Shown here: positions 1 to 61,244 of the stretch, in pieces | Layout: each line of letters opens with the position of its first letter | Position numbering within the stretch: position 1 is the stretch's first letter | Origin: Alphaproteobacteria bacterium | Lineage (GTDB): Bacteria; Pseudomonadota; Alphaproteobacteria; Reyranellales; Reyranellaceae | Direction of reading: 5' to 3' | Assembly: GCA_016870115.1 (NCBI GenBank) | Contig: VGCH01000016.1 | Location: 1 to 61,244 of the forward strand | Length of the DNA stretch: 61,244 nucleotides | Notes under the pieces: model-generated | Told to the model about the DNA's origin: nothing | Database searches by the model: none | What the model saw: only the letters and a program-made list of their open reading frames with translations | Program-made: the position numbers and the translations under genes

Positions 1-89
1 TGAACCACCGAGCAATCGCCGCTTAACATCAATCAGCTGATGCGCTGGAGCCTCTCTTCTAAAGAGACCAGATCCGTAACAATTTATCT

Positions 90-111
90 GACGACGGACA
101 GACGACGGACA
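90..111. repeat. Two tandem 11-bp units in AT-richer left edge
   Basis: The 11-base unit GACGACGGACA occurs twice head to tail. It lies in the otherwise unassigned first 150 bases, which are AT-richer than the rest of the window and hold no convincing coding frame. A role is not apparent; it could be part of the end region of the element next to the tRNA-Arg gene. Confidence 0.4.
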
Positions 112-150
112 ATTCAACTCTCCAAGCACAAGAGCGGCGTGGCAAAACAT

Positions 151-717
151 TCATTGCGCCTTGAATTTGAATTGATAGCTAACCTTCAGACTATCAAGAA
201 TTAGCTTGATAGCCGCATCGGGAACATCGGCCTGAGACACGCAGAAGGATGCGACAAAGATCCAAGATAAATCGTACCTCGGGGTGGGCGGCCCTTTTTG
301 ATAGAACTGCGTGCAATTCATACTTTTATCACCCGCAGAAGTGATGACAACTGCAGGAAACCTCAGCCAATCACCAATTTTTGCGAGGCTCCCCGTCCCC
401 GGATATTTCCTATAGAAATCTCGATAACCGACACCTTGCGCAGCTTGTTCCTCGGACACCCGCCACGTCATGCCTAACGGAGACGTATAGAGCGACATCG
501 CTAGAGAAGAATTGTCATCGTGAAACAGACCCGTCCAAATGATTCGCTCAGCGTGTGGGTGCCCGCGGACGCCGACGTACTTATAGCACTTTTGCATTGG
601 GACAGATGAACTGAACGGCAGCTCACCACAATCGATCACGAAGGACTGCCCGTATGCCTGACTGCCACAAAACACCATTAGGACGGCTGCGCAAATTTTC
701 GCAAAAATCCTGAACAT
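151..717 (-). CDS. Secreted orphan protein of unknown function
   Basis: 188 residues from the ATG at 717. A longer start at 753 is possible, but the 717 start places a clean signal peptide first: basic MFRIFAK, a hydrophobic core, then a cut after AYGQ. The mature part has four Cys (in IDCG, QKCYK, NCTQF, SFCVS) that could form two disulphides in the periplasm. I do not recognise the family. Base composition is clearly lower in GC, with A/T-ending codons, than every other gene here. It sits between the window edge and a tRNA 3' end, so acquisition by transfer is likely. Confidence 0.7.
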   Translation of the reverse strand: MFRIFAKICAAVLMVFCGSQAYGQSFVIDCGELPFSSSVPMQKCYKYVGVRGHPHAERIIWTGLFHDDNSSLAMSLYTSPLGMTWRVSEEQAAQGVGYRDFYRKYPGTGSLAKIGDWLRFPAVVITSAGDKSMNCTQFYQKGPPTPRYDLSWIFVASFCVSQADVPDAAIKLILDSLKVSYQFKFKAQ

Positions 718-760
718 CACGATCGCTCCGTTTAAGCGACTGCTTATAAGCACACTATAT

Positions 761-916
761 TACTCGGGCCAGGTCGTCGGCGCCAAGCGGACGAGTGGTG
801 GCGGGCTGGCGTGGGACTGCAGCAACGGCGTGCGCTACGGCGCCGCGCGCCGCGGCGACGGCAATGTCGGCGTGGTGAAGTACAATCGCCTCACCGGAAA
901 GTGGGAAACCCCGTAA
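761..916 (+). pseudogene. C-terminal remnant of a coding sequence
   Basis: From 761 the base composition becomes GC-rich, and a plus-strand frame reads about 51 residues to a TAA at 914-916. It contains the segments GGGLAWDCSNGVRYG and VVKYNRLTGKWETP. There is no start codon or ribosome site at its left end, which abuts the AT-rich segment. It looks like the tail of a gene whose front was lost when the neighbouring segment arrived. Family not recognised; it could also be a chance open frame. Confidence 0.4.
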
Positions 917-942
917 GGCCGGTGCGCGCCAAACTTCGCCGA

Positions 943-963
943 ATGCTTCCCCCATGCTTCCCC
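943..963. repeat. Direct repeat beside tRNA 3' end
   Basis: ATGCTTCCCC occurs twice in tandem (943-953 with one extra C, then 954-963), and ATGG follows. It lies about 50 bases beyond the 3' end of the tRNA-Arg gene. Short direct repeats there are typical of integrase arm-binding sites of elements inserted at tRNA genes, but no integrase gene is visible in the window. Confidence 0.4.
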
Positions 964-1010
964 ATGGCTATAGGCACGGGGTTCAATACTGGCTAAGTCG
1001 TTGAAATATA

Positions 1011-1087
<77 letters not shown>

Positions 1088-1207
1088 GACGCGGCGGACC
1101 TTAGCGGAGGGGGCTGCGGGGCGCAACGCGGCGCCCCTCGCCGACGTCCTCGCGCGCGGCCATGCCGTCGTGGCACAGTCGCGCCCTTCACCCCAACAGG
1201 AGCCCCC

Positions 1208-1585
1208 ATGGCCAAGCAGCTTTTTCCCGACGGCACCGAAGTCTCGACGATGTATGTCCGCACGATTCGCAGCGGTCCGTTCGTGTTCGTGTCGGGCACG
1301 ACCTCGCTCGATCCCAAGGGGCGCGTTCAGGGCAATGGCGCCGCCGAGCAAACGCGGATCACCATGCAGAAGATCGAACGCGGCCTGCGCCAGGCCGGCG
1401 CGACGCTGAAGGACATCGTGCGCCTCAACATCTTCGTCACCGACATCCGCGACATGACCGCCGTCACGGGAGCGATCCAGAAGGCGCTGAAGCGCACGAC
1501 CATCACCTCGACCCTCGTGGCCGTAAGCCAGCTCGCGACACCCGGGCTGGTGGTCGAGATCGAGGCCACGGCCATCGTGGACTGA
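1208..1585 (+). CDS. RidA/YjgF/Rid-family protein
   Basis: 125 residues, the normal size of a single-domain Rid protein. These are trimeric cytosolic enzymes; the archetype hydrolyses reactive enamine/imine intermediates. The segments FVFVSGTTSLDPKG, GATLKDIVRLNIFVTDI and the C-terminal VVEIEATAIVD fit the family. At the position of the archetype's catalytic Arg (in an A-R-S-x-V segment) this protein reads T-S-T-L-V, so imine deaminase activity is doubtful and a Rid subgroup without that Arg is likely. AGGAG precedes the ATG. It stands alone on the plus strand between the tRNA and the pilus locus. Confidence 0.85.
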   Translation: MAKQLFPDGTEVSTMYVRTIRSGPFVFVSGTTSLDPKGRVQGNGAAEQTRITMQKIERGLRQAGATLKDIVRLNIFVTDIRDMTAVTGAIQKALKRTTITSTLVAVSQLATPGLVVEIEATAIVD

Positions 1586-1597
1586 CGCCCATTTTGT

Positions 1598-1626
1598 CGT
1601 CGCACCACACGCATAGTGGTGCGACG
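1598..1626. repeat. Perfect 11-bp inverted repeat (hairpin)
   Basis: CGTCGCACCAC (1598-1608) and GTGGTGCGACG (1616-1626) pair perfectly around a 7-base loop, 13 bases after the Rid gene stop. No T run follows on the plus strand. It may be a terminator-like hairpin for the Rid gene, or an operator upstream of the pilus locus. Confidence 0.6.
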
Positions 1627-1677
1627 GGACGCGTAGACACAATAGATACGGATCAGGCGTCAACAGATAAAAATTGT

Positions 1678-1706
1678 TTTATTTCAGTGGGTTAGAAGGT
1701 TATTCT
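1678..1706 (+). promoter_or_regulatory. Candidate promoter of the pilus locus
   Basis: TTTATT (1678-1683), a 17-base spacer and TATTCT (1701-1706) lie in an AT-rich stretch (about 1655-1730) that contrasts with the GC-rich surroundings, 68 bases ahead of the pilin start. A matching TTTAAA-18-TATTCT pair precedes the usher gene. Assigned by eye from sigma-70-like spacing only. Confidence 0.35.
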
Positions 1707-1773
1707 CAGGTCGTATTTTAGATACGCCCCGTTCGATTGTCCCCAAATCCAATTCCCCACTGGAGCGATCCCC

Positions 1774-2298
1774 ATGACTTCTTTTGTGAATAAGCTGGGC
1801 GCGATTGCCGCCGGCGCGCTGGCTTTCTCGGCCTTCTCCGGCGCCGCCCAGGCGCAGACCACGTTCGGTTCGGCCAACATCACCGTCAGCGCCAAGGTGC
1901 TGAAGGAGTGCCAGCTCGTTACGGCGCCGGCCTCGACCCTGCCGTTCGGCAGCATCTCGGTGCTGGGCACCGGCAACTTCAACGCCACGAACAGCTCGTT
2001 CGTCGTGAAGTGCAGCAAGGGCACGGCCTACACCATCGCCATCGACGCGGGCCAGAACTCGGCCAACTGCGGCGGCTCGCGTTGCATGAAGCATGCGTCG
2101 CTGAACGAGTATCTGAAGTACGCGCTCTATCGCGACTCGGGCTACGCCACCGCCTGGGGCGTGCCGACCAGCGTCAACGTGACCTCCACGGGCCGCGCCA
2201 ACGTGACCTACAACATCTACGCCCAGATCGCGAACGCCGACGCCGACGTGAACGAGGGTGACTACTCGGACACGGTGGCGCTCACGCTCACCTACTGA
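1774..2298 (+). CDS. Spore coat U (Csu-type) major pilin
   Basis: 174 residues: a signal peptide ending AAQA, then one spore coat U (SCPU) domain of the archaic chaperone-usher pilus subunit family. Hallmarks are the N-terminal strand ANITVSAKVLKECQLV, the cysteine pair (ECQL and VVKCSKG), the loop cysteines NCGG/SRCMKH, and the C-terminal beta-strand DTVALTLTY used in donor-strand exchange. The protein is exported, chaperoned in the periplasm and polymerised on the surface. It is the first gene of the locus, followed at once by a strong hairpin that would make it the most abundant product, as expected for the rod subunit. Confidence 0.88.
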   Translation: MTSFVNKLGAIAAGALAFSAFSGAAQAQTTFGSANITVSAKVLKECQLVTAPASTLPFGSISVLGTGNFNATNSSFVVKCSKGTAYTIAIDAGQNSANCGGSRCMKHASLNEYLKYALYRDSGYATAWGVPTSVNVTSTGRANVTYNIYAQIANADADVNEGDYSDTVALTLTY

Positions 2299-2323
2299 TC
2301 GTCCCGCCCACGGGCGGAGATGG

Positions 2324-2354
2324 AAGGGCCGGTCGGCGACGACCGGCCCTTTTC
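2324..2354 (+). terminator. Rho-independent terminator/attenuator after the pilin
   Basis: AAGGGCCGGTCG (2324-2335) and CGACCGGCCCTT (2340-2351) form a perfect 12-bp stem around GCGA, running into TTTT (2350-2353). It sits 26 bases after the pilin stop and before the other pilus genes on the same strand. Partial read-through would set the excess of major pilin over chaperone, usher and minor subunits. Confidence 0.85.
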
Positions 2355-2421
2355 ATATCTGCAGCATGGCTGAGCGCTGTTGGCATGGAGCGCGGACCAC
2401 GGTCCGCGTATCCTGCACATC

Positions 2422-2775
2422 ATGGGGGTGTGGGGACGCACCGCCGCCTGCGCGATGGGGATCGTCTGGGCGGCGCTTCCGATCGATCGCGCATGGGCAG
2501 AGGGCCGGCAACCGGCCCCGACGAGCCTGCGCGTGGCAGCCCATGTCGTGGGCGAGTGCCGCTTCGCGCGCAGCGCGGAGTGGCTCGAGGTGCGCTGCAC
2601 CAAGGGCACGCCGATCGCCCACGCCCAAGGCATGGCAATCGCCGACGCTGCCGATAGGGGGGAGAGCCGCTCGACCGGGCGCGCCGCGCGTCGCTATCGG
2701 CTGGCGCCCGCGGCGGCGGCGCCGACGGGCGAGGACCTCGCCGAGCGGCCGGTTGTCTTGACCTTGACCTGGTGA
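2422..2775 (+). CDS. Minor SCPU-like pilus subunit (divergent)
   Basis: 117 residues from the ATG at 2422, which gives a plausible signal sequence ending DRAWA; a TTG at 2380 is the alternative. The mature part follows the pilin pattern in miniature: VAAHVVGECRFARS then VRCTKGTPIAHAQG, matching the pilin's VSAKVLKECQL and VVKCSKGTAYTIAI, and a C-terminal strand VVLTLTW matching VALTLTY. The middle of the SCPU domain is much shorter than usual, so it is either a reduced minor subunit or a decaying one. It lies between the attenuator and the chaperone gene. Confidence 0.65.
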   Translation: MGVWGRTAACAMGIVWAALPIDRAWAEGRQPAPTSLRVAAHVVGECRFARSAEWLEVRCTKGTPIAHAQGMAIADAADRGESRSTGRAARRYRLAPAAAAPTGEDLAERPVVLTLTW

Positions 2776-2821
2776 TCCCGCACGATTCGGTTCCCTCATT
2801 CCAGCCTTCGGGCAGGCAAGA

Positions 2822-3532
2822 ATGAACCGTCTCTTTCCGGCCGCGATCGCGGCCCTGCTGGCCTGCGCCCTTCCCGGCCCGGCCGCCGCCGATCTGTTCG
2901 TTTCTCCGGTGATCGTTGAGATGGTGGGCCGGCCCACCGTCACCGTCCGCATCGGCAATCAGGGGCAGCAACCGACGCAAGCGCAGGTTCGGGTGTTCGG
3001 ATGGACCCACGGCAAGGGCGGCGACGAGTACCCGCCTACCGAGGAAGTCGTCGCAAGCCCGCCGATCTTCGACCTCGGCCCCGGCGAGACCCAAACCATC
3101 CGTCTCCTCGCACGCAAGATGCCGACCGAGCGAGAGGCCGCCTATCGCGTCTTCGTCGACCAGATACCCGGCGAGACGGAACGGCGGGGACGCGGGCAAA
3201 TCTCCTTCCCCATCCGGTTCGTGCTGCCGCTGTTCGTGGCCGCGGGCAGTGAGGGAGAGGCGCGGCTGGCCAGCCAGTTCCAGCGCACGTCGGTCAACGC
3301 CGCGACGCTCGCGATCTCGAACACGGGCACCAAACGCGCGCGATTCGACGATCTGTGGTTGGTCGCCGGTGGCCAGAAAATCAAAGCACCCGGCGACTTC
3401 CCGACCTATGTGCTGGCTGGCTCGGCGCGGGAATGGACGTTCACCGGCCGCGACGCCAATGCGGCCGCCCAAGCGACCAAGCTGATGGTCATGATCGACG
3501 ACAAGGAAGTCGAGATCCCGCTCGGCCGCTAG
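2822..3532 (+). CDS. PapD-like periplasmic pilus chaperone
   Basis: 236 residues with a signal peptide (MNRLFPAAIAALLACALPGPAAA) followed by two Ig-like domains. Domain 1 has DLFVSPVIVEM, the surface Arg/Lys positions, and FDLGPGETQTIRLLARK, the G1-strand region that donates residues to subunits. Domain 2 begins near residue 125 with FPIRFVLPLFV. It belongs to the archaic (Csu) chaperone group by context. It keeps pilus subunits folded and delivers them to the usher. 46 bases separate it from the preceding subunit gene. It appears intact, unlike the usher next to it. Confidence 0.85.
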   Translation: MNRLFPAAIAALLACALPGPAAADLFVSPVIVEMVGRPTVTVRIGNQGQQPTQAQVRVFGWTHGKGGDEYPPTEEVVASPPIFDLGPGETQTIRLLARKMPTEREAAYRVFVDQIPGETERRGRGQISFPIRFVLPLFVAAGSEGEARLASQFQRTSVNAATLAISNTGTKRARFDDLWLVAGGQKIKAPGDFPTYVLAGSAREWTFTGRDANAAAQATKLMVMIDDKEVEIPLGR

Positions 3533-3643
3533 GATCGGCCCGACCAACCCCCCGCCATAGACCCGCGACCGCCCCCCTGGGCGCGCGGACGGATTTCGCG
3601 CGCCCGAAAGCCACGATCACACTGTGAATATGTCCATTTTCTC

Positions 3644-3673
3644 TTTAAAATACAACATATATGCACGTATTCT
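3644..3673 (+). promoter_or_regulatory. Candidate promoter before the reduced usher gene
   Basis: TTTAAA (3644-3649), 18 bases, TATTCT (3668-3673) within a sharply AT-rich island (about 3620-3695) in a 173-base gap. The same -10 hexamer occurs in the candidate promoter before the pilin. By eye only. Confidence 0.35.
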
Positions 3674-3705
3674 TGAATTTACACCGAAGCTAGATAAGGA
3701 GCGCC

Positions 3706-4317
3706 TTGGGAACGCTGGCCAGATGGGGACCGGCCATGGCCGGGGCGCTGGCGCTTGTCGCGGCGGCGGCGATCGCGCACGCCACCCCCTTGGTGCTCGA
3801 TGTGCTGGTGAACGGTGTCCGCACCGGGATCGTCCAGGAGTTCAGGCTGGACGGCGCCAACCTTCTGGTGCCGCGGGACGACCTTGAGAAGATCGGCACA
3901 ACCGACAGCGATGGAAAGCTCTTCATTCCGCGCCTGCGCTCGCTGTCCTCCAACAAGATCTCGGTCGATCCGGCGAGTGTGCCCATCACCGCCGATCTCG
4001 ATCGTACCGAAGTCGATATCGCGCCTGACGAGCGGGTGGGTGTGCGCATCGACTTCCCCGTGCGCCGCAACGAGTCGATGCGGCTCGTCCTGGTCACCGC
4101 CGACGGCAAGCCAGTGCCGGCGGGCTCGCGCATCCGCGTCCTGCCGCAGGGCCGGCCGACAGCCGTCGGCTTCGATGGCCAGGCGTTCCTGCAGGGTGTC
4201 GGTGCAGCGACGCTGATCGAAGTTTCGGGTACAAAGGGCACATGCCGGATCGAACTCCCCAAGAACGGCAGCGCCCCCGACCCGCTCGCGTCCCACAAGC
4301 TCGTCTGCAAGCCGTGA
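3706..4317 (+). CDS. Usher-like protein lacking the beta-barrel
   Basis: 203 residues from a TTG start at 3706, chosen because AAGGAG (3696-3701) sits four bases ahead; ATG at 3736 is the alternative. A signal peptide (cut near AHA) is followed by the start of an archaic usher, PLVLDVLVNGVRTG and LLVPRDDLEKIG. At about residue 67 it jumps straight to the end of the barrel and the C-terminal domain: FIPRLRSLSSNKISVDP, GVRIDFPVRR, VPAGSRIRVLPQG and VGFDGQAFLQG. Known ushers are near 800 residues, so about 600 forming the pore and plug are absent without breaking the frame. It could be an internal in-frame deletion or a streamlined periplasmic form. It overlaps the next start as GTGA. Confidence 0.75.
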   Translation: MGTLARWGPAMAGALALVAAAAIAHATPLVLDVLVNGVRTGIVQEFRLDGANLLVPRDDLEKIGTTDSDGKLFIPRLRSLSSNKISVDPASVPITADLDRTEVDIAPDERVGVRIDFPVRRNESMRLVLVTADGKPVPAGSRIRVLPQGRPTAVGFDGQAFLQGVGAATLIEVSGTKGTCRIELPKNGSAPDPLASHKLVCKP

Positions 4318-4780
4318 CGCTCGCGGTGGCGCTCTCGGTACTGGGCGCCTCGCCGGCGGTGGCTCAATCGGTGTGCGGACTTACCGCGACGGCCATGGCG
4401 TTCGGCAACTACTCGGCCGTGCTGGGTACAGCGGGGAACACGACCGCCACGCTCACCATGACCTGCACCAACAACACAAATGCTGCCGACACGGTAAACT
4501 ACTCGATCAGTCTCGCGACGGGCGTGGGCGGCGGCTACAATCCGCGCGCATGGCGGCCGGCGCCGAGCGCCTCAACTACAACATCTTTCGCAACAACGCG
4601 CGGACCCAAATCTGGGGCAACGGCACTGGCGGCACCCAGGTCGTGACTGGCAGCTTCAACGTGCCCCGCAACCAGACCCGCACGCGCAACGTGACCGCCT
4701 ACGGCCAGATTATCTCCAACCAGGACGCGTCCCAGGGGGATTACGTCGATACCGTCACCGCGACCGCCACCTTCAACTGA
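4314..4780 (+). pseudogene. Frameshifted SCPU-domain pilus subunit
   Basis: A GTG at 4314 overlaps the usher stop and opens a signal peptide (TLAVALSVLGASPAVA) and the front half of an SCPU domain (SVCGLTATAMAFGNYS to GGGYNPRA, about residue 80). The rest of the domain continues in the frame two bases on: MAAGAERLNYNIFRNN, WGNGTGGTQ and DYVDTVTATATFN to the TGA at 4780. The break falls in the GCGCGC run near 4546-4552; one extra or two fewer bases restore the frame. It could be a disabling mutation, slippage-mediated switching or a sequencing error. By position it would be the tip/last subunit, but it has only one domain. Confidence 0.75.
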
Positions 4781-4799
4781 ACCGCCGCCGAGCCCGGAC

Positions 4800-5534
4800 T
4801 CACGGTTTCTTGGGTGTGTAGGTCCCGCCGGCGGAAGCCGCACGCACCTCCGCCGCCGTGCGGGCCTGGCGAAGCGCCGCCAGATGGCGGGCCTCCCCGT
4901 CCAGCATGGCGCGGGCGTTTTCCAGAACCTTCTCGCCGTGAACGCGCGGGAACTTCACCGCGCCATTCTCGTCCATGTGGATGAGGTCGCCCGGCGCCAC
5001 ATCCATGCCGCCGACCGAGACCGGCACATTCACCGACTGCACCGCCTGCTCGCCATGGCCGGCCGTCACGCCGCCCAGCAGCATCTGGAACTTGAGGCGG
5101 CGCACGGCATCGACGTCGCGCGAGGGTCCGTTGGACACGAGGCCCACGCAGCCCACAGCCATCATCGAGGTCACCATGATCTCGCCGGCGAGACCCGCCC
5201 GCGACATCAGGCCGTCCGGCCATTTCTGCTGGATCACCAGCACCGTCGGCTTCTTCATGGCGTCGAGGGCGTCGATCACGTCCATGAAGGAAAGGCGGCC
5301 CGAGAAGTTCGGGTCGGGCAGGCCGTAGACGCAGGTGACGGCGTAGCCGACGATCGGTCCCATCTCGGGATAGATGCAGCGGATCGAGCTGTCGGAGTAC
5401 CAGTTCTCGGTCCAGGGATTGTAGAGACCGAGACAGAGCGGATTCTTGGGATAGGTCGCCACCACATTGGTGATGGTGGGCGTGTCGATCTTGCGCAGCT
5501 CGGCGAACAGCACGTCGTCGGTCATGGCGGCCAT
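4800..5534 (-). CDS. RraA-family (demethylmenaquinone methyltransferase-like) protein
   Basis: 244 residues. It belongs to the RraA/HMG-aldolase fold family, which includes oxaloacetate decarboxylase/4-hydroxy-4-methyl-2-oxoglutarate aldolases and the RNase E inhibitor RraA. Visible features are IDTPTITNVVATYP, PIVGYAVTCVYG, GCVGLVSNGPSRDVDAV (the conserved G-x-V-x-x-G-x-x-R-D stretch) and the C-terminal PGDLIHMDENGAVKFP. Cytosolic; aldolase or decarboxylase activity on small keto acids is more likely than RNase control in this catabolic setting. GGGAGG precedes the ATG at 5534. It is convergent with the pilus locus. Confidence 0.8.
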   Translation of the reverse strand: MAAMTDDVLFAELRKIDTPTITNVVATYPKNPLCLGLYNPWTENWYSDSSIRCIYPEMGPIVGYAVTCVYGLPDPNFSGRLSFMDVIDALDAMKKPTVLVIQQKWPDGLMSRAGLAGEIMVTSMMAVGCVGLVSNGPSRDVDAVRRLKFQMLLGGVTAGHGEQAVQSVNVPVSVGGMDVAPGDLIHMDENGAVKFPRVHGEKVLENARAMLDGEARHLAALRQARTAAEVRAASAGGTYTPKKP

Positions 5535-5608
5535 GGTTTCCTCCCTTGGGTCCGGTGACGAGCCATAGCACAGGGGCCGGGCATCTGGTGAAGCCCGGTC
5601 GGGCTCCG

Positions 5609-5614
5609 TAAGAT
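5609..5614 (+). promoter_or_regulatory. Candidate -10 element of a leaderless P1 peptidase mRNA
   Basis: TAAGAT ends six bases before the ATG at 5621 and no Shine-Dalgarno sequence is present, the geometry expected if transcription starts at the start codon. The same 6-base spacing recurs at three other genes here. A -35 element is not obvious. Confidence 0.35.
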
Positions 5615-5620
5615 CGGGCG

Positions 5621-6613
5621 ATGCTCAATCTCCTGACCGATGTGGCCGGCATCACCGTGGGCCACGCCACCGATCTCACGCTCGGCACGGGCGCGACGGC
5701 GATCCTGTTCGACGCGCCGGCGACGGTCGCCGTCGCGACACTGGGCGGCGCGCCCGGCAGTCGCGACACCGCCATGCTGGAACCCGAGATGACCCGCCAG
5801 CAGATCGATGGCGTGATGCTGAGCGGCGGCTCGGTCTACGGACTCGATGCACCCGGCGGCGCGCAGGCCGCGTTGCGCGAGGCCGGGCGCGGCTTTCGCC
5901 TGCGCGGCGCGCTGGTGCCGCTGATCTCCGGAGCGATCGTGTTCGACCTGCTGAACGGCGCGCCCAAGGACTGGGGCACCTTCTCGCCGTATCGCGATCT
6001 CGGCTACACAGCGACCAAGGCGGCGCGACCCGGCGCCTTCGCGTTGGGCACCGTCGGCGCCGGCACCGGCGCCACGACCGCGACGGTCAAAGGCGGAGTG
6101 GGTTCGGCCAGCGCCCGTACCTCCACCGGGCATGTCGTGGCGGCGCTCGCGGTGGTGAACGCCGTCGGTGCGCCGACCATTGGCGATGGCCCGCATTTCT
6201 GGGCGGCGCCGTACGAGGTGGGCGACGAGTATGGCGCGCGCGGTTGGCCCGCTCGCATCGCCCCCGCGGACGTGGCGCCCCGCATGAAAGGCCTGCCCCC
6301 GCCCGCGACCGCCACGACCATCGGTATCGTGGCCACCGACGCCGTCCTGACGAAGGGTCAGTGCAAGCGGCTCGCCATCATGGCCAATGACGGTCTCGCG
6401 CGGGCTATCCTGCCCGCCCATGCGCCGGGCGATGGCGACACGGTCTTCGCGGCTGCCACCGGCGCGCGACCGCTGGCCCAGGAAGAGGATCTGGCGCTGC
6501 TGGGACATGCCGCGACGTTGGTGTTCGCCCGCGCCTGCGCGCGCGGCTGCTACGCGGCAACGACCCCACCCTGGAGCGGCGGGCAGAGAAGCTGGCGGGA
6601 TCGGTTCGCCTGA
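5621..6613 (+). CDS. P1 family (DmpA/BapA-like) peptidase
   Basis: 330 residues, typical for the S58/P1 self-processing aminopeptidases that release N-terminal D-, L- or beta-amino acids. Diagnostic stretches are the N-terminal LLTDVAGITVGHATD, GGAPGSRDTAMLEP, QIDGVMLSGGSVYGLDA, and the processing/nucleophile segment ATTIGIVATDA (Thr232/Thr233), followed by KRLAIMANDGLARAI and DGDTVFAAATG. Probably cytosolic, as no signal peptide is seen. It is divergent from the RraA-like gene and appears leaderless. The usual Asn before the nucleophile Thr is replaced here by the A-T-A-T-T series, so self-cleavage should not be assumed. Confidence 0.85.
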   Translation: MLNLLTDVAGITVGHATDLTLGTGATAILFDAPATVAVATLGGAPGSRDTAMLEPEMTRQQIDGVMLSGGSVYGLDAPGGAQAALREAGRGFRLRGALVPLISGAIVFDLLNGAPKDWGTFSPYRDLGYTATKAARPGAFALGTVGAGTGATTATVKGGVGSASARTSTGHVVAALAVVNAVGAPTIGDGPHFWAAPYEVGDEYGARGWPARIAPADVAPRMKGLPPPATATTIGIVATDAVLTKGQCKRLAIMANDGLARAILPAHAPGDGDTVFAAATGARPLAQEEDLALLGHAATLVFARACARGCYAATTPPWSGGQRSWRDRFA

Positions 6614-6620
6614 TCGCCCG

Positions 6621-7121
6621 TCAGTTGAGGCGCCAGAGCTGACCGTTCAGCAGCGTCGCAAACATCACCCAGGTGAGGTAGGGCAGCAGCAGGAATGCGG
6701 CCCAGGCGTCGTGGCGGCGAAACAGGTGAATGTTGACGGCGATGGCGGCGGCGAGGAACACGATCTCGACCAGCGCCCAGCCAACTTCCCGCAAGCCGAA
6801 GAAGAGCACCGACCACAGAAGGTTGAGCGCGAGTTGCAAGCCATAGACGGCGAAGGCCGCGCGCGTCTGCTCGCCGAAGCCCGCGCGCCACCAGACGCGA
6901 AACCCGGCGAGCGCGATCATGAGGTAGAGCGCGCTCCAGACCGGCGCGAAGACCCAGTCGGGAGGGTTGAAGCCGGGCTTGGCGAGCGTCGGATACCAGC
7001 TCTTGACGCTCGACTGGGTCGCCAAGCCGCCCAGCGCCGAGACAACCACGCAGAGCGCCACGAACCCGGCGAGAACCAGCCAGGCGCGTCCGTCGAAGCG
7101 GCGCCGCTCAGCTTGCGGCAC
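6621..7121 (-). CDS. tspO: TspO/MBR family membrane protein
   Basis: 166 residues with five predicted membrane helices. The family signature is present: SWYPTLAKPGFNPPDWVFAPVW near residues 41-62, then LYLMIALAGFRVWW, and NLLWSVLFFGLREVGWAL in helix 4. TspO proteins bind tetrapyrroles and sterol-like ligands in the envelope and modulate porphyrin export or oxidative signalling in alphaproteobacteria. Its start overlaps the end of the upstream DUF3833 gene by 14 bases, so the two are co-transcribed. Its stop is 7 bases from the convergent P1 peptidase stop. Confidence 0.92.
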   Translation of the reverse strand: MPQAERRRFDGRAWLVLAGFVALCVVVSALGGLATQSSVKSWYPTLAKPGFNPPDWVFAPVWSALYLMIALAGFRVWWRAGFGEQTRAAFAVYGLQLALNLLWSVLFFGLREVGWALVEIVFLAAAIAVNIHLFRRHDAWAAFLLLPYLTWVMFATLLNGQLWRLN

Positions 7122-7641
7122 GACGCAGTACGAGTTCGATACGGCCGACCCGGAGGCCCCACTTGCCGACGGTGGCGAGGTTCAGGAGCGACCCGTCGGG
7201 GCGCAACGCCAGCACATCGGCAAGATCGACCGTCCAGCCGCCCAGCAGAAGGGAGTACTCCAGCCGCACCATCCCGTTGTCGGTGAAGACCCGCGCGGGA
7301 CTCACGGAATCATCGCGCTGACCGGTGAAGCTGCCCGGTCCCGTGCGCTCCAGCCGCCACGTCTTGCGCTCACGCACACCGTCGGCGAAGGCGAAGTCCT
7401 CGACCAGGGTCAGCACACGACCGTCCCAGGTCCCCTCGATCGTCACGTCAAACCGGCGTTCGGAGCCGGTCCAGCTGTTCACGAAGGCACCGCTGCCCTG
7501 CGTCCGACCGGCAAAGAAGTTCTCCAGCACCAGCACCGGATCGTTGGCACCCCGGACGATCTCGGGCGGCGCGGCGCATGCGCCGAGGAAGGCAAGCGCG
7601 AGGGCGGCCGGGCCGAGCCGGCGGGGAAGCGTCATCGACAT
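7108..7641 (-). CDS. DUF3833 family lipoprotein
   Basis: 177 residues. The N-terminus MTLPRRLGPAALALAFLGACAAP is a lipoprotein signal with a lipobox-like FLGAC, so Cys would be lipidated and the protein held at the periplasmic face of a membrane. The mature part fits DUF3833: VLENFFAGRTQGSGAF, FDVTIEGTWDGRVLTLVEDF, DGVRERKTWRL and the C-terminal ATVGKWGLRVGRIELVL. Function unknown; related proteins resemble lipocalin-like barrels. It is the first gene of a two-gene unit with tspO. Confidence 0.8.
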   Translation of the reverse strand: MSMTLPRRLGPAALALAFLGACAAPPEIVRGANDPVLVLENFFAGRTQGSGAFVNSWTGSERRFDVTIEGTWDGRVLTLVEDFAFADGVRERKTWRLERTGPGSFTGQRDDSVSPARVFTDNGMVRLEYSLLLGGWTVDLADVLALRPDGSLLNLATVGKWGLRVGRIELVLRRAAS

Positions 7642-7674
7642 GGCGATTTTACGCCGCCACCGCCGTTCGGATCA

Positions 7675-7702
7675 CCGGTGGTGTCGGCGAATGCACCACC
7701 GG
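7675..7702. repeat. 9-bp inverted repeat between two minus-strand units
   Basis: CCGGTGGTG (7675-7683) and CACCACCGG (7694-7702) pair around a 10-base loop in the 105-base gap between the receptor-gene stop and the lipoprotein-gene start. No T tract follows on the minus strand. It may be a hairpin ending the upstream operon or an operator for the lipoprotein/tspO unit. Confidence 0.5.
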
Positions 7703-7746
7703 GAATTTGTGTCCAATCGCCGTGGCGCCGCCGCCACAGCGATCGA

Positions 7747-8721
7747 CTACTCGAGCTTGACGCCGAGTTCCTGCAGCAAGGGAATCTGCCGCGATTTCAG
7801 GAGCTCGAAGTCGGCGGCCATTTGTGCTGTGCCCATGGGCTTCTCGTGCAGGCCGAAGGACTCATACATACGCTTGCCGGCTTCCGAATCCGCTGCTTCG
7901 ACCCACAGATCGGACATGCGCTTCACGATGTCCGGCGGGGTGCGCGCCGGGGCGAAGAGGCCAAGCCAGCCGAACTGGGTGAAGGCGTTGTGCGTGTACC
8001 CCTCCTCGCTCATGGTCTTGAGATCGGGGAATTTCGGGTTTCGCTGCCGCGTGGGAAGCGCGATTGGCACAATCACGTTGTCGACCAGCAACGGGCGCAG
8101 CGCCTGGTAGGAGCCCATCGCGGCCTGCAACGAGCCCGCCCGCATGTCCTGCCACATCGGGCCCTCGCCACGGTAATGCACGACCTCCATCTTGATGCCG
8201 TACAGCTCGTTCAGCTTGGCGCAGACCATGTGCGAGGAAGAACCGGCGGCCCAGGTCCCCCAGCTCACCTTGTTGGTCTTGGCGTACTCGATGAGCTCCT
8301 TGATGTTCTTCGCGGGCACCGACTTGTGCACGACCACCGGCAGCTCGCCGGACGAGGTGGCCGCCACGGGCATGAAGTCGTTGTCAGGGTCGAACGGCAG
8401 CTTGGAATAGAGCACGCGGTTCTGCACCAGCGTGCCCGACACGGTGTGCAGGAAGGTGTGGCCGTCCGGCGCCGCCTTGGCGACGAGCGCGGCGCCAATA
8501 TTGCCCCCGGCGCCGGGCTTGTTGTCGATGAGGATCTGCGTGCCGAGCTTCTGCGAGACGTGCTGGGCAAAGACGCGGGCGATGCCGTCGGTGAGACCGC
8601 CCGGCGCGAAGTTGACGACGATGGTGATGGCTTTGCCCGCGGGCCAGCCGCCCTGTGCCCGGACGGACGGTGCGGCGAGCAACGACGCACCGCCAGCGGC
8701 GATGAGAGTTCTGCGTTTCAT
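7747..8721 (-). CDS. Tripartite tricarboxylate transporter (Bug) receptor
   Basis: 324 residues from the ATG at 8721, preceded by GGAGGAG. The twin-Arg-like start MKRRTLIAAGGASLL ends in a cut near VRA, giving a periplasmic binding protein. Bug family features: WPAGKAITIVVNFAPGG, DNKPGAGGNIGAALVAKAAPDGHT, the LPFDPDNDFMPVA segment, and GTWAAGSSSHM. These receptors capture carboxylates or other small anions for TctAB-type permeases. No tctA or tctB lies nearby, so it either uses a distant permease or serves sensing. It heads downstream from a NIPSNAP and a metallo-hydrolase gene with gaps under 20 bases. Confidence 0.9.
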   Translation of the reverse strand: MKRRTLIAAGGASLLAAPSVRAQGGWPAGKAITIVVNFAPGGLTDGIARVFAQHVSQKLGTQILIDNKPGAGGNIGAALVAKAAPDGHTFLHTVSGTLVQNRVLYSKLPFDPDNDFMPVAATSSGELPVVVHKSVPAKNIKELIEYAKTNKVSWGTWAAGSSSHMVCAKLNELYGIKMEVVHYRGEGPMWQDMRAGSLQAAMGSYQALRPLLVDNVIVPIALPTRQRNPKFPDLKTMSEEGYTHNAFTQFGWLGLFAPARTPPDIVKRMSDLWVEAADSEAGKRMYESFGLHEKPMGTAQMAADFELLKSRQIPLLQELGVKLE

Positions 8722-8738
8722 TTGAGTTTCTCCTCCTG

Positions 8739-9065
8739 TTACTTGACGGACGAAAACGCCGTCGGCGCCAGGAACTGGTTGGCGACGTTGGCGACGATCG
8801 CGCCGTCCTTTTCCGTCTCGGCGCGCTTGGCGAGCCACTCCGGATCGGCGGCGAAGGCGTTCCACTTGCGCTCGCGATCGGCCAGCGACTCCCACGCCAG
8901 CAGATAGGTGAGCTCCTGATTCGACTCGCCCACCAGCGTCGTCCAGAAACCGGCCTGGCGGATGCCATGACGCTCCCAGATCTTGAGCGTGATGGTCTCG
9001 AAGCGCTTGAGCAGCGCGGGCAGGCGGCCCGGCACGCACTGATAGACCCTGAGCTCGTAGATCAT
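8739..9065 (-). CDS. NIPSNAP family protein
   Basis: 108 residues, a single ferredoxin-like alpha/beta-barrel domain: MIYELRVYQCVPGRLPALLKRF, then GIRQAGFWTTLVGESNQELTYLLAWES and the FAADPEWLAKR segment. NIPSNAP proteins are small cytosolic dimers of mostly unknown role, common next to catabolic genes. The ATG at 9065 has GGAGG upstream. It is the middle gene of a minus-strand operon between a metallo-hydrolase and a TTT receptor, so it may handle the product or substrate of that transport/hydrolysis pair. Confidence 0.85.
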   Translation of the reverse strand: MIYELRVYQCVPGRLPALLKRFETITLKIWERHGIRQAGFWTTLVGESNQELTYLLAWESLADRERKWNAFAADPEWLAKRAETEKDGAIVANVANQFLAPTAFSSVK

Positions 9066-9084
9066 CTTGTCCTCCCTCTCCTGA

Positions 9085-9966
9085 TCAAGCACCGAGGCGC
9101 GGCACGAAGCCGGCGCCCGCGCTCTCGATACGGCAATAGTGCGGTGCGCCGAAATGCGCCGGCAGCAGCACCGCGCCGCTGCCCGCACACTCCTCCAACA
9201 CGCGCCGACGGCTCCGTCGCGATTGCTCCGCATCGGCGCAGGCGAAGCTGCTCCATTCAGGGCGATAGACCTGGATCATGTGGTGCAGGATGTCACCGCA
9301 GAACAGTGCGTGGGAACCCTTCGACCGGCAATGAATCGCCACGGTTCCGGGCGTGTGGCCCGGAGCCGGCTGGACCGAGAAATGCTCGTCGATTTCGGCG
9401 GCGCCGGCCACGAGCTGGCCGAGCCCCGCCTCGATCACCGGCAGGACGGAGTCGCGAAACGCGCCGTAGTTCGCGGGCCCCCGCGCCGGGTCGCGATCGA
9501 CCGCGAGGTGATGGTTGTATTCCTCGTGCGAAAACACATAGCGCGCGTTTGGGAACGTCGGCACCCAGCGACCATTGTCGAGCCGCGTGTTCCAGCCGAC
9601 GTGATCGACATGCAGGTGGGTGCACATCACCATATGGATATCGGCCGGCGACACGCCGGCGTCTCGCAGGCGCTCCAGGTAGGGCCACTCCTTCTCGTGC
9701 CATTGCGGGCGAACGGCACGCGGCTTGTGATTGCCCACGCAGGCGTCGATCAGAACGTTCTTGCCACCAATCTTGATCAGCCAGCTATGCATGCTGAGCT
9801 TCAGCATGCCGCTGACCGGATCGAAATGGTCGGGCACCATCCAGCCCCTGTGGCGCTCCAGCTCGGCAGGGTCCCAGTCGGGGAAGAACCGCCTGGCGTC
9901 GAAGTTGGGCTCGTAGCTCTCCTCGACCCGCGCCACGCGCGCCCCGCCGATGCGCAGTTCCGTCAT
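9085..9966 (-). CDS. MBL-fold metallo-hydrolase (paralogue 1)
   Basis: 293 residues of the metallo-beta-lactamase fold. The dinuclear zinc motif H-L-H-V-D-H is at residues 117-122. Further ligands are in APGHTPG and the Asp of ALFCGDILHH, with LLPAHF near the C-terminus. The family includes lactonases and other hydrolases of cyclic esters. It is first gene of an operon with NIPSNAP and a TTT receptor. It is clearly paralogous to the gene at 49639: both share MCTHLHVDHVGWNT and the GDI-HH-IQVY-P-WSS stretch. No signal peptide, so cytosolic. Substrate unknown. Confidence 0.88.
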   Translation of the reverse strand: MTELRIGGARVARVEESYEPNFDARRFFPDWDPAELERHRGWMVPDHFDPVSGMLKLSMHSWLIKIGGKNVLIDACVGNHKPRAVRPQWHEKEWPYLERLRDAGVSPADIHMVMCTHLHVDHVGWNTRLDNGRWVPTFPNARYVFSHEEYNHHLAVDRDPARGPANYGAFRDSVLPVIEAGLGQLVAGAAEIDEHFSVQPAPGHTPGTVAIHCRSKGSHALFCGDILHHMIQVYRPEWSSFACADAEQSRRSRRRVLEECAGSGAVLLPAHFGAPHYCRIESAGAGFVPRLGA

Positions 9967-10071
9967 GGCTTCCTCCCTGCCGCGTCGACAACTCTATCGC
10001 GACGCGGATTGCCGCGCGAGGCCGGCGCAGGCTAGCGTTTCGGAGCAAGAAACCGCCGGGGGAGCGCACCG

Positions 10072-11475
10072 ATGACCGACACGACCTGGATGAGCGCCGC
10101 CGACCTCGCGCGCGACTACAGGCGCGGCACGCTCTCGCCAGTTGAGGTGGTCGAGGCGTCACTGCGCCGGGCCGAGCGACTTCAGGGACCGCTCAATGCG
10201 TTCGTGCTGATCGACCGGCCGGGCGCGCTGGCGGCGGCCCGCGCGTCCGAGGCGCGCTGGCGGGCAGGTGCGCCCCTGTCGCCGCTCGATGGCGTGCCGA
10301 CCTCGATCAAGGACACGACGGCGGTCGCGGGATGGGCGACGCGCTACGGCTCGCTCGCCACCGACGATGCGCCGGCCTCCGAGGACGCACCGGTCAGCGG
10401 CCGGTTCCGCGCCGCCGGCATGGTGCTGCTGGGCAAGACCACCACGCCCGAATTCGGTTGGAAGGCGCTGACGGACTCGCCGATCTCCGGCACGACGCGC
10501 AATCCCTGGAACACGGCGCGCTCGCCGGGCGGGTCCTCCGGCGGCGCGGCGGCGGCGACGGCGGCCGGCATTTCGCCGATCGCTCACGGCAACGATGGCG
10601 GCGGCTCGATCCGCATCCCCGCCGCGCAGTGCGGGCTGGTCGGGCTGAAACCAAGCTTCGGTCGCATCCCACAACACCCGGCCGATAGCCCCTTCGCCGA
10701 CGCCATCAGCCAGGGAGTGCTGACCCGGACCGTGCCGGACACGGCATTGGCCCTGAGCCTCACGGCCGGCGCCGACGCGCGCGACTTCCGATCGCTACCC
10801 ACGACTGGTCGCGACTGGACGGTTGGAATCGATGGCGGCGTGCGCGGGTGGCGGATCGGGCTCAGCCTCGATTTCGGCCATGTCACCGCGGACCCGGAAG
10901 TGCGCGAGCTGGTTGCCGGCGCGGCGCGACGCTTCGAGGCGCTGGGCGCCCATGTCGAGGACGTGGGTCCCTTGATCGCGCCGTTGAAGGAGTCCTTCGA
11001 GGCGCTTTGGCTGGGCGGCTTCGCCGCGCGCTTGCGAACGATCCCCACGCAAATGCACAGCCGGCTCGATCCGGGCTACCTCGCGGCCGCGCAGAAGGGT
11101 CTCGCGGTCACGCTTGCCGACTATATCCGGGCCTACGAGGCCAAGGCGAAGCTGGCGCGCGATCTCGCGCAATTCCTGGAGCGCTACGATCTGCTGCTGG
11201 CGCCGGTGACCCCCACGCCGCCACCACCCGTGGAGACGCTCTACAATTCCGAGGCCTTTCCGCGCTGGACCAAGGGTGCCCCCTTCACCTTGCCCTGCAA
11301 TCTCACGGGCCAGCCGGCCGCCTCCATGCCGGCCGGACTGACCCGCGATGGTCTGCCTGTCGGGCTTCAGATGATCGGGCCGCCGCACGGCGACGCGCAT
11401 GTGCTGCGCGCGATGCGCGCCTACGAAGGCACGCTCGACTGGCGCTGGCCCCAGGCGGCGCTCACCAACCTCTAG
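10072..11475 (+). CDS. Amidase-signature family amidase
   Basis: 467 residues of the amidase-signature (AS) family, Ser-cisSer-Lys hydrolases of aliphatic or aryl amides. The catalytic Lys is K80 in PTSIKDTT, the cis-Ser lies in SPGGSSGG (S155), and the nucleophile is S179 in DGGGSIRIPAA. The spacing of 24 residues between the two serines is normal. Downstream are GLVGLKPSFGRIP and a C-terminal PVGLQMIGPP. It is cytosolic and stands alone on the plus strand, divergent from the metallo-hydrolase operon. It could be mistaken for GatA, but no gatC or gatB adjoins it. Confidence 0.9.
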   Translation: MTDTTWMSAADLARDYRRGTLSPVEVVEASLRRAERLQGPLNAFVLIDRPGALAAARASEARWRAGAPLSPLDGVPTSIKDTTAVAGWATRYGSLATDDAPASEDAPVSGRFRAAGMVLLGKTTTPEFGWKALTDSPISGTTRNPWNTARSPGGSSGGAAAATAAGISPIAHGNDGGGSIRIPAAQCGLVGLKPSFGRIPQHPADSPFADAISQGVLTRTVPDTALALSLTAGADARDFRSLPTTGRDWTVGIDGGVRGWRIGLSLDFGHVTADPEVRELVAGAARRFEALGAHVEDVGPLIAPLKESFEALWLGGFAARLRTIPTQMHSRLDPGYLAAAQKGLAVTLADYIRAYEAKAKLARDLAQFLERYDLLLAPVTPTPPPPVETLYNSEAFPRWTKGAPFTLPCNLTGQPAASMPAGLTRDGLPVGLQMIGPPHGDAHVLRAMRAYEGTLDWRWPQAALTNL

Positions 11476-11489
11476 GGGTCTCCCTCAAC

Positions 11490-11565
11490 GCGGAGCTCAT
11501 CCTGAGGCGCGGCCGAAGGATCTTTCGGGTTCAGGAAAGACTCTTCGGCTCGCGCGGAACAACAG
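11490..11565. repeat. Possible degenerate intergenic repeat
   Basis: The 103-base gap between convergent genes contains CTCATCCTGAGG, then GGCCGAAGGATC and CTCTTCGGC. This resembles, from memory, the CATCCTGAGG...CGAAGGATG family of intergenic palindromes seen in many alphaproteobacteria. No second copy is seen in this window. Confidence 0.25.
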
Positions 11566-11578
11566 CCTTGCCGAAGTC

Positions 11579-12478
11579 TCAGTCCAGGTCCATGCCGTCC
11601 ATGCCGGCGTTCTTGCGTGCCTTGCGGGCGAGTTCGGTCAGCACCTTGCCGGCCTGGTAGGGATCTAGGATCTGGTCGGCCATCGGGCCCTTGTGCCAGC
11701 CCTCGGCGACGGCGAACTGGCCATTGCCAGCCTGGAAGACACGACCCGTGACATCGCGGCTCGCCTCGCTCACCAGCCACGTGGCGACCGGCGCGATCCA
11801 CTTCGGATCGCGGCGCTTCTTGTCCTCTTCCGAGTACTCGCGCAGGTCTTCGGTCATGCGGGTGAAGGCGGACGGCGAGATCGAGTTCACGGTGATGCCA
11901 TAGCGACCAAGCTCGCGCGCGGCGATCACTGTGAAGGACGCAATGCCAGCCTTGGCCGCGCCGTAGTTGGTCTGGCCGATATTGCCGTAGATGCCGGAGA
12001 CAGACGTGGTCGTGACGATGCGCGCGTCGACCGGTCCCCCCTTCAGCTTGGCCTGGTCGCGCCAGTAGGCGGCGGCATGCCGCGCCGGCGCGAACGTGCC
12101 CTTGAGGTGGACCTTGATGACGGCGTCCCACTCCTCCTCGCTCATGTTCACCAGCATGCGATCGCGCAGGATGCCGGCGTTGAGGACTACGGCGTCGAGC
12201 TTGCCGAACACGGAGACTGCCTGGTCGATCATGCGCTTGGCGCCGTTCCAATCCGAGACGTCGTCGCCATTGGCGACTGCTTCGCCGCCCATGGCCTTGA
12301 TCTCGTTCACAACCTGCTGGGCCGGGCCGACATCGTTGCCCTTGCCGGCGCGATCGCCGCCGAGGTCGTTCACGACGACCTTGGCGCCGTGCTCGGCCAG
12401 CATCAGGCAATGCTCGCGGCCCACGCCGCGCGCCCCCCCGGTCACGATCGCTACCCGTCCCTCGCACAGTCTCGCCAT
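11579..12478 (-). CDS. SDR oxidoreductase, 3-hydroxyacyl-CoA dehydrogenase-like
   Basis: 299 residues of the short-chain dehydrogenase family. It has the NAD(P) motif VTGGARGVGREH at residues 12-23, VVVNDLGGD after beta-2, the N-A-G motif (LNAGILRDRML), and the catalytic Ser-Tyr-Lys (TSVSGIYG and NYGAAKAG). The long loop with GGDRAGKGNDVGPAQQVV and the strand NGDDVSDW match the dehydrogenase half of MFE-2-type multifunctional enzymes, which oxidise (3R)-hydroxyacyl-CoA in beta-oxidation. Cytosolic. It is divergent from a serine hydrolase gene across a 74-base gap with an imperfect palindrome. Confidence 0.87.
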   Translation of the reverse strand: MARLCEGRVAIVTGGARGVGREHCLMLAEHGAKVVVNDLGGDRAGKGNDVGPAQQVVNEIKAMGGEAVANGDDVSDWNGAKRMIDQAVSVFGKLDAVVLNAGILRDRMLVNMSEEEWDAVIKVHLKGTFAPARHAAAYWRDQAKLKGGPVDARIVTTTSVSGIYGNIGQTNYGAAKAGIASFTVIAARELGRYGITVNSISPSAFTRMTEDLREYSEEDKKRRDPKWIAPVATWLVSEASRDVTGRVFQAGNGQFAVAEGWHKGPMADQILDPYQAGKVLTELARKARKNAGMDGMDLD

Positions 12479-12486
12479 GGCTGCCT

Positions 12487-12521
12487 CCCGAATGCGCCGT
12501 GCCCTTCCGGCACCGTTCGGG
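12487..12521. repeat. Imperfect palindrome between divergent genes
   Basis: CCCGAA (12487-12492) and TTCGGG (12516-12521) flank a shorter inner arm GTGCC/GGCAC. It lies between the start of the minus-strand SDR gene and the plus-strand serine hydrolase operon, where an operator shared by both promoters would be expected. Evidence is structural only. Confidence 0.35.
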
Positions 12522-12552
12522 CTAGTCTAGCGGACCCGCACGGAGGATCGCC

Positions 12553-13779
12553 ATGGACACGCTGCCCGTCGTTTCGCCCGAAGAGGTTGGGCTTTCCGCA
12601 AAGCGGTTGGACCGCATCCGCGCCTGGATGGAGCGCCAGGTTTCGTCCGGACGGGTCGCGGGGCTCGATGTCGCCGTGATGCGGCGGGGCCAACTGGCCT
12701 TCGCCGCCTGCACCGGTCTCGCCGACCTTGAGCGCAAGAAGCCGGCGCGCCCCGACACGATCTGGCGCATCTATTCGATGACCAAGCCGCTCACCAGCGT
12801 CGCCATCATGATGCTGTACGAAGAAGGACGCTTCCAGCTCGACGATCCGATCTCGCGCTTCATCCCGGGCTTCGCCAATCCACGCGTCTGGACGGGCGGC
12901 AGCCGCGGCAAGATCGAGACCGTGCCGGCGGAGCGCGAGATCACGTTCCGCGATCTGCTCACCCACACCTCCGGCCTGACCTACGACTTCATGGAGAGCA
13001 ATCCGGTCGACGCGCTCTATCGCGAGAAAGGCGGCGTCGATTTCCGCACCGGCGATCGCACGCTGGAAGACGTCGTGGGCAAGCTCGCGACGATGCCGCT
13101 GATCGACCATCCCGGCCGCGCCTGGAACTACTCCGTCGCCACCGATGTGCTCGGCTACCTCGTGCAAGTGATTTCGGGGCAGGCCTTCGATGCCTACCTG
13201 CGCGAGCGTGTGCTCGGTCCGCTGGGGATGATCGATACGGATTTCCACGTGCCGGCCGACAAGCACGCCCGCTTTGCCGCCTGCTACATGCCCGGCAAGA
13301 CCGGTGGGCTCGCGCTGATGGACGATCCCGCGACCAGCCGCTACCTCGCGCCGCGCAAGCTCGCCTCGGGCGGCGGCGGACTGGTTTCGACGGTCGCCGA
13401 CTACCTCCGCTTCTGCCGCTTCATGCTGGCCAAGGGAGAGCTCGACGGGGTGCGCCTGCTGTCGCGCAAGACGGTCGAGCTGATGACCGCCAACCATCTC
13501 AACGGCGACATGGCGGCGATGGGAATGCCGCGCTTCAGCGAGTCGACCTACGCCGGCATCGGCTTCGGTCTCGGCTTCTCCGTGATGCTCGATCCGGCGA
13601 AGGCGCACATCCTCGGCACGCCCGGCGAGTACGCCTGGGGCGGTGCGGCCTCGACCGCCTTCTGGATCGATCCGGTGGAGGAGATGGCGGTGGTGCTGAT
13701 GACCCAGCTCTTCCCCTCGTCCACCTGGCCGATCCGCCGCGAGCTGCGGGTGCTGGCCTACCAGTCGATCGTGGATTGA
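12553..13779 (+). CDS. Serine hydrolase, class C beta-lactamase/esterase fold
   Basis: 408 residues of the beta-lactamase-related (Pfam Beta-lactamase) family, which includes esterases, amidases and D-aminopeptidases. The nucleophile motif is S75-M-T-K78, the second motif Y193-S-V (WNYSVATDVLGYL), and the third is likely in the C-terminal YAWGGAAST. There is no signal peptide, so a cytosolic esterase or amidase is more likely than an antibiotic-resistance enzyme. It is the first gene of a plus-strand operon with a TauD-type dioxygenase (8-base gap), an MFS transporter and an isonitrile-hydratase-like gene. GGAGG precedes the ATG. Confidence 0.87.
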   Translation: MDTLPVVSPEEVGLSAKRLDRIRAWMERQVSSGRVAGLDVAVMRRGQLAFAACTGLADLERKKPARPDTIWRIYSMTKPLTSVAIMMLYEEGRFQLDDPISRFIPGFANPRVWTGGSRGKIETVPAEREITFRDLLTHTSGLTYDFMESNPVDALYREKGGVDFRTGDRTLEDVVGKLATMPLIDHPGRAWNYSVATDVLGYLVQVISGQAFDAYLRERVLGPLGMIDTDFHVPADKHARFAACYMPGKTGGLALMDDPATSRYLAPRKLASGGGGLVSTVADYLRFCRFMLAKGELDGVRLLSRKTVELMTANHLNGDMAAMGMPRFSESTYAGIGFGLGFSVMLDPAKAHILGTPGEYAWGGAASTAFWIDPVEEMAVVLMTQLFPSSTWPIRRELRVLAYQSIVD

Positions 13780-13787
13780 GGCACGCC

Positions 13788-14663
13788 ATGCGCAACACCG
13801 GCCCGATCGCGATCCGCCGGCTGCATCCGCTGTTCGGCGCGGAAGTGACCGGTATCGACATCACGCGACCGCTGAGCGCGCGCGAGTTCGGCCCGCTCCG
13901 CGCCGCCTTCGAGGAGCACTCCGTCCTGGTCCTGCGCGACCAGCCGATGGATGACGAGAAACAGATCGCGTTCTCGGAGAATTTCGGACCGCTCGAGCCC
14001 ACGCTCTCGGCCAATCCGGCGGTAGGTACGGTCTTCGCGCGCCAGTCCAATCTCGACATCAACACCGGCGAGACGATCCCGTCCGACGACATGCGCATGA
14101 TCTACCAGAAGGCCAACTACTTCTGGCATTCGGACTCCTCGTTCAAGCCTGTGCCGTCGCTCTGCTCGATCCTGACGGCGCGGCTCTGCCCGCCGGAGGG
14201 CGGCGACACCGAGTTTTGCTCCATGCGCGCCGCCTGGAACGCGCTGCCGGCCGCACTGCAGGCGACTGTCGAGCCGCTGGTCGCCGAGCATGCACTCGTC
14301 TACTCGCGCAACCGCGTGCAACCCGGCATCCTGAGCGCCAAGGCGCTCAGCGACTATCCGCCGGTGCGCCAGCGCATGGTGCGGGACAACCCGTTGAACG
14401 GACGCCGGGCGCTCTATATCGGCGCCCATTGCGGTCACATCGTCGGCTGGCCGCGCGGCACCAGCGATGCGCTGCTCGAAGAGCTGACCCTGCGCGGCAC
14501 GCGGCCCGAATTCACCTTCGCGCACAAGTGGCGCGAGGGCGACGTCGTGATCTGGGACAATCGTGCTGTCCTCCACCGCGCGACCGCCTACGACACGGTG
14601 AAGCACAAGCGGCTGATGCAGCGCACAACCGTGGCCGGCGACGCACCGACCGTGCCCCAATAG
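13788..14663 (+). CDS. TauD/TfdA-family Fe(II)/2-oxoglutarate dioxygenase
   Basis: 291 residues from the ATG at 13788, with GAGG six bases ahead; a TTG at 13776 overlapping the previous stop is the alternative. The iron-binding facial triad is visible: H114 and D116 in YFWHSDSSF and H263 in DNRAVLHRAT, with R279 in LMQRTTVAG for 2-oxoglutarate. The N-terminal PLFGAEVTGIDITRPLS is typical. Members hydroxylate or cleave small acids (taurine, 2,4-D); some catalyse isonitrile formation. It is tightly followed by an MFS transporter gene (2-base gap). The substrate is not readable from sequence. Confidence 0.9.
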   Translation: MRNTGPIAIRRLHPLFGAEVTGIDITRPLSAREFGPLRAAFEEHSVLVLRDQPMDDEKQIAFSENFGPLEPTLSANPAVGTVFARQSNLDINTGETIPSDDMRMIYQKANYFWHSDSSFKPVPSLCSILTARLCPPEGGDTEFCSMRAAWNALPAALQATVEPLVAEHALVYSRNRVQPGILSAKALSDYPPVRQRMVRDNPLNGRRALYIGAHCGHIVGWPRGTSDALLEELTLRGTRPEFTFAHKWREGDVVIWDNRAVLHRATAYDTVKHKRLMQRTTVAGDAPTVPQ

Positions 14664-14665
14664 CG

Positions 14666-16069
14666 ATGACCGCGGGCGGAGCGGTGCCGTCGGACGGTTT
14701 GCCCGCCGGCCAACGCGGTTGGGCGGTGCTCACGATCACCACCGGGCTCGCGATCTCGGTGCTGAGCAATTCGGTCACCAATCTCGCGCTGCCGCACATC
14801 GCGCGCGACCTCGCGATCTCCGCCGAGAGCTCGATCTGGATCGTGAATGCGAGCCAGATCGCGTTGATGGTGTGTCTACTTCCCGTCGCGGCGCTGGCCG
14901 ATATCGTGGGCCATCGGCGGGTCTATCGCGCCGGGCTCGCGATCTTCGCTCTGGCCTCGCTTGCGTGCGCGCTTGCGCCCAACCTGCCGGCATTGGCCGG
15001 CGCGCGGCTGCTGCAGGGCGCGGGATCGGCCTGCATCATGGCGATCCAGCCGGCGCTCGTGCGCGCGATCTATCCCCGCGCGCAGCTCGGCCGAGGCCTA
15101 GGCTTCAACACGACAGTGGTCGCGACCTCGCTCGCCGCCGGTCCGAGCCTCGGCGCGCTGCTGCTCTCGCTTGGCCCCTGGCCGATCCTGTTCGCGGTGT
15201 ACGCGCCGCTCGCTGCCGTCGCGGCGGTGCTGGCAGGCCGATTCTTGCCCGCCGACAACCCCCAGGCGCGGGCGTTCGATGTTCCCTCGGGTCTGCTGTC
15301 GGGTGGCGCGTTCGGGTTCCTGATCCTGGGCATTGATGGCGTGGCGCATGGCCATGGCGCGCCCGCGATCGCCGCCGAATTCGCGGTCGCGGCCGGGTTG
15401 GGTTGGGCATTCCTGCGCCGTCAGCGCCAGCTCGCCGAACCGATGATGCCGATCGACGTCTTTCGGCGGCCGGTCTTCGCGTTGTCGCTGGGAGCCTCGA
15501 CCTCGACATTTACGGCCCAGGGTCTCGCCTTCGTGAGCCTGCCCTTCCTGCTGCAGACCGTGTTGGGCCGGGGTGTGGCCAATGCGGGCTTGCTGCTCAG
15601 TGCCTGGCCGCTCGCACTTGCCTGCACGGCACCGGTGGCGGGCCGCTTGGCCGACCGGTACCCGGCCGGCCTTCTGGGTGCGATCGGGCTCTCGACGATG
15701 CTGACCGGTCTCGTGGCGCTCGCGCTTTTGCCGGACAGTCCGAGCAACCCCGACCTCGTGTGGCGGCTGGTGCTGTGCGGCGTGGGGTTCGGCATCTTCG
15801 CCGCGCCCAACAACCGGCTGATGATGAACGCCGTGCCGCGCGAGCGCAGCGGAAGCGCGGGCGGCATGATCGCGACTGCCCGGACGCTCGGTCAGACCCT
15901 GGGTGCGGCGCTGGTCGCGCTGGTCTTCGGGCTATTCGATTTCTCCGGCGTGGGCGCGGCCACCGCCGCGCGAGCGGCGCTCGGCCTCGCGGCCTGCTTT
16001 GCCGCCCTTGCGTTGCTGCTCAGCTCGCTGCGATTGTGGCGGGGCGCACAAGGAGGTTCGCGTGGCTGA
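14666..16069 (+). CDS. MFS transporter, DHA2 (EmrB/QacA)-like
   Basis: 467 residues from the ATG at 14666 and highly hydrophobic, with the length and helix pattern of the 14-helix drug:proton antiporter-2 group. Helix 1 begins VLTITTGLAISVLSNSVTNLALP. The loop 2-3 motif A is ADIVGHRRVYRAG, and helix 5 contains FNTTVVATSLAAGPSLGALL, the antiporter motif C region. It resides in the inner membrane. Wedged between a dioxygenase and an isonitrile-hydratase-like gene, it may export or import the compound they act on. Its stop overlaps the next gene's GTG start by eight bases. Confidence 0.9.
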   Translation: MTAGGAVPSDGLPAGQRGWAVLTITTGLAISVLSNSVTNLALPHIARDLAISAESSIWIVNASQIALMVCLLPVAALADIVGHRRVYRAGLAIFALASLACALAPNLPALAGARLLQGAGSACIMAIQPALVRAIYPRAQLGRGLGFNTTVVATSLAAGPSLGALLLSLGPWPILFAVYAPLAAVAAVLAGRFLPADNPQARAFDVPSGLLSGGAFGFLILGIDGVAHGHGAPAIAAEFAVAAGLGWAFLRRQRQLAEPMMPIDVFRRPVFALSLGASTSTFTAQGLAFVSLPFLLQTVLGRGVANAGLLLSAWPLALACTAPVAGRLADRYPAGLLGAIGLSTMLTGLVALALLPDSPSNPDLVWRLVLCGVGFGIFAAPNNRLMMNAVPRERSGSAGGMIATARTLGQTLGAALVALVFGLFDFSGVGAATAARAALGLAACFAALALLLSSLRLWRGAQGGSRG

Positions 16070-16715
16070 CCGCATCGAGATCGGCATCCTCATCTATCCC
16101 GGCGTCACCCAGCTGGACGCGACCGGGCCAGCGCAGGTGCTGAGCATGGTGCCGCGCTCGCGCCTGCACATGGTCTGGAAGGAGCTGGCACCGGTGCCGA
16201 CCGACGCCGGCTTCGCCATCATGCCGACGACCGACTTCGCGGCCTGCCCGGCGCTCGATCTCGTGCTGGTGCCGGGCGGCGGCGGTCAGGCTCCCTTGAT
16301 GAGCGACCGCGAGACGCTCGACTTCCTGGCGCGTCAGGGGGCCCGCGCCCGCTACGTCACCTCGGTTTGCACCGGATCGTTGCTGCTGGGCGCGGCGGGT
16401 CTCTTGCAGGGCTATCGCTCGGCCTGTCACTGGGCATCGCGCGAACGGCTGCGTCAGTACGGTGCGATTCCCATCGCCGAGCGGGTGGTGCGGGACCGCA
16501 ACCGGCTCTCGGGCGGCGGCGTCACCGCCGGGATCGATTTCGGCCTCACGCTGGCGGCCGAGCTCGCGGGGCCTGAGATCGCCAAATCGATCCAGCTCGC
16601 GCTGGAGTATGATCCCCAGCCGCCGTTCGATTGCGGCAGTCCCGAAAAGGCCGGTGCCGAGCGTGCGGCCCGTCTGAAGAAGCGCATCGACGGCATGCTC
16701 GACGCGACGGAGTGA
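16062..16715 (+). CDS. Isonitrile hydratase-like DJ-1/PfpI protein
   Basis: 217 residues from a GTG with AGGAGG five bases ahead. It is a class I glutamine-amidotransferase-like fold of the DJ-1/PfpI group, with the nucleophile elbow SVCTGSLLLGAAGLL. Residues D19, C103 and T104 correspond, with a constant offset of two, to Asp17, Cys101 and Thr102 of Pseudomonas isonitrile hydratase InhA, which hydrates isonitriles to N-formamides. The flanking LLLGAAGLLQGYRSACHWA also agrees. It lacks the AraC-type DNA-binding extension found in related regulators. It is the last gene of the operon with the TauD-like dioxygenase. Confidence 0.85.
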   Translation: MADRIEIGILIYPGVTQLDATGPAQVLSMVPRSRLHMVWKELAPVPTDAGFAIMPTTDFAACPALDLVLVPGGGGQAPLMSDRETLDFLARQGARARYVTSVCTGSLLLGAAGLLQGYRSACHWASRERLRQYGAIPIAERVVRDRNRLSGGGVTAGIDFGLTLAAELAGPEIAKSIQLALEYDPQPPFDCGSPEKAGAERAARLKKRIDGMLDATE

Positions 16716-16734
16716 ATGTCGACCCCGGGGAGAG

Positions 16735-17283
16735 CTACGCCTGTCCGGCGGTGGCGCTTTCGATGGTGATGGCCTTGCCCTTGGCCATGTCGAAGCGCAG
16801 GCGCTTCACGTAGTCGAGGTCGCGACCGGTGACACGCACGAAGCGGCTGCCGTCGGGATAGTCGATCGCATGGATCGACCCGACATCGTAGACGCCGGCC
16901 TGACCCGGCATCAGGCGGTAGCTCTTCACCTGTTCGAGTTTAGCCTCACCGGCGCCGGCGCCGCCATCGAGTCGGCGATACTCGCTCATGTCGGTGTGGC
17001 TCACCGCTTGGCCGTAGACCGCCCAGGAGGGGCCGTGATCGTGCGGCGGGCTGCGGTGCGGCTTGGGATTGCAATGCGCCAGAACGACGAAGCCGAGCTC
17101 CTTGTCCTCGTAGAGCTTGCGCGTTCCGAGCGGCGCCTGCGGTCCGACCGCTTCCTCGACGAAGGCCGGCACGGCGAGCAACTTCTCCAGCAACGCGCGC
17201 ACCTTCTCGCGGCCGTCCGGGCCGGGATGCGCGCCCAGCGCCGCGCGGGTGTCGGCGACGAAGGCATCGAGCGTGTAGGTCAT
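16735..17283 (-). CDS. Cupin, cysteine dioxygenase-like
   Basis: 182 residues with a cupin core. Three His in the order H81-x-H83 (PPHDHGPSWAVYGQ) and H138 (VGSIHAID) match the 3-His iron site of thiol dioxygenases in number and spacing, and GPSWAVYGQ is the strand following the first motif in that family. These cytosolic enzymes oxidise cysteine, mercaptopropionate or related thiols to sulfinates. The exact substrate is unclear, and a non-thiol cupin is possible. It is convergent with the isonitrile-hydratase-like gene and 53 bases downstream of an acyl-CoA dehydrogenase gene on the same strand. Confidence 0.75.
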   Translation of the reverse strand: MTYTLDAFVADTRAALGAHPGPDGREKVRALLEKLLAVPAFVEEAVGPQAPLGTRKLYEDKELGFVVLAHCNPKPHRSPPHDHGPSWAVYGQAVSHTDMSEYRRLDGGAGAGEAKLEQVKSYRLMPGQAGVYDVGSIHAIDYPDGSRFVRVTGRDLDYVKRLRFDMAKGKAITIESATAGQA

Positions 17284-17336
17284 GGCGGATCGCTCCTATT
17301 CGTTCGGTCGTGATTGTCGCGCGGACGGGCCGGCTG

Positions 17337-18497
17337 TCAACGCCCACCCAACATGCGTCGCGCGATCACCATGCGCTGGACCTCCGACGGACCCTCATAA
17401 ACCCGCATGGTGCGTACCTTCTGGGCAAGCCAGCTCAGCGGCAGCTCCTGCGTCACGCCCATGGCGCCGAAGGATTGCTGGGCATGGTCGATCACCTCGG
17501 TGGCCATCTCGGTGGCGTAGAGCTTGATCATTGAAGCCTCGGTCCGGACATCCATGCCGTCATCCTGCTTGACGGCGGCATCCATCACCATCAGTCGGCA
17601 AGCATGGAGGCGGGTCGCGGCGTCGGCGATCCACCACTGGATCGCCTGCCGGTCGGCGAGCTTCTGGCCGAAGGTTTCGCGTTGCTTCACGTGCTCGATC
17701 ATCATGTCGAGCGCCCGCTGGGCCATGCCGATGCACCACGAACCCATCTGCAGGCGACGCACGGTGAGACGAAGCTGCATCGGCGCGAAGCCCTGGCCGA
17801 GCCGGCCCAGCACCTGACTCTCGGGCACGCGGCAATCCTCGAACACCACCTCGTAGGTGCGCTGACCTGCCAACATCGGGATCGCCCGGGCGACCACCAA
17901 GCCTTTCGTGCCCTTGTCGACGAGGAAGGCCGTGATGCCGCCGCGCGCGCCACGCTCCGGATCGGTCACCGCCATCACGATCGTGAAATCGGCCTTGGCG
18001 ATGCGGCTGATCCAGATCTTGCGGCCGTTGATGACCCAGTCGGAACCATCCTTGACCGCGCGCGTCTTCATGCCGGCCGGATCGCCGCCCGCACCCGGCT
18101 CGGAAATGGCGATGGCCGAGCTGGTGACGCCCTGGGCGTAGGGCTCGAGATACTTCTTGCGCTGCTCCGGATTGGCCGTCGCCAGCAGCATGTGCAGGTT
18201 GGGCGAGTCCGGCGGGAAGGTGAAGGGAACGCACGCGTAGCCGACCTCCTCGTTCACCCCGACGAGTGCCACCGCCGGCAGATTGGCCCCGCCCACCTCC
18301 TCCGGCACGTCGAGCGCCCACAGGCCCAGTTCCTTGCATTGCTTGAAGAGCCGGGCGTTCTCCTCGTCGTTCAGCGCCGCGGGCTGGCCAGAGGCGAAGC
18401 GGTCGAGAATGGTCTTCTCGAGCGGCATCAACTCATTGCGAACGAACTTGCGCACCAGCTCACGCAACATCCGATGCTCTTCGCTCACCTGAAACAT
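17337..18497 (-). CDS. Acyl-CoA dehydrogenase
   Basis: 386 residues, full length for the family. Features: N-terminal helical domain (FQVSEEHRMLRELVRKFV), ISEPGAGGDPAGMKTRAV and the flavin-binding strand GRKIWISRIAKADF, VVFEDCRVPESQVLG, and C-terminal KLYATEMATEVIDHAQQSFGAMGVTQELPL with RMVIARRML. FAD enzymes of this kind desaturate acyl-CoAs and pass electrons to ETF; the usual catalytic acid would be near the EGPSEVQRM segment (E in YEGPSEV). It is the last gene of a unit with an ABC binding protein (10-base gap) and a YdcF protein. Confidence 0.92.
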   Translation of the reverse strand: MFQVSEEHRMLRELVRKFVRNELMPLEKTILDRFASGQPAALNDEENARLFKQCKELGLWALDVPEEVGGANLPAVALVGVNEEVGYACVPFTFPPDSPNLHMLLATANPEQRKKYLEPYAQGVTSSAIAISEPGAGGDPAGMKTRAVKDGSDWVINGRKIWISRIAKADFTIVMAVTDPERGARGGITAFLVDKGTKGLVVARAIPMLAGQRTYEVVFEDCRVPESQVLGRLGQGFAPMQLRLTVRRLQMGSWCIGMAQRALDMMIEHVKQRETFGQKLADRQAIQWWIADAATRLHACRLMVMDAAVKQDDGMDVRTEASMIKLYATEMATEVIDHAQQSFGAMGVTQELPLSWLAQKVRTMRVYEGPSEVQRMVIARRMLGGR

Positions 18498-18507
18498 GCG
18501 CTCGCTC

Positions 18508-19527
18508 CTACGGCTTGCCGATACCCTTGTTCACGAACTCGAGCGAATAGGCGCGCTCGGGGTCGAGCCCGGGGGGCAGCACATCCGCCTGCACCATGGT
18601 GTCGTAAAATCCCCGCCAGCGCGCGGCGCTCATGGCGCCGATACCGCCCTGCAAGGCGTCACCCGACAACACGATGCCGCGTTCGTTCATCACCCGGATG
18701 GCGTAGACGATCTTGTCCTCGTCCATCTCGGGATTGTGCCGTCGGATGAGCTCGTTGGCGCCCTGGATGGCGGGGCCGCCCTTGAGATACTGCGCCCAAC
18801 CCTCGAGCGAGGCGTCGACGAAACGCTGTACAAGGTCGCGCTTGGTCTCGATCATGCGCCGCGAAACCGCGATCGTGGTCTGATAGGCGGAGAAGCCGGC
18901 GTCGGCGATCAGCAGCACGGTGGGCGGACGCCCCAGCGCTTGCTGAATCGCGTAGGGCTCGGATGAGAGGAAGCCCTGCTGCACCACGTTCCGGTCGGCG
19001 AGGAACGGCGCCATGTTGAAGGTGTAGGGCCGAAGCTGGCTGTCCGAGAGCCCGTACTTGGCGCGCAGAAACGGCCAGTAGGTGACGCGTCCGCCGCCGC
19101 CAATCAGGAGCGTGCGACCCTTCAGATCCTCGAAGCGTTCAACACCGGCGCCGGGATGGGCGATCAGGACCTGCGGATCCTTCTGGAAGATCGCCGCGAT
19201 GCAGACGAACGGCGCGCCCTCGCGCACCCAGGTGAAGGGCTCGAAACTGTTCGACATGGTCATGTCGACACGGCCAGCCAGAAGAAGCTGGCCGATGTTC
19301 AGACCGGGGCCGCCCTGGCGCAGATCGCACTCAATGCCGTAGCGGCGATAGATGCCCGCGGCGATCGCCTGATAGTAGCCGCCATGCTCGGCTTGGGCGC
19401 GCCAGTCGGTGTGGAAGCTCACGCGATCCAGCGTCTGTGCCCGCCCGGCGCGGGCGAGCGGCAGAAGCAGCGGTCCAGCGGCGGCCAGGCCCAGCGCGGC
19501 GCGGCGGTTGAGGCGAAAAGCGGTCAT
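18508..19527 (-). CDS. NMT1/THI5-like ABC substrate-binding protein
   Basis: 339 residues from the ATG at 19527, which overlaps the upstream YdcF stop as ATGA. The signal peptide (MTAFRLNRRAALGLAAAGPLLLPLARAGRA) has paired Arg, suggesting Tat export. The mature part matches the NitT/TauT/THI5 group: FHTDWRAQAEHGGYYQAIAAGIYRRYGI, LRQGGPGLNIGQLLLAGRVDM and the GRTLLIGGGG segment. Such receptors bind pyrimidines, sulfonates or aromatic acids. No permease or ATPase gene lies beside it, so the partner transporter must be elsewhere. Confidence 0.87.
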   Translation of the reverse strand: MTAFRLNRRAALGLAAAGPLLLPLARAGRAQTLDRVSFHTDWRAQAEHGGYYQAIAAGIYRRYGIECDLRQGGPGLNIGQLLLAGRVDMTMSNSFEPFTWVREGAPFVCIAAIFQKDPQVLIAHPGAGVERFEDLKGRTLLIGGGGRVTYWPFLRAKYGLSDSQLRPYTFNMAPFLADRNVVQQGFLSSEPYAIQQALGRPPTVLLIADAGFSAYQTTIAVSRRMIETKRDLVQRFVDASLEGWAQYLKGGPAIQGANELIRRHNPEMDEDKIVYAIRVMNERGIVLSGDALQGGIGAMSAARWRGFYDTMVQADVLPPGLDPERAYSLEFVNKGIGKP

Positions 19528-20267
19528 GGGCGGAGCGACTCTCCCCGACGATCGAAGATCAATGCAAGATACTCCTTGATCGCCTGGCTCGCCACATACG
19601 TCGCGCTGGCCGACGGCGTCCATTGCTCCCAGAGCGGGCGCGAGCCGGGCGGACCGGACCAGTCGCTGGGGAACGCCTGCGCGTCGAAACCAGCGAGGCG
19701 CGCGAGCCGCAGCGACCGCGGCATGTGGAACGCCGACGTCACAAGCGCAATGCGCGCGGGCCCGATCAGCCGGCGGGTCTCTTCAATGTTCTGAATCGTG
19801 TTCAGCGAGCGTTCGTCGATCAAGATGCGATCGGCAGGCACGCCCCGCTCGATCAGCGCGCAACGCATCGCTTGCGCCTCGGCCTCGGCGCCGGGATTGT
19901 CCGGGCCGGTATGCGTGCCGCCCGTTGCGAGCACCCGGGGTGCGACGCCGCGATGAAACAGGCGCGCGGCGTGTGCCACCCGCTCGGTCGCCGACGCCCC
20001 GCCCAGAATGACGATGGCGTCGTAGCAGCAGGCGGGTGCCTGCGCCGCGGCAGCGCGCGCGCGCTGCTCCAGCGGCCAGAGGAACCGGTCAACGACCGGG
20101 TGCAAGGAGAAAAGGATCGACTGACCGATCGCCAAGATCATGGCCAACCGGCCGAACCGCCGGGACAGCACGACGTAGATCAGCCAACCGATGGCGAGCC
20201 CCGCAACCAGCATTCCGGGCGGGGTGGCGAATTGGGTCAGGAGCTTCAGCGGAACGAAGGAGTCCAC
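19524..20267 (-). CDS. YdcF/ElyC/SanA-like (DUF218) membrane protein
   Basis: 247 residues. Two N-terminal membrane helices (MLVAGLAIGWLIYVVL and AMILAIGQSILFSLHP) are followed by the DUF218 domain: YDAIVILGGASATERVAHAARLF, RVLATGGTHTG, EAEAQAMRCALIERGVPADRILIDERSLNTIQNI and ALVTSAFHMPRS. Members act in envelope or lipid-carrier metabolism and vancomycin tolerance; exact chemistry is unsettled. First gene of the minus-strand unit with the binding protein and acyl-CoA dehydrogenase. The domain probably faces the periplasm. Confidence 0.88.
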   Translation of the reverse strand: MDSFVPLKLLTQFATPPGMLVAGLAIGWLIYVVLSRRFGRLAMILAIGQSILFSLHPVVDRFLWPLEQRARAAAAQAPACCYDAIVILGGASATERVAHAARLFHRGVAPRVLATGGTHTGPDNPGAEAEAQAMRCALIERGVPADRILIDERSLNTIQNIEETRRLIGPARIALVTSAFHMPRSLRLARLAGFDAQAFPSDWSGPPGSRPLWEQWTPSASATYVASQAIKEYLALIFDRRGESLRP

Positions 20268-20314
20268 GGCAGGCGCTTTCGCCGGCGGTTATCGAGGCGG
20301 CCCGACGTCCGGGC

Positions 20315-20356
20315 AAAAAAGAAGGGCGGCGCCGGCGTGAGCCGGGCCGCCCCTTC
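20315..20356 (-). terminator. Rho-independent terminator of the HU gene
   Basis: On the minus strand a 16-base arm (20356-20341) and its near-complement (20336-20321) fold around a 4-base loop with single-base bulges, followed by six T (plus-strand AAAAAA at 20315-20320). It sits 14 bases beyond the HU stop, a strong intrinsic terminator for a highly expressed gene. Confidence 0.85.
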
Positions 20357-20370
20357 CCTTGACGCCAGCG

Positions 20371-20667
20371 TCAGAGCGCTTCCTTGAGGTCCTTCGCGAC
20401 CCGGAACGCGACCTTCTTGGATGCCTTGATCTTGATCGCTTCGCCGGTCGCCGGATTGCGGCCCATGCGCGCCGGACGATTGCGGACCTGGAGGATGCCG
20501 AGGCCCGTGATCCGGACCTTGTTGCCCTTCTTCAGGTTCTTGACGATCAGACCGACGAACTCGTCGAGCGTGCCGGCGGCGTCCTTCTTGGTCATGCCGG
20601 TCTTATCGGCGAGTTCCGCAGCGATCTTCGACAGCGGAATGGTGGGTGCAGACGGTTTCGCAGCCAT
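20371..20667 (-). CDS. HU-family nucleoid DNA-binding protein
   Basis: 98 residues. Helices SKIAAELADKTGMTKKDAAG and LDEFVGLIVKNLKKGNKVRI precede the saddle (GLGILQVRNRPARMGRNPATGE), whose P-A-R-x-G-R-N-P-x-T-G-E motif in the flexible arm inserts its proline into the DNA minor groove. It bends and packages DNA as a dimer. The N-terminus is about seven residues longer (AAKPSAPT) than classical HU. Monocistronic with its own terminator. Codon use is strongly biased to GC-ending codons, fitting high expression. Confidence 0.95.
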   Translation of the reverse strand: MAAKPSAPTIPLSKIAAELADKTGMTKKDAAGTLDEFVGLIVKNLKKGNKVRITGLGILQVRNRPARMGRNPATGEAIKIKASKKVAFRVAKDLKEAL

Positions 20668-20845
20668 GTGAGGGGTCCCTTGGTTATTGCTTTCACCACC
20701 GGCCGCGCTGACGCCCCAGAGCGCCGATGATGCGTCTAGGTTATCCACGAATCGCTTCGCCGCAAGACCGGAATGCGCGAAAAATGTCGATTTTTGGGGC
20801 TTTTTCGGCCATTTAGCGCAGTCTTCCACAGACCCGACGAGCCCG

Positions 20846-21742
20846 ATGCCCGACCTGATCCCAACGCTGCGCACCGCCGTGAACACCTGGCAGTGCGATG
20901 AGAACGACCATCTGAACGTCCAGTTCTATACCGGCTTCGCCGACGAGGCGGTCGAACATCTGCTGGCGGCGCTCGAGCTCGGCCCGTCGTTGCGGCGCGC
21001 CGGCGGCATCGTCGCGCGGCCGTGCGAGGACCACATCCGCTACCATCGCGAGTTCCGCGTCATCGATGGCGTGGCGGCGCATTCCGCGCCGAGCAGCGCC
21101 ACGGCAACTACGCTCGACACCTGGCATCGCATCACTCGCATCGCCGACGGGGCGTTGGCCGCCACCGTGCGGCGGCGACTGCAGATCGAGCCCGCCCTGC
21201 CCGAGCATGCGCGGGCCTGTGCCCTGGCCGGCGCGCTGCCGCCCATGCCCGAGGCATTGCCGCGCGGACTGGGCAAGCCCGGCATCCTTCGTCCCAGAGA
21301 TCTCGCGGGCGCCGTCGCCGATGGACTGATCGAGGCCAACCGCACCGTGATTCAACCGGCCGAATGCAACGCCGACGGCGAACTCGCGCCGCGCTTCGTG
21401 ATTGCGCGCTGTTCCGACAGCGCGCCCATCCTGTGGGACCATCTCGGCTTCGACCGGTCCGCGATGCAGCAGCGTGGCGAAGGGTCGATCGTGGTCGAGA
21501 TGCGGGTCGAGTATCTGCGGCCGGCGCGCGCCGGTACGCTCCTGGTTGTGCGGAGCGGCCTTGGCGCCTTCACGGACAAGACAGTCACGCTGATGCACTA
21601 TCTGTTCGATGGGGAGACCGGCGAGCCGGTGGTACGGGCTGAAGGACTTGGGATGAAGTTCGACCAGACCCGGCGCAAGATCATGGCGTTTTCGGCGGAC
21701 GATCTGGCGCGCCTAGAGGATATGGTCGTCGGTCGCCGCTGA
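20846..21742 (+). CDS. Acyl-CoA thioesterase-like double-hotdog protein
   Basis: 298 residues from the ATG at 20846. Two hotdog-like halves are recognisable: TAVNTWQCDENDHLNVQFYTGFADEA (the D-x-x-x-H-x-N-x-x-Y motif of 4HBT thioesterases), RYHREFRVIDG, then in the second half WDHLGFDRSAMQQRGEGSIVVEMRVEYLRPARAGTLLVVRSG with MHYLFD. It probably hydrolyses a CoA thioester in the cytosol. It begins a plus-strand unit followed 12 bases later by an AtzG-like gene and an amidase. Confidence 0.8.
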   Translation: MPDLIPTLRTAVNTWQCDENDHLNVQFYTGFADEAVEHLLAALELGPSLRRAGGIVARPCEDHIRYHREFRVIDGVAAHSAPSSATATTLDTWHRITRIADGALAATVRRRLQIEPALPEHARACALAGALPPMPEALPRGLGKPGILRPRDLAGAVADGLIEANRTVIQPAECNADGELAPRFVIARCSDSAPILWDHLGFDRSAMQQRGEGSIVVEMRVEYLRPARAGTLLVVRSGLGAFTDKTVTLMHYLFDGETGEPVVRAEGLGMKFDQTRRKIMAFSADDLARLEDMVVGRR

Positions 21743-21754
21743 GGGAGGCAGGTC

Positions 21755-21952
21755 ATGGATCGCAAGGCCGACACGGCGGGGGGTATCGCCCGCGAGATGC
21801 AGGGCCAGGAGTATCCGCCGACGCGGCTGGCCGAGATCGCGATCGAAGCCGCGGTACTGAACGATGCGGTTCGGGCCGCCGCGCGCAAGCGGCTTGCCTT
21901 CGACGATGAGCCCGCCTCGTTCGCGGCCGAACTCGCGCGGCTGAAGCCATGA
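21755..21952 (+). CDS. AtzG-like (DUF4089) amidase partner
   Basis: 65 residues. PPTRLAEIAIEAAVLNDAVR and AFDDEPASFAAELARLKP fit the small GatC-like proteins of the DUF4089/AtzG type: an N-terminal helix with P-x-x-R, a central helix, then the D-D-E-P-A-x-F tail that wraps the amidase. In the cyanuric acid pathway, AtzG is needed to stabilise the amidase AtzE. Here its stop overlaps the start of an AS-family amidase as ATGA, the same gene order. Assignment rests on pattern and context. Confidence 0.7.
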   Translation: MDRKADTAGGIAREMQGQEYPPTRLAEIAIEAAVLNDAVRAAARKRLAFDDEPASFAAELARLKP

Positions 21953-23364
21953 CCGCGGATCCCGCGCTGTCCGATCTCACAAGTGTCGCGGAGGCGATCG
22001 CGGACCGACGGCTGACCTCGGTGCGGGCTACCGAAGCCTGCCTTGAGCGCATCGAGACCTGGCAGCCGCGCACCAATGCTTTCCTTCGGATCGAGGCCGA
22101 GAGTGCGCTGGCGCGGGCCCGCGCGATGGATGCCGAGCTGGCCGCCGACCGGCGCCGCGGCCCCTTGCATGGTGTGCCGCTCGCGCACAAGGACCTCTAC
22201 TATCGGGCGGGCGAACTCTCGACGGCCGGCAGCGCCATCCGACGCGACTGGCGCGCGCCATCAACCGCCACGGTACTGCAGCGGCTGGACGCGGCGGGCA
22301 CCGTCGAACTCGGCTTCCTCAACATGGCGGAGTTCGCCGCTGGACCAACCGGTCACAATGTCCACCATGGCCATTGCCGCAATCCATGGGACACGCAGCG
22401 CGTCACCGGCGGCAGTTCGAGCGGGTCCGGCGCGGCGGTCGCGGCGCGCCTCGCCTTCGGCTCGCTCGGCTCCGACACGGGCGGCTCGATCCGCCTCCCC
22501 GCTTCGGCCTGTGGCGTCGTCGGCATGAAGGCGACCTATGGCAGGGTGAGCCGCGCCGGCGTCGCGGCCCGCTCCTGGACGCTCGACCATGTCGGTCCGC
22601 TCACCCGGACGGTTCGGGACAACGCGCGCTTCCTTGCAGCGATCGCGGGCGTCGATGCGCGCGACGCGACCTGTAGCACCGCGCCCGTCCCCGACTACGA
22701 GGCGGCTCTGGTCGAGGGCGCCAGCGGGCTGCGCGTCGGCCTTGCGCTCCCCGATGCCCTGGTTCCCGTCGATCCGCGGATCGGCGCAGCAGTCGAGGAA
22801 GCGGCCTCTGTGCTGTCGCGCGCCGGCGTTCGGATCTCAGCCGCGACCATTCCGGACTTCACCGAGCTCTATCGCGCGGCCGAAACGATCGTGAAGTGCG
22901 AGGCGGCATCCATGCACCGTCCCTGGATGGAGAGCCAGCCCGACCGCTACGCCAACCAGGTGCGCACGCGCACCGAGGCGGGCTTCTTCATTCCGGCGAC
23001 GCAATACATCGACGCGCTGCGCCTGCGTGCGCATTTCCTACGCGAGTTCCTGGCGACAGCCATGCCCGAGCTCGACGCCGTGCTGCTGCCGGCCATCCCC
23101 TTTCCCGTTCCGACCATCGACGAGACGGACGTGGAGAAGTCAGGCGGTCCGGCGACGCTCGCGATGGTCGCGCGCTTCACCGGCCTCACCCGCCCGTTCA
23201 ACACGCTCGGGCTGCCGGTGCTGTCAGTCCCCTGCGGTTTCGACGACAACGGTCTGCCGATCGGCTTGCAGCTGGTCGGCCGTCCTTTCGACGAGACGAC
23301 GCTCTATCGCCTCGGCCACGCCTACCAGAGCGCGACCGACCATCATCTCAAGGCGCCGGCGTAG
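21949..23364 (+). CDS. Amidase-signature amidase, AtzE-like partner arrangement
   Basis: 471 residues. The catalytic triad of the AS family is K81 (PLAHKDLYYR), cis-Ser S156 (GGSSSGSG) and nucleophile S180 (SDTGGSIRLPAS). CGVVGMKATYGRVSRAGV and the C-terminal NGLPIGLQLVGRPFDE are typical. It is translationally coupled to the AtzG-like gene, suggesting a heteromeric amidase like AtzG-AtzE or a transamidosome-derived pair. Only moderately similar by eye to the other amidase at 10072, so it is not a recent duplicate. The substrate is unknown; true AtzE acts on 1-carboxybiuret. Confidence 0.88.
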   Translation: MTADPALSDLTSVAEAIADRRLTSVRATEACLERIETWQPRTNAFLRIEAESALARARAMDAELAADRRRGPLHGVPLAHKDLYYRAGELSTAGSAIRRDWRAPSTATVLQRLDAAGTVELGFLNMAEFAAGPTGHNVHHGHCRNPWDTQRVTGGSSSGSGAAVAARLAFGSLGSDTGGSIRLPASACGVVGMKATYGRVSRAGVAARSWTLDHVGPLTRTVRDNARFLAAIAGVDARDATCSTAPVPDYEAALVEGASGLRVGLALPDALVPVDPRIGAAVEEAASVLSRAGVRISAATIPDFTELYRAAETIVKCEAASMHRPWMESQPDRYANQVRTRTEAGFFIPATQYIDALRLRAHFLREFLATAMPELDAVLLPAIPFPVPTIDETDVEKSGGPATLAMVARFTGLTRPFNTLGLPVLSVPCGFDDNGLPIGLQLVGRPFDETTLYRLGHAYQSATDHHLKAPA

Positions 23365-23376
23365 GGCGGCGCGCGG

Positions 23377-24867
23377 TCACACCGCCAGGTTGACCGTCAC
23401 GTTCTTGCGCTGGGTGAAGCTGTCCAGCATGCCTTCGAGCGAGAACTCGCGGCCGATGCCGCTCTGCTTGAAGCCACCATAGGACATGCCGGGCACCTGG
23501 CCGCCGCCCTGGTTCACCTGCACCCAGCCGGACTCGATGTCATGGGCCGCGCGCAAGCCGCGGCCAATATCGTGGGTCCAGACATAGGCGGCGAGACCGT
23601 AGTGGCTGTCATTGGCCATGCGGATCGCGTCGGCCTCGTCAGTCCAGCGGATCGCCACCAGCACCGGCCCAAAGATCTCCTCGCGGGCGAGACGCCAGTC
23701 GTTGGAGCGGTCGGCGAAGACGGTGGGAATGGCGTAGTAGCCTTCGCTCAGCGGTCCGGTCTTGGGCGGCAGTCCGCCGAATACCAGCTTGGCATCCGAC
23801 CGCTGCAGACCGTCCTGCACGTAGCCGCACACCTTGTTGAACTGCTTGGCGTTGATGATGGTGCCGATGTCCGTCGCCTCGTCGAGCGGATTGCCGATCT
23901 TGAGCGCGGCGGTCTTCTTCTCGAGCTTGCCGAGGAACGAATCGAAGATGTCGGCGTGCAGGAACAGTCGCGAACCCGCGGTGCAGGACTGACTCTGCCG
24001 GGTGAAGCGCATCGCAGCCACAATACCGTCGACAGTCCAGTCGGCATCGGCATCGGGATAGACGATCGACGGGCTCTTGCCGCCAAGCTCCAGCGACACC
24101 GGCACAATGCGTTCGGCGGCCGCCCGCATCACGATCTTGCCGACCTCGGTCGAGCCGGTGAAGGAAAGTTTGGCGATGCCGGGATGCTGCGCCAACGGCG
24201 CGCCACATTCGGGGCCGTAGCCGGTCAGCAGGTTTAGGGCACCCGCCGGCAGGAACTGCTGGCAGATTTCGGCCATCAGCAGCACGGCAAGCGGCGCATC
24301 CTCGGCGGCCTTCATCACCAGCGTGTTGCCTGCGCAGAGCGCGGGCGCGATCTTGAGCGCCCCCAGCATCAGCGGCGCGTTCCAGGGAATGATCGCGCCC
24401 ACCACACCCAGCGGCTCGCGGCGCGTATAGCTCAGCACATGCTCGCCGAGCGGGATCGTCTCACCCTTGAGCTCGCTGCCGAGCCCGCCGAAGTAGCGGA
24501 AAATATCGGCGGCGAGCTTCGCCTCGCCGCGCGCCTGGGTGCGCAGCGCATTGCCGGTCTCGGTGGCGATGGTGCGCGCGATCTCCTCGACACGGGCCTC
24601 CATGGCGTCGGCGATGCGCAGCAACGCGAGGCCACGTTCGCGCGGCGGCACGCGCCGCCATGCCACCTGCGCCCGGGCGGCGGCCGCGACGGCGCGATCG
24701 ACATCGGCCGCGGCCGCGCGCGGCACCTCGGCGATGCGCGAGCGATTGGCCGGATTCTCGATCGCGATGCGCTGGCCGGAGGCGGCCTCGACCCACTGGC
24801 CGTCGATCAGCATGCCTTTGGGCGAAAGGGCCGCGCGGACAGGCGCGGCGGTGGTGGGGGCGTTCAT
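23377..24867 (-). CDS. NAD(P)-dependent aldehyde dehydrogenase
   Basis: 496 residues. The ALDH signatures are all present: N163 in IIPWNAP, E260 in VSLELGGKSP, nucleophile C295 in RQSQSCTAGSRLF, cofactor segment LSFTGSTEVGK and EEIFGPVL. Cytosolic oxidation of an aldehyde to an acid. It is the last gene of a minus-strand unit: D-2-hydroxyacid dehydrogenase, an unknown protein, then this gene, with 22 bases or less between neighbours. Confidence 0.93.
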   Translation of the reverse strand: MNAPTTAAPVRAALSPKGMLIDGQWVEAASGQRIAIENPANRSRIAEVPRAAAADVDRAVAAAARAQVAWRRVPPRERGLALLRIADAMEARVEEIARTIATETGNALRTQARGEAKLAADIFRYFGGLGSELKGETIPLGEHVLSYTRREPLGVVGAIIPWNAPLMLGALKIAPALCAGNTLVMKAAEDAPLAVLLMAEICQQFLPAGALNLLTGYGPECGAPLAQHPGIAKLSFTGSTEVGKIVMRAAAERIVPVSLELGGKSPSIVYPDADADWTVDGIVAAMRFTRQSQSCTAGSRLFLHADIFDSFLGKLEKKTAALKIGNPLDEATDIGTIINAKQFNKVCGYVQDGLQRSDAKLVFGGLPPKTGPLSEGYYAIPTVFADRSNDWRLAREEIFGPVLVAIRWTDEADAIRMANDSHYGLAAYVWTHDIGRGLRAAHDIESGWVQVNQGGGQVPGMSYGGFKQSGIGREFSLEGMLDSFTQRKNVTVNLAV

Positions 24868-24889
24868 GTCGTCACTCCTGTCGTCGAAG

Positions 24890-25471
24890 TCAGCGTGGTT
24901 CCGTCCAGCTCTCGGAGAAGGCCAGTGCGCAGGTGCTGAACGGCTTGCCCTCGCGTTCGCGCGGCCACGCCCGTCCGGTCGCGGCCACGCCGTTCAGCGT
25001 CAGCCGCGCGGACGCGGCCGGAATCAGCACGGTGCAGACGCCGTAGGGTCGCGGGTTGGGCGGCTGGTTGGGCTGGGTGTGCAGGAGAAGCGGCTCGCCG
25101 ATATCGTGCCAAGTCAGCGCCACTTCCTCTCCAGGCGCGCTCACCCGTTCGGTCCAGAAATCGCGCACATCGCCGTGCCGGGAAAAGAGCGCGTCGGTTA
25201 CTGGGATGGAGAGGTCTTTCAGTTCCGGGTTCAGCATGCCCTGCACGGTCGACTGCAACCAATGTGTCATGGCGATGTTGTCGGTCCAGATGCGCCATCT
25301 GTTCGAGGTCAGTTCGCTCTTGAGGTACAGCACGTGCCCGGCCCCCTTGGGGCTGAACAGGATGCGCCAGTAGCTGGCGTCGGTGCTGTTCGGATCGCCA
25401 TCCCGCGACGACAGGCGGATGAACGGGTTCTCGCCCGTGACGATGGTGCGATTGGCGTCGATCGTGCTCAT
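24890..25471 (-). CDS. Conserved-looking protein of unknown function
   Basis: 193 residues, no signal peptide or membrane helix. I do not recognise the family. It is rich in aromatic residues (YWRILFSPKGAGHVLYLK, RWRIWTDNIAMTHWLQ, RDFWTERV) and beta-strand patterns, which could suit a small barrel that binds an organic ligand. It lies between a D-2-hydroxyacid dehydrogenase and an aldehyde dehydrogenase with short gaps (10 and 22 bases), so it very likely works in the same pathway. Confidence 0.7.
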   Translation of the reverse strand: MSTIDANRTIVTGENPFIRLSSRDGDPNSTDASYWRILFSPKGAGHVLYLKSELTSNRWRIWTDNIAMTHWLQSTVQGMLNPELKDLSIPVTDALFSRHGDVRDFWTERVSAPGEEVALTWHDIGEPLLLHTQPNQPPNPRPYGVCTVLIPAASARLTLNGVAATGRAWPREREGKPFSTCALAFSESWTEPR

Positions 25472-25481
25472 GGCGGCCTCC

Positions 25482-26450
25482 TCAGACGATTTGGTTGCGC
25501 AACGTGGACTCCCCGCGGCCCAGCCGCTCCAGATTCTCCATCAGGATATCCAGCACGTTATCCTCGTAGGCCCGGGTCTCGCCCGCGGTGTGCGGCGTGA
25601 TGAACACGTTGGGCAAGGTCCAGAGTGGCGAGTCCTGGGGCAGTGGCTCCTCGGCCGTCACGTCGAGCGCGGCGCCCGCTAAGCCGCGCGCCTGGAGCGC
25701 GGCGACGAGGGCGGGCTCGTCGATAACACGCCCGCGCGCCACGTTGACCAGCCAGGCCGACCGCTTCAGTCCGGCAAGCACCGCGGCGTTCACGACGCCG
25801 GTGGTCTCCGGCGTGAGCGCACAGGCCAGCACAAGGCAATCTGCCTGTGCGGCGAGCCCCGGCAGGGCCGACATCGGGTGGATCGCGTCGCAGCCGTTGG
25901 TCCCTTGCGCCGGATCGCGGCGCACACCCAGCACCTTCATGCCGAACGCCCGGGCGAGATGCGCGATGTGGCCGCCGATCCGGCCGGTGCCCACCAGCAC
26001 CATCGTCTTGCCGCCAAGTTCATCCTCGCGTTCGGCCAGATCGCCGATCATGCCGCGCCAATGCCGCTTGTGCTGGTTGTCGCGGGCCTCCGGCAGTCGG
26101 CGGGCCATCGCGAGCAGCAGCGCGATCGCATGCTCGGCCACCGCCCGCGCATTGACGCCACCGGCGCTCGCCAAGCGCACGCCACGCGCGGCCAGCAGCG
26201 CCTTGTCGTACTGATCGACGCCAGCGCTGATCGACTGGATGAACTTGAGGCGCGGCGCGCTGGCCAGCAGCTCGTTGCGCCACAGCCCCGAGACCACAAG
26301 AACATCGGCCTCGGCGATCCGCGCCTCGAGCGCCGCCCGGTCGCGCACCTCGAAATGCGAAATGTCCGCGCCGCGTGCGTGAAACCGGTCCTGCAGCCGG
26401 TAGGCGGCGTGGGCGAAGCCGATCGTGAGTTTTTCCCGTGCCGGCAACAT
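25482..26450 (-). CDS. D-2-hydroxyacid dehydrogenase
   Basis: 322 residues from the ATG at 26450 (GAGGGG six bases upstream); a GTG at 26477 would add nine residues. NAD-binding GTGRIGGHIAHLARAFGM is central. The catalytic Arg lies in VNVARGRVIDEPAL, Glu in DVTAEEPLP, and His in VFITPHTAG. It reduces 2-keto acids or oxidises D-2-hydroxy acids in the cytosol. First gene of a unit with an unknown protein and an aldehyde dehydrogenase. Divergent from an HpaI-type aldolase gene, whose pyruvate-type products would suit it. Confidence 0.9.
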   Translation of the reverse strand: MLPAREKLTIGFAHAAYRLQDRFHARGADISHFEVRDRAALEARIAEADVLVVSGLWRNELLASAPRLKFIQSISAGVDQYDKALLAARGVRLASAGGVNARAVAEHAIALLLAMARRLPEARDNQHKRHWRGMIGDLAEREDELGGKTMVLVGTGRIGGHIAHLARAFGMKVLGVRRDPAQGTNGCDAIHPMSALPGLAAQADCLVLACALTPETTGVVNAAVLAGLKRSAWLVNVARGRVIDEPALVAALQARGLAGAALDVTAEEPLPQDSPLWTLPNVFITPHTAGETRAYEDNVLDILMENLERLGRGESTLRNQIV

Positions 26451-26507
26451 GGCGAACCCCTCGGGCAAATGCGACACTGGTCATAGAGAAAACGAAAGGG
26501 AAAAGCC

Positions 26508-27356
26508 ATGCGCCGCAACTTGCTCCGCGAACGCCTCTCGGCCAATCAGCCGACCGTCGGCACGCATGTCATGTCGGTCTGGCCGACCCAGATCGAGCTG
26601 ATCGGCGAGTCCGGGCAATATCACTATGTCGAGTTCACCGCCGAGTACGCGCCGTTCGACATGCACGATCTCGACCATCTCGGTCGGGCGCTGGAGCTCG
26701 CCGGCATCACCGGCATGATCAAGATCGAGCAGACGCAATACACCCACCAGGCGATGCGGGCGATCGGCTCGGGCTTCCAGGCCGTGCTGTTCGCCGACAT
26801 CCGGTCGGTCGCCGACGCCAAGGCCGCCGTGAACGCGGTGCGCGCTGAGACGCCCCACGCCCGCGGCGCCCGGGGTCGCGGACTGCTGGGTGTGGGCCTG
26901 CGACGCGACGTCGGCACGGTGCGCGAGGGCGGATCGCCCGCCTATGTCGAGGCGCTGAACGACGTGGTGATCGCCATCATGGTCGAGAAGCGTGAGTGCG
27001 TGGAAGACCTCGAGGCGATCCTGTCTGTACCGGGCATCGACATGGTGCAGTTCGGCCCCTCCGACTACTCGATGAGCATCGGACGCACCGGCCAAGGCTC
27101 CCACCCCGACGTCAAAGCGGCCGAGAAGCGTACCATTGAGGTGGCGCTGAAGAAGGGGCTCCACCCGCGCGTCGAGCTGCGCGATCCGGCGGATGCCGCG
27201 CCCTACATCGCGATGGGCGTTCGCCATTTCTGCATCGGCTGGGATGTGCGCATCCTCTACGACTGGTGGAAGGAGAAGGGTGCCACGATGAATGGCATGC
27301 TCGCAGGCAAGCCGGCAGCGGCGAAGTCGAAGGGCAAGTCGAAGGGCAACTACTGA
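26508..27356 (+). CDS. HpcH/HpaI-family aldolase
   Basis: 282 residues. TIM-barrel class II aldolase family: GTHVMSVWPTQIELIGESG, EFTAEYAPFDMHDLDHL, MIKIEQTQYTHQAM and VEKRECVEDLEAILSVPGIDMVQFGPSDYSMSIG, the stretch carrying the metal-binding Glu and the substrate loop. These enzymes cleave 2-keto-3-deoxy or 4-hydroxy-2-keto acids to pyruvate and an aldehyde. The Lys-rich tail KSKGKSKGNY is unusual. GGG-AAAA precedes the ATG. It is divergent from the D-2-hydroxyacid dehydrogenase operon. Confidence 0.87.
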   Translation: MRRNLLRERLSANQPTVGTHVMSVWPTQIELIGESGQYHYVEFTAEYAPFDMHDLDHLGRALELAGITGMIKIEQTQYTHQAMRAIGSGFQAVLFADIRSVADAKAAVNAVRAETPHARGARGRGLLGVGLRRDVGTVREGGSPAYVEALNDVVIAIMVEKRECVEDLEAILSVPGIDMVQFGPSDYSMSIGRTGQGSHPDVKAAEKRTIEVALKKGLHPRVELRDPADAAPYIAMGVRHFCIGWDVRILYDWWKEKGATMNGMLAGKPAAAKSKGKSKGNY

Positions 27357-27369
27357 GCCGGTCGCAACG

Positions 27370-27759
27370 ATGACGCTCGAGCTCTGGTGCCTGTTCGGCG
27401 CGATGGTGCTGGGCCTCATGCATCTCACCGCGGCGTCCTTCACGTTCAAGGCACAGGTCGGCAACCGCTACAGCGTTGGTGCGCGCGACGAGAATCTCCA
27501 GCCCAAGGGCGTCGCGGCGCGCCTGGATCGTGCCCAACGGAACTTCCTCGAGACGTTCGCGATCTTCGTCGCCGCGATCCTGCTCGCACACATGCTCGGC
27601 AAGAGCGGGAGCTGGTCGCAGATCGGCGCGCCGCTCTATCTGGCGGGGCGCGTCCTTTTCCTGCCGCTCTACGCCGCGGGCGTCCCGTGGCTGCGGACCT
27701 TCTCGTGGAACGCCGCGACGCTGGGGCTCGTTCTGGTAATGGTTCAGAGCGTCGTTTGA
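27370..27759 (+). CDS. MAPEG family membrane protein
   Basis: 129 residues with four hydrophobic helices. Hallmarks: LDRAQRNFLETFAIFVAAILLAHM (the R-x-x-x-N-x-x-E motif of MAPEG glutathione-handling enzymes) and LYLAGRVLFLPLYAAGVPWLRT, where the R-x-x-Y-x-x-G pattern lies. It begins with MTLELWCLFGAMVLGLMHL. Members range from eicosanoid and glutathione transferases to proteins of unknown role. Inner membrane. 13 bases after the HpaI aldolase gene. Confidence 0.88.
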   Translation: MTLELWCLFGAMVLGLMHLTAASFTFKAQVGNRYSVGARDENLQPKGVAARLDRAQRNFLETFAIFVAAILLAHMLGKSGSWSQIGAPLYLAGRVLFLPLYAAGVPWLRTFSWNAATLGLVLVMVQSVV

Positions 27760-27766
27760 CGCGCCC

Positions 27767-28672
27767 CTAGGCCGGCATCGCCATCGTGCCTTTCGGCAAC
27801 GCGGCGCAGTGATCGTAGATGTCCGAAGGCCGGGTGAACCAGACCTTGTCGCGCTCCGGGTGGTTGGCGATGTGCTGCAACGCCTCGCGCAGGCACCGCA
27901 GTCGATAGGGCTGGCCCACGATCATCGTGTGCAGCGCCACGCCGCACACCAGCGGCTGCCGGACGGACTGGCGCAGCAGCTCCTCGAACTGGCCGATCAC
28001 GAAGTCGCGGAACTGCTCGGGCGTATGATGCCGCACCAGCACCTGCGGGCTGTCGTTGATCTCAAGCGGATAGGGCACGCTCATCAAGGGACCCGATCGG
28101 GTCTTCATCCAGAGCGGCTGGTCGTCCGCCGGCCAATCCATCAGGAAGTCGTATCCGGTTTCCTTGAGCAGGTCGGGCGTCAGGCGGCTGCCAGCCATCC
28201 AGGGCGCCATCCAGCCCCTGGGACGGCGGCCCGACGCGCGCTCGATGGCGTCACGCACCTCTTCCAGAAAGCGTTTCTCATCCGCTTCCCACATCCCGGC
28301 GTGCCGTTCGGCGTTGGTGCGGCCATGGCCGATGAATTCATCGCCCCGCGCCCGCAGGGCGGCGACGATCTGCGGCGCATAGTCGAACACCGTTGTGTTG
28401 ATCAGGTGCGCCGCCGGCAGGTTGAGCTCATCGAAAAGCTCAAGACAGCGCCAGACGCCCACGCGATTGCCGTAGTCGCGCCACGCGAAGGTCCGCGGAT
28501 CGGGCGGCGTGCCCGCGACGGTGAGCAAGTGCCCCTCGCCCGCCCCGAAGGCGAAATGCTCGATGTTGAGGCCGATATAGAAGGCAAGTCGCTTGCCGCC
28601 GGGCCAGGAATAGTCCGGCCGTTCGACGATAGGCGAATAGGCGTAGCGCTCGTGATAAGGCAGACGCAGCAT
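27767..28672 (-). CDS. Polysaccharide deacetylase-family (PuuE-like) hydrolase
   Basis: 301 residues of the NodB-homology fold but without a signal peptide. Features resemble cytosolic allantoinase PuuE-like enzymes: WPGGKRLAFYIGLNIEHF, YGNRVGVWRCLELFDEL, LRARGDEFIGHGRTNAERH, RGWMAPWMAGSRLTPDLLKETGYDFLMDWPADDQP. It probably hydrolyses a cyclic amide or deacetylates a small molecule rather than a polysaccharide. Last gene of the unit TerC-SDR-PhyH-this gene, with a 15-base gap upstream. Confidence 0.85.
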   Translation of the reverse strand: MLRLPYHERYAYSPIVERPDYSWPGGKRLAFYIGLNIEHFAFGAGEGHLLTVAGTPPDPRTFAWRDYGNRVGVWRCLELFDELNLPAAHLINTTVFDYAPQIVAALRARGDEFIGHGRTNAERHAGMWEADEKRFLEEVRDAIERASGRRPRGWMAPWMAGSRLTPDLLKETGYDFLMDWPADDQPLWMKTRSGPLMSVPYPLEINDSPQVLVRHHTPEQFRDFVIGQFEELLRQSVRQPLVCGVALHTMIVGQPYRLRCLREALQHIANHPERDKVWFTRPSDIYDHCAALPKGTMAMPA

Positions 28673-28687
28673 CGGTGCTCCCCGGCC

Positions 28688-29524
28688 CTAGCGCCGCACG
28701 ATGGCGACGCGATCGGACTGCTCAAGATTGGCGGCGCGGAACCGCGCCACCGCGTCGGCGTGGAAGGCGCGCTCCGCCGATCCCGCCTCGACCGCCGGCC
28801 GACGCTCGGGGTCGAAGTGGCCGAAGCGATCCCGCCCCCGCACCAGTAACGCCGTCACACGCTGCGCGGAACTGCATCGCACATGGGCCGGGATGTAGCT
28901 GATGCCGAGCCCGACGCGCCGGTCAGAGGAACGGTTGGGCCGCGAATTGTGAACAAGATGGGTGTGATGCAGCGAAAACTGGCCCGCCCGCACCGGCATG
29001 AAGGCGGTCCGCGACCGATCGACCGGCGCGTCGAGCGTCTGGCCGCGCGACAGGAGATTGTCGGGGTCCTGCATCTCGGAGTGCCACAACTGGCCGAGCC
29101 GATGCGAGCCCGGGACGACCTCCATGCACCCCGCCTCGATGGAAGCGTCCGTGAGTGCCACCCACGCGGTGACATGAACAGGCGGCTCCAGTCCGAAGTA
29201 GGTGGCGTCCTGATGCCAGCTCACATAGGTGCCGCTGCCGGCGTCCTTCGGCCAGACGCTGAGATGGAACAACACGATGTCGGGGCCGATCAGGTCCTCG
29301 ACCGCGTCGAGGATCGCGGGCGAATGCACGATCTCATCGACCCAGGGAAACAGCAGATGCGGCTTGAAGTTATGGCCGCGGCTCATTTTCATGCCCTCAG
29401 CAGCCTCGAACGCCTCCAGCCGATCACGATAGGCCCGCGCCTGCGCCGTGTCGAAAGCGTCGAGAGGGCAAAGATAGCCGTCGCGGCCGTAGGCCTCTAC
29501 CTGCTGCGGGGTGAGACGCGGCAT
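28688..29524 (-). CDS. Phytanoyl-CoA dioxygenase (PhyH) family protein
   Basis: 278 residues from the ATG at 29524, four bases after the upstream SDR stop. Fe(II)/2-oxoglutarate dioxygenase: H104-x-D106 in VSWHQDATYFGL, distal H192 in HLVHNSRPNRSSDRR, with Arg near 203 for 2-oxoglutarate. MEVVPGSHRLGQLWH is the typical second-strand block. It may hydroxylate an acyl-CoA or a small metabolite. Co-transcribed with an SDR and a PuuE-like hydrolase, giving a hydroxylate, oxidise, hydrolyse sequence. Confidence 0.9.
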   Translation of the reverse strand: MPRLTPQQVEAYGRDGYLCPLDAFDTAQARAYRDRLEAFEAAEGMKMSRGHNFKPHLLFPWVDEIVHSPAILDAVEDLIGPDIVLFHLSVWPKDAGSGTYVSWHQDATYFGLEPPVHVTAWVALTDASIEAGCMEVVPGSHRLGQLWHSEMQDPDNLLSRGQTLDAPVDRSRTAFMPVRAGQFSLHHTHLVHNSRPNRSSDRRVGLGISYIPAHVRCSSAQRVTALLVRGRDRFGHFDPERRPAVEAGSAERAFHADAVARFRAANLEQSDRVAIVRR

Positions 29525-29528
29525 CGGC

Positions 29529-30290
29529 TCAGCTCGCCGTCCAGCCGCCGTCGACGAACAGAAGCGTGCCGGTGACGAAGGACGAATCATCGCTCGCCAG
29601 AAACAGCGCCGCCTGCGCCACTTCCTCGGGCTGGCCAATGCGGCCCATCGGATGGCGCTGCTTCCACCAGGCCTGGATCGCTGCCGGATCGGGATAACGC
29701 TTGAGCGAGCGTGCGGGCATGGGTGTGTCGATGACGCCGGGCATCAGGGCATTCACGCGGACGCCTTGCGCGGCATGATCGACGGCCATGGTCTTGGTGA
29801 ACGAGGCGATCGCGCCCTTTGATGCGACATAGGCGGCATTCTTGCCGCCGCTCGCCTGCGCGAGCTGCGAGCCTACGGTGACGATCGCGCCGCGGCCGGC
29901 CGCGATCATGTGCGGGATCGCGTGGTGGATCCAAAGATAGGTGCCCTTCACATTGATCGCGAAGGTGCGATCCCACGCCGCTTCATCAATGGCGTCCACA
30001 GTGCCGCCGAAGGACGCGCCGGCGGCCGTCAACAGCACGTCGACGCGGCCCCAGCGTGCTGCGACCTCCGCGACCCCGGACTTGGCGGCCCCGCCGTCGG
30101 AGACATCGGCGGTGACCGTCATCGCCTCGCCGCCCGCCGCGGCGATCTCGCCCGCGACCCTAGCAAGCCCCGCGGAATCCTGGTCGACCAGGGCAACACG
30201 GGCGCCCTCCCCGGCAAAGAGCCGCGCGCTCGCGGCCCCGATGCCCGACGCCCCGCCGGTGACGATGGCGACCCTGTCTTTCAGTTTCAT
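29529..30290 (-). CDS. SDR-family dehydrogenase
   Basis: 253 residues, classical short-chain dehydrogenase: [12 protein letters not shown] near residue 12, D-V-S (VTADVSDG), a variant A-A-G in place of N-A-G (TAAGASFGG), catalytic Ser in VGSQLAQ and Y-x-x-x-K in [10 protein letters not shown]-terminal [16 protein letters not shown]. An alcohol to keto oxidoreductase in the cytosol. Its ATG overlaps the TerC stop by four bases. Confidence 0.92.
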
Positions 30291-31051
30291 TCCGGCGCAC
30301 TCCCGGATCGCACCCGCGCCCGACCGCGACGGGCCGCCATGTTCAGGGCCTCGATCAGCGCCGAAAAGGCCATCGCCGCATAGATGTATCCCTTCGGAAT
30401 CTTGGCGCCCATTCCCTCGGCAATCAGCGTGCCGCCGATCATCAGAAGGAAGCCCAGCGCCAGCATGACGATGGTCGGGTTCTTGCCGATGAACCTCCCC
30501 AGCGGGTCGGCGGCGAGGAGCATCACGGCGACGGCCACCACAACGGCGATCACCATGATCGCAATGTGGTCGGTCATGCCGACCGCGGTGATGATGCTAT
30601 CGAGCGAGAACACCAGATCGAGCAGCAGGATCTGCCAGATGACAGCCGCGAACGTCACGCCGGCCACGCCGCCGGCCCGAGGCGCGTCGTGGGCCGCGCC
30701 GGCGCCCGAGACCGAGTCGTGGATCTCCGTCGTCGCTTTCCAGATCAGGAACAGCCCGCCGCCGATCAGGATGAGATCTCGCCACGAGAAGCTGTGGCCG
30801 GCGATCGAGAACAGGGGCTCGGTGAGCCGCACGATGATGCTGACAGTGGCCAGCAACCCCAGACGCATCACCACGGCGAGGCCGATGCCGATGCGTCGCG
30901 CCGCAGACCGGCGGTGCTCGGGCAACTTGTTGGTCAGGATGGAAATGAAGATCAGGTTGTCGATGCCCAGCACGACTTCCATGACCACCAGTGTGGCGAG
31001 GGCCGCCCAAGCTGTCGGATCGGAGGCAAGACCTGCAAGCGTGTTCATCAT
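30287..31051 (-). CDS. TerC family membrane protein
   Basis: 254 residues (starts at 31051 or 31048, two ATGs in a row). Seven or so membrane helices with the family's acidic motifs: [21 protein letters not shown] and [20 protein letters not shown]. TerC proteins export metal ions (notably manganese) or supply metals to exported enzymes; several are linked to tellurite resistance. Inner membrane. First gene of a unit with metal-dependent PhyH downstream, though that association is only by context. Confidence 0.9.
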
Positions 31052-31138
31052 TGCCGCGCAGAATGACGCCGCCCGGCCCGACCGCGCAAGCTCCCAGGGC
31101 CCTTTCCATCGCCGCATCCAGAGGCTAAGCGCAGCGGC

Positions 31139-32344
31139 ATGTCCTCCGCCGGCGCGCCGCCGCTCGCCATCGTCCTGCTTGCCTTCGCGGCCTTCGCCGC
31201 TGCGGCCAACATGCGCGCCGTGGATCCGCTGCTGATTGCCATCGCGGCGGAGTACGGCACCAGCGTGGGCGAGGCCTCGATCGCGGCGACGACATTTCTC
31301 CTGGCGAATGGACTCTTTGTCTTGGTCCACGGCCCGTTGGGCGATCGGTTCGGCAAGGTGCCGGTCGTCACGGCGGGGGCAATCGGCGCCGCGCTGTTTT
31401 CGGGCCTGAGCGCGCTTGCCGGCTCACTGGAGACGCTCGCGGTCGCGCGGTTCCTGACCGGCGTCACCAGCTCGGCGATCATCCCGCTTGCCATCGCCTG
31501 GGTGGGCGACCGCGTGAGCTACGACCGGCGGCAAGCAACGCTGGCGCGCTTCCTCACGGGCCAGACGCTGGGGCTGATGGCTGGCGCGGCGCTGGGCGGT
31601 GCGATCGGCGACTGGCTGGGCTGGCGGGCGGCGTTCTGGTTGCTGGCCGTCGTCTACGTCGCGTCCGCTCTGGCGCTTCTGTTGGTCGCGCGCGCACAGC
31701 CCGCGCTCTTGGCCACGGGCGCACGGAGCGAAGGCTCGATGCTGGCGCAGATGCGCCGCGTGCTGGCGCGGCCCTGGGCGCGGTTCGTGATCGTGACGGT
31801 GGCGATCGAGGGTGGGCTGTTCTGGGGCGCCTTTACCTTTGTCGGCGCCGACCTGCATCGCCGCTTCGAACTCGACCGCGCAGCGGTCGGTCTGGCGGTC
31901 GCGGCCTTCGCAGCCGGCGGCTTCCTCTATGTCAGTGCCGCGCCGCGGCTGCTCGCATGGCTCGGCGAGCGCGGCCTTTGTCTGGGGGGCGGCGTGCTGC
32001 TCGGCGTCGCCTTCGCCGCCCTCGCCATCGCGCCGGGCCTAGCCGTGGCCTTCGCCGCCATCGTGGCCTCGGGGGTCGGCTTCTATATGTTCCACAACAC
32101 GCTTCAGACGCATGGCACGCAGATGGCCCCCGAAGCACGGGGCGCCGCTATGGCGCTTTTCGCGCTTTGCCTCTTCATCGGTCAGGCGATCGGAGTGCCC
32201 CTCGCAGCGCCCGTGGTCGATCGCTGGGGTGCGGTGCCTCTCTTCGCCGGCATCGCGATCGCGCTGCCCGTGCTTGCCTGGACCTTCGCGCGCGGTCTCG
32301 CCCGACGAACCGCGGATCAGGCGTCGGGCGCGCGCCAGACGTAG
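31139..32344 (+). CDS. MFS transporter, DHA1-like
   Basis: 401 residues, 12 predicted helices. The loop 2-3 motif is [13 protein letters not shown], the start [22 protein letters not shown], helix 5 [22 protein letters not shown] (antiporter-type motif C). A drug or metabolite efflux carrier of the inner membrane; substrate unknown. It is divergent from the TerC operon and its last 28 bases overlap the convergent aldo/keto reductase gene. Confidence 0.88.
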
Positions 32345-33294
32345 GGTTTCTCCAGTTCGGCGATCTCCGCGGGCTCAAGGACGAGTGCCGTCGCCGCTGC
32401 CGCATCGTCGAGTTGATCGGGTCGGGTCGCGCCGATGATGGGCGAGGCCATGCCGGGCTTGGCCAACAGCCAGGCCAGTGCCACCTGGGTCGGCTTCACG
32501 CCGCGCCGCGACGCGATGCGCGCGACCGTATCGGCCACCTGCCAATCGCAATCGCGGTAGGTCCCGGCCTTCACGACCACGTCGTTGCGCGAGCGCTCGG
32601 TCTCGCCGCCGCCCTCGCGCGTCCGATTGCCGGCGAGGAAGCCGCGGGCGAGCGGACTGTAGGGGATCAGGCCCACGCCCTCCTCGGCGCAGAGCCGGTT
32701 CATCTCCCGCTCCTCCTCGCGCTGGATCAGATTGTAGAGGTTCTGCATCGCCACAGGCCGGGCCCAACCACGATGCCGCGCGACCTCGATCATCTGAGCG
32801 AACTTGTAGGCCGGCATGGTCGAACCGCCGATGTAGCGAACCTTGCCGGATCGCACGAGCGTGTCGAGCGAGTACATCGTCTCCTCGATCGGCGTATGCG
32901 GATCGAGTCGGTGGACCTGGTAGAGATCGATATGGTCCGTGCCGAGACGTTTCAGCTGGGCATCGACCGAGGCCATCAGATGCTTGCGGCCCGTGCCCTG
33001 GTCGTTCTGGCCCTCGCTCATGCGAATCCCGACCTTCGTCGAGATCACGATCTCGTCGCGCCGCGCCATCTTGAGCAGCGTGGCGCCCACGATCTCCTCG
33101 GAGCGGCCGAAATTGTAGGTGTCGGCGGTGTCGAAGAAGGTGAAGCCCGCGTCGAGCGCCCGGCGGAAATAGAGCCGCGCCTCGTCCTCGTCGAACTTGC
33201 CCCAGCCGCGTCGCCCCTTTGCGCCCCACGAATTGCCGCCGAGACAGACGCGGCTCACAATCAGGCCGGAACGGCCGAGAGGCCCAAACTTCAT
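32317..33294 (-). CDS. Aldo/keto reductase
   Basis: 325 residues, TIM-barrel NADPH oxidoreductase. Catalytic tetrad: D55 and Y60 in FFDTADTYNFGRSEE, K87 in VISTKVGI, H128 in LYQVHRLDPHTP. GLIPYSPLARGFLAGN is the usual cofactor loop. Reduces aldehydes or ketones in the cytosol. It follows a secreted orphan gene by four bases on the same strand, and overlaps the convergent MFS gene at its 3' end. Confidence 0.92.
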   Translation of the reverse strand: MKFGPLGRSGLIVSRVCLGGNSWGAKGRRGWGKFDEDEARLYFRRALDAGFTFFDTADTYNFGRSEEIVGATLLKMARRDEIVISTKVGIRMSEGQNDQGTGRKHLMASVDAQLKRLGTDHIDLYQVHRLDPHTPIEETMYSLDTLVRSGKVRYIGGSTMPAYKFAQMIEVARHRGWARPVAMQNLYNLIQREEEREMNRLCAEEGVGLIPYSPLARGFLAGNRTREGGGETERSRNDVVVKAGTYRDCDWQVADTVARIASRRGVKPTQVALAWLLAKPGMASPIIGATRPDQLDDAAAATALVLEPAEIAELEKPYVWRAPDA

Positions 33295-33298
33295 TGAA

Positions 33299-33940
33299 TC
33301 ATCCTTGTAGGCGATCCGCGGCGCGAATCCGCTCGGGGATCGGTTTGTCGACCCCCTTTAGCACGCGCTCGATGCGCCCGTCGCGCCGCACGAAGATGCC
33401 CTCCAGAACACGCTGGATCAGCGCATCGTCGAGGACAACACCCGTGGGTGGGCAGAAGATTCCGGTCACGGACTGCCGTTCGACATCGTTCGTCGACCCA
33501 ACATCGTTCGTCAGGTGACGCAACTCGAAGATCGCGCAGGACGCGCCGTCCGTCTCGAACCGGCCAACCCGCTGATACGGACCCGGGGCAGGCGCTGGCG
33601 CCACCACTCGAACCTCGCGGTCCTTGAACCAGGACAACGACTGTCGCACCCAGGTGCCGTCAAGATCTGTCGCCCGACTCCAATACGTGATCGGCGCCAA
33701 CTGATGGAAGAAGGCCTGCAGTCGGCCGGGCGTGGCGTTTGCCCGTGCCACTCCCCCGTACGAAACCTCGGTGAGCGCATTGGCGGTCCACCCGAAGTTT
33801 TGATAGACGGGCTGCAGATCCTCAAGGTGGGGGGCGAGCAACAGGAGCTTGGACTGCTGCGGGCTGACCCGCTTGTCCTGTGCGTACGCCGAACCGACCA
33901 GGCTCGCCGCCATCGCCAACGCCACAAGGAATGCGCGCAT
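33299..33940 (-). CDS. Secreted protein of unknown function
   Basis: 213 residues. A clear signal peptide (MRAFLVALAMAASLVGSAYA) then a mature periplasmic protein. I do not recognise the family. Two Cys (GASCAIFELR and GIFCPPTG) could form one disulphide. The latter half reads like a small receptor-like domain (VVLDDALIQRVLEGIFVRRDGRIERV). It ends four bases before the aldo/keto reductase start, so they are probably co-transcribed. The start is divergent from the SelW-like gene. Confidence 0.75.
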   Translation of the reverse strand: MRAFLVALAMAASLVGSAYAQDKRVSPQQSKLLLLAPHLEDLQPVYQNFGWTANALTEVSYGGVARANATPGRLQAFFHQLAPITYWSRATDLDGTWVRQSLSWFKDREVRVVAPAPAPGPYQRVGRFETDGASCAIFELRHLTNDVGSTNDVERQSVTGIFCPPTGVVLDDALIQRVLEGIFVRRDGRIERVLKGVDKPIPERIRAADRLQG

Positions 33941-33998
33941 ATCCCTCTCCGAACTCGTCCTAGTGAGAGAGTAAGGTGCGCCAAGCCACCGTTCAACC

Positions 33999-34004
33999 TA
34001 CAAT
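33999..34004 (+). promoter_or_regulatory. Candidate -10 of the SelW-like gene
   Basis: TACAAT at 33999-34004, 24 bases ahead of the GTG start and 11 before the AAGGGAGG ribosome site. A -35 element is not obvious. Confidence 0.4.
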
Positions 34005-34028
34005 GGCGATGGGCAAGGGAGGCTGATT

Positions 34029-34244
34029 GTGAAGGTCCTGATCGAGTATTGCGGCGCTTGAGGCTACAAGCCGCAGGCCCTCCGGGTGAGGGATAGCCTC
34101 CTGAAGCAAGGATCGCACGAGATCGAACTCAAGCCGGGGCGCAGCGGGCAGTTCGACGTCAGCGTCGACGGAACCCTGCGCTACACGCGAGCCCGCACCG
34201 GCCGGTTCCCGACCGATGCGGAGATCGAGGATCTGCTGGACTGA
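34029..34244 (+). CDS. SelW-like (Rdx family) selenoprotein with in-frame TGA
   Basis: 71 residues if TGA at 34059-34061 is read as selenocysteine. The frame opens with GTG at 34029, preceded by AAGGGAGG (34015-34022) six bases away, and gives VKVLIEYCGAU-GYKPQAL, the CxxU redox motif of the SelW/SelT/SelH (Rdx) family. After the TGA the frame stays open to 34244 and keeps the family's C-terminal block (GQFDVSVDGTLRYTRART and GRFPTDAEIEDLLD). A frameshift or stop would not leave this block conserved in the same frame. A SECIS-like hairpin follows. Rdx proteins are thioredoxin-fold, cytosolic and likely glutathione-linked. It requires selA, selB, selC and selD elsewhere. Confidence 0.85.
34075..34099 (+). 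promoter_or_regulatory. Candidate bacterial SECIS element
   Basis: AGGC-CCTC (34075-34082), a loop CGGGT (34083-34087) and GAGG-GATA-GCCT (34088-34099) fold into a short hairpin with a GATA bulge. AGGCTA at 34061-34066 and TAGCCT at 34094-34099 offer an alternative outer stem. The apical loop starts about 21 nt after the TGA and contains G, within the range reported for bacterial SECIS elements that bind SelB. Confidence 0.6.
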
Positions 34245-34260
34245 CCAGCGGCGCGCCGGG

Positions 34261-35244
34261 TTACCCCAGCACTTCCTTGTTCACCACGTTGGCGGCGTTG
34301 GTACGACCGTCGAACACGCTGAGAATGTTCTCGATCGCGGTCGCGGCCATGCGGTCGTTCGCTTCCTTGGTCACCCCCGCCATGTGCGGTGTGAAGATGA
34401 CATTTTCAAGCGCGAAGAGCGGATTGGCCGGGTCCGGCGGCTCGCGGTCCAGCACATCGAGACCGGCGCCGCGCAGCTTGCCCGACGTGAGTGCGGCGTG
34501 CAGCGCCTTCTCGTTCACGATGCCGCCGCGCGCGGTGTTCACCAGGAAGGCTGTCGGCTTCATCAAGGCGAGGGCCGCAGCGTCGAACATGTCGACGGTC
34601 TGCGGCGACTTGGGGCAGTGAACCGAGACGAAATCCACCTTCGGGAGAATCGCCTTGAGGTCGGTCACCTTGCGGGCGCCCGCCTTGACGATGTCGGCCT
34701 CGGAGATGTTGGGATCGAGGACGAAGACATCCATCTCGAAAGCGACGCAACGCTTGACGGTGCGCGAACCGATGCGGCCCATGCCGACGACGAGGATCGA
34801 CTTGCCCGCCATATCGGCCGGAACGTCGGTCAGGCGCTCGCCCCACGCGTTCTCGCGCACGAAGCGGTCGTGCTTGCGCGACAGGCGCGCCGATGCCAGC
34901 AGCATGTACATCGCGTGCTCGGCGACCGAGACAGAGTTGGCGATGCCGGTCGTCATGAGCGGCACCTTGCGCTTGTTGAGCGCGGGAATCTCGACGGCGT
35001 CAAAGCCGACACCGAGGCGGGCCACCACCTGCATCAGCGGCGAGGCATCGAGTTCGGCCTGACGGTACGGCGTCGCGCCCAGCGTGACGGCGTTGGCGTC
35101 CTTCAACGCGGCGTGGAGGCTCGGCGGGCTGTCGTCGGTGAGGATGCGATACTCGACGTCGTCGCGCGTGTTCAGGAGGTCGATTCCCGCCTGCGGCATG
35201 CGCCCGACGATCAGCACGACCTTGCGATTCTTGCCCGTAGACAT
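34261..35244 (-). CDS. D-isomer 2-hydroxyacid dehydrogenase
   Basis: 327 residues from the ATG at 35244 (GGGA six bases before); an ATG at 35250 is possible. NAD-binding VVGMGRIGSRTVKRC, catalytic Arg in VNTARGGIVNEKAL, Glu in DVLDREPPDP and His in VIFTPHMAGVTKEA. Glyoxylate/hydroxypyruvate or related 2-keto acid reductase activity is plausible. Only distantly like the enzyme at 25482. Convergent with the SelW-like gene (16-base gap); repeat copy 1 separates it from the Lrp-type regulator upstream. Confidence 0.9.
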   Translation of the reverse strand: MSTGKNRKVVLIVGRMPQAGIDLLNTRDDVEYRILTDDSPPSLHAALKDANAVTLGATPYRQAELDASPLMQVVARLGVGFDAVEIPALNKRKVPLMTTGIANSVSVAEHAMYMLLASARLSRKHDRFVRENAWGERLTDVPADMAGKSILVVGMGRIGSRTVKRCVAFEMDVFVLDPNISEADIVKAGARKVTDLKAILPKVDFVSVHCPKSPQTVDMFDAAALALMKPTAFLVNTARGGIVNEKALHAALTSGKLRGAGLDVLDREPPDPANPLFALENVIFTPHMAGVTKEANDRMAATAIENILSVFDGRTNAANVVNKEVLG

Positions 35245-35304
35245 TTCCATTCCCGCTGCTTCGTTGAGGACGGCGCGATCCTAGGGGCGGTCGCTCGCTT
35301 GCGC

Positions 35305-35430
35305 TAGAGCGGAATGGGATCGGGTGGAACCGCATGCGGTTTCGCTTGATCCCACGCGCGCGCGATATCGGTGTGTGGTGCAGGAGGCACGATGCGTTCA
35401 GCTGATTCCAGCTGAACGCATAGTGCTCTA
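35305..35430 (+). repeat. 126-bp double-hairpin repeat, copy 1
   Basis: Bounded by TAGAGC and GCTCTA. Hairpin A (35316-35353) has 38 bases: all 19 positions pair as 15 Watson-Crick and 4 G-T pairs, so it is sound as RNA of this strand but not of the other. Hairpin B has arms ATGCGTTCAGCTG (35392-35404) and its exact complement (35409-35421) around ATTC, extended by GCAC/GTGC. About 84 percent identical (106 of 126 by hand) to copy 2 at 59005-59130, which is in the opposite orientation. Confidence 0.9.
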
Positions 35431-35907
35431 GGGGAGGAAGCCGAGCGGGAGCCGCGTGGTGGACTTGATCTCCTCCATCGCGAACATGGACGTGACGTCC
35501 GAGAGCTCCACTTTGGCGATCAGGCGCTTGTAGAACTCGTCGTAGGCCGCGATATCCGGGAGCGCGAGGCGGATCAGATAGTCGATCTCGCCGCTCATGC
35601 GATAGCAATCCATCACTTCCGGAAACGACGCGATGGCGCGGGCGAAACGCTGAAGCCAGGCAGCATTGTGCTGGCTGGTCCGGACCGCTACGAAAACCGT
35701 CACCCCGGCATTCAGCGCCCGGCGATCCAGCAGCGCTACCCGGGCGCGGATCACACCGGCCTTCTCCATGCGCTGCACGCGCCGCCAACAGGGCGTGCTC
35801 GACAGTCCGACCTCGCGGGCCAACACGGCCAGCGGCAGGTCGGCATCGCGCTGCAGGCAATCGAGAATCTTGCGGTCGAAGGAATCTAGGGAAATTTTTT
35901 CGGACAT
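35428..35907 (-). CDS. Lrp/AsnC-family transcriptional regulator
   Basis: 159 residues. N-terminal winged HTH (DSFDRKILDCLQRDADLPLAVLAREVGLSSTPCWRRVQRMEKAGVI by position 55, recognition helix at SSTPCWRRVQ) and a C-terminal RAM ligand domain (FPEVMDCYRMSGEIDYLIRL, SDVTSMFAMEEIKST). It regulates amino acid or keto acid metabolism as an octamer. The only clear regulator in the window; the 2-hydroxyacid dehydrogenase across the repeat is a possible target. Its TAG stop lies inside repeat copy 1, so the last codons were probably set by the repeat insertion. Confidence 0.93.
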   Translation of the reverse strand: MSEKISLDSFDRKILDCLQRDADLPLAVLAREVGLSSTPCWRRVQRMEKAGVIRARVALLDRRALNAGVTVFVAVRTSQHNAAWLQRFARAIASFPEVMDCYRMSGEIDYLIRLALPDIAAYDEFYKRLIAKVELSDVTSMFAMEEIKSTTRLPLGFLP

Positions 35908-35985
35908 CGGTCATTTACCGGAATAATCATGTCGAATACTGCATGTATGGCGCAAAATGCGCAAACTCCCTCTCTGGTCCGCCGC

Positions 35986-35991
35986 TATACT
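35986..35991 (+). promoter_or_regulatory. Candidate -10 for a leaderless DUF6356 mRNA
   Basis: TATACT ends six bases (CTTTCC) before the ATG at 35998; no ribosome site is present. Same spacing as at 5621, 43097 and 59141. Confidence 0.4.
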
Positions 35992-35997
35992 CTTTCC

Positions 35998-36243
35998 ATG
36001 CTTCACCACTTCACCGATCATCCCGCCTCGGTCGACGAGACCTATACCGAGCACCTCGCCACGGCGACGGGCTTCGGCTTCTCCATGATCGTGGGCGGGC
36101 TTGCCTGTCTGGTCCACGGGTTGTTCCCCTGGCTGTGCACGCGCACCGGCAGCGACACGATCCGCGCGCTGCACCATCGCATGGTGACCCACCGCACGAC
36201 CAAGTCGCAGGCGCCTCAGGCTCAGGCAGCCGAAGCCGACTGA
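35998..36243 (+). CDS. DUF6356-like small protein
   Basis: 81 residues from ATG 35998, chosen for the -10 geometry; ATG at 35929 would add 23 residues with no ribosome site. The sequence HFTDHPASVDETYTEHLATA and a hydrophobic stretch FGFSMIVGGLACLVHGLFPWL, then RALHHRMVTHR, fits from memory the DUF6356 family of capsule-size proteins with one membrane segment. Function unknown. Divergent from the Lrp-type regulator, so possibly under its control. The 3' end overlaps the convergent isomerase gene by 22 bases. Confidence 0.7.
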   Translation: MLHHFTDHPASVDETYTEHLATATGFGFSMIVGGLACLVHGLFPWLCTRTGSDTIRALHHRMVTHRTTKSQAPQAQAAEAD

Positions 36244-36839
36244 CGTCGCGGTACGCCCCGCTCCTCCAGGCAGCGGGCGAGCATATCGATCCGATCGCCG
36301 CCCCAGAACAACTCACCCTCGAAGACGAAGGTCGGCACGCCGAAAACGCCCGACTCTTCGGCCTCCGCGCGCAGTCGATCATGCTCGGCGCCGCCCACCC
36401 CCGCCAGAAACGCCTCGAAGCCTGACGGCGCGCCGACATCGGCCAACAACGTGGCGACAGCAGCGGGGTCCTCGGGGTCGATCTCGCGCTGCCAGAACAG
36501 CTCGAACGCCCGGTCGTGATAGGCGCGAAAGACATTGTGATGTCGGGCGTAGAGCAAGCCCGTATTCATCGCGCGGGCGCGGTAGACCTTTCGGGGGCCC
36601 TTCAGGATCAGGCCCTGCCGCACCGCCTGCCGGCGCGCATCCATGTAAGAGTAGCGGACCTTCCGCCATCGGTGGGCGTCGCGCGCCTCAACCGAACCCA
36701 CGAACCCAGCGATGTCGAGCGTGTAGGGTCGCCAATCGAGCTCGATCTGGAACGCGGCCTCAAGCGCGTAGGCCCCGGCCTTCGCGACGAAGGCATAGGG
36801 GCTCACGTAGTCGGTCCAGACGATAACCTTCGCGCTCAC
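36222..36839 (-). CDS. 2-hydroxychromene-2-carboxylate isomerase/DsbA-like protein
   Basis: 205 residues from a GTG overlapping the M20 gene stop (GTGA). Thioredoxin-fold DSBA family: VIVWTDYVSPYAFVAKAGAY has S-P-Y rather than CxxC, as in glutathione-dependent HCCA isomerases and GST kappa. Later FWQREIDPEDPAAVATLL and GVFGVPTFVFEGELFWGGDRIDML, the cis-Pro segment. Probably isomerises or conjugates an aromatic-degradation intermediate with glutathione. Last gene of the four-gene unit beginning at 39906. Confidence 0.88.
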   Translation of the reverse strand: MSAKVIVWTDYVSPYAFVAKAGAYALEAAFQIELDWRPYTLDIAGFVGSVEARDAHRWRKVRYSYMDARRQAVRQGLILKGPRKVYRARAMNTGLLYARHHNVFRAYHDRAFELFWQREIDPEDPAAVATLLADVGAPSGFEAFLAGVGGAEHDRLRAEAEESGVFGVPTFVFEGELFWGGDRIDMLARCLEERGVPRRQSASAA

Positions 36840-38011
36840 GACGCGGGCTTGGCGAGGCGGGTTTCGACCAGCCGCGCCCAAAGCGTGGCCCCGAGCGGCG
36901 TCGCCTGATCGTTGAAGTCGTAGCCCGGATTGTGGACCTCGCAGCCGCCTTCGCCGCCGCCATTGCCGATCAGGATGAAGGCGCCTGGCACCTTCTCCAA
37001 CATGTAGGAGAAGTCCTCCGATGCCATCACGAACGGGCCCTCGCGATTGACGTTGGCCTCGCCGACGATGCCGGCGGCGACATCGGCGATGTAGCGTGCC
37101 TCGCCGGGATCGTTCACCAACGGCGGGAAGACGACGCGCACATCGGCGTCGGCGCGCGCGCCCAGAGTCCGGGCAATCCCGGAAGAGATCGTCTCGATGC
37201 GCTCCTTGATCAGTGCCATCGTCTCCTTGCGGAAAGCGCGGATCGTGCCTCGCAGCACCGCTTTCTCGGGGATCACGTTGTAGGCATCGCCGGCGTGGAT
37301 CTGGGTCACCGAGATGACCCCCGAATCGAGCGGCGCCACGCTGCGCGAGATCACGGTCTGCAGCGCCGAGACGATCTGCGTCGCCACGATCACCGGATCG
37401 ACGCCCGATTCGGGGCGCGCGCCGTGGGCGCCCTTGCCGGTGATGTGGACATCGAACAACCCACCCCCCGCCATCTGCGGGCCGGCGCGCAAGGCGAACT
37501 TGCCGACATCGAGCTTGGGCCGATTGTGCATGCCGAACACGGCCTCGCAGGGGAACTTCTGGAACAGCCCGTCCTTGACCATCGCTTCGGCGCCGCCGCG
37601 TCCCTCCTCCGCCGGCTGAAAAATGAAATGGACCGTGCCATCAAAGCGTCGGGTGGCCGCGAGATAGCGCGCCGCCCCCAGCAGCATGGTGGTGTGCCCA
37701 TCGTGCCCGCATGCATGCATGCGGCCGGCATGACGCGAGCGATGATCGAACGTGTTGGTCTCGTCCATCGGCAAGGCGTCCATGTCGGCCCTGAGGCCGA
37801 TGGCGCGCGGATTGTTGCCGACGCGAATCGTGCCCACGACGCCCGTCTTGCCGATCCCCGTCGCGACCTCGCAACCGAACTCCCGCAGCCGCTGCGCGAC
37901 GATGGCCGCGGTGCGCTCCTCCTCGAAGCCGAGCTCGGGATGGGCGTGGATGTCGCGACGCCAGGCCGTGAGGTCATCGGCGAAGGCGGCGATGGCGGGC
38001 TCGATGTTCAT
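36836..38011 (-). CDS. M20-family amidohydrolase (hippurate hydrolase-like)
   Basis: 391 residues, M20D zinc-dependent amidohydrolase. Metal ligands C101 and H103 in HACGHDGHT, and E-E-G in FIFQPAEEGRGG; D-x-D in GLRADMDALPM; dimerisation domain about residues 180-290 (GGGLFDVHITGKGAHGARPESGVDPV). Hydrolyses N-acyl amino acids or hippurate to acid and amino acid. Cytosolic. One base after the alpha/beta hydrolase gene and coupled to the isomerase gene. Confidence 0.93.
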   Translation of the reverse strand: MNIEPAIAAFADDLTAWRRDIHAHPELGFEEERTAAIVAQRLREFGCEVATGIGKTGVVGTIRVGNNPRAIGLRADMDALPMDETNTFDHRSRHAGRMHACGHDGHTTMLLGAARYLAATRRFDGTVHFIFQPAEEGRGGAEAMVKDGLFQKFPCEAVFGMHNRPKLDVGKFALRAGPQMAGGGLFDVHITGKGAHGARPESGVDPVIVATQIVSALQTVISRSVAPLDSGVISVTQIHAGDAYNVIPEKAVLRGTIRAFRKETMALIKERIETISSGIARTLGARADADVRVVFPPLVNDPGEARYIADVAAGIVGEANVNREGPFVMASEDFSYMLEKVPGAFILIGNGGGEGGCEVHNPGYDFNDQATPLGATLWARLVETRLAKPAS

Positions 38012-38012
38012 G

Positions 38013-38807
38013 TCAGCTCTCCGTCAGGAACGAGATCAGGGCGGCGCGGAACTCGGGCCCGCGCATATTGGGGTAAAGATGCCCGCCATCGGGCAGGAAC
38101 AGCGCCCGCGCCCCGGGGATGGCGGCCACCAGATCGTCGGTGAAGTAAGGCGGCGTCACCATGTCATCGCGGGCGCAGATCGCGAGGGTGCGGGCCCGGA
38201 TGCGCGGCAGCTCCGCCAGACGATCGTGGCGGCAGATCGCGGCGATGCGGGACAGCACGATCTCCGGCACGGGGATGGTCGTCGCCGCCTGGGCCTCGGC
38301 GGCGGCCAGCTCTGCATCATGTGCCCGAACCCACGCCGGCGTGTTGAGCGCGAGCGCGCTGGCCTTGAGATAGGCCGCTGGTCCCTGCGTGGCCAGGATG
38401 CCCGACCGCACCTCGAACAACCGCCGGAAAAAGGCGTCGCTGCGCGCCCAAGTCGCGCTCAGCACCAGCCGGTCGATGAGCTGCGGCCGATCGATCGCCA
38501 GCACCTGCCCCATCGCGCCGCCGGTGGAATGGCCGCACCAGTGAACGCGGGAGAAGCCCAGGCCCTCGATCAGTTGCGCGGCATCATCGGCCATCTGCTC
38601 GACTGAATAGTCGATGCGCGAGAGGCTGGAACTCCCCGTACCGCGATGGTCGTGCACGACGACGGTGAAGTGGCGGGCGAGTTCGGCCAGCTGCGGCTGC
38701 CAGAAGCGGCCATCGCCGCCCAATCCGGGCACCAGGAACAGCGCCGGGCCATGCCCGGTCTTTTCGTAGTTGAGGTGCGCGCCGTCGCGCAGGGTGAAAA
38801 GCGGCAT
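38013..38807 (-). CDS. Alpha/beta hydrolase
   Basis: 264 residues from the ATG at 38807. Alpha/beta-hydrolase core: oxyanion segment LFLVPGLGGDGRFW, VVVHDHRGTGSS, nucleophile S94 in WCGHSTGGAMGQ, Asp in ARDDMVTP, and His in LPDGGHLYPN. Resembles PcaD/RutD-like small enol-lactone or carbamate hydrolases. Seven bases after the PRISE-family gene and one base before the M20 gene. Confidence 0.9.
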   Translation of the reverse strand: MPLFTLRDGAHLNYEKTGHGPALFLVPGLGGDGRFWQPQLAELARHFTVVVHDHRGTGSSSLSRIDYSVEQMADDAAQLIEGLGFSRVHWCGHSTGGAMGQVLAIDRPQLIDRLVLSATWARSDAFFRRLFEVRSGILATQGPAAYLKASALALNTPAWVRAHDAELAAAEAQAATTIPVPEIVLSRIAAICRHDRLAELPRIRARTLAICARDDMVTPPYFTDDLVAAIPGARALFLPDGGHLYPNMRGPEFRAALISFLTES

Positions 38808-38814
38808 CGGGGAC

Positions 38815-39906
38815 TCAGAGCGGCGGCAGGATGCGCAGCGTGCGCAGGCGTTCGAACCATGCCGCGAACATGTGCTCGCTGTCGAGACAGTCGGCGAACC
38901 CCGCCTCCCGGATCGCGACGGTGCTGACCAATGCCGCCGGCGGCGGCGCCGTGTGGCCGGTCGCGAAGTTGAAGTCGGCATAGATGAAGGAGTCGCCCGC
39001 AGTCTCCCGCAGCGACAGGTCCCGCAGACCATGGCGCCGGACGATCGCGGACCACTCCGCCTCGCGGACCGGCAGGGCTTCCGCAAGCCGCTGAGGTCGT
39101 TCTTGGCCGGGCTCGGCGCCCAGCATTTGCGCCAGCGCCGGCCACAGATGCGGCCACGCGATGGCCTCGCCATTGGTCACGTTGAAAGTGCGATCGCGCG
39201 CCGTCTCAGCGGTGCCGGCCCACAGGATGGCCCGCGCCAGCAGGTCGGCGCAGGTGCATTCCAGCGCATAGGCTGGGCCGCCGGGCCAGTCCAGCGGCTC
39301 ACCGCGAGCCCTCTGCAAAGCGGCGTAGAGGCCGATGGCCGCCAGCAGGTTCATCGGCGCGCCAAGCGCATGGCCGATCACGACCTGCGGCCGCAAGATG
39401 GTGAAGCGCCAGCCCGTCCGACGGGCGGCGGCACGCAACCAATCCTCCTGCAGCCAGTAGAAGTTGGCGTGCTGGTCGCGCGGTGCGCGCTCGCGACCCG
39501 GTACCGTCATGCGTCCCAGGTGAACGCCGTAAGCTTTCGTGCCCTGCAAGAGCGTCACATGCTCCAGCCGAGGCGCGTGGCGCTCGAGTGTCTCGCCAAG
39601 CGTGCTGAGCATGGCAAGGTTGGTCCGCATCTGCGCCTCTTCGCGCCAACCGCGGATCAGGCCCGGCTGCTCGTGCAACGCCGCGAACACCAGATGGGTT
39701 GCCCGTGCGAGGCGCGGAGCCGCGGCCCGGACCGAGTCCGCATCCGTCAGATCGAGCGCGACATGCTCCGGACCATCGGCGAGATCGGGTGGTCGACGCG
39801 ACAAGCCGATGGCGTCAACGCCTGCGGTCGCGCGAGCAAGATCCAACACCGCCCGGCCCACGATGCCCGACGCACCCGCCACCACCAGGGTTCGTTGCGC
39901 CGTCAT
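38815..39906 (-). CDS. PRISE-type (progesterone 5-beta-reductase/iridoid synthase-like) SDR
   Basis: 363 residues of the atypical SDR75U/PRISE family of NADPH-dependent enone reductases. Visible: the Rossmann start TLVVAGASGIVGRAVLDLA, QGTKAYGVHLG, and PRDQHANFYWLQEDWLRAAA, which corresponds to the family's NFY-x-x-ED motif with the unusual catalytic Tyr. C-terminal FADCLDSEHMFAAWFERLR is also typical. Probably reduces an activated C=C bond. First gene of a four-gene minus-strand unit; divergent from a small lipoprotein. Confidence 0.87.
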   Translation of the reverse strand: MTAQRTLVVAGASGIVGRAVLDLARATAGVDAIGLSRRPPDLADGPEHVALDLTDADSVRAAAPRLARATHLVFAALHEQPGLIRGWREEAQMRTNLAMLSTLGETLERHAPRLEHVTLLQGTKAYGVHLGRMTVPGRERAPRDQHANFYWLQEDWLRAAARRTGWRFTILRPQVVIGHALGAPMNLLAAIGLYAALQRARGEPLDWPGGPAYALECTCADLLARAILWAGTAETARDRTFNVTNGEAIAWPHLWPALAQMLGAEPGQERPQRLAEALPVREAEWSAIVRRHGLRDLSLRETAGDSFIYADFNFATGHTAPPPAALVSTVAIREAGFADCLDSEHMFAAWFERLRTLRILPPL

Positions 39907-39966
39907 GGCCGTTGCTCCTCTCGCGAAAGTTTCCCAGGATCGGCCGGATCGCGAGGAGACCCTGCC

Positions 39967-40311
39967 ATGCGCCACCTGTTCCCGTCGCTCATACTGCTCA
40001 GCGTGCTCCTGGCCTGCAACGACGAGGCACCGCCGTCCGGGCAGGGTGCCGCCGAGCGCGACGTGCCCCCGCGGACCGTCGCCTATGCCTGCGAGGCGGA
40101 CAAGAAGGTCGAGGTGACCTACGCCCGGGCCGGCGTCACTGTGCGGTTCGAAGGTCGCAGCTACCGGATGGAAGGCCAACCGGTGGATCAGGGGTTCCGC
40201 TTCGGCGACAAGTACGTGGAGTGGCTGGGGCGCGAGGACCTCGCACTCCTGTCCGAGATTCGCGAGGGCCGGGTGCTGGCTCTCAATTGCAAACCGGTCG
40301 CCCGATCCTGA
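39967..40311 (+). CDS. MliC-like lysozyme-inhibitor lipoprotein
   Basis: 114 residues. A lipoprotein signal (MRHLFPSLILLSVLLAC, Cys at residue 17) followed by the MliC fold: TVAYACEADKKVEVTYAR, VRFEGRSYRMEGQPV, FRFGDKYVEWLGR, VLALNCKP with a Cys pair. MliC/PliC proteins inhibit c-type lysozyme in the periplasm or outer membrane. The key S/Y loop is recognisable only partly. Divergent from the PRISE-type unit and convergent with the asparaginase gene. Confidence 0.8.
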   Translation: MRHLFPSLILLSVLLACNDEAPPSGQGAAERDVPPRTVAYACEADKKVEVTYARAGVTVRFEGRSYRMEGQPVDQGFRFGDKYVEWLGREDLALLSEIREGRVLALNCKPVARS

Positions 40312-40312
40312 T

Positions 40313-41338
40313 TCAACCCCACGCGTCGAACAGCTCGGGCAGTCGCCGGGGCGGCACATCGCAGTCGAGCGCCGTTGAGAGCAGGAGCCGCGCCTTGAGC
40401 GGATGCAGGCGTCCGCCCCAGATCAGACCGGCGCGCCGCAGCTCGATCTCCGCCGACGGCCCCGCATAGGTCTCGCGCAACATCGGGCCGCCTCCTGATC
40501 GCGCGGCGACCACGGTCGGCAGGGCTTTGGCCAGCCGGCCAAGCCGCGACGCCATCGACTCCGGTGCGTGGCCCCCGCCCATCGCCGCGATCACCGCCCC
40601 GCGATAGCCAAGAAGATCCGGCGCCCTCAGCATCGCTTCGACCAGCGCGCCATCGTCGTCCAGTCCCAGCCACAAGAGGGCGACGGGCGCGTGGCTCTCG
40701 CTGTCGCGGCGACGGGGCCCCAGCATCGCGCGGGTACGTTCCATCGCCGCGCGCACCGGAAACGCGAGGGGCACAACGCGGCCCTCGACAAAGACAGCCA
40801 GCGGGCCGGTCTGGGGACTGGTGAATGCATCGATTCGAACGGGATGCGCCTTCACCACATCGGCAGCGGCGTGAACCTGATCGAGCAGGACGACGAGCGG
40901 TCCCAAGGCGGCAGGGCGTTCGCGAACCCACGGGTCGACCGCAAGCCGAACTGCGGCCAGCAGATTGCCGGGTCCATCAGCCGAGGCCAGAGCCGGATTG
41001 CGCATCGCCGCAGTCACCACCAGCGGCTTGCGCGACTCGCCCAGCAAGTCGAGCAGGAACGCGGTTTCCTCGAGCGTATCGGTGCCCTGGGTCACAACAA
41101 CCGCGTCGGCGTCGTCGGCCTCGATGCGGCGCGCGAGGGCGCGGATCTGCGCGATCGACAGCGAGTGACTGCCGACGCGCGACAGCGTCTCAGCGCGGAT
41201 CGTCGCGATACCCGCAAGTCCGGGGACAGCCGCGACCAGATCATCGGCACCGAGGCCCATCTGCATGGCGCCGGTAGCGTCGCGACGGGTGGCGATCGTC
41301 CCCCCCAGCGCCAGGATGGAAACGCGCGGCAGGCTCAT
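40313..41338 (-). CDS. L-asparaginase-family protein
   Basis: 341 residues. First catalytic motif ALGGTIATRR (T14 nucleophile) and second VVTQGTDTLEET (T86, D87), with PLVVTAAMRNP. These deamidate L-asparagine or glutamine, or cleave related amides. No signal peptide, so cytosolic. Its start overlaps the HyuB stop (ATGA), making this a two-gene unit. C-terminal 100 residues are divergent from E. coli AnsA/AnsB, so specificity is uncertain. Confidence 0.85.
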   Translation of the reverse strand: MSLPRVSILALGGTIATRRDATGAMQMGLGADDLVAAVPGLAGIATIRAETLSRVGSHSLSIAQIRALARRIEADDADAVVVTQGTDTLEETAFLLDLLGESRKPLVVTAAMRNPALASADGPGNLLAAVRLAVDPWVRERPAALGPLVVLLDQVHAAADVVKAHPVRIDAFTSPQTGPLAVFVEGRVVPLAFPVRAAMERTRAMLGPRRRDSESHAPVALLWLGLDDDGALVEAMLRAPDLLGYRGAVIAAMGGGHAPESMASRLGRLAKALPTVVAARSGGGPMLRETYAGPSAEIELRRAGLIWGGRLHPLKARLLLSTALDCDVPPRRLPELFDAWG

Positions 41339-43044
41339 GAGGCGGTGCGCGGCGTGGCGGCGGGAAAGCGCGCGGCCAGCTGGTCGGCGCTGTAGTAGCC
41401 ACGCGCGCGATCGCGCGCGATCGCCGCCGGGTCGCGCTGGGCCGGGTCGCCATAGCCGCCGCCGCCCGGGGTCGAGACGCGCACGACGTCGCCGACGCCG
41501 ATCCCGATATCCTGATCCTTGCTGAGATGGGGTGGACGGTAGACGCCATCGGCCCGCGCGATCTCGACGCGATTGACGCCGCCATCGGCGCCACCCAGCA
41601 CGCCTTGCGGGCCGGTGCGGCCGTGATCCATCACCATCGATACGCGCGCCTCGCCGCGCACCAGACGGATGGCGTAGGTGATGCCGAAGCCGCCGCGCCA
41701 GCGCCCGGCGCCGCCCGACCCCTCGTTCAGCGAGAATTCCTCGAAGCGCACGGGATAGTACTGCTCCAGCACCTCGACCGGCGGCATCTTGGAGATGCCG
41801 ATGGTCGAGCACCCATTGCTGAGCCCATCGCCGCCCCGGAAGCCGCCGTACCCGCCGCCGGTGAAGAGATACATGATGTAGGGACGACCGCGTGCCGGAT
41901 CGATGCCGCCAACGCCGAGATTGCCCGACGTCCCTGCGGGCGCGGCGAAGAGGAGATCGGGGATCGCCTGGGTGAGCGCCGCGAAAACCGCTTCGGCAAT
42001 GCGCTGACTTACCTCGGCGGCGCAGCCCGAGACCGGTCGCGGATATCGCGCATAGAGGAACGTCCCGTCGGGATCGACGATCCGGAGCGGCTCGAAGGTG
42101 CCGGCATTGATCGGCACGTCCGGAAAGACATGCTTGATCGCCAGATAGATCGCCGACCGGGTGGTGGCGATGACGCTGTTCATGGGCCCGCGGCAAGGCG
42201 GGCTCGATCCCGACATGTCGAAGGTGAGTTCTTCACCCTTCTTGTCGATCCGCATCCGGATAGTGAGCGGCTCGTCAACCACGCCGTCGCTGTCGACGAC
42301 GCTGGTACCCTGGTAGATGCCGTCGGGAATGGCCGCGATCCGCGCCCGCATCAGTTTCGCCGCACGCGCGCGCATCTCGGCGATCGCGCTCCGCACCGTG
42401 GACGCGCCATAGCGGTCGATCAGGGCGGTCAATCGGCGCTCGCCGGTGTCGAGCGCGGCCGCCTGGGCCTTGATGTCGCCGATGCGCTGGTCGGCGATAC
42501 GGATGTTGCTGAGAATGATCGCCAGGATCTCGCGATCCATCTCGCCTTTCTTGAAGAACTTGACGGGCGGCAGGCGAAGCCCCTCCTGCTCGACCTCGGT
42601 GGCGCTGGCCGAGAAACCGCCGGGAACCATGCCACCCACATCCGGCCAGTGGCCCGTGTTGGCGAGCCAGGCGAAGAGCTGCCCGCGATAGAAGAACGGC
42701 TTCACGAAGCGGACATCCATCAGGTGGGTGCCGCCGAGATAGGGATCGTTGACGATGAAGACGTCGCCCGGATCGACCTTGCCGTCATAGTGGGTCTTCA
42801 CCCGCTCGATCACCGCGGCGGTCGAGAACTGCATCGTGCCGACGAACACCGGCAAGCCGAGTTCGCCCTGCGCGATCAGCGCGCCGTCGCGGGCATCGTA
42901 GATGCCGTCGGAGCGGTCCATGCCCTCGGAGATCACCGGCGAGAAGGCCGACCGCACGAAGGCGAGGTCCATCTCGTTGCAGACCTGGATCAGGCCGTTC
43001 TGCACGACGGTGAGCGTGACGGGATCAAGGGCGGCAGTGGACAT
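41335..43044 (-). CDS. Hydantoinase B/oxoprolinase (HyuB-like) protein
   Basis: 569 residues, full size for HyuB/acetone carboxylase-type subunits. Signatures: VFIVNDPYLGGTHLMDV, WLANTGHWPDVGGMVPGGF, GSSPPCRGPMNSVIATTRSAIY, YPRPVSGCAAEVSQRI, GGGYGGFRGGDG and a C-terminal STPGGGGYGDP. ATP-dependent ring opening of hydantoins or 5-oxoproline usually needs HyuA, which is not beside it. Here it is coupled to an asparaginase instead. Cytosolic. Convergent neighbours are absent; a flavin monooxygenase starts 52 bases upstream on the other strand. Confidence 0.9.
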   Translation of the reverse strand: MSTAALDPVTLTVVQNGLIQVCNEMDLAFVRSAFSPVISEGMDRSDGIYDARDGALIAQGELGLPVFVGTMQFSTAAVIERVKTHYDGKVDPGDVFIVNDPYLGGTHLMDVRFVKPFFYRGQLFAWLANTGHWPDVGGMVPGGFSASATEVEQEGLRLPPVKFFKKGEMDREILAIILSNIRIADQRIGDIKAQAAALDTGERRLTALIDRYGASTVRSAIAEMRARAAKLMRARIAAIPDGIYQGTSVVDSDGVVDEPLTIRMRIDKKGEELTFDMSGSSPPCRGPMNSVIATTRSAIYLAIKHVFPDVPINAGTFEPLRIVDPDGTFLYARYPRPVSGCAAEVSQRIAEAVFAALTQAIPDLLFAAPAGTSGNLGVGGIDPARGRPYIMYLFTGGGYGGFRGGDGLSNGCSTIGISKMPPVEVLEQYYPVRFEEFSLNEGSGGAGRWRGGFGITYAIRLVRGEARVSMVMDHGRTGPQGVLGGADGGVNRVEIARADGVYRPPHLSKDQDIGIGVGDVVRVSTPGGGGYGDPAQRDPAAIARDRARGYYSADQLAARFPAATPRTAS

Positions 43045-43084
43045 GCCACGACGCTATCGGGATGCCCGCATATCGGCAACACGC

Positions 43085-43090
43085 TATAGA
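43085..43090 (+). promoter_or_regulatory. Candidate -10 for a leaderless monooxygenase mRNA
   Basis: TATAGA ends six bases (GACTGC) before the GTG at 43097 and there is no ribosome site. Same geometry as at 5621, 35998 and 59141. Confidence 0.35.
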
Positions 43091-43096
43091 GACTGC

Positions 43097-44536
43097 GTGC
43101 AAACGCCGAGGCCAGACAGACTGAGCGACGTCGCAATCGTGGGGCTGGGGCCCGTGGGGGCGCTGCTTGCCAATCTGCTGGGCCAGGCCGGCCTCACGGT
43201 CGACGTGCATGAGCGCGACCGCGAGATTCACGCCTTGCCCCGTGCGGTGCATTTCGATGGCGAGATCATGCGCATCTTCCAGGCGGCGGATCTGGCCGAA
43301 GAGGTAGCGCGCTGCGCCCGCGCGTCGCCCTACGGCGCCCGCTACATAGATCCGTCGGGTCGCGTCCTCGTGGAACGGCGCGGGATCGAGGGCGAAGGCC
43401 CGCAAGGCTGGGCCGGCAGCTGGTACTTCCACCAGCCCGACCTCGATCGGACGCTGCGCGCGGGGCTGGAGCGCTTCCCGAACGTGAGCGTGCGACTCGA
43501 GAGCGAGATCGCGACACCTGAGGACCTTCCGGCGCGCTTCGTCGTGGGTTGCGACGGCGCGCGCTCGGTGGTGCGTCGCGCGATCGGCGGACGGCAGCGC
43601 GATCTCGGGCTGCACCAGCCCTGGCTTGTGGTCGACCTGCTGTGCGACCCCGCGCGCCCGCGCGTGGCGGCGCTGCCCCCCTACTCCGTGCAGTTCTGCG
43701 ATCCGTCACGGCCGATGACGCTGGTGAATGTCGGGCCGTCCGGCGCCATCGTGCGGCGGCGCTGGGAGATCATGCTGATGCCGGGCGACGATCCGGACCG
43801 GATCGCCGAGCCGGAGCGCTTCTGGCCCATGATCGCGCGTTGGCTCGCGCCCGAGGACGGCCATATCGAGCGTGCTGCCGTCTATACGTTCCACTCAGTG
43901 GTGCAGGAAGGCTGGCGACGTGGCCGGCTGCTGCTGGCGGGCGATTCCTGCCATCAGACGCCGCCGTTCCTCGGACAGGGCCTGTGCGCCGGCCTGCGCG
44001 ACGTGGCCAATCTCGCCTGGAAGTTGGCCGCGATCGTTCGCGACGGCGCGCCGGACTCGTTGCTGGACACCTACGAGTCGGAGCGGCGCCCGCACGTCGC
44101 GACCTTCATTGAGCTCGCCGTCCGGATGGGCGGCGTGATTCAGGCGACCGACCCGGCCGCCGTCGCCGCGCGCGACCGGCGCTTCGCCGGCGGACCCGAA
44201 AGCTTCAGCTTTCCCCTGCCGCAGCTCGGCGCCGGATGCCGCGTGGACGACCCGTCTCCCATCGGCACGATCGCCCCGCAGCCCCGCCTGCCGGATGGTC
44301 GACGCATGGACGACACCATCGGCGCGCGCTTCGCCGTCCTGGGCGCGCGTGACGTTCTGGCAGGCCTCGACGCCCCGGCGGCGATCCTGCCCGATGTCGG
44401 GCTGGACTGGCTGGCCACCCACGGCAGTCGCGCGGCGATCCTGCGGCCCGATCGCTATGTCTATGCGATGGCGCGGACGCGGGCTGAACTCGACGCGGCG
44501 CTCGCCCGTCTCGCGCGCGACCTCAGGCCGGCGTGA
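43097..44536 (+). CDS. FAD-dependent aromatic monooxygenase (MhpA-like)
   Basis: 479 residues from a GTG at 43097; upstream codons in this frame have no ribosome site. FAD motif VAIVGLGPVGALLANLLGQAG, RAVHFDGEIMRIFQ, VVGCDGARSVVRRAIGG, and the second FAD motif LLLAGDSCHQTPPFLGQG followed by RDVANLAWKLAAIVRDGAP. The arrangement matches 3-(3-hydroxyphenyl)propionate hydroxylase-type enzymes with a short C-terminal thioredoxin-like end (ARFAVLGARDVLAGLDAPAA). Hydroxylates a phenolic compound with NAD(P)H and O2. Its end overlaps the DUF35 gene by 14 bases. Confidence 0.9.
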   Translation: MQTPRPDRLSDVAIVGLGPVGALLANLLGQAGLTVDVHERDREIHALPRAVHFDGEIMRIFQAADLAEEVARCARASPYGARYIDPSGRVLVERRGIEGEGPQGWAGSWYFHQPDLDRTLRAGLERFPNVSVRLESEIATPEDLPARFVVGCDGARSVVRRAIGGRQRDLGLHQPWLVVDLLCDPARPRVAALPPYSVQFCDPSRPMTLVNVGPSGAIVRRRWEIMLMPGDDPDRIAEPERFWPMIARWLAPEDGHIERAAVYTFHSVVQEGWRRGRLLLAGDSCHQTPPFLGQGLCAGLRDVANLAWKLAAIVRDGAPDSLLDTYESERRPHVATFIELAVRMGGVIQATDPAAVAARDRRFAGGPESFSFPLPQLGAGCRVDDPSPIGTIAPQPRLPDGRRMDDTIGARFAVLGARDVLAGLDAPAAILPDVGLDWLATHGSRAAILRPDRYVYAMARTRAELDAALARLARDLRPA

Positions 44537-44915
44537 AGCACGGCAGAGGGGGTCCCCCCTCCGTCGGCTTGAACACGACGCGCACCTTCATGCCAATGGA
44601 GAGCCGATCGAGATCGCAATCCACCAGATTGGTGAACATCGTCGTCCCCTCGGCCAGCGTCACATAGGCCACGGCATAGGGCACCGGCGCGCGCCGCATC
44701 ACCGAGTAGGAGTAGACCGTGCCGACGCCCGACGCGGTCGTCCATTCGGTGCGGTCGCTGCCGCAGTGCGGGCAAATCGAGCGCGGATAGTGGTGCGTCT
44801 CGCCGCAGTTCTGGCACCGCTTGACGAGCAACTTGCCCTCGCTGGCGGCCTGCCAGTAGGGCTCGGTCTCCGGGCTGATCGCCGGCGCGGGGAGCTTGCG
44901 TTCGGTGGCGGCCAT
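44523..44915 (-). CDS. DUF35 (Zn-ribbon/OB-fold) acyl-CoA-binding protein
   Basis: 130 residues. Zinc ribbon with four Cys (RCQNCGETHHYPRSICPHCG) then an OB-fold (GTVYSYSVMRR, VAYVTLAEGTTMFTNLVDCD). DUF35 proteins are non-catalytic or substrate-binding partners of thiolase-fold enzymes (for example ChsH2 with Ltp2 in steroid catabolism). Three bases after the thiolase-like gene, as expected for a complex. Confidence 0.92.
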   Translation of the reverse strand: MAATERKLPAPAISPETEPYWQAASEGKLLVKRCQNCGETHHYPRSICPHCGSDRTEWTTASGVGTVYSYSVMRRAPVPYAVAYVTLAEGTTMFTNLVDCDLDRLSIGMKVRVVFKPTEGGPPLPCFTPA

Positions 44916-44918
44916 GGC

Positions 44919-46091
44919 TCACTCCCTTTCCAGGATGACGGTGGCGCTGCCGTGCCGCAGCCCGAGCGATCCGCCGGTGCCATGCGCCAGCGCGAGATCG
45001 CAGTTCTTCACCTGAACGGCCGGGTGCGCTTCTCCGCGCAATTGGCGCACCGCCTCAAGCACCTTGGTGAGACCACCGCGATTGCCGGGGTGGTTGCTGC
45101 AGAGCCCGCCCCCATCGGTGTTGAAGGGCAGCTTGCCGACACCCGAGATCAGGTTGCCGTCGGCGACCAGTCGGCCGCCCTTTCCTTTTTCGGCGAAACC
45201 AAGGTCCTCGAGCTGCATGAGGACGGTGATGGTGAAGCTGTCGTAGATCGAGACGTACTTGATGTCCGCCGGTGTCACGCCCGCTTCGGCGAAGGCGGCG
45301 GGGCCGCTGTATCTCGCGCCCGAGTAGGTGAGGTCGACCTTGCCGCCCATCTGGCCCTTGATCGCTTCGCCGGCGCCGATCAGCCGGACCTTGGGCCGTT
45401 TCAGCTTCGCGGCGATCTCGGGCGCGACGACGACGATGGCACCACCGCCGTCGGTGATGACGCAGCAATCGAGGCGACGCAGCGGATCGGCGATCACGGG
45501 CGAATTCACCACGTCCTCGACCGTCACCACGTCGCGCAGCAGCGCGTGCGGATTGTGCTGGGCGTGGTGGGACGCGGCGACCTTGATCCAGGCGAGCTGC
45601 TCCGACGTTGTGCCGAACTCGTGCATGTGGCGCATGGCGCACATCGCGTACATATTCACCACGGTGGGGCCGTAGGGAAACTCGAACGGCTCGTCGGGCG
45701 TCGGCGTGCCCCCCCGGCTGCGCGGCACCGTGCCGGTCGCCATTCCCTCCGCGCGCGGACGGCCGGCCAGCGTGATCAGCGCGACCCGGCACTTGCCGGC
45801 GGCAATAGCCTCGGCGGCGTGCCCGACATGGAGAACGTAGGACGAGCCGCCGACATCCGTCGAATCGACGTGACGCACCTTGAGGCCGAGATAGTCGACC
45901 ATCGACATCGGCCCCAGTCCGGGCGCGTCGCCGGCGCAGAAGTAGCCGTCGACGTCCTTGATCGTGAGGCCGGCATCGGCCAACGTCCCGGCCGCGACCT
46001 CGGCGTGGATCTGGGACAGCGACAGGTCGCGCGCGAGGCGCGTGGGGTGCTCGTAGATGCCGGCGATGTACGCCTTTCCCTTGATGCTCAT
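44919..46091 (-). CDS. Thiolase-fold protein lacking catalytic cysteines (Ltp2/SCPx-like)
   Basis: 390 residues. Thiolase fold: YIAGIYEHPTRLARDLSLSQIH start, VGGSSYVLHVGHAAEAIAAGK, DCCVITDGGGAIVVVAPEIA, and NTDGGGLCSNHPGNRGGL near the C-terminus. The nucleophilic Cys position reads G82/S83, and the second Cys position (usually CxGG) reads AHGTGGSLG; the conserved His (SNHPG) is kept. This pattern is that of Ltp2-type retro-aldolases, which pair with a DUF35 partner, rather than true acyltransferases. It probably cleaves a beta-hydroxyacyl-CoA side chain. Its DUF35 partner follows immediately. Confidence 0.85.
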   Translation of the reverse strand: MSIKGKAYIAGIYEHPTRLARDLSLSQIHAEVAAGTLADAGLTIKDVDGYFCAGDAPGLGPMSMVDYLGLKVRHVDSTDVGGSSYVLHVGHAAEAIAAGKCRVALITLAGRPRAEGMATGTVPRSRGGTPTPDEPFEFPYGPTVVNMYAMCAMRHMHEFGTTSEQLAWIKVAASHHAQHNPHALLRDVVTVEDVVNSPVIADPLRRLDCCVITDGGGAIVVVAPEIAAKLKRPKVRLIGAGEAIKGQMGGKVDLTYSGARYSGPAAFAEAGVTPADIKYVSIYDSFTITVLMQLEDLGFAEKGKGGRLVADGNLISGVGKLPFNTDGGGLCSNHPGNRGGLTKVLEAVRQLRGEAHPAVQVKNCDLALAHGTGGSLGLRHGSATVILERE

Positions 46092-46151
46092 CAGGCAGTC
46101 GTCCTTGTGGGATGTCCAAGTCTCTGGTCGATGGTGGCGGAGGGGACGCAT

Positions 46152-46175
46152 CGGCGGAAGCAGGGCCTTCCGCCG
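46152..46175. repeat. 9-bp inverted repeat in an intergenic gap
   Basis: CGGCGGAAG and CTTCCGCCG form a hairpin with loop CAGGGC in the 99-base gap between the LLM-oxidoreductase and thiolase-like genes. No T tract follows on the minus strand, so it is at best a weak terminator or pause. Confidence 0.5.
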
Positions 46176-46190
46176 GTCAGAACGCGCCGC

Positions 46191-47390
46191 TCAGCTCTCC
46201 ACGTCGCGCGCGCCGGGGGTGCGGTCGCGGTACTCCGGCGGAATGTCGCGGCCGGCGTCGGTATAGGCCTTTCGGATCGCCGCCACGTTGGGACCGAAAA
46301 TCCCGCGCCGGTTGGACTTGGCCCATTCGTTGGACGCGACGACGGTGTCGAGCGAACCCTGGAAGCGCGGCATCACGTAGCGCGCGAACAGCTCATAGGA
46401 CCGCAGGGTCTGCTCGCGGTTGGCCCACTCGTGGGCGCGGAACAGGACGCCGCCGAACCCGCCCTTGCTGAGATCGAGCAGGCGTTGGACACCCGCGGCG
46501 ACGCGCTCGGGATCGCCGATCAGCGTCGTACCCATGGCGACACCCTCGGTCAGCGGATCGTCCGACCGCCCGGGCGGCCGCCCGAGCGTGTCTTCGAAAT
46601 AGGTCACGGTCTCACGGCGCTCGCCCGCCCGCACCTCTTGCAGCGCACGCTTGTCGTCGTCGGCGCAATGCATGTTCACGACCACACGCCATTTCTTGCG
46701 GTCGGGCACGATGCCGTGTTTGCGCGCCTCGTTTTCGTAGATCTGCCATTGGCCGGCCAGCGCCTCGGGCCCGCCGGGAAGGCCGGCGCCGATGGACAGC
46801 ACGCCGAGCCCCCAACGTCCCGCCGCGATCATGCCCGATGGCGTGAGCGCGCTCGCACAGGCGATCGGGAAGTGCGGATCGGTATAGGGAGCGAGATGCA
46901 GTCGCGCCTCGCGCAACTCAAACCAGTCGGTCTTCATGGTGACCGGCTCCTCACACTTCAGGAGCCGCATCACCGCTTCGAGCGCCTGCTCGAGGCGCGG
47001 CCGCTGCGAGGAGGGATCAATGCCCATCATGTAGGCGTCCGACGGCAGGGCGCCCGGGCCGCATCCCAGCATCGTGCGGCCGCGCGACATGTGGTCGAGC
47101 TGAACGAAGCGGTTCGCGACCATCAGCGGGTGGTGATAGGGCATGCTGGTAACGCCCGACCCCAGCCGGATGTGTCGCGTCCGTTCGAGTGCGGCCGCGA
47201 TCATCAGCTCGGGCGACGCAATCGTCTCCCATCCCGCCGAATGGTGCTCGCCGATCCACGCCTCGTCGAAGCCGAGATGGTCGAGCCACTCCAGCAGCTC
47301 CATGTTGCGCGCAAAGCCCAGCGTCGGGTTCTCGCCCACCCGGTGGAACGGAGCGAGAAAGATTCCGAACTGCAAACCCTTGTGTGCCAT
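46191..47390 (-). CDS. LLM-class flavin-dependent oxidoreductase
   Basis: 399 residues, luciferase-like TIM barrel using reduced FMN or F420: FGIFLAPFHRVGENPTLGFARNMELLEWLDHLGFDEAWIGEHHS, RLGSGVTSMPYHHPLMVANRFVQLDHMSRGR, MLGCGPGALPSDAYMMGID, FGGVLFRAHEWANREQTLRSYELFARYVMP. Similar enzymes are alkane or limonene monooxygenases. Upstream of the thiolase/DUF35 pair on the same strand. Divergent from a nitronate monooxygenase gene across 77 bases. Confidence 0.9.
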   Translation of the reverse strand: MAHKGLQFGIFLAPFHRVGENPTLGFARNMELLEWLDHLGFDEAWIGEHHSAGWETIASPELMIAAALERTRHIRLGSGVTSMPYHHPLMVANRFVQLDHMSRGRTMLGCGPGALPSDAYMMGIDPSSQRPRLEQALEAVMRLLKCEEPVTMKTDWFELREARLHLAPYTDPHFPIACASALTPSGMIAAGRWGLGVLSIGAGLPGGPEALAGQWQIYENEARKHGIVPDRKKWRVVVNMHCADDDKRALQEVRAGERRETVTYFEDTLGRPPGRSDDPLTEGVAMGTTLIGDPERVAAGVQRLLDLSKGGFGGVLFRAHEWANREQTLRSYELFARYVMPRFQGSLDTVVASNEWAKSNRRGIFGPNVAAIRKAYTDAGRDIPPEYRDRTPGARDVES

Positions 47391-47467
47391 GTGTCCTCCG
47401 ACTCGTACCGTAGCGGCTTGCCGCGAGGGTGACGACCCGCTTGACCCGCGTTAGAGTCGCAGCCGCC

Positions 47468-48445
47468 ATGTCGCTTCCGGCCCCCCTTCCGCCCGGCAAA
47501 TCGACCGCCCGCGAGCGTGTCCGCGCGCTCACTGGCCGGCTCGCCATCCCGGCCATCGCCGCACCGATGTTCCTGGTGTCAAACCCCGCGCTGGCCCTGG
47601 CGTGCTGCGGCGCCGGAATCATGGGCAGCTTTCCCGCCCACGGCACGCGCAGTCGCGAGGAACTGCACGGCTGGCTCGACCAGATGGTGGAAGGGTTGCG
47701 GCGGCTGGAGGACTCGGGCGCGGCGCCGGCACCCTGGGCCGTCAATCTGGTCGTGCATCCGTCCAACTCCCGCTATCCCGCCGACCTCGAGTTGGTGGAG
47801 CGCTACCGCGTTCCGGTGGTGCTGACCTCCAAGGGCGCCCCCGGTGAGGCGATCGCGCGCATTCACGGCTGGGGGGCCGTCGCGTTGCACGACATCGCCA
47901 ATCGGCGGCACGCCGAGAAGGCGTTGGAGGCTGGGGTGGACGGAGTCATTGCCGTGGCCGACGGTGCCGGCGGTCACACAGGCACGATCAATCCCTTCGC
48001 CCTGATGAACGAGGTGCGTCAGCTCGGCGAGGACTTCGCTGTCGTTCTGGCCGGCGGCCTGACGACGGGTCGGGATGTGCGCGCGGCGGAGGCGATGGGC
48101 GCCGACCTTGCCTATATCGGGACGCGCTTCATCGCCACGCGCGAGGCGATGGCCTCCGACGCACACAAGCGGATGATCCTGGACTCACGCGCGACCGACA
48201 TCTTCCTCAGCGTCTCGATCGACGGCGCCCCGGCCAACTGGCTCGCGCCGAGCCTCGTCGCCGCCGGCATCGACCTCGACGTGCTGCGGACCACGCTTCC
48301 GGGACGGATCGTGGCGGCGCAGGAGAACCGCAAGCGCTGGAAAGACATCTTCACGGCGGGCCATGGCGTCGGCAACATCGACGACATCCCGCCCGCCGCC
48401 GAGCTCTGCCGCCGGCTGATCGCGCAGTATCGCGCCGCGCGGTGA
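47468..48445 (+). CDS. Nitronate monooxygenase-family protein
   Basis: 325 residues from the ATG at 47468. FMN TIM barrel of the NMO/2-nitropropane dioxygenase type: LAIPAIAAPMFLVSNPALALACCGAGIMGSFPA, VNLVVHPSNSRYPADLELVERY, VALHDIANRRHAEKALEAGVDGVIAVADGAGGHTG (the His and the phosphate-binding G-x-G-G-H-x-G) and VVLAGGLTTGRDVRAAEAMGADLAYIGTRFIAT. Oxidises alkyl nitronates or acts on other 2-enoyl substrates. First gene of the plus-strand run to 53543. Confidence 0.92.
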   Translation: MSLPAPLPPGKSTARERVRALTGRLAIPAIAAPMFLVSNPALALACCGAGIMGSFPAHGTRSREELHGWLDQMVEGLRRLEDSGAAPAPWAVNLVVHPSNSRYPADLELVERYRVPVVLTSKGAPGEAIARIHGWGAVALHDIANRRHAEKALEAGVDGVIAVADGAGGHTGTINPFALMNEVRQLGEDFAVVLAGGLTTGRDVRAAEAMGADLAYIGTRFIATREAMASDAHKRMILDSRATDIFLSVSIDGAPANWLAPSLVAAGIDLDVLRTTLPGRIVAAQENRKRWKDIFTAGHGVGNIDDIPPAAELCRRLIAQYRAAR

Positions 48446-48512
48446 CATGCGCCGCCGCAGTTTCCCTGCCAGGCGTTCCGCTCTACGCTTGCGGGAAAAG
48501 CGGAGGGTGCGC

Positions 48513-49625
48513 GTGAAGACCAAGGCGGCGGTGTGCTACGAGGCGGGAAAGCCGCTGGTACTCGAAACAGTCGATCTCGAAGGGCCCAAGTTCGGCGAGG
48601 TGCTGGTCGAGATCAAGGCGTCGGGTGTCTGTCACACCGACGAATTCACACGGTCCGGCGGCGATCCCGAGGGGCTGTTCCCCGCGATCTTCGGCCATGA
48701 GGGCGCGGGCATCGTGGTCGATGTCGGACCGGGCACCGTGTCGCTGAAGAAGGGCGACCACGTGATCCCGCTCTACACGCCGGAATGTCGCGCCTGCAAA
48801 TCCTGTCTCAGCGGCAAGACCAACCTCTGCACCGCCATCCGCACCACGCTGGGCCAGGGCGTGATGCCCGACGGGACCTCGCGCTTCTCGATCGGCGGCC
48901 GCAAGATCCACCACTATATGGGCTGCTCGACCTTCTCCAACCACACCGTGCTGCCCGAAATCGCGCTGGCGAAGATCCGACCCGACGCGCCATTCGACAA
49001 GGTCTGCTACATCGGCTGCGGCGTCACGACGGGCATCGGCGCGGTCATCAACACGGCGAAGGTCGAGGCCGGCGCCAATGTCGTCGTCTTCGGGCTGGGC
49101 GGCATCGGTCTCAACGTCGTGCAGGGTGCGCGCATGGTGGGCGCCGGCATGATTGTGGGCGTCGATCTCAATCCGGCGCGCGAGGCTCTTGGCCGCAAGT
49201 TCGGCATGACGCACTTCGTCAACCCCTCGACGCTCGGCACGAAGGACCTGGTGGCGCATCTGGTCGAACTGACCGACGGCGGCGCGGACTATTCCTTCGA
49301 GTGCGTGGGCAACACGAAGTTGATGCGCCAGGCGCTGGAGTGCTGCCATCGGGGCTGGGGCAAGTCGGTGATCATCGGTGTCGCCGGCGCGGGCCAGGAG
49401 ATTTCGACCCGCCCGTTCCAGCTGGTCACCGGGCGGCAATGGATGGGCACGGCGTTCGGCGGCGCGAAGGGGCGCCGCGATGTGCCACGCATCGTCGACT
49501 GGTACATGGACGGGCGGATCGATATCGACTCGCTGATCACCCACACCATGCCCATCGACCGCATCAACGATGCCTTCGACCTGATGCACCGCGGCGAGTC
49601 GATCCGCAGCGTCGTCACCTTCTGA
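48513..49625 (+). CDS. Class III (glutathione-dependent formaldehyde-type) alcohol dehydrogenase
   Basis: 370 residues from the GTG at 48513 with GGAGGG just upstream; an earlier frame start at 48447 has none. Zinc MDR: catalytic Cys in GVCHTDEFTRSGGD, GHEGAG, structural Cys cluster in CRACKSCLSGKTNLC, cofactor GLGGIGLNVVQGARMVGAG and CVGNTKLMRQALECCHRGWG. The class III core (TTLGQGVMPDGTSRF, HYMGCSTFSNHTVLPEIALAKI) is present, although residues typical of the S-hydroxymethylglutathione site vary, so a related alcohol may be the substrate. In the run with MBL, SMP-30 and SDR genes. Confidence 0.88.
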   Translation: MKTKAAVCYEAGKPLVLETVDLEGPKFGEVLVEIKASGVCHTDEFTRSGGDPEGLFPAIFGHEGAGIVVDVGPGTVSLKKGDHVIPLYTPECRACKSCLSGKTNLCTAIRTTLGQGVMPDGTSRFSIGGRKIHHYMGCSTFSNHTVLPEIALAKIRPDAPFDKVCYIGCGVTTGIGAVINTAKVEAGANVVVFGLGGIGLNVVQGARMVGAGMIVGVDLNPAREALGRKFGMTHFVNPSTLGTKDLVAHLVELTDGGADYSFECVGNTKLMRQALECCHRGWGKSVIIGVAGAGQEISTRPFQLVTGRQWMGTAFGGAKGRRDVPRIVDWYMDGRIDIDSLITHTMPIDRINDAFDLMHRGESIRSVVTF

Positions 49626-49638
49626 CCGGGAGACCGCC

Positions 49639-50523
49639 ATGACCGTCCGCCGCATTGGCAACGCCACCATCGAGAAGGTCGAGGAGCTCTGTGCCGCCGG
49701 GTTCCGGCCCAACCGCATGTTCCCCAAATTCGACCAAGCGGCCTTCGATGCCCAGAAGCACTGGATGGTTCCGGTGCATGTCGAGGCGGGCTCCGACCGG
49801 CTGGTCGGATCGGTCCATACCTGGGTCGTGAAGACCGGCCGCCACACCATCCTGATCGACACCTGCCTCGGCAACCACAAGCAGCGCCACAACGCGGCGT
49901 GGAACAACCTCGACACGCCGTTCCTGAACCGTCTGCGCGCCTGCGTTTGCCCGCCGGAGTCCGTTGATTTTGTGATGTGCACCCATCTGCATGTCGATCA
50001 TGTCGGCTGGAACACGAAGATGGAGAATGGCCGCTGGGTGCCCACCTTCCCCAACGCCAAGTATCTGTTCGCGCAGCGGGAGTACGCGCACTGGGAAGCC
50101 GAGCGCAAAACCAAGGGCGATGGTGTGGTGAACGACGGTTCGTTCGACGATTCGGTCCTGCCGATCGTGGAGGCCGGCCGCGCGGTCATGATCGAAAGCG
50201 ATCATCAGCCCGACCCAATGCTCACGATCAAGGACTATCCCGGCCACACGCCGGGTTCCATTGCCATCAATCTCGCGGGCGGCGGCCATCAAGCGTGCTT
50301 TTCGGGCGACATCATGCATCACCCGATCCAGGTCTATCATCCCGACTGGTCGAGCCAATTCTGCTGGGATGCCGAGATGTCGGCGGTCAGTCGCCGCAAG
50401 CTCCTGGAGGACTGCGTCGAGGCGAACGCGCTTCTCTGTCCGGCCCACTTCCCCGGCGCCAACGCGGGCTACATCCGGCCCGAGCGGGACGCATTCCGTA
50501 TCGAGTGGGACGAGCAGTCGTGA
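49639..50523 (+). CDS. MBL-fold metallo-hydrolase (paralogue 2)
   Basis: 294 residues. Zinc motif H116-L-H118-V-D120-H121 (MCTHLHVDHVGWNT), later KDYPGHTPGSIAIN, Asp in ACFSGDIMHHP and His in LLCPAHFPG. Paralogue of the gene at 9085 with the same zinc-binding and GDI-HH-IQVY-P-WSS segments and similar length. Probably a lactonase-type hydrolase. Starts 13 bases after the alcohol dehydrogenase gene and overlaps the SMP-30 start (GTGA). Confidence 0.9.
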   Translation: MTVRRIGNATIEKVEELCAAGFRPNRMFPKFDQAAFDAQKHWMVPVHVEAGSDRLVGSVHTWVVKTGRHTILIDTCLGNHKQRHNAAWNNLDTPFLNRLRACVCPPESVDFVMCTHLHVDHVGWNTKMENGRWVPTFPNAKYLFAQREYAHWEAERKTKGDGVVNDGSFDDSVLPIVEAGRAVMIESDHQPDPMLTIKDYPGHTPGSIAINLAGGGHQACFSGDIMHHPIQVYHPDWSSQFCWDAEMSAVSRRKLLEDCVEANALLCPAHFPGANAGYIRPERDAFRIEWDEQS

Positions 50524-51359
50524 AGACCGAGGTCCTGCTGGCGGGCCTCTCCTTCGGCGAAGGACCGCGCTGGCGCGAGGACAAGCTCTGGTTTTCGGAT
50601 TTCTATGTGCATCAGGTCCGCACCGTCGATGTGGCCGGACATGCCGAAACCATTGTCGAAGTACCGGGCCGACCATCAGGACTGGGTTGGCGACCCGACG
50701 GCACCTTCCTGATCGTGAGCATGACGGACCGCCGCCTGATGCGGTTTGCGAAGGGTCGCCTGCAGATCGAGGCGGAGCTTGGCGGGCTCGCCACCGGCCA
50801 CTGCAATGACATGATCGTTGACGCCGCGGGGCGTGCCTATGTCGGCAATTTCGGCTTCGACCGCCACGCTGGCGAAGCACCGCGACCGGCAGTGCTGATC
50901 CGCGTCGATCTCGATGGCTCGGTACACAAGGCGGCCGGCGATCTGATGTTTCCCAACGGCACCGTGATCACACCGGACGGGCGCACGCTGATCGTGGGCG
51001 AGACGCTCGCCAAGCGGCTCACGGCCTTTGATCTCGCGCCCGATGGCACGCTCTCCAACAGGCGTGTCTGGGCAGAAACGCCCTCCTGCGCTCCCGACGG
51101 CATCTGCCTCGACGCCGAAGGCGCCGTCTGGGTGACCGGTGCCTTCACCGGCAAGATGGTGCGTGTGCGCGAGGGCGGCGCCGTGACCCACGAAATCGAC
51201 TTCGGGCCCCGCTCTGCCTACGCCTGTATGCTGGGAGGTGCCGACCGGCGCACGCTCTTCATCGTGACCAACTCGGGCAGTGGCCCGGCGATCGCCGCGA
51301 AACGCGATGGCCGGATCGAGATTGCGCGGGTCGATGTGCCGGGAGCGGGACTGCCATGA
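50520..51359 (+). CDS. SMP-30/gluconolactonase/LRE-family protein
   Basis: 279 residues from a GTG overlapping the MBL stop. Six-bladed beta-propeller lactonase fold: LLAGLSFGEGPRWREDKLWFSDFY (metal-binding Glu), PSGLGWRPDGTFLIVSM, HCNDMIVDAAGRAYVGNFG (Asn and Asp ligands), PNGTVITPDGRTLIVGET, and PDGICLDAEGAVWVTGA. Hydrolyses sugar or aromatic lactones with calcium or zinc. Coupled by ATGA to the next SDR gene. Together with the MBL enzyme it points to lactone chemistry. Confidence 0.92.
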   Translation: MKTEVLLAGLSFGEGPRWREDKLWFSDFYVHQVRTVDVAGHAETIVEVPGRPSGLGWRPDGTFLIVSMTDRRLMRFAKGRLQIEAELGGLATGHCNDMIVDAAGRAYVGNFGFDRHAGEAPRPAVLIRVDLDGSVHKAAGDLMFPNGTVITPDGRTLIVGETLAKRLTAFDLAPDGTLSNRRVWAETPSCAPDGICLDAEGAVWVTGAFTGKMVRVREGGAVTHEIDFGPRSAYACMLGGADRRTLFIVTNSGSGPAIAAKRDGRIEIARVDVPGAGLP

Positions 51360-52156
51360 GCGACGAGTACGGTCTCCAGGGCAAGGTCGCGGTCGTGACG
51401 GGCGGCGGCGCGGCGGGCGACGGCATCGGCAACGGGCGCGCCGCCGCGATCCTGCTTGCCCGCGCTGGCGCCAAGGTGCTGGTTGTCGACCGCGATCCGC
51501 TGCTCGCCCAGCGCACGGTCGAGATGATCAGCGCCGAGGGCGGTACCGCCAAGGCCCACGCCGCCGATGTCGCCGACGACGCCGGCGCGCGCGGGGTGAT
51601 CGAGGCGGTGCTCGATCACTGGGGCCGACTCGACGTGCTCGACAACAATGTCGGCATCGGCGGGCGCGGCACGGTGGCGGATGTGTCACCGGCAGACTGG
51701 CGCCGGGTCATGCACGTGAACGTCGACAGCATGTACCTGGTCTCGCGGCACGCGGTGCCCGTGATGGTGCGCGGCGGCGGGGGCGCGATCGTCAACGTCT
51801 CGTCAATCTCGGCGCTGCGGCCCCGCGGCCTCACGCCCTACAGCGCCTCCAAGGGGGCGGTGATCGCCCTCACCCGCGCGATGGCTGTCGATCATGGCCG
51901 CGACGGCGTGCGCGTGAATTGCGTGGCGCCGGGCCCCGTCTATACCCCGATGGTCTATGCCCGAGGCATGAGCGACAAGGCCCGCGCCCAGCGCGCCCGC
52001 GCCTCGGTGCTGCGCACGGAAGGAACCGGCTGGGATGTCGGCCACGCCGTCCGCTTCCTGTTGAGCAGCCAGGCCCGCTACATCACCGGCCACACGCTGG
52101 TGGTGGATGGCGGCGTGACGCTGCAAGCGCCGGAGCGCGAGAGCGAAGACCACTGA
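51356..52156 (+). CDS. SDR-family oxidoreductase (Bac-type), paralogue A
   Basis: 266 residues. Cofactor VTGGGAAGDGIGNGRAAAILL, with an inserted AAGDG loop typical of one SDR group shared with paralogue B at 52743. D-V (AHAADVADD), N-N-V-G-I (LDNNVGIGGRG), catalytic Ser in VSSISAL and Y-x-x-x-K in TPYSASKGAV. C-terminal YITGHTLVVDGGVT. Cytosolic alcohol/ketone oxidoreductase. Coupled to the SMP-30 stop. Confidence 0.92.
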   Translation: MSDEYGLQGKVAVVTGGGAAGDGIGNGRAAAILLARAGAKVLVVDRDPLLAQRTVEMISAEGGTAKAHAADVADDAGARGVIEAVLDHWGRLDVLDNNVGIGGRGTVADVSPADWRRVMHVNVDSMYLVSRHAVPVMVRGGGGAIVNVSSISALRPRGLTPYSASKGAVIALTRAMAVDHGRDGVRVNCVAPGPVYTPMVYARGMSDKARAQRARASVLRTEGTGWDVGHAVRFLLSSQARYITGHTLVVDGGVTLQAPERESEDH

Positions 52157-52186
52157 CCGGGCGCCGCGCCCGCTGAAGGAGACGCC

Positions 52187-52741
52187 ATGGCCCGCCTGCC
52201 CTACCTTGAACCCGACCAGGTCGCGCCCGAGTTCCGCGATATGCTCGCGCGCAACACCAATCTCCACAAACTGCTGGTCAACAGCCCGCACATGGCCCGG
52301 GCCTTCAACGGGCTTGGCGGCTACATCCGCAACCGGAGCAAGCTCGATCCCAGGCTGCGCGAGCTCGCCATCCTGCAGGTGGGTTGGCTCGAGAAGTCGG
52401 AGTACGAATTCACCCATCACGTGAAGATCGGGCGCGAGTTCGGGGTCACCGACGCCGATATCGAAGGCCTGATGGCTGAAACCGCGGGCCGGCCATCCAC
52501 CCTCGAACCGCTGGCGCGGGCCGTCCTGCGCGGCGCGCGCGAGATGACCCGCGATCTCGCCATGACCGACGCCACCTTCGCCGAGATCAAGGCGGCGCTG
52601 AGCGATGAGCATATGGTCGATCTGGTGGTGACCATCGCCTTCTATTGCGCCGTGGTGCGGGTGCTGGCGACCATGAAGATGGACAACGAGCCTGCCTACA
52701 AGGAAGTGCTGAAGCAGTATCCGATTCCGGGAGTGAGCTGA
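52187..52741 (+). CDS. Carboxymuconolactone decarboxylase-family (AhpD-like) protein
   Basis: 184 residues, all-helical AhpD/CMD fold: SPHMARAFNGLGGYIRNRSKLDPRLRELAILQVGWLEKSEYEFTHHVKIGREFGV, with the conserved E and H of the YE-x-x-x-H site but no CxxC. So it is a CMD-like decarboxylase/isomerase candidate, not a peroxidase. Cytosolic oligomer. It lies between two SDR paralogues; starts 30 bases after the first stop and is 1 base from the next start. Confidence 0.9.
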   Translation: MARLPYLEPDQVAPEFRDMLARNTNLHKLLVNSPHMARAFNGLGGYIRNRSKLDPRLRELAILQVGWLEKSEYEFTHHVKIGREFGVTDADIEGLMAETAGRPSTLEPLARAVLRGAREMTRDLAMTDATFAEIKAALSDEHMVDLVVTIAFYCAVVRVLATMKMDNEPAYKEVLKQYPIPGVS

Positions 52742-52742
52742 C

Positions 52743-53543
52743 ATGCGCCTCAAGGACAAGGTCGCGATCGTGGTCGGTGCCGGCCAGAGTCCGGGCGAGG
52801 GCATGGGCAACGGCCGCGCGACGGCGCTGGTCTTCGCACGCGAAGGCGCCCGCGTGCTTTGCGCCGACGTCAATGCCGCGAGCGCGGTGGAGACCGTCGC
52901 GATGGTGCGTGCGCAAGGCGGCGTCGCAGAGGCGTTCGAGGTCGACGTCACCCGCGAGGCTGGCGTACGCGCCATGATCGATGCCGCTCTGACCCACTGG
53001 GGCCGCCTCGACATCCTTCACAACAATGTTGGTGTCTCACTCTCGGGCGGCGATGCCGAGTTAGCCGACATTACCGAAGCCGCATTCGACCGCTGCACGG
53101 CGATCAATCTCAAGAGCTGCATCTTCGCCGCCCGCCATGCGCTTCCCGCGATGCGCCGGCAGGGTTCGGGCGTCATCATCAACATTTCCTCGATGGCCGT
53201 GATCACGACGTACCCTTACGTCGCCTACAAGGCCACCAAGGCGGCGATGGTGGCCTTCACCGAACAGCTCGCCTACCAGAACGCCCAATACGGCATCCGC
53301 GCCAACGTGATCCTGCCCGGTCTGATGAACACGCCGATGGCGGTCGACACGCGCGCCCGCGAATTCGGCAAGAGCCGCGCCGAAATCGAGGCCGAGCGGG
53401 ATTCCAAGGTTCCGTTGCGCCGCAAGATGGGCACCGGCTGGGACGTCGCCCACGCGGCCCTCTTCCTCGCCTCGGACGAGGCCAACTTCATTACTGGCGT
53501 GACGCTGCCGGTCGATGGCGGCGCGAGCGTGCGGCGGGGATAG
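52743..53543 (+). CDS. SDR-family oxidoreductase, paralogue B
   Basis: 266 residues. Cofactor VVGAGQSPGEGMGNGRATALVFA has an extended G-rich loop like paralogue A. N-N-V-G (LHNNVGVSLSG), catalytic Ser in ISSMAVI, Y-x-x-x-K in VAYKATKAAMV. C-terminal FITGVTLPVDGGASV. Same length and same inserted loop as the neighbour at 51356, so a duplicated pair acting on related intermediates is likely. Last gene of the plus-strand run. Confidence 0.92.
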   Translation: MRLKDKVAIVVGAGQSPGEGMGNGRATALVFAREGARVLCADVNAASAVETVAMVRAQGGVAEAFEVDVTREAGVRAMIDAALTHWGRLDILHNNVGVSLSGGDAELADITEAAFDRCTAINLKSCIFAARHALPAMRRQGSGVIINISSMAVITTYPYVAYKATKAAMVAFTEQLAYQNAQYGIRANVILPGLMNTPMAVDTRAREFGKSRAEIEAERDSKVPLRRKMGTGWDVAHAALFLASDEANFITGVTLPVDGGASVRRG

Positions 53544-53609
53544 AGTCAACGCACACGCGGCCGTCGCCGTCGTGTTTCCGATCCGACAGAGTCGCCCCGA
53601 TCATCGGCT

Positions 53610-54749
53610 CTAGTCTTCGCCCAGCGCGCGCGCGATGATGTTGCGCTGGATGTCCGAGGTGCCTTCGCCGATCACGTACACCAGCGCATCGCGGTGGTGC
53701 ATCCCGACACGATGGTCGCGCATGATGCCTGCGCCACCCAGGATGCGGATCGCGTCCTCCGTGACCTTGAGCGCGTTCTCGGAGGCGACCAGCTTCACCT
53801 TCGACGCGGTCGACATGTCGAGGTCGCCGCGATCCACGCGCCACGCGCCGTAGTAGACCATCCAATGCGCGGCCTCGATGGCGGCCGCCATGTCCGCCAA
53901 CCGATGGGCGATGGCCTGGTACTCCACGATCGCCCGACCACCGACCTCGCGCTGCCGGGCAAAGCGCCGAGCTTCGTCGAAGGCGCCGCGTGCGACCCCG
54001 AGGATCGAGGCCGCGACGCCGACGCGGTTCTCGGCGAGTGAGTCCAGGATCACCGGATAGGTGCCGACACGGCCGCCCAGAAGCCCTGAGTCCGGCACGA
54101 ACAGGTCCTCGATCGCAAGCAGGCCGGTTTCCGATCCGCGCAGCCCCTCCTTGCGCAGATGGTCGATTCGCACCGCCGGGTCAGGCAGCGGCACGATGAA
54201 GAGACTCACCGACGACGCCGTGAGCTCCGGCGCCGTACGGGCCGCCAGCATCATGAAGTCGGCGCAGGGTGCGTTCGTGATGTACATCTTGGCGCCCGAA
54301 ATGCGCCATCCGCCGTCAACCTTGCGTGCCTTGGTGCGCATCGCGCGGATGTTCGACCCCCCCTCGGGCTCGGAGAGCCCGAAGCAGGCGACCACCTCAC
54401 CGCGCACGGCCGGAGTGAAGAACCGCGCCTTCTGCTCCGCCGTCCCAATCTTCCAGATCGGCCAGATGCCGAGATGGGAGTGCGCCGAAAAGGCCGCGCA
54501 GAAGGCCTGGCTCACCCGGCCAATCTCCTCGCGCACGATGCAGTCGGCGATCTTGTCCATGCCGCTGCCGCCGTCGGCCTCGGGATAGCGCGCGCCGATC
54601 AGGCCGAGATCGCCCCAGCGCCGGAACAATCCGCGCGGGAAGCGTTCGGTCTCATCGGCTTCGCGCACCAGAGGTTCGGCCTCCTCATGCATGAATCGCC
54701 GGACGGTGTCGCGAAGGGCCTTGTGCTCGCTGGAGAATTCGAAATCCAT
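53610..54749 (-). CDS. Acyl-CoA dehydrogenase
   Basis: 379 residues from the ATG at 54749. FGLSEPEGGSNIRAMRTKARK and FAD strand GGWRISGAKMYITNAPCADFMM, LFVPDSGLLGG, and C-terminal ENALKVTEDAIRILGGAGIMRDHRVGMHHRDALVYVIGEGTSDIQRNIIARAL; the catalytic Glu lies in IGEGTSD. Desaturates an acyl-CoA. Closest to isovaleryl/butyryl-type enzymes by eye. Monocistronic between convergent and divergent genes. Confidence 0.93.
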   Translation of the reverse strand: MDFEFSSEHKALRDTVRRFMHEEAEPLVREADETERFPRGLFRRWGDLGLIGARYPEADGGSGMDKIADCIVREEIGRVSQAFCAAFSAHSHLGIWPIWKIGTAEQKARFFTPAVRGEVVACFGLSEPEGGSNIRAMRTKARKVDGGWRISGAKMYITNAPCADFMMLAARTAPELTASSVSLFIVPLPDPAVRIDHLRKEGLRGSETGLLAIEDLFVPDSGLLGGRVGTYPVILDSLAENRVGVAASILGVARGAFDEARRFARQREVGGRAIVEYQAIAHRLADMAAAIEAAHWMVYYGAWRVDRGDLDMSTASKVKLVASENALKVTEDAIRILGGAGIMRDHRVGMHHRDALVYVIGEGTSDIQRNIIARALGED

Positions 54750-54892
54750 GCCCGACCCTACCGTCTTTCCGACGCGGCCGGAATCAGTCGGATCGGAACA
54801 CCCACGGCCGCCACGCTGCCCGATGCTCATGGGCGAGGGTTGATTGGCACAATCCAGACACGACGTGGCAAACTCGAAGGAGGGGGACAGCG

Positions 54893-55408
54893 ATGAAAGA
54901 GCACTACGCCACCTTTGCCGCCTACAATTCCTGGGCCAACCGACTCCTTTATGCCGCCGCCGCGCGGCTGCCCGACGCTCTATACAGGCAGGATCGCGGC
55001 GCGTTTTGCGGCTCGCTGCACGGGACCCTGAATCACCTCCTTGTCGCCGACCGCGTCTGGATGCACCGATTCACTCGTACCGGAGACGCGCCGACGCAGC
55101 TGGATGCCATCCTGCACGACCGGCTCGACGATCTGCGGGCCGCCCGCGAGGCGGAGGACGATCGGATCGCCCGCTGGATCGACGGGCTCGGCGAGGGCGA
55201 TCTTGCGGGCATGATCCGGTACCGTCGAGTGACGGCACCCGACGACGTGGTGCAGCCGCTCCATCGCGCGCTCGCCCACTTCTTCAATCACCAGACCCTC
55301 CATCGCGGCCAGGCGCACGGACTGCTGACCGCGCTGGGCGGACGCGACGCCGCACCGGAGCTCGATCTTCTCTACTTCGAGCGGCTGCGGGAGCGCGGCG
55401 GCGCGTGA
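54893..55408 (+). CDS. DinB-family metal-binding protein
   Basis: 171 residues, four-helix DinB/YfiT-like bundle. N-terminal YATFAAYNSWANRLLYAAAARLP, metal-binding His in LNHLLVADRVWMHRF (H48) and two His in HFFNHQTLHRGQAHGLLTALG. Members are thiol transferases (mycothiol, bacillithiol or glutathione related) or of unknown role. GAAGGAGG precedes the start. Divergent from the acyl-CoA dehydrogenase and convergent with the flavin hydroxylase. Confidence 0.9.
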   Translation: MKEHYATFAAYNSWANRLLYAAAARLPDALYRQDRGAFCGSLHGTLNHLLVADRVWMHRFTRTGDAPTQLDAILHDRLDDLRAAREAEDDRIARWIDGLGEGDLAGMIRYRRVTAPDDVVQPLHRALAHFFNHQTLHRGQAHGLLTALGGRDAAPELDLLYFERLRERGGA

Positions 55409-55415
55409 ACCGCCC

Positions 55416-56603
55416 TCAATAGGTCGCGTCCCATCCGCCATAGAGCCAGGCGATGGTGTCGAGCCACTGGTCCTGGCTCTTGGCCGACATGATCGCGTTG
55501 CGCAGCGCCGCGTGCGGCCCCGCCGGGTGATAAACGTGATCGCCCATGGCCCGCGAGGTGAGCTGGACCCGCGCGGTGCGCAGCATCCGCCGCTCGCGAT
55601 AGGCGACGAGGCCGCGCTCCAGCGAGTCGGGGTGGTTCGCGACACAGTCCGAGAGCGCGACCGCGTCTTCCAGTGCCATGCAGGCGCCCTGGGCCAGATA
55701 CTGCAGCATGGGGTGGGCGGCATCGCCCAGGAGCGCCACGCGGCCATCGACCCAGCGATCCGTTGGGTCGCGATCGCACAGCACCCAGAGCCGCCATTCC
55801 TTGCCCTGTGCCACGATCGAGCGCGGCTGCTGGTGCAAGTGGGCGAAGCCGCGATGCACTTCGGCATCCTCGACCGGCTTGCCCGCGACCGGCTCCGGCG
55901 CATCGTTGTGATAGGTCGCCACAAGATTGAACACCCGCCAGTCCGACAGCGGGTAATGCACGATGTGGCTCTTCGGTCCGGCCCAGAGCGTGGCGGCGTT
56001 CCAGCGGAAATCCTCGGGCATGCGATCGGTCGGGATCACCGAGCGATAGGTCGTATGGCCGCTGACTCGGGGCGGGCCATCGCCCGCCACCTGCCGGCGC
56101 ACGGCCGACCACAGTCCGTCCGCCCCGATCAGCCCCGATCCCTCGACCGCCTTGCCGTCAGCGAGTGTGGCGCGAACCCGCGTGTCGTCCTGGTCGTAGC
56201 CCACCACTTCGCTTGCCGTGTGGAGAGCAATCAGCGGATTTGCCTCGCAGGCTTTCAGCAGCACGCCATGCAGGTCGCCGCGATGCACGACGGCGTAGGG
56301 ATTCCCGAACCGCGCGCGAAAGGCGTCGCCCAGCTCGATGCGGCAGATCTCCTCCGCCGTAAGCGAGTCCATCAGACGCAACCGCTCGACATAGACCGCC
56401 ATCTGGCGTGCGGTCGTCCCGACCCCCAGCCGGTCGAACGCGTGAAACGCGTTGGGGCCGAGCTGGATGCCCGCCCCGATCTCGCCGAAACGCGACGCCC
56501 GCTCCAGCACAGCCACGTTCCGGCCCTTGGTCGCCAATCCCAGCGCGGCAGCCAGGCCGCCGATTCCGCCGCCCGCGATCAGGATCGGCAGAGACACGAT
56601 CAC
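55416..56603 (-). CDS. FAD-dependent 3-hydroxybenzoate/salicylate hydroxylase-like
   Basis: 395 residues from a GTG overlapping the CoA-transferase stop (GTGA). Flavin motif ILIAGGGIGGLAAALGLA, GIQLGPNAFHAFDRLGV, HRGDLHGVLL, GADGLWSAVRRQV, and GDAAHPMLQYLAQGACMALEDAVALSD. This fits 3-hydroxybenzoate 6-hydroxylase and salicylate hydroxylases, which hydroxylate the aromatic ring with NADH and O2. Last gene of OYE, CoA-transferase, hydroxylase unit. Confidence 0.9.
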   Translation of the reverse strand: MIVSLPILIAGGGIGGLAAALGLATKGRNVAVLERASRFGEIGAGIQLGPNAFHAFDRLGVGTTARQMAVYVERLRLMDSLTAEEICRIELGDAFRARFGNPYAVVHRGDLHGVLLKACEANPLIALHTASEVVGYDQDDTRVRATLADGKAVEGSGLIGADGLWSAVRRQVAGDGPPRVSGHTTYRSVIPTDRMPEDFRWNAATLWAGPKSHIVHYPLSDWRVFNLVATYHNDAPEPVAGKPVEDAEVHRGFAHLHQQPRSIVAQGKEWRLWVLCDRDPTDRWVDGRVALLGDAAHPMLQYLAQGACMALEDAVALSDCVANHPDSLERGLVAYRERRMLRTARVQLTSRAMGDHVYHPAGPHAALRNAIMSAKSQDQWLDTIAWLYGGWDATY

Positions 56604-57823
56604 CCTCTCTTTCGTGCCGAGGCGACGACGCCCTCGTCGAGCAACCGGGCGATCTCACCGTCCGGCAGGCCGAGGACACCGCTCAGGATCTCGACCGTGT
56701 GCTCGCCGAGCCGGGGCGCGCGTCTGGCCGCGGTTCGCTCGACAGCGCCGAACTGCAGCGGCGAGGCCGCGACGGGGTAGGCCCCGATCCCGGGCTGATC
56801 CAGCACCGTGAAGAGCGGATTGTCCGCGACCGCATCCCGATCGGCCAGCAATTCGCGGAAGGTCCGATAGGGTGCCCACAGGGCACCGGCACTGCGCAGG
56901 ACCGTGGCGACCTCATCGGCCGTCCGGGCGGCGACCCATGGCTCCAGGACGGCGCACAACCGCTCGCGCGCGCGCCACCGGTGCGCCTCGTCCTTGAGAT
57001 CGACGCCCAGCTCGCGCTCGATCGCCGCGAACGCCGCCTCGAAGCCGCCGGCCTCGGCGAGCGCCGCAAGGTGGCGATCGGAGAAGATGCAGATCATCAC
57101 CCAGCGTCCGTCGCTTGTGCGAAAGTCGCGGCCGAACGTGCCGAAAATCTCGTTGCCGTAGCGCGGGCGATCCACTCCGTTGATCGCGGCCTCACCGAGG
57201 TAGCCCAGCGCCGACACCGCCGCGAGCGCCATGTCCTGCAACGGAAGCACGATGCGTTGGCCTCGTCCGGTGAGGCGGCGGTGCCGCTCGGCAGCCAGGA
57301 TCGCCATCGCGCCGGCATAGGCGGTGGCGATGTCCCAGGCCGGCGTCACGTTGTTCACCGGCCCGTCATGCCCCACCGGGCCCGTCGTCATGGGGAACCC
57401 GGAGAGCGCATTCACCGTATAGTCGACTTGCGCGGTGCCTGTGCGCGTGCCGACGATGCTGAGGGCAATCAGGTCGGCACGCCGCGCCGAGAGCGCCTCG
57501 TAGGACAGCCAGCCGCGCGCGGGCATGTTGGTGGTGAAGATGCCGCCGCCCTCGCCCGGTGCGGCGATCAGCGCCGTCAGCAGCTCACGACCCCGCGGGT
57601 TGCGCAGATCGACCGCGATCGATCGTTTGCCCTTGTTGAGACCCGCCCAGTAGAGGCTCTGGCCGGTCGTCGTCACTGGCCAGCGGTCGGTGTCGAGGCC
57701 ACCCCGCATATCGTCGAAGCGGATGACATCAGCACCAAGCTGGGCCAGCGTCATGCCGCCCAGCGGCGCCGCGATGAAGGCCGATCCCTCGACGATGCGC
57801 AAACCATCGAGGATTCCCGGCAT
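56600..57823 (-). CDS. CaiB/BaiF family III CoA-transferase
   Basis: 407 residues. Features: DGLRIVEGSAFIAAPLGGMTLAQLGADVIRFDD, NKGKRSIAVDLRNPRGRELLTALI, NMPARGWLSYEALSARRADLIALSI and ATAYAGAMAILAAERHRRLTGRGQ, near the catalytic Asp region. Transfers CoA between acyl groups, activating a carboxylate. Cytosolic. It overlaps the downstream hydroxylase by four bases and is three bases after the OYE gene. Confidence 0.92.
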   Translation of the reverse strand: MPGILDGLRIVEGSAFIAAPLGGMTLAQLGADVIRFDDMRGGLDTDRWPVTTTGQSLYWAGLNKGKRSIAVDLRNPRGRELLTALIAAPGEGGGIFTTNMPARGWLSYEALSARRADLIALSIVGTRTGTAQVDYTVNALSGFPMTTGPVGHDGPVNNVTPAWDIATAYAGAMAILAAERHRRLTGRGQRIVLPLQDMALAAVSALGYLGEAAINGVDRPRYGNEIFGTFGRDFRTSDGRWVMICIFSDRHLAALAEAGGFEAAFAAIERELGVDLKDEAHRWRARERLCAVLEPWVAARTADEVATVLRSAGALWAPYRTFRELLADRDAVADNPLFTVLDQPGIGAYPVAASPLQFGAVERTAARRAPRLGEHTVEILSGVLGLPDGEIARLLDEGVVASARKRG

Positions 57824-57826
57824 GGC

Positions 57827-58957
57827 TCAGCGCCGCCCCAGCGTGTACTCGCGCTTCTCCAGCCACCAGCCATATTCCGGTGGCCACATCTCGAAGTCGC
57901 GATCGCATCCCAGCGCCTGCGCGGCATGGACCGGCCAGAACGGCTCGTAGAGCGCCTGACGTCCGATCGCGATCAGGTCCGCGTCACCCGCCTGAAGGAT
58001 CGCCTCGGCCTGCGGCCCGTCGAGGATCAGTCCGACGGCCATGGTCGCGATGCCAGCCGCGCGCTTGACCTCGGCGGCGAACGGAACCTGGAAGCCGAGA
58101 CCGCGCTTCACGCCGGCTGCGGTCGCCGCGCCCGCGATGCCACCGGAGGAGCAATCGACCACGTCTACCCCGAGCGCCTTCAGCTCCTGCGCGAACGCCA
58201 CGGTGTCCGGCACGTCCCAGCCGCCGCCGCCATCGACCGCCGATACGCGCACGAAGAGCGGCTTGTGCGACGGCCAGGCCGCGCGAACCGCACGCGCCAC
58301 GGCAAGCGGGAAGCGCATCCGGCCGGCGCGATCGCCGCCATAGAGATCGTTGCGTGTGTTGCTGAGCGGCGAGAGAAACTGCGCCAGCAGATAGCCGTGG
58401 GCGGCGTGGATCTCGAGGACGTCGTAGCCCGCCGCATCGGCGCGACGCGCCGCGGCGGCGAACTTGGCCACCAACCCCTCGATCTCCTCGACCGACAGCG
58501 CCCGCGGCACCAACCAGCCGTCTGCGGCAGGCTTGTCGGTCGGTCCGACGACCTCCCACTTCTTCCAGCCGGCGCCGTCGGGCCCAAACTGGCCACGCTT
58601 GTCGAACACGCGGGCGGTCGAGCCCTTTCGGCCGGAATGGGTGATCTGGGTCGCCGCGAGCGCGCCTTCCTGATGGATGAACCGGGTGAGCCGACGGTGG
58701 CTCTCGACCTGGCCGTCGTCCCACAGGCCTAGATCGCCCTGCGTTACCCGCCCGCGCGGTTCGACCGCGCAATTCTCCGTGAACACGATGCCGAACTTCC
58801 CCAGCGCGAACTTCCCGAGATGGACCAGATGGAAGTCGTTCACCACCCCGTCGGTGGCGCGGAACTGCACCATCGGCGAGACCACGGCGCGGTTAGGCGC
58901 GACGACCCCACGCAAGGTCAGGGGCGTGAAAAGCAGCGGTTTGGACAAGACGGCCAT
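57827..58957 (-). CDS. Old-yellow-enzyme NADH:flavin oxidoreductase
   Basis: 376 residues from the ATG at 58957; a GGAGG sits unusually close to it, so 58981 or the TTG at 58948 are alternatives. FMN TIM barrel: LFTPLTLRGVVAPNRAVVSPMVQF, ITHSGRKGS, GYDVLEIHAAHGYLLAQFLSPLSNTRNDLYGGDRAGRMRFPLAV (H-A-H and R-x-D-x-Y-G-G), VGLILDGPQAEAIL, DADLIAIGRQALYEPFWP. Reduces enones or opens rings. First gene of the unit with CoA-transferase and hydroxylase; divergent from the amidohydrolase across repeat copy 2. Confidence 0.9.
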   Translation of the reverse strand: MAVLSKPLLFTPLTLRGVVAPNRAVVSPMVQFRATDGVVNDFHLVHLGKFALGKFGIVFTENCAVEPRGRVTQGDLGLWDDGQVESHRRLTRFIHQEGALAATQITHSGRKGSTARVFDKRGQFGPDGAGWKKWEVVGPTDKPAADGWLVPRALSVEEIEGLVAKFAAAARRADAAGYDVLEIHAAHGYLLAQFLSPLSNTRNDLYGGDRAGRMRFPLAVARAVRAAWPSHKPLFVRVSAVDGGGGWDVPDTVAFAQELKALGVDVVDCSSGGIAGAATAAGVKRGLGFQVPFAAEVKRAAGIATMAVGLILDGPQAEAILQAGDADLIAIGRQALYEPFWPVHAAQALGCDRDFEMWPPEYGWWLEKREYTLGRR

Positions 58958-59004
58958 TCCTCCAACGAGAGAGCCGACCATAGACCGGGGCGGCTCGGCG
59001 CGCC

Positions 59005-59130
59005 TAGAGCACTCTAAGTTCAGTTGGAATCAACTGAACTCAGAGTGCCTCCGGCAACTCACACCGATAGTGCACGCGAATGGGATCAGGTGGAACCGCA
59101 TGCGGTTCCACCTGATCCCATTCCGCTCTA
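59005..59130 (-). repeat. 126-bp double-hairpin repeat, copy 2
   Basis: Same element as copy 1 at 35305 but inverted. Hairpin A (59078-59123) is a perfect 46-bp palindrome. Hairpin B (59009-59048) has arms of 17 bp plus one mismatch around GAAT. Ends are TAGAGC and GCTCTA. It fills most of the gap between the OYE and amidohydrolase genes, and its right end runs into the amidohydrolase -10 candidate. Confidence 0.9.
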
Positions 59131-59134
59131 TGCT
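59129..59134 (+). promoter_or_regulatory. Candidate -10 for a leaderless amidohydrolase mRNA
   Basis: TATGCT ends six bases (GTTTGA) before ATG 59141; the first two bases are the last two of repeat copy 2. No ribosome site is seen. Confidence 0.4.
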
Positions 59135-59140
59135 GTTTGA

Positions 59141-60847
59141 ATGTTCGACCTCGTCATCCGAAACGGAACCGTGATCGATGGCAGCGGTGCGCCGCGCCGT
59201 CATGCCGATGTTGCAGTGCAGGATGGCCGCATCGCGGCTGTCGGCTCGAACCTGGGACAGGCAAGACGAACGGTCGACGCCGCAGGCCGGCTTGTCGTAC
59301 CGGGCTTCGTCGACATCCACACGCACTATGACGGCCAGGCGACCTGGGATCCGTTCGTGACGCCCTCGTCGTGGCATGGCGTCACGACGACCGTGTTCGG
59401 CAATTGCGGCGTCGGCTTCGCGCCGGTCCGGCCCGGCCAGTCCGGCTACCTCATCAACCTGATGGAGGGCGTCGAGGATATTCCCGGCAGCGTTCTGTCG
59501 GAGGGCGTGAGCTTCGCGTGGGAGTCGTTTCCGCAGTATCTCGACGCCCTCGCCTCGATGAACCGCGCTGTCGACGTCGCAGCGCAACTGCCTCACGGCG
59601 CGCTTCGCTTCTACGTCATGGGTGATCGCGGCGCGGATCATGCGGTAGTGCCGACCGACGCGGAGATCGAGGAGATGGCACGGTTGGCGGAGCAGGCGCT
59701 GCGGGCCGGAGCGCTCGGCGTCACGACCTCGCGCACGACCAAGCATCGCGCCCGCGACGGCCGCTACACGCCCTCGCTCAGTGCCCGCGAGGTGGAGCTG
59801 TTCGGCATCGCGCGCGGCATGCGGCGCGCCGGAACGGGCGTCCTGCAGGTCAACTCGGACTTCGGACCGGGCGAGTTCGAGGCGATGGCCGCCGCGGCGG
59901 AGATCGCCGGGCGACCGCTGTCGTGCCTGCTGGTGCAGGTGGACGCCGCGCCCGATCTCTGGCGCGAGACGCTGGGCCAGATCCACGGCGTGCGGCGGGC
60001 CGGGCGGGCCGCCAATGCCCAGGTCGGCTCGCGTCCGATCGGGGTCCTGATGGGACTGGAGACGACCGTACACCCGTTCGTGGCGAGCCCGGTGTGGCGC
60101 GAGATCTCCGACCTCGCGCCGGCCGCCCGCTTCGCACGACTGCGTGACGATGCGGCCCTGCGGGCACGACTGATCGCCTCGCCGCCGTCCACCTCACCGC
60201 GCGCTGCTATGACGGACGCGCTGCATCGCATGTACGCGATCGGCGATCGACCTGACTACGAACCTGATCCGACAAACTCGATCGCGGCCCGCGCGCAGCG
60301 GGAAGGTCGCGCGCCGCGCGAACTCGCGCTTGAGGAGATGATGGCGCACGACGGCAAGGGCCTGTTGCTGCTGCCGTTCGAGAACTACTCGGGCGGGAAC
60401 CTCGACGTGGTGCGCGAGATGATCGCCGACGACGCGACGGTGCTAGGCGTGGCTGACGGCGGCGCGCATGTTGGCACCATCTGCGACGCGAGCTCGCCGA
60501 CCTCGTTGCTGACGCATTGGGGCCGCGACCGCACGCGCGGTCCGGGCCTGTCGCTGGAGTTTCTGGTCGCCAAGCAAACGCGCGGCACCGCGCTCGCCTA
60601 TGGCCTCGCCGATCGCGGTTTGCTGGCGCCGGGCCATCGCGCCGACATCGCGGTGATCGACTTCGACGCACTGGCGCTCGCGCGCCCCGAGGTGGTGTAC
60701 GACCTGCCGGCCGGCGGCCGGCGCCTGGTGCAGCACGCGCGCGGCTACGCCCATGTGTTCGTGGCAGGGGTCGAGACTCTGCGCGACGACGCCGCCACCG
60801 GCGAGCGGCCCGGTCGGCTGGTGCGCGGTCCTCAGACCGTCATGTGA
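59141..60847 (+). CDS. N-acyl-D-amino-acid deacylase-like amidohydrolase
   Basis: 568 residues. Metal-dependent amidohydrolase: small beta-domain (DLVIRNGTVIDGSGAPRR), H60-x-H62 in FVDIHTHYDGQ, TTVFGNCGVGFAPVRPG, ARFARLRDD, and C-terminal GVADGGAHVGTICDASS (Asp), GLADRGLLAPGHRADIAVIDFD. Matches the D-aminoacylase/dihydroorotase-like group, which hydrolyses N-acyl-D-amino acids. Cytosolic. Start looks leaderless. It ends in a 16-base overlap with urtE on the other strand. Confidence 0.9.
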   Translation: MFDLVIRNGTVIDGSGAPRRHADVAVQDGRIAAVGSNLGQARRTVDAAGRLVVPGFVDIHTHYDGQATWDPFVTPSSWHGVTTTVFGNCGVGFAPVRPGQSGYLINLMEGVEDIPGSVLSEGVSFAWESFPQYLDALASMNRAVDVAAQLPHGALRFYVMGDRGADHAVVPTDAEIEEMARLAEQALRAGALGVTTSRTTKHRARDGRYTPSLSAREVELFGIARGMRRAGTGVLQVNSDFGPGEFEAMAAAAEIAGRPLSCLLVQVDAAPDLWRETLGQIHGVRRAGRAANAQVGSRPIGVLMGLETTVHPFVASPVWREISDLAPAARFARLRDDAALRARLIASPPSTSPRAAMTDALHRMYAIGDRPDYEPDPTNSIAARAQREGRAPRELALEEMMAHDGKGLLLLPFENYSGGNLDVVREMIADDATVLGVADGGAHVGTICDASSPTSLLTHWGRDRTRGPGLSLEFLVAKQTRGTALAYGLADRGLLAPGHRADIAVIDFDALALARPEVVYDLPAGGRRLVQHARGYAHVFVAGVETLRDDAATGERPGRLVRGPQTVM

Positions 60848-61244
60848 GCCCGCACGGCGGTGGCATCCATGGTCTCGCCGGTACCCGCCAGCACGATCTC
60901 GCCGCGGTCCATCACGGCATAGTCGTCGGCAAGCTCGCGGGCGAAGTCGAGATACTGCTCGACCAGCAGGATCGCCAGGTCGCCGCGCTGCCGCAGGTAG
61001 CGGATGGCGCGACCGATATCCTTGATGACGGACGGCTGGATGCCTTCGGTCGGCTCGTCGAGCAGCAGGAGGCGCGGCCGCGCCACCAGCGCGCGCCCGA
61101 TGGCAAGCTGCTGCTGCTGGCCCCCCGATAGGTCGCCGCCGCGGCGCTTCAGCATGTCGTGCAACACGGGAAAGAGCTCGAACACCTCGTCGGGCACACG
61201 GCGATGGTCGCGGCCGACAGCGGCAAAGCCGGTTTCCAGGTTCT
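60832..61244 (-). CDS. urtE: Urea ABC transporter ATP-binding protein UrtE (partial)
   Basis: C-terminal 137 codons; the start is beyond the window. Signature LSGGQQQQLAIGRAL and Walker B RLLLLDEPTEGIQP are visible, with H-loop-equivalent ILLVEQYLDFARELADDY and C-terminal RAHMTV. RRGGDLSGGQQQQ, TEGIQPSVIKDIGRAIRYLRQRGD and VMDRGEIVLAGTGETMD match UrtE more closely than LivF. It would energise uptake of urea or short amides with UrtABCD. Walker A lies outside the window. Confidence 0.85.
   Translation of the reverse strand, partial: NLETGFAAVGRDHRRVPDEVFELFPVLHDMLKRRGGDLSGGQQQQLAIGRALVARPRLLLLDEPTEGIQPSVIKDIGRAIRYLRQRGDLAILLVEQYLDFARELADDYAVMDRGEIVLAGTGETMDATAVRAHMTV

Follow-up and report, generated by a model that had tools for sequence, protein, structure and literature searches.

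We find that positions 34029 to 34244 on the forward strand of the window (the whole stretch of 61,244 nucleotides analysed here, which is contig 16 of the host assembly) very probably form a genuine selenoprotein gene of the SelW/Rdx type, with selenocysteine (Sec) inserted at UGA 34059 and translation continuing to UGA 34242. We put the probability of this reading at about 0.96. A real SelW gene with an in-frame UGA is almost certain; the gene and its frame, the decoding machinery, a conserved and covarying hairpin and the predicted fold all emerge from the sequence data. The insertion of Sec at codon 11 is what we infer from these data together with the established biology of bacterial Sec. 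Ribosomes would start at GTG 34029, the hairpin downstream of UGA 34059 would be bound by SelB with Sec-tRNA-Sec and GTP, SelB would deliver Sec at this codon, and translation would proceed to UGA 34242, where it would terminate.

The coding part (34029-34241) specifies 71 residues including Sec and is followed by a TGA terminator at 34242-34244. A Shine-Dalgarno-like sequence (AAGGGAGG, 34015-34022, forward strand) lies six bases upstream of the GTG. With TGA read as Sec, the product is VKVLIEYCGAUGYKPQALRVRDSLLKQGSHEIELKPGRSGQFDVSVDGTLRYTRARTGRFPTDAEIEDLLD. The frame, start, ribosome site, length, C-terminus and stop described in the first-pass annotation are all present in the sequence, and so is the CGAU Rdx motif that it placed at the in-frame TGA (codons 8-11; TGA at 34059-34061). 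Under the standard code, the list of open reading frames contains none of 60 amino acids or more in this frame. The read-through product nevertheless matches Pfam Rdx (PF10262) over residues 2-70 (E=7.6e-17; 61.7 bits against a cut-off of 22.6) as well as TIGR02174 (46.7 bits against a cut-off of 34.2). As the profile match spans both sides of the TGA, the continuation of the frame past it is not a chance occurrence. In a profile search of the host genome, selW was the only Rdx gene found.

The predicted structure agrees with this assignment. An AlphaFold model built with an 18-sequence input reached a pLDDT of 94.8 and has the thioredoxin-like fold of SelW, with the CxxU motif (C8-G-A-U11) following a strand at residues 2-8. 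The top Foldseek matches in the PDB are SelW-family structures (from Agrobacterium, Streptomyces, Vibrio, Bordetella and Pseudomonas, with mouse SelW further down the list), consistent with the sequence profile matches. Judging from the family and the motif, the Cys8-Sec11 pair most likely serves as the thiol/selenol redox centre of a small protein with a thioredoxin-like fold.

The in-frame TGA is conserved to the exact codon. Among 36 genomes of the same family, 25 contain selW, always with exactly one internal TGA. All 52 GTDB loci have the TGA at one and the same codon, and in 51 of them the frame runs to full length with a conserved C-terminus. The first-pass annotation had named relatives with the frame broken further downstream as evidence that would speak against it; the sole such case is a truncated copy in one MAG (L104, 1284-1400), whose frame diverges from the family about 24 codons in and ends shortly thereafter. 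This copy is the one observation that favours a pseudogene, a once Cys-type SelW gene in which the TGA arose by nonsense mutation or is a sequencing error. Against this, the protein is strongly conserved past a TGA that never shifts its codon, and no Cys form was found among the close relatives. We rejected the pseudogene, which we consider so improbable as to be negligible, because the codon-exact TGA is conserved across many genera.

The selenoprotein reading also holds outside the family. Among 385 alphaproteobacterial genomes sampled evenly, homologues fall into two clear groups: the 28 best (E of 1e-14 or less) each contain exactly one TGA, at the same codon as in the window, while the 15 weaker ones contain none. 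One homologue has a TAA (in genome G372), but this copy is of the Cys type and its stop lies at a different codon. An alignment with CxxC homologues, proposed in the first-pass annotation, places the UGA at the second Cys. Outside the family, selA scores over the cut-off in 24 of the 25 genomes with Sec-SelW but in 0 of the 14 with Cys-SelW (Fisher p about 1e-9, a value that overstates the significance since relatives are not independent). One genome (G048; loci L035/L125), a MAG that is 77% complete, has a Sec-type SelW but no selA, selB or selC of convincing score. This is probably a result of the incompleteness of the MAG, although an orphan selW without machinery is possible.

The host assembly (3.56 Mb, rated 100% complete; its nearest relatives' records include Reyranella, Enhydrobacter aerosaccus and Vineibacter, which places it in the Reyranellaceae group of Alphaproteobacteria) encodes the complete Sec machinery. 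An absence of selB or selC would have counted against Sec decoding, but all four genes sought were found. Contig 19 carries tRNA-Sec (selC, 1476-1567; 72.3 bits, called tRNA-SeC (tca) by ARAGORN), selB (2903-4750) and selA (5546-6856) together, while selD (3705-4631) lies separately on contig 34; the three protein genes were located by a profile search of the contigs. On contig 34, selD falls within an open frame of 792 amino acids (L110, 2113-4491, minus strand), consistent with an Ndh-SelD fusion, whereas the selD frame is of stand-alone size in several Reyranella. Near selABC on contig 19 is also a gene for the alpha subunit of a Sec formate dehydrogenase (L109, about 10300-13600, minus strand). 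It has one internal TGA, at which standard callers would split the gene, in a motif of the textbook type (ARIUHGPTVASLAPSFGRGAMTN). After this UGA comes GGCC-AGUCU-GGCC, a potential hairpin with a five-base loop. With both the machinery and a Sec formate dehydrogenase in the genome, decoding of UGA as Sec is expected in this host independently of SelW. The earlier suggestion that the organism probably decodes UGA in this way is well supported by the machinery, the conserved TGA and the covarying hairpin described below.

Within the family, the machinery and selW are not always found together. Of the 11 genomes without SelW, 10 have kept selA, indicating that SelW is dispensable and that the machinery serves another client, presumably the Sec formate dehydrogenase. 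In several Reyranellaceae (G005, G008, G011, G014-G016, G027, G030 and G036), selA, selB and selC are all kept and there is no SelW match; here, SelW has been lost and Sec decoding retained.

A UGA read by a near-cognate tRNA (such as that for Trp), or reassigned altogether, would yield the same protein with a different residue at position 11, and it is true that this residue is predicted from sequence. However, selW itself ends in TGA, the full Sec machinery is present and selA tracks the Sec form; in addition, CxxC homologues have their second Cys where the UGA stands, and a covarying hairpin lies 3' of it. We rejected this reading and consider either version highly improbable; Sec at codon 11 remains the preferred reading.

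A small hairpin with a G-bearing loop just 3' of the UGA is the form expected of a bacterial SECIS, and such a hairpin is found at 34078-34092 on the forward strand (stem CCCUC/GAGGG, loop CGGGU at 34083-34087). Its stem begins 16 nt past the UGA and its five-base loop 21 nt past, in line with the first-pass annotation, which had put a hairpin with a G-containing loop about 21 nt after the TGA. The loop is usually CGUGY; in the window, and in a few relatives whose codon 19 is CGG, it is CGGGU instead. Within the family, synonymous sites in the hairpin hardly vary: codons 17-21 show 6 minor codons out of 235, compared with 249 out of 1377 at the other degenerate codons, and Arg21 is AGG in 43 of 43 sequences, a codon that makes up 1.6% of Arg codons in eight genes of the window.

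Since the stem pairs hardly vary within the family, counting pairs there is uninformative and a class-wide set is needed. Across the class, 98.8% of stem cells are paired despite several variants of the stem (CGCUC/GAGCG, CUCUC/GAGAG, CCCGC/GCGGG and CUCGC/GCGAG, with loop CGUGU or CGUGC), including compensatory changes from CG to GC, CG to UA and UA to GC. The two sides of the stem change together in 8 cells, against 0.9 in shuffles. The covariation score is 0.186 compared with 0.046 in shuffled alignments (reached in 0 of 500 shuffles, although kinship among relatives means that shuffle counts overstate the significance), while controls with the stem slid along the alignment scored 0.039 or less. 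No such hairpin is present in the three Cys-type homologues examined, and a search of Rfam gave no relevant match.

Could the gene be real and the hairpin incidental, imposed by codon or amino-acid constraints, with the true SECIS elsewhere or of a different kind? The near-invariance of the stem within the family would fit, as would unguided RNAalifold on the family alignment, whose weak consensus has only three pairs, in a shifted register. However, synonymous sites are frozen in the hairpin though variable elsewhere in selW, the two sides of the stem change together across the class, and the Cys homologues examined do not have the stem. We therefore find an incidental hairpin very unlikely and retain it as the candidate SECIS of selW. 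In the window, a competing GCCC/GGGU hairpin is favoured by about 2 kcal/mol in the unconstrained minimum-energy fold of a 48-nt context. Given this more stable competing fold and the CGGGU loop, recoding could be less efficient in the window than with the usual loop.

We also looked at the surroundings of selW. In 41 of the 52 loci (those listed are L053-L094 and L104), selW and an aldo/keto reductase gene are transcribed divergently from starts only about 47-52 nt apart, and most loci also keep the downstream order of a 2-hydroxyacid dehydrogenase and an Lrp-type regulator. The two divergent genes likely share a regulatory region. In the window, the aldo/keto reductase gene (32317-33294, minus strand) is likewise divergent from selW, but a gene without any Pfam match (33299-33940, minus strand) lies between them, as in L076 and L084. 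A Shine-Dalgarno-like site precedes selW in these same three loci, whereas most directly divergent loci have none, suggesting from sequence that the selW mRNA is leaderless there. A more far-reaching reading is that alphaproteobacterial Sec-SelW forms a branch of its own, marked by a near-invariant SECIS loop (CGUGY), which in Reyranellaceae would work with the divergently transcribed aldo/keto reductase under a shared 47-52 nt regulatory region, its mRNA leaderless in most species. This fuller picture is speculative, and we think it rather unlikely to hold in every part.

Bacterial SelW-like selenoproteins are long established, as surveys of the Sargasso Sea (PMC1088965) and GOS (PMC2398784) data show. 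For Alphaproteobacteria, a 2006 survey gave FdhA as the sole selenoprotein family (PMC1794560), and FDH-O/selABC clusters with a Sec formate dehydrogenase are known in the class (PMC1794560, PMC8124441). Thus, although Sec decoding in this host is supported, the novelty that the first-pass annotation attached to it is modest. A 2016 survey of 5200 organisms gives its per-organism details in supplements, where an alphaproteobacterial SelW may already be listed (PMC5029168). Our search for literature on Reyranella and selenoproteins or selenocysteine found nothing relevant, with many subscription papers and all supplements lying outside it. The gene is thus of a known kind, and what it adds is a conserved alphaproteobacterial branch. 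It gives the Alphaproteobacteria a widely conserved and easily missed selenoprotein, shows that their Sec machinery serves more than formate dehydrogenase, and provides a compact natural SECIS backed by covariation. It also illustrates how standard gene calling loses short selenoprotein genes; in Epsilonproteobacteria, SelW genes are often missed entirely by annotation (PMC4607533).

Compared with known systems, the window's gene shares with the bacterial SelW-like selenoproteins (PF10262, TIGR02174) its family, CxxU motif, small size, in-frame UGA and a downstream hairpin of the bacterial SECIS type. What sets it apart from those of the Sargasso Sea and GOS surveys is its lineage, Reyranellaceae and other Alphaproteobacteria, in which the apical loop is almost invariably CGUGY and, within Reyranellaceae, the order of genes next to the aldo/keto reductase is kept. 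The SelW of Campylobacter jejuni (CJnc60/selW) is translated past its UGA, as demonstrated by Ribo-seq and mass spectrometry (PMC11955535), and the Campylobacter profile NF041051 (SelTWH_Campy) is the best NCBIfam match to the window's product; at 73.6 bits, this is below the equivalog cut-off of 88 bits, so the protein is not assigned to that equivalog. The FDH-O/selABC cluster, present in the host with its Sec formate dehydrogenase alpha gene, uses the same decoding machinery, but formate dehydrogenase is a large molybdoenzyme. As FdhA was the sole family on the 2006 list, SelW is an addition to it. Finally, the Cys-type (CxxC) Rdx protein Atu0228 of Agrobacterium (2fa8) has the same fold (TM 0.87) and the same active-site position, but such Cys-type proteins of Alphaproteobacteria carry Cys in place of Sec, in class-sample genomes without selA and, in the homologues examined, without the hairpin.

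Follow-up and report, generated by a model that had tools for sequence, protein, structure and literature searches.

The 61,244-nt stretch of DNA analysed here, referred to as the window, contains the same 126-bp unit twice, and the question raised by this pair is whether its paired arms are maintained as a folded RNA or as mobile DNA. Copy 1 lies at 35305-35430 on the plus strand and copy 2 at 59005-59130 on the minus strand, mutually inverted, with 106 of 126 positions identical (84%) and the termini TAGAGC...GCTCTA on both, as described in an earlier note on this sequence. The unit is composed of two hairpins of 21 and 18 stem pairs and a linker of ~29 nt, and it folds much more stably than shuffled sequences do (z from -5.6 to -12.1 over both strands of both window copies). 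Hairpin A of copy 1 (35312-35357, plus strand; element positions 8-53) resembles an IS630 right end inverted on itself and hairpin B (35387-35426, plus strand; element positions 83-122) an IS630 left end inverted on itself. Their counterparts in copy 2 are found at 59078-59123 and 59009-59048 on the minus strand. The tip of hairpin B carries a GANTC, the CcrM-type site, which in copy 1 is GATTC at 35404-35408 (plus strand; positions 23-27 from the B end) and in the copy 2 sequence is located at 59027-59031 (minus strand). Taken together, the observations set out below indicate that the repeat is very probably a non-autonomous MITE moved in trans by transposases of the IS630/Tc1-mariner type. 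The window holds a further inverted repeat of 119 nt with 80% identity (9517-9635 and 49967-50085, with 9226-9297 and 50305-50376 also related), which possibly reflects two related genes in opposite orientation.

The insertion sites are defined by relatives in which they are empty. All 14 relatives compared for copy 1 have just one CTAG at its site, where it forms the stop codon of an AsnC/Lrp-type gene, and all 11 compared for copy 2 have just one CCTAT, which lies upstream of an amidohydrolase gene. These single sites show that TA is duplicated on insertion, and the duplicates are placed at 35305-35306 (A end) and 35429-35430 (B end) for copy 1 and at 59005-59006 (B end) and 59129-59130 (A end) for copy 2, the 126 bp including the TA at either end. 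Several copies of a second genome, G020 (among them L081, L060, L041 and L092), likewise correspond to a single TA at the matching sites of genome G064; the exact G020 sites are read from G064, the genus-level alignment at L066 and L037 being too diverged. Insertion thus occurs at TA with duplication of the TA, mostly within CTAG, and the flanks have the form C-TA...TA-G in 86 of the 113 copies with intact ends. CTAG is strongly under-represented in the window, with 24 occurrences against ~184 expected from base composition. Copy 2 is flanked by divergent genes for an oxidoreductase (57827-58981, minus strand) and an amidohydrolase (59141-60847, plus strand) and sits within a CCTAT box (region 59115-59150) that is conserved across all relatives examined, just upstream of the amidohydrolase start; the insertion may have divided a promoter.

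Copy 1 has a minus-strand gene on either side, and its terminal TAG (35428-35430, minus strand) serves as stop codon for the AsnC/Lrp-type gene at 35428-35907 (minus strand), the same stop as in the empty CTAG of the relatives. Where CTAG holds a stop codon the element ends restore TAG and the protein is unchanged; G064 already has the TAG stop at the sites of L041, L080 and L098, so the insertion left the protein end as it was. With genes called by a simple codon-usage script, the element-terminal TAG is the stop in 89 of the 156 gene 3' ends that face a copy, 10 copies supply the stop codon to both neighbouring genes, and the 110 classified copies include 47 between convergent genes and 48 in tandem contexts. 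Insertion exactly at a TAG stop that is then restored illustrates how elements of this sort can multiply at little cost. A mobile element since retained between convergent genes, either to terminate transcription in both directions or to protect mRNA 3' ends, would also account for the 47 convergent copies and the 10 copies that end both genes, and the pneumococcal RUP repeats are over-represented between convergent genes in the same way (PMC3049150). However, CTAG targeting together with loss of damaging insertions explains the position of the copies, the sites are not common to relatives, and the tandem copies are as numerous as the convergent ones, which makes such a role unlikely as the main account; it does not compete with an origin as a MITE.

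The repeat is a genome-wide family. In the genome of the window (3.56 Mb, a draft of 59 contigs) there are at least about 12 near-full copies, far more than chance would give, as well as fragments, a count in which one locus is doubled (L008/L016 at the end of contig C31 and L010/L017 at the start of contig C21). These two entries represent the same tandem copy at two contig ends with few differences, and are either an assembly overlap or strain variants. A tandem partial copy in this genome is joined through a shared TA. The relatives that carry the repeat are Reyranellaceae, and a covariance model trained on 28 copies is positive in 27 of 75 genomes of this family, several of them with 46 copies or more, and also picks up weaker relatives in 12 genomes elsewhere in the class. 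Divergence differs between genomes: the many copies of G028 share ~70-83% identity with the consensus, and in G020 one query matches at least 40 copies at ~93-100%, which indicates recent spread. No Rfam family matches the repeat, and a distant blastn search of plasmid records gave no match to the consensus. Two G020 copies 1.6 kb apart were considered as the ends of a transposon and rejected, the gene between them being an ordinary solute-binding-protein-like gene and no transposase.

Subfamilies with different arms (GGAATGGG, GGAATGCG, GGAATCCG, GATTTCCG and others) are all still palindromic. An older and more decayed double-hairpin subfamily in the window genome (L054, L059, L065 and L014, on contigs C31, C22, C11 and C25) has the same layout with different arms (tip GGAACCGCTCACGCGGTTCC; arm TTTCCGATCCGGCTGA). 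Single-hairpin forms and copies that lack most of hairpin A or the hairpin-B tip also occur (L019, L104, L105, L106; L070, L073, L107; L038, L044, L102), so that the unit is modular and its palindromes are prone to deletion. In the relatives L256 and L258 each hairpin has its own full TAGAGC...GCTCTA ends and the two are joined by a short AT-rich linker, an arrangement that suggests the 126-bp form arose from two adjacent single-hairpin elements.

The compensatory changes in the arms of hairpin B reported earlier for the window pair (C-G for T-A) are real and extend through the family. Among 28 diverse copies, standard pairs make up 97.3% of the stem cells, 27 of 39 stem pairs have changed on both sides, and the covariation score is 0.498 compared with 0.167 for shuffled alignments. 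Further copies exist and their arm changes are compensated, yet compensation alone does not prove an RNA, since a DNA palindrome yields the same covariation signal as a structured RNA. The two can be told apart by the departures from pairing, because selection on a transcript should leave more G-U than A-C departures on the transcribed strand. The earlier note had described every departure in hairpin A of copy 1 as a G-U pair in the plus-strand RNA; this holds for the four in the inner stem (pairs 18/43, 19/42, 21/40 and 23/38), but the full stem (8-53) adds an A-G (9/52) and an A-C (10/51). Hairpin B of the same copy has a G-A departure at 87/118. As copy 1 lies between minus-strand genes, its plus-strand G-U pairs sit opposite the strand of those genes. 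The 131 copies together contain 40 distinct G-U and 30 distinct A-C departures (p = 0.28), and on the transcribed strand of the tandem-gene contexts tested the counts are 12 G-U and 20 A-C, with no excess of G-U.

The loops point in the same direction. The hairpin-A loop occurs in both orientations (GCTCGC in 41 copies and GCGAGC in 15; GCGTGC in 9 and GCACGC in 5; GCTTGC in 5 and GCAAGC in 5), as expected from exchange or re-templating of the arms at the DNA level. No flipped hairpin-B loop is seen among the common forms; such a flip would shift GANTC by one base, and the exact spacing of GANTC therefore seems to be selected. The outer arms of A and B co-vary within single genomes, as a need for both to be recognised by a single transposase would predict, with shared descent contributing too. 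A structured RNA element (an attenuator, mRNA stabiliser or sRNA) under selection on its folded transcript would fit the strong covariation and the very stable folds, but the departure counts, the strand test, the loops that occur both ways round, the differing insertion sites of relatives and the absence of an Rfam family make it highly improbable. Selection on a folded RNA, which the earlier note had proposed, is not supported by the departures, the strand test or the gene context of copy 1, although a weak RNA effect may exist at some sites. That strong compensatory arm change is possible in mobile DNA without signs of RNA selection is a caution for covariation-based RNA discovery.

The interpretation as a MITE is carried further by the ends of IS630-type elements in Reyranellaceae. 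Elements of 1026-1071 bp are present in G027, G018, G084, G083, G073, G015, G095 and G016, 12 of them with both ends, and those of G028 are broken by contig boundaries. They have TAGAGC at both ends and mostly lie in CTAG, and the encoded proteins in G027 have HTH and DDE_3 domains. IS630 is known to prefer TA within CTAG (Tenzen and Ohtsubo 1991, as cited in PMC2170065). After TAGAGC, up to 15 of 20 bases are alike between IS and element ends in G028, beyond the level of shuffled ends. GANTC is present at positions 23-27 in 15 of 15 IS630 left ends (13 GAATC and 2 GAGTC) and in 0 of 14 right ends. Of the non-redundant MITE ends, 81 of 101 B ends have GANTC at 23-27 and 91 A ends have GAACC, and GANTC falls within the hairpin-B tip in 106 of 131 copies, against a background density of 2.19 GANTC per kb. 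By this placement the B end is the counterpart of the IS left end, and the A end that of the IS right end. The element and the Reyranellaceae IS630 thus have one end plan in common, with TAGAGC at 1-6 and GANTC at 23-27 at the B/left end and absent from the A/right end. A second GANTC occurs at positions 34-36 in 13 of the 15 IS630 left ends (L127, L126, L331 and others).

A matching IS and the MITE are found together in G028, G073, G083 and G095. Their presence does not coincide throughout, the MITE occurring without an IS match in G086 and G064 and the IS without the MITE in G015, G016 and G018. No intact matching IS630 was found in G020. A mobilising transposase, for which the earlier note suggested a search, can be assigned to a likely family, IS630-type, in related genomes, but no matching one was found in the draft genome of the window, whose sole IS630 has other ends (TAGAGACTGACA). 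The earlier suggestion of an intergenic repeat family in the style of REP/RPE elements is borne out as to the genome-wide family and the compensated arms, but the repeat shows no link to a REP transposase and is instead a CIR-like, IS630-type MITE. Movement of a REP/BIME-like element on single-stranded hairpins by a RAYT (Y1) transposase, which would suit the two palindromes per unit and the presence of Y1 transposase genes in 9 of the 16 Reyranellaceae genomes examined for them (G020 and G028 included), is contradicted by the TA duplication, unexpected for Y1 transposition, and by the IS630-like ends, and with no RAYT in the window genome and no element flanking the Y1 loci of G020 and G028 it is scarcely credible.

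In the proposed mechanism for the MITE an IS630 transposase would bind the element ends and move the unit by cut and paste, each hairpin representing one IS end that may have been doubled by inversion. The arms would be kept matched as DNA, by template switching between arms and by selection for ends that the transposase recognises, with no selection on RNA. The GANTC at a fixed position from the end is likely a site of DNA methylation, and in the least certain step it would let CcrM methylation couple transposition to DNA replication. Dam sites tie the transposition of IS10 and IS50 to DNA replication. Class-wide matches in other alphaproteobacterial families are also double hairpins that end in TAG; 6 of 11 such matches have GANTC at an offset of 23 and another 3 have it at 25-26, which suggests that all are of a single widespread kind. 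By analogy with Dam in IS10 and IS50, it is tentatively proposed, at somewhat less than even confidence, that the alphaproteobacterial two-arm (CIR-like) repeats are widespread IS630-type MITEs in which the conserved GANTC at 23-27 acts as a CcrM switch, gating the transposase by methylation and tying transposition to replication.

The closest known repeats, by description, are the CIR (CcrM-associated intergenic repeats) of Caulobacter, Brucella and relatives, which are described as ~110 bp with two stem-loops and a linker, GANTC at one tip and TA termini (PMC2229807; Chen and Shapiro 2003). The present element shares with them the two arms and linker, a similar size (126 compared with ~110 bp), an intergenic location in alphaproteobacteria, a GANTC that tips one of the two stem-loops and TA at both termini. 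In the account of PMC2229807 the CIR are without terminal repeats, their target duplication is not known, their mobility is unexplained and the methylation site is without an assigned role, whereas the present element has TIRs, a CTAG target, TA duplication and ends that match IS630. The filled and empty sites, the CTAG target and the IS630 ends with a fixed GANTC provide a concrete, testable answer to how repeats built like CIR can be mobile. RIME1 (Rhizobium intergenic mosaic element), also alphaproteobacterial and intergenic, is ~108 bp with two large palindromes, and by this description is similar in build.

Among MITEs of other taxa, the 107-bp RUP of S. pneumoniae, for which IS630-Spn1 is the proposed mover (PMC2229807, PMC3049150), is likewise short and non-coding with IS630-like ends, TA duplication and over-representation between convergent genes, whereas the present element is GC-rich with two tandem palindromes, a CTAG/stop-codon target and a GANTC site. 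ERIC (127 bp) and Correia/NEMIS have TA termini, TA duplication and stable palindromic transcripts (PMC2229807); they are similar in size, TA termini and TA duplication, but belong to other taxa and form one end-to-end stem in place of two arms with a linker. The IS630/Tc1-mariner elements (IS630, ISY100) have the same TA target and duplication (PMC2170065), and those of Reyranellaceae the same TAGAGC ends and CTAG sites, but encode a DDE transposase, and the repeat is without a transposase gene. The element therefore belongs to a known kind, that of the CIR elements and of MITEs of the RUP/ERIC type, and what is new is the link between CIR, compared here by description, IS630 and GANTC.
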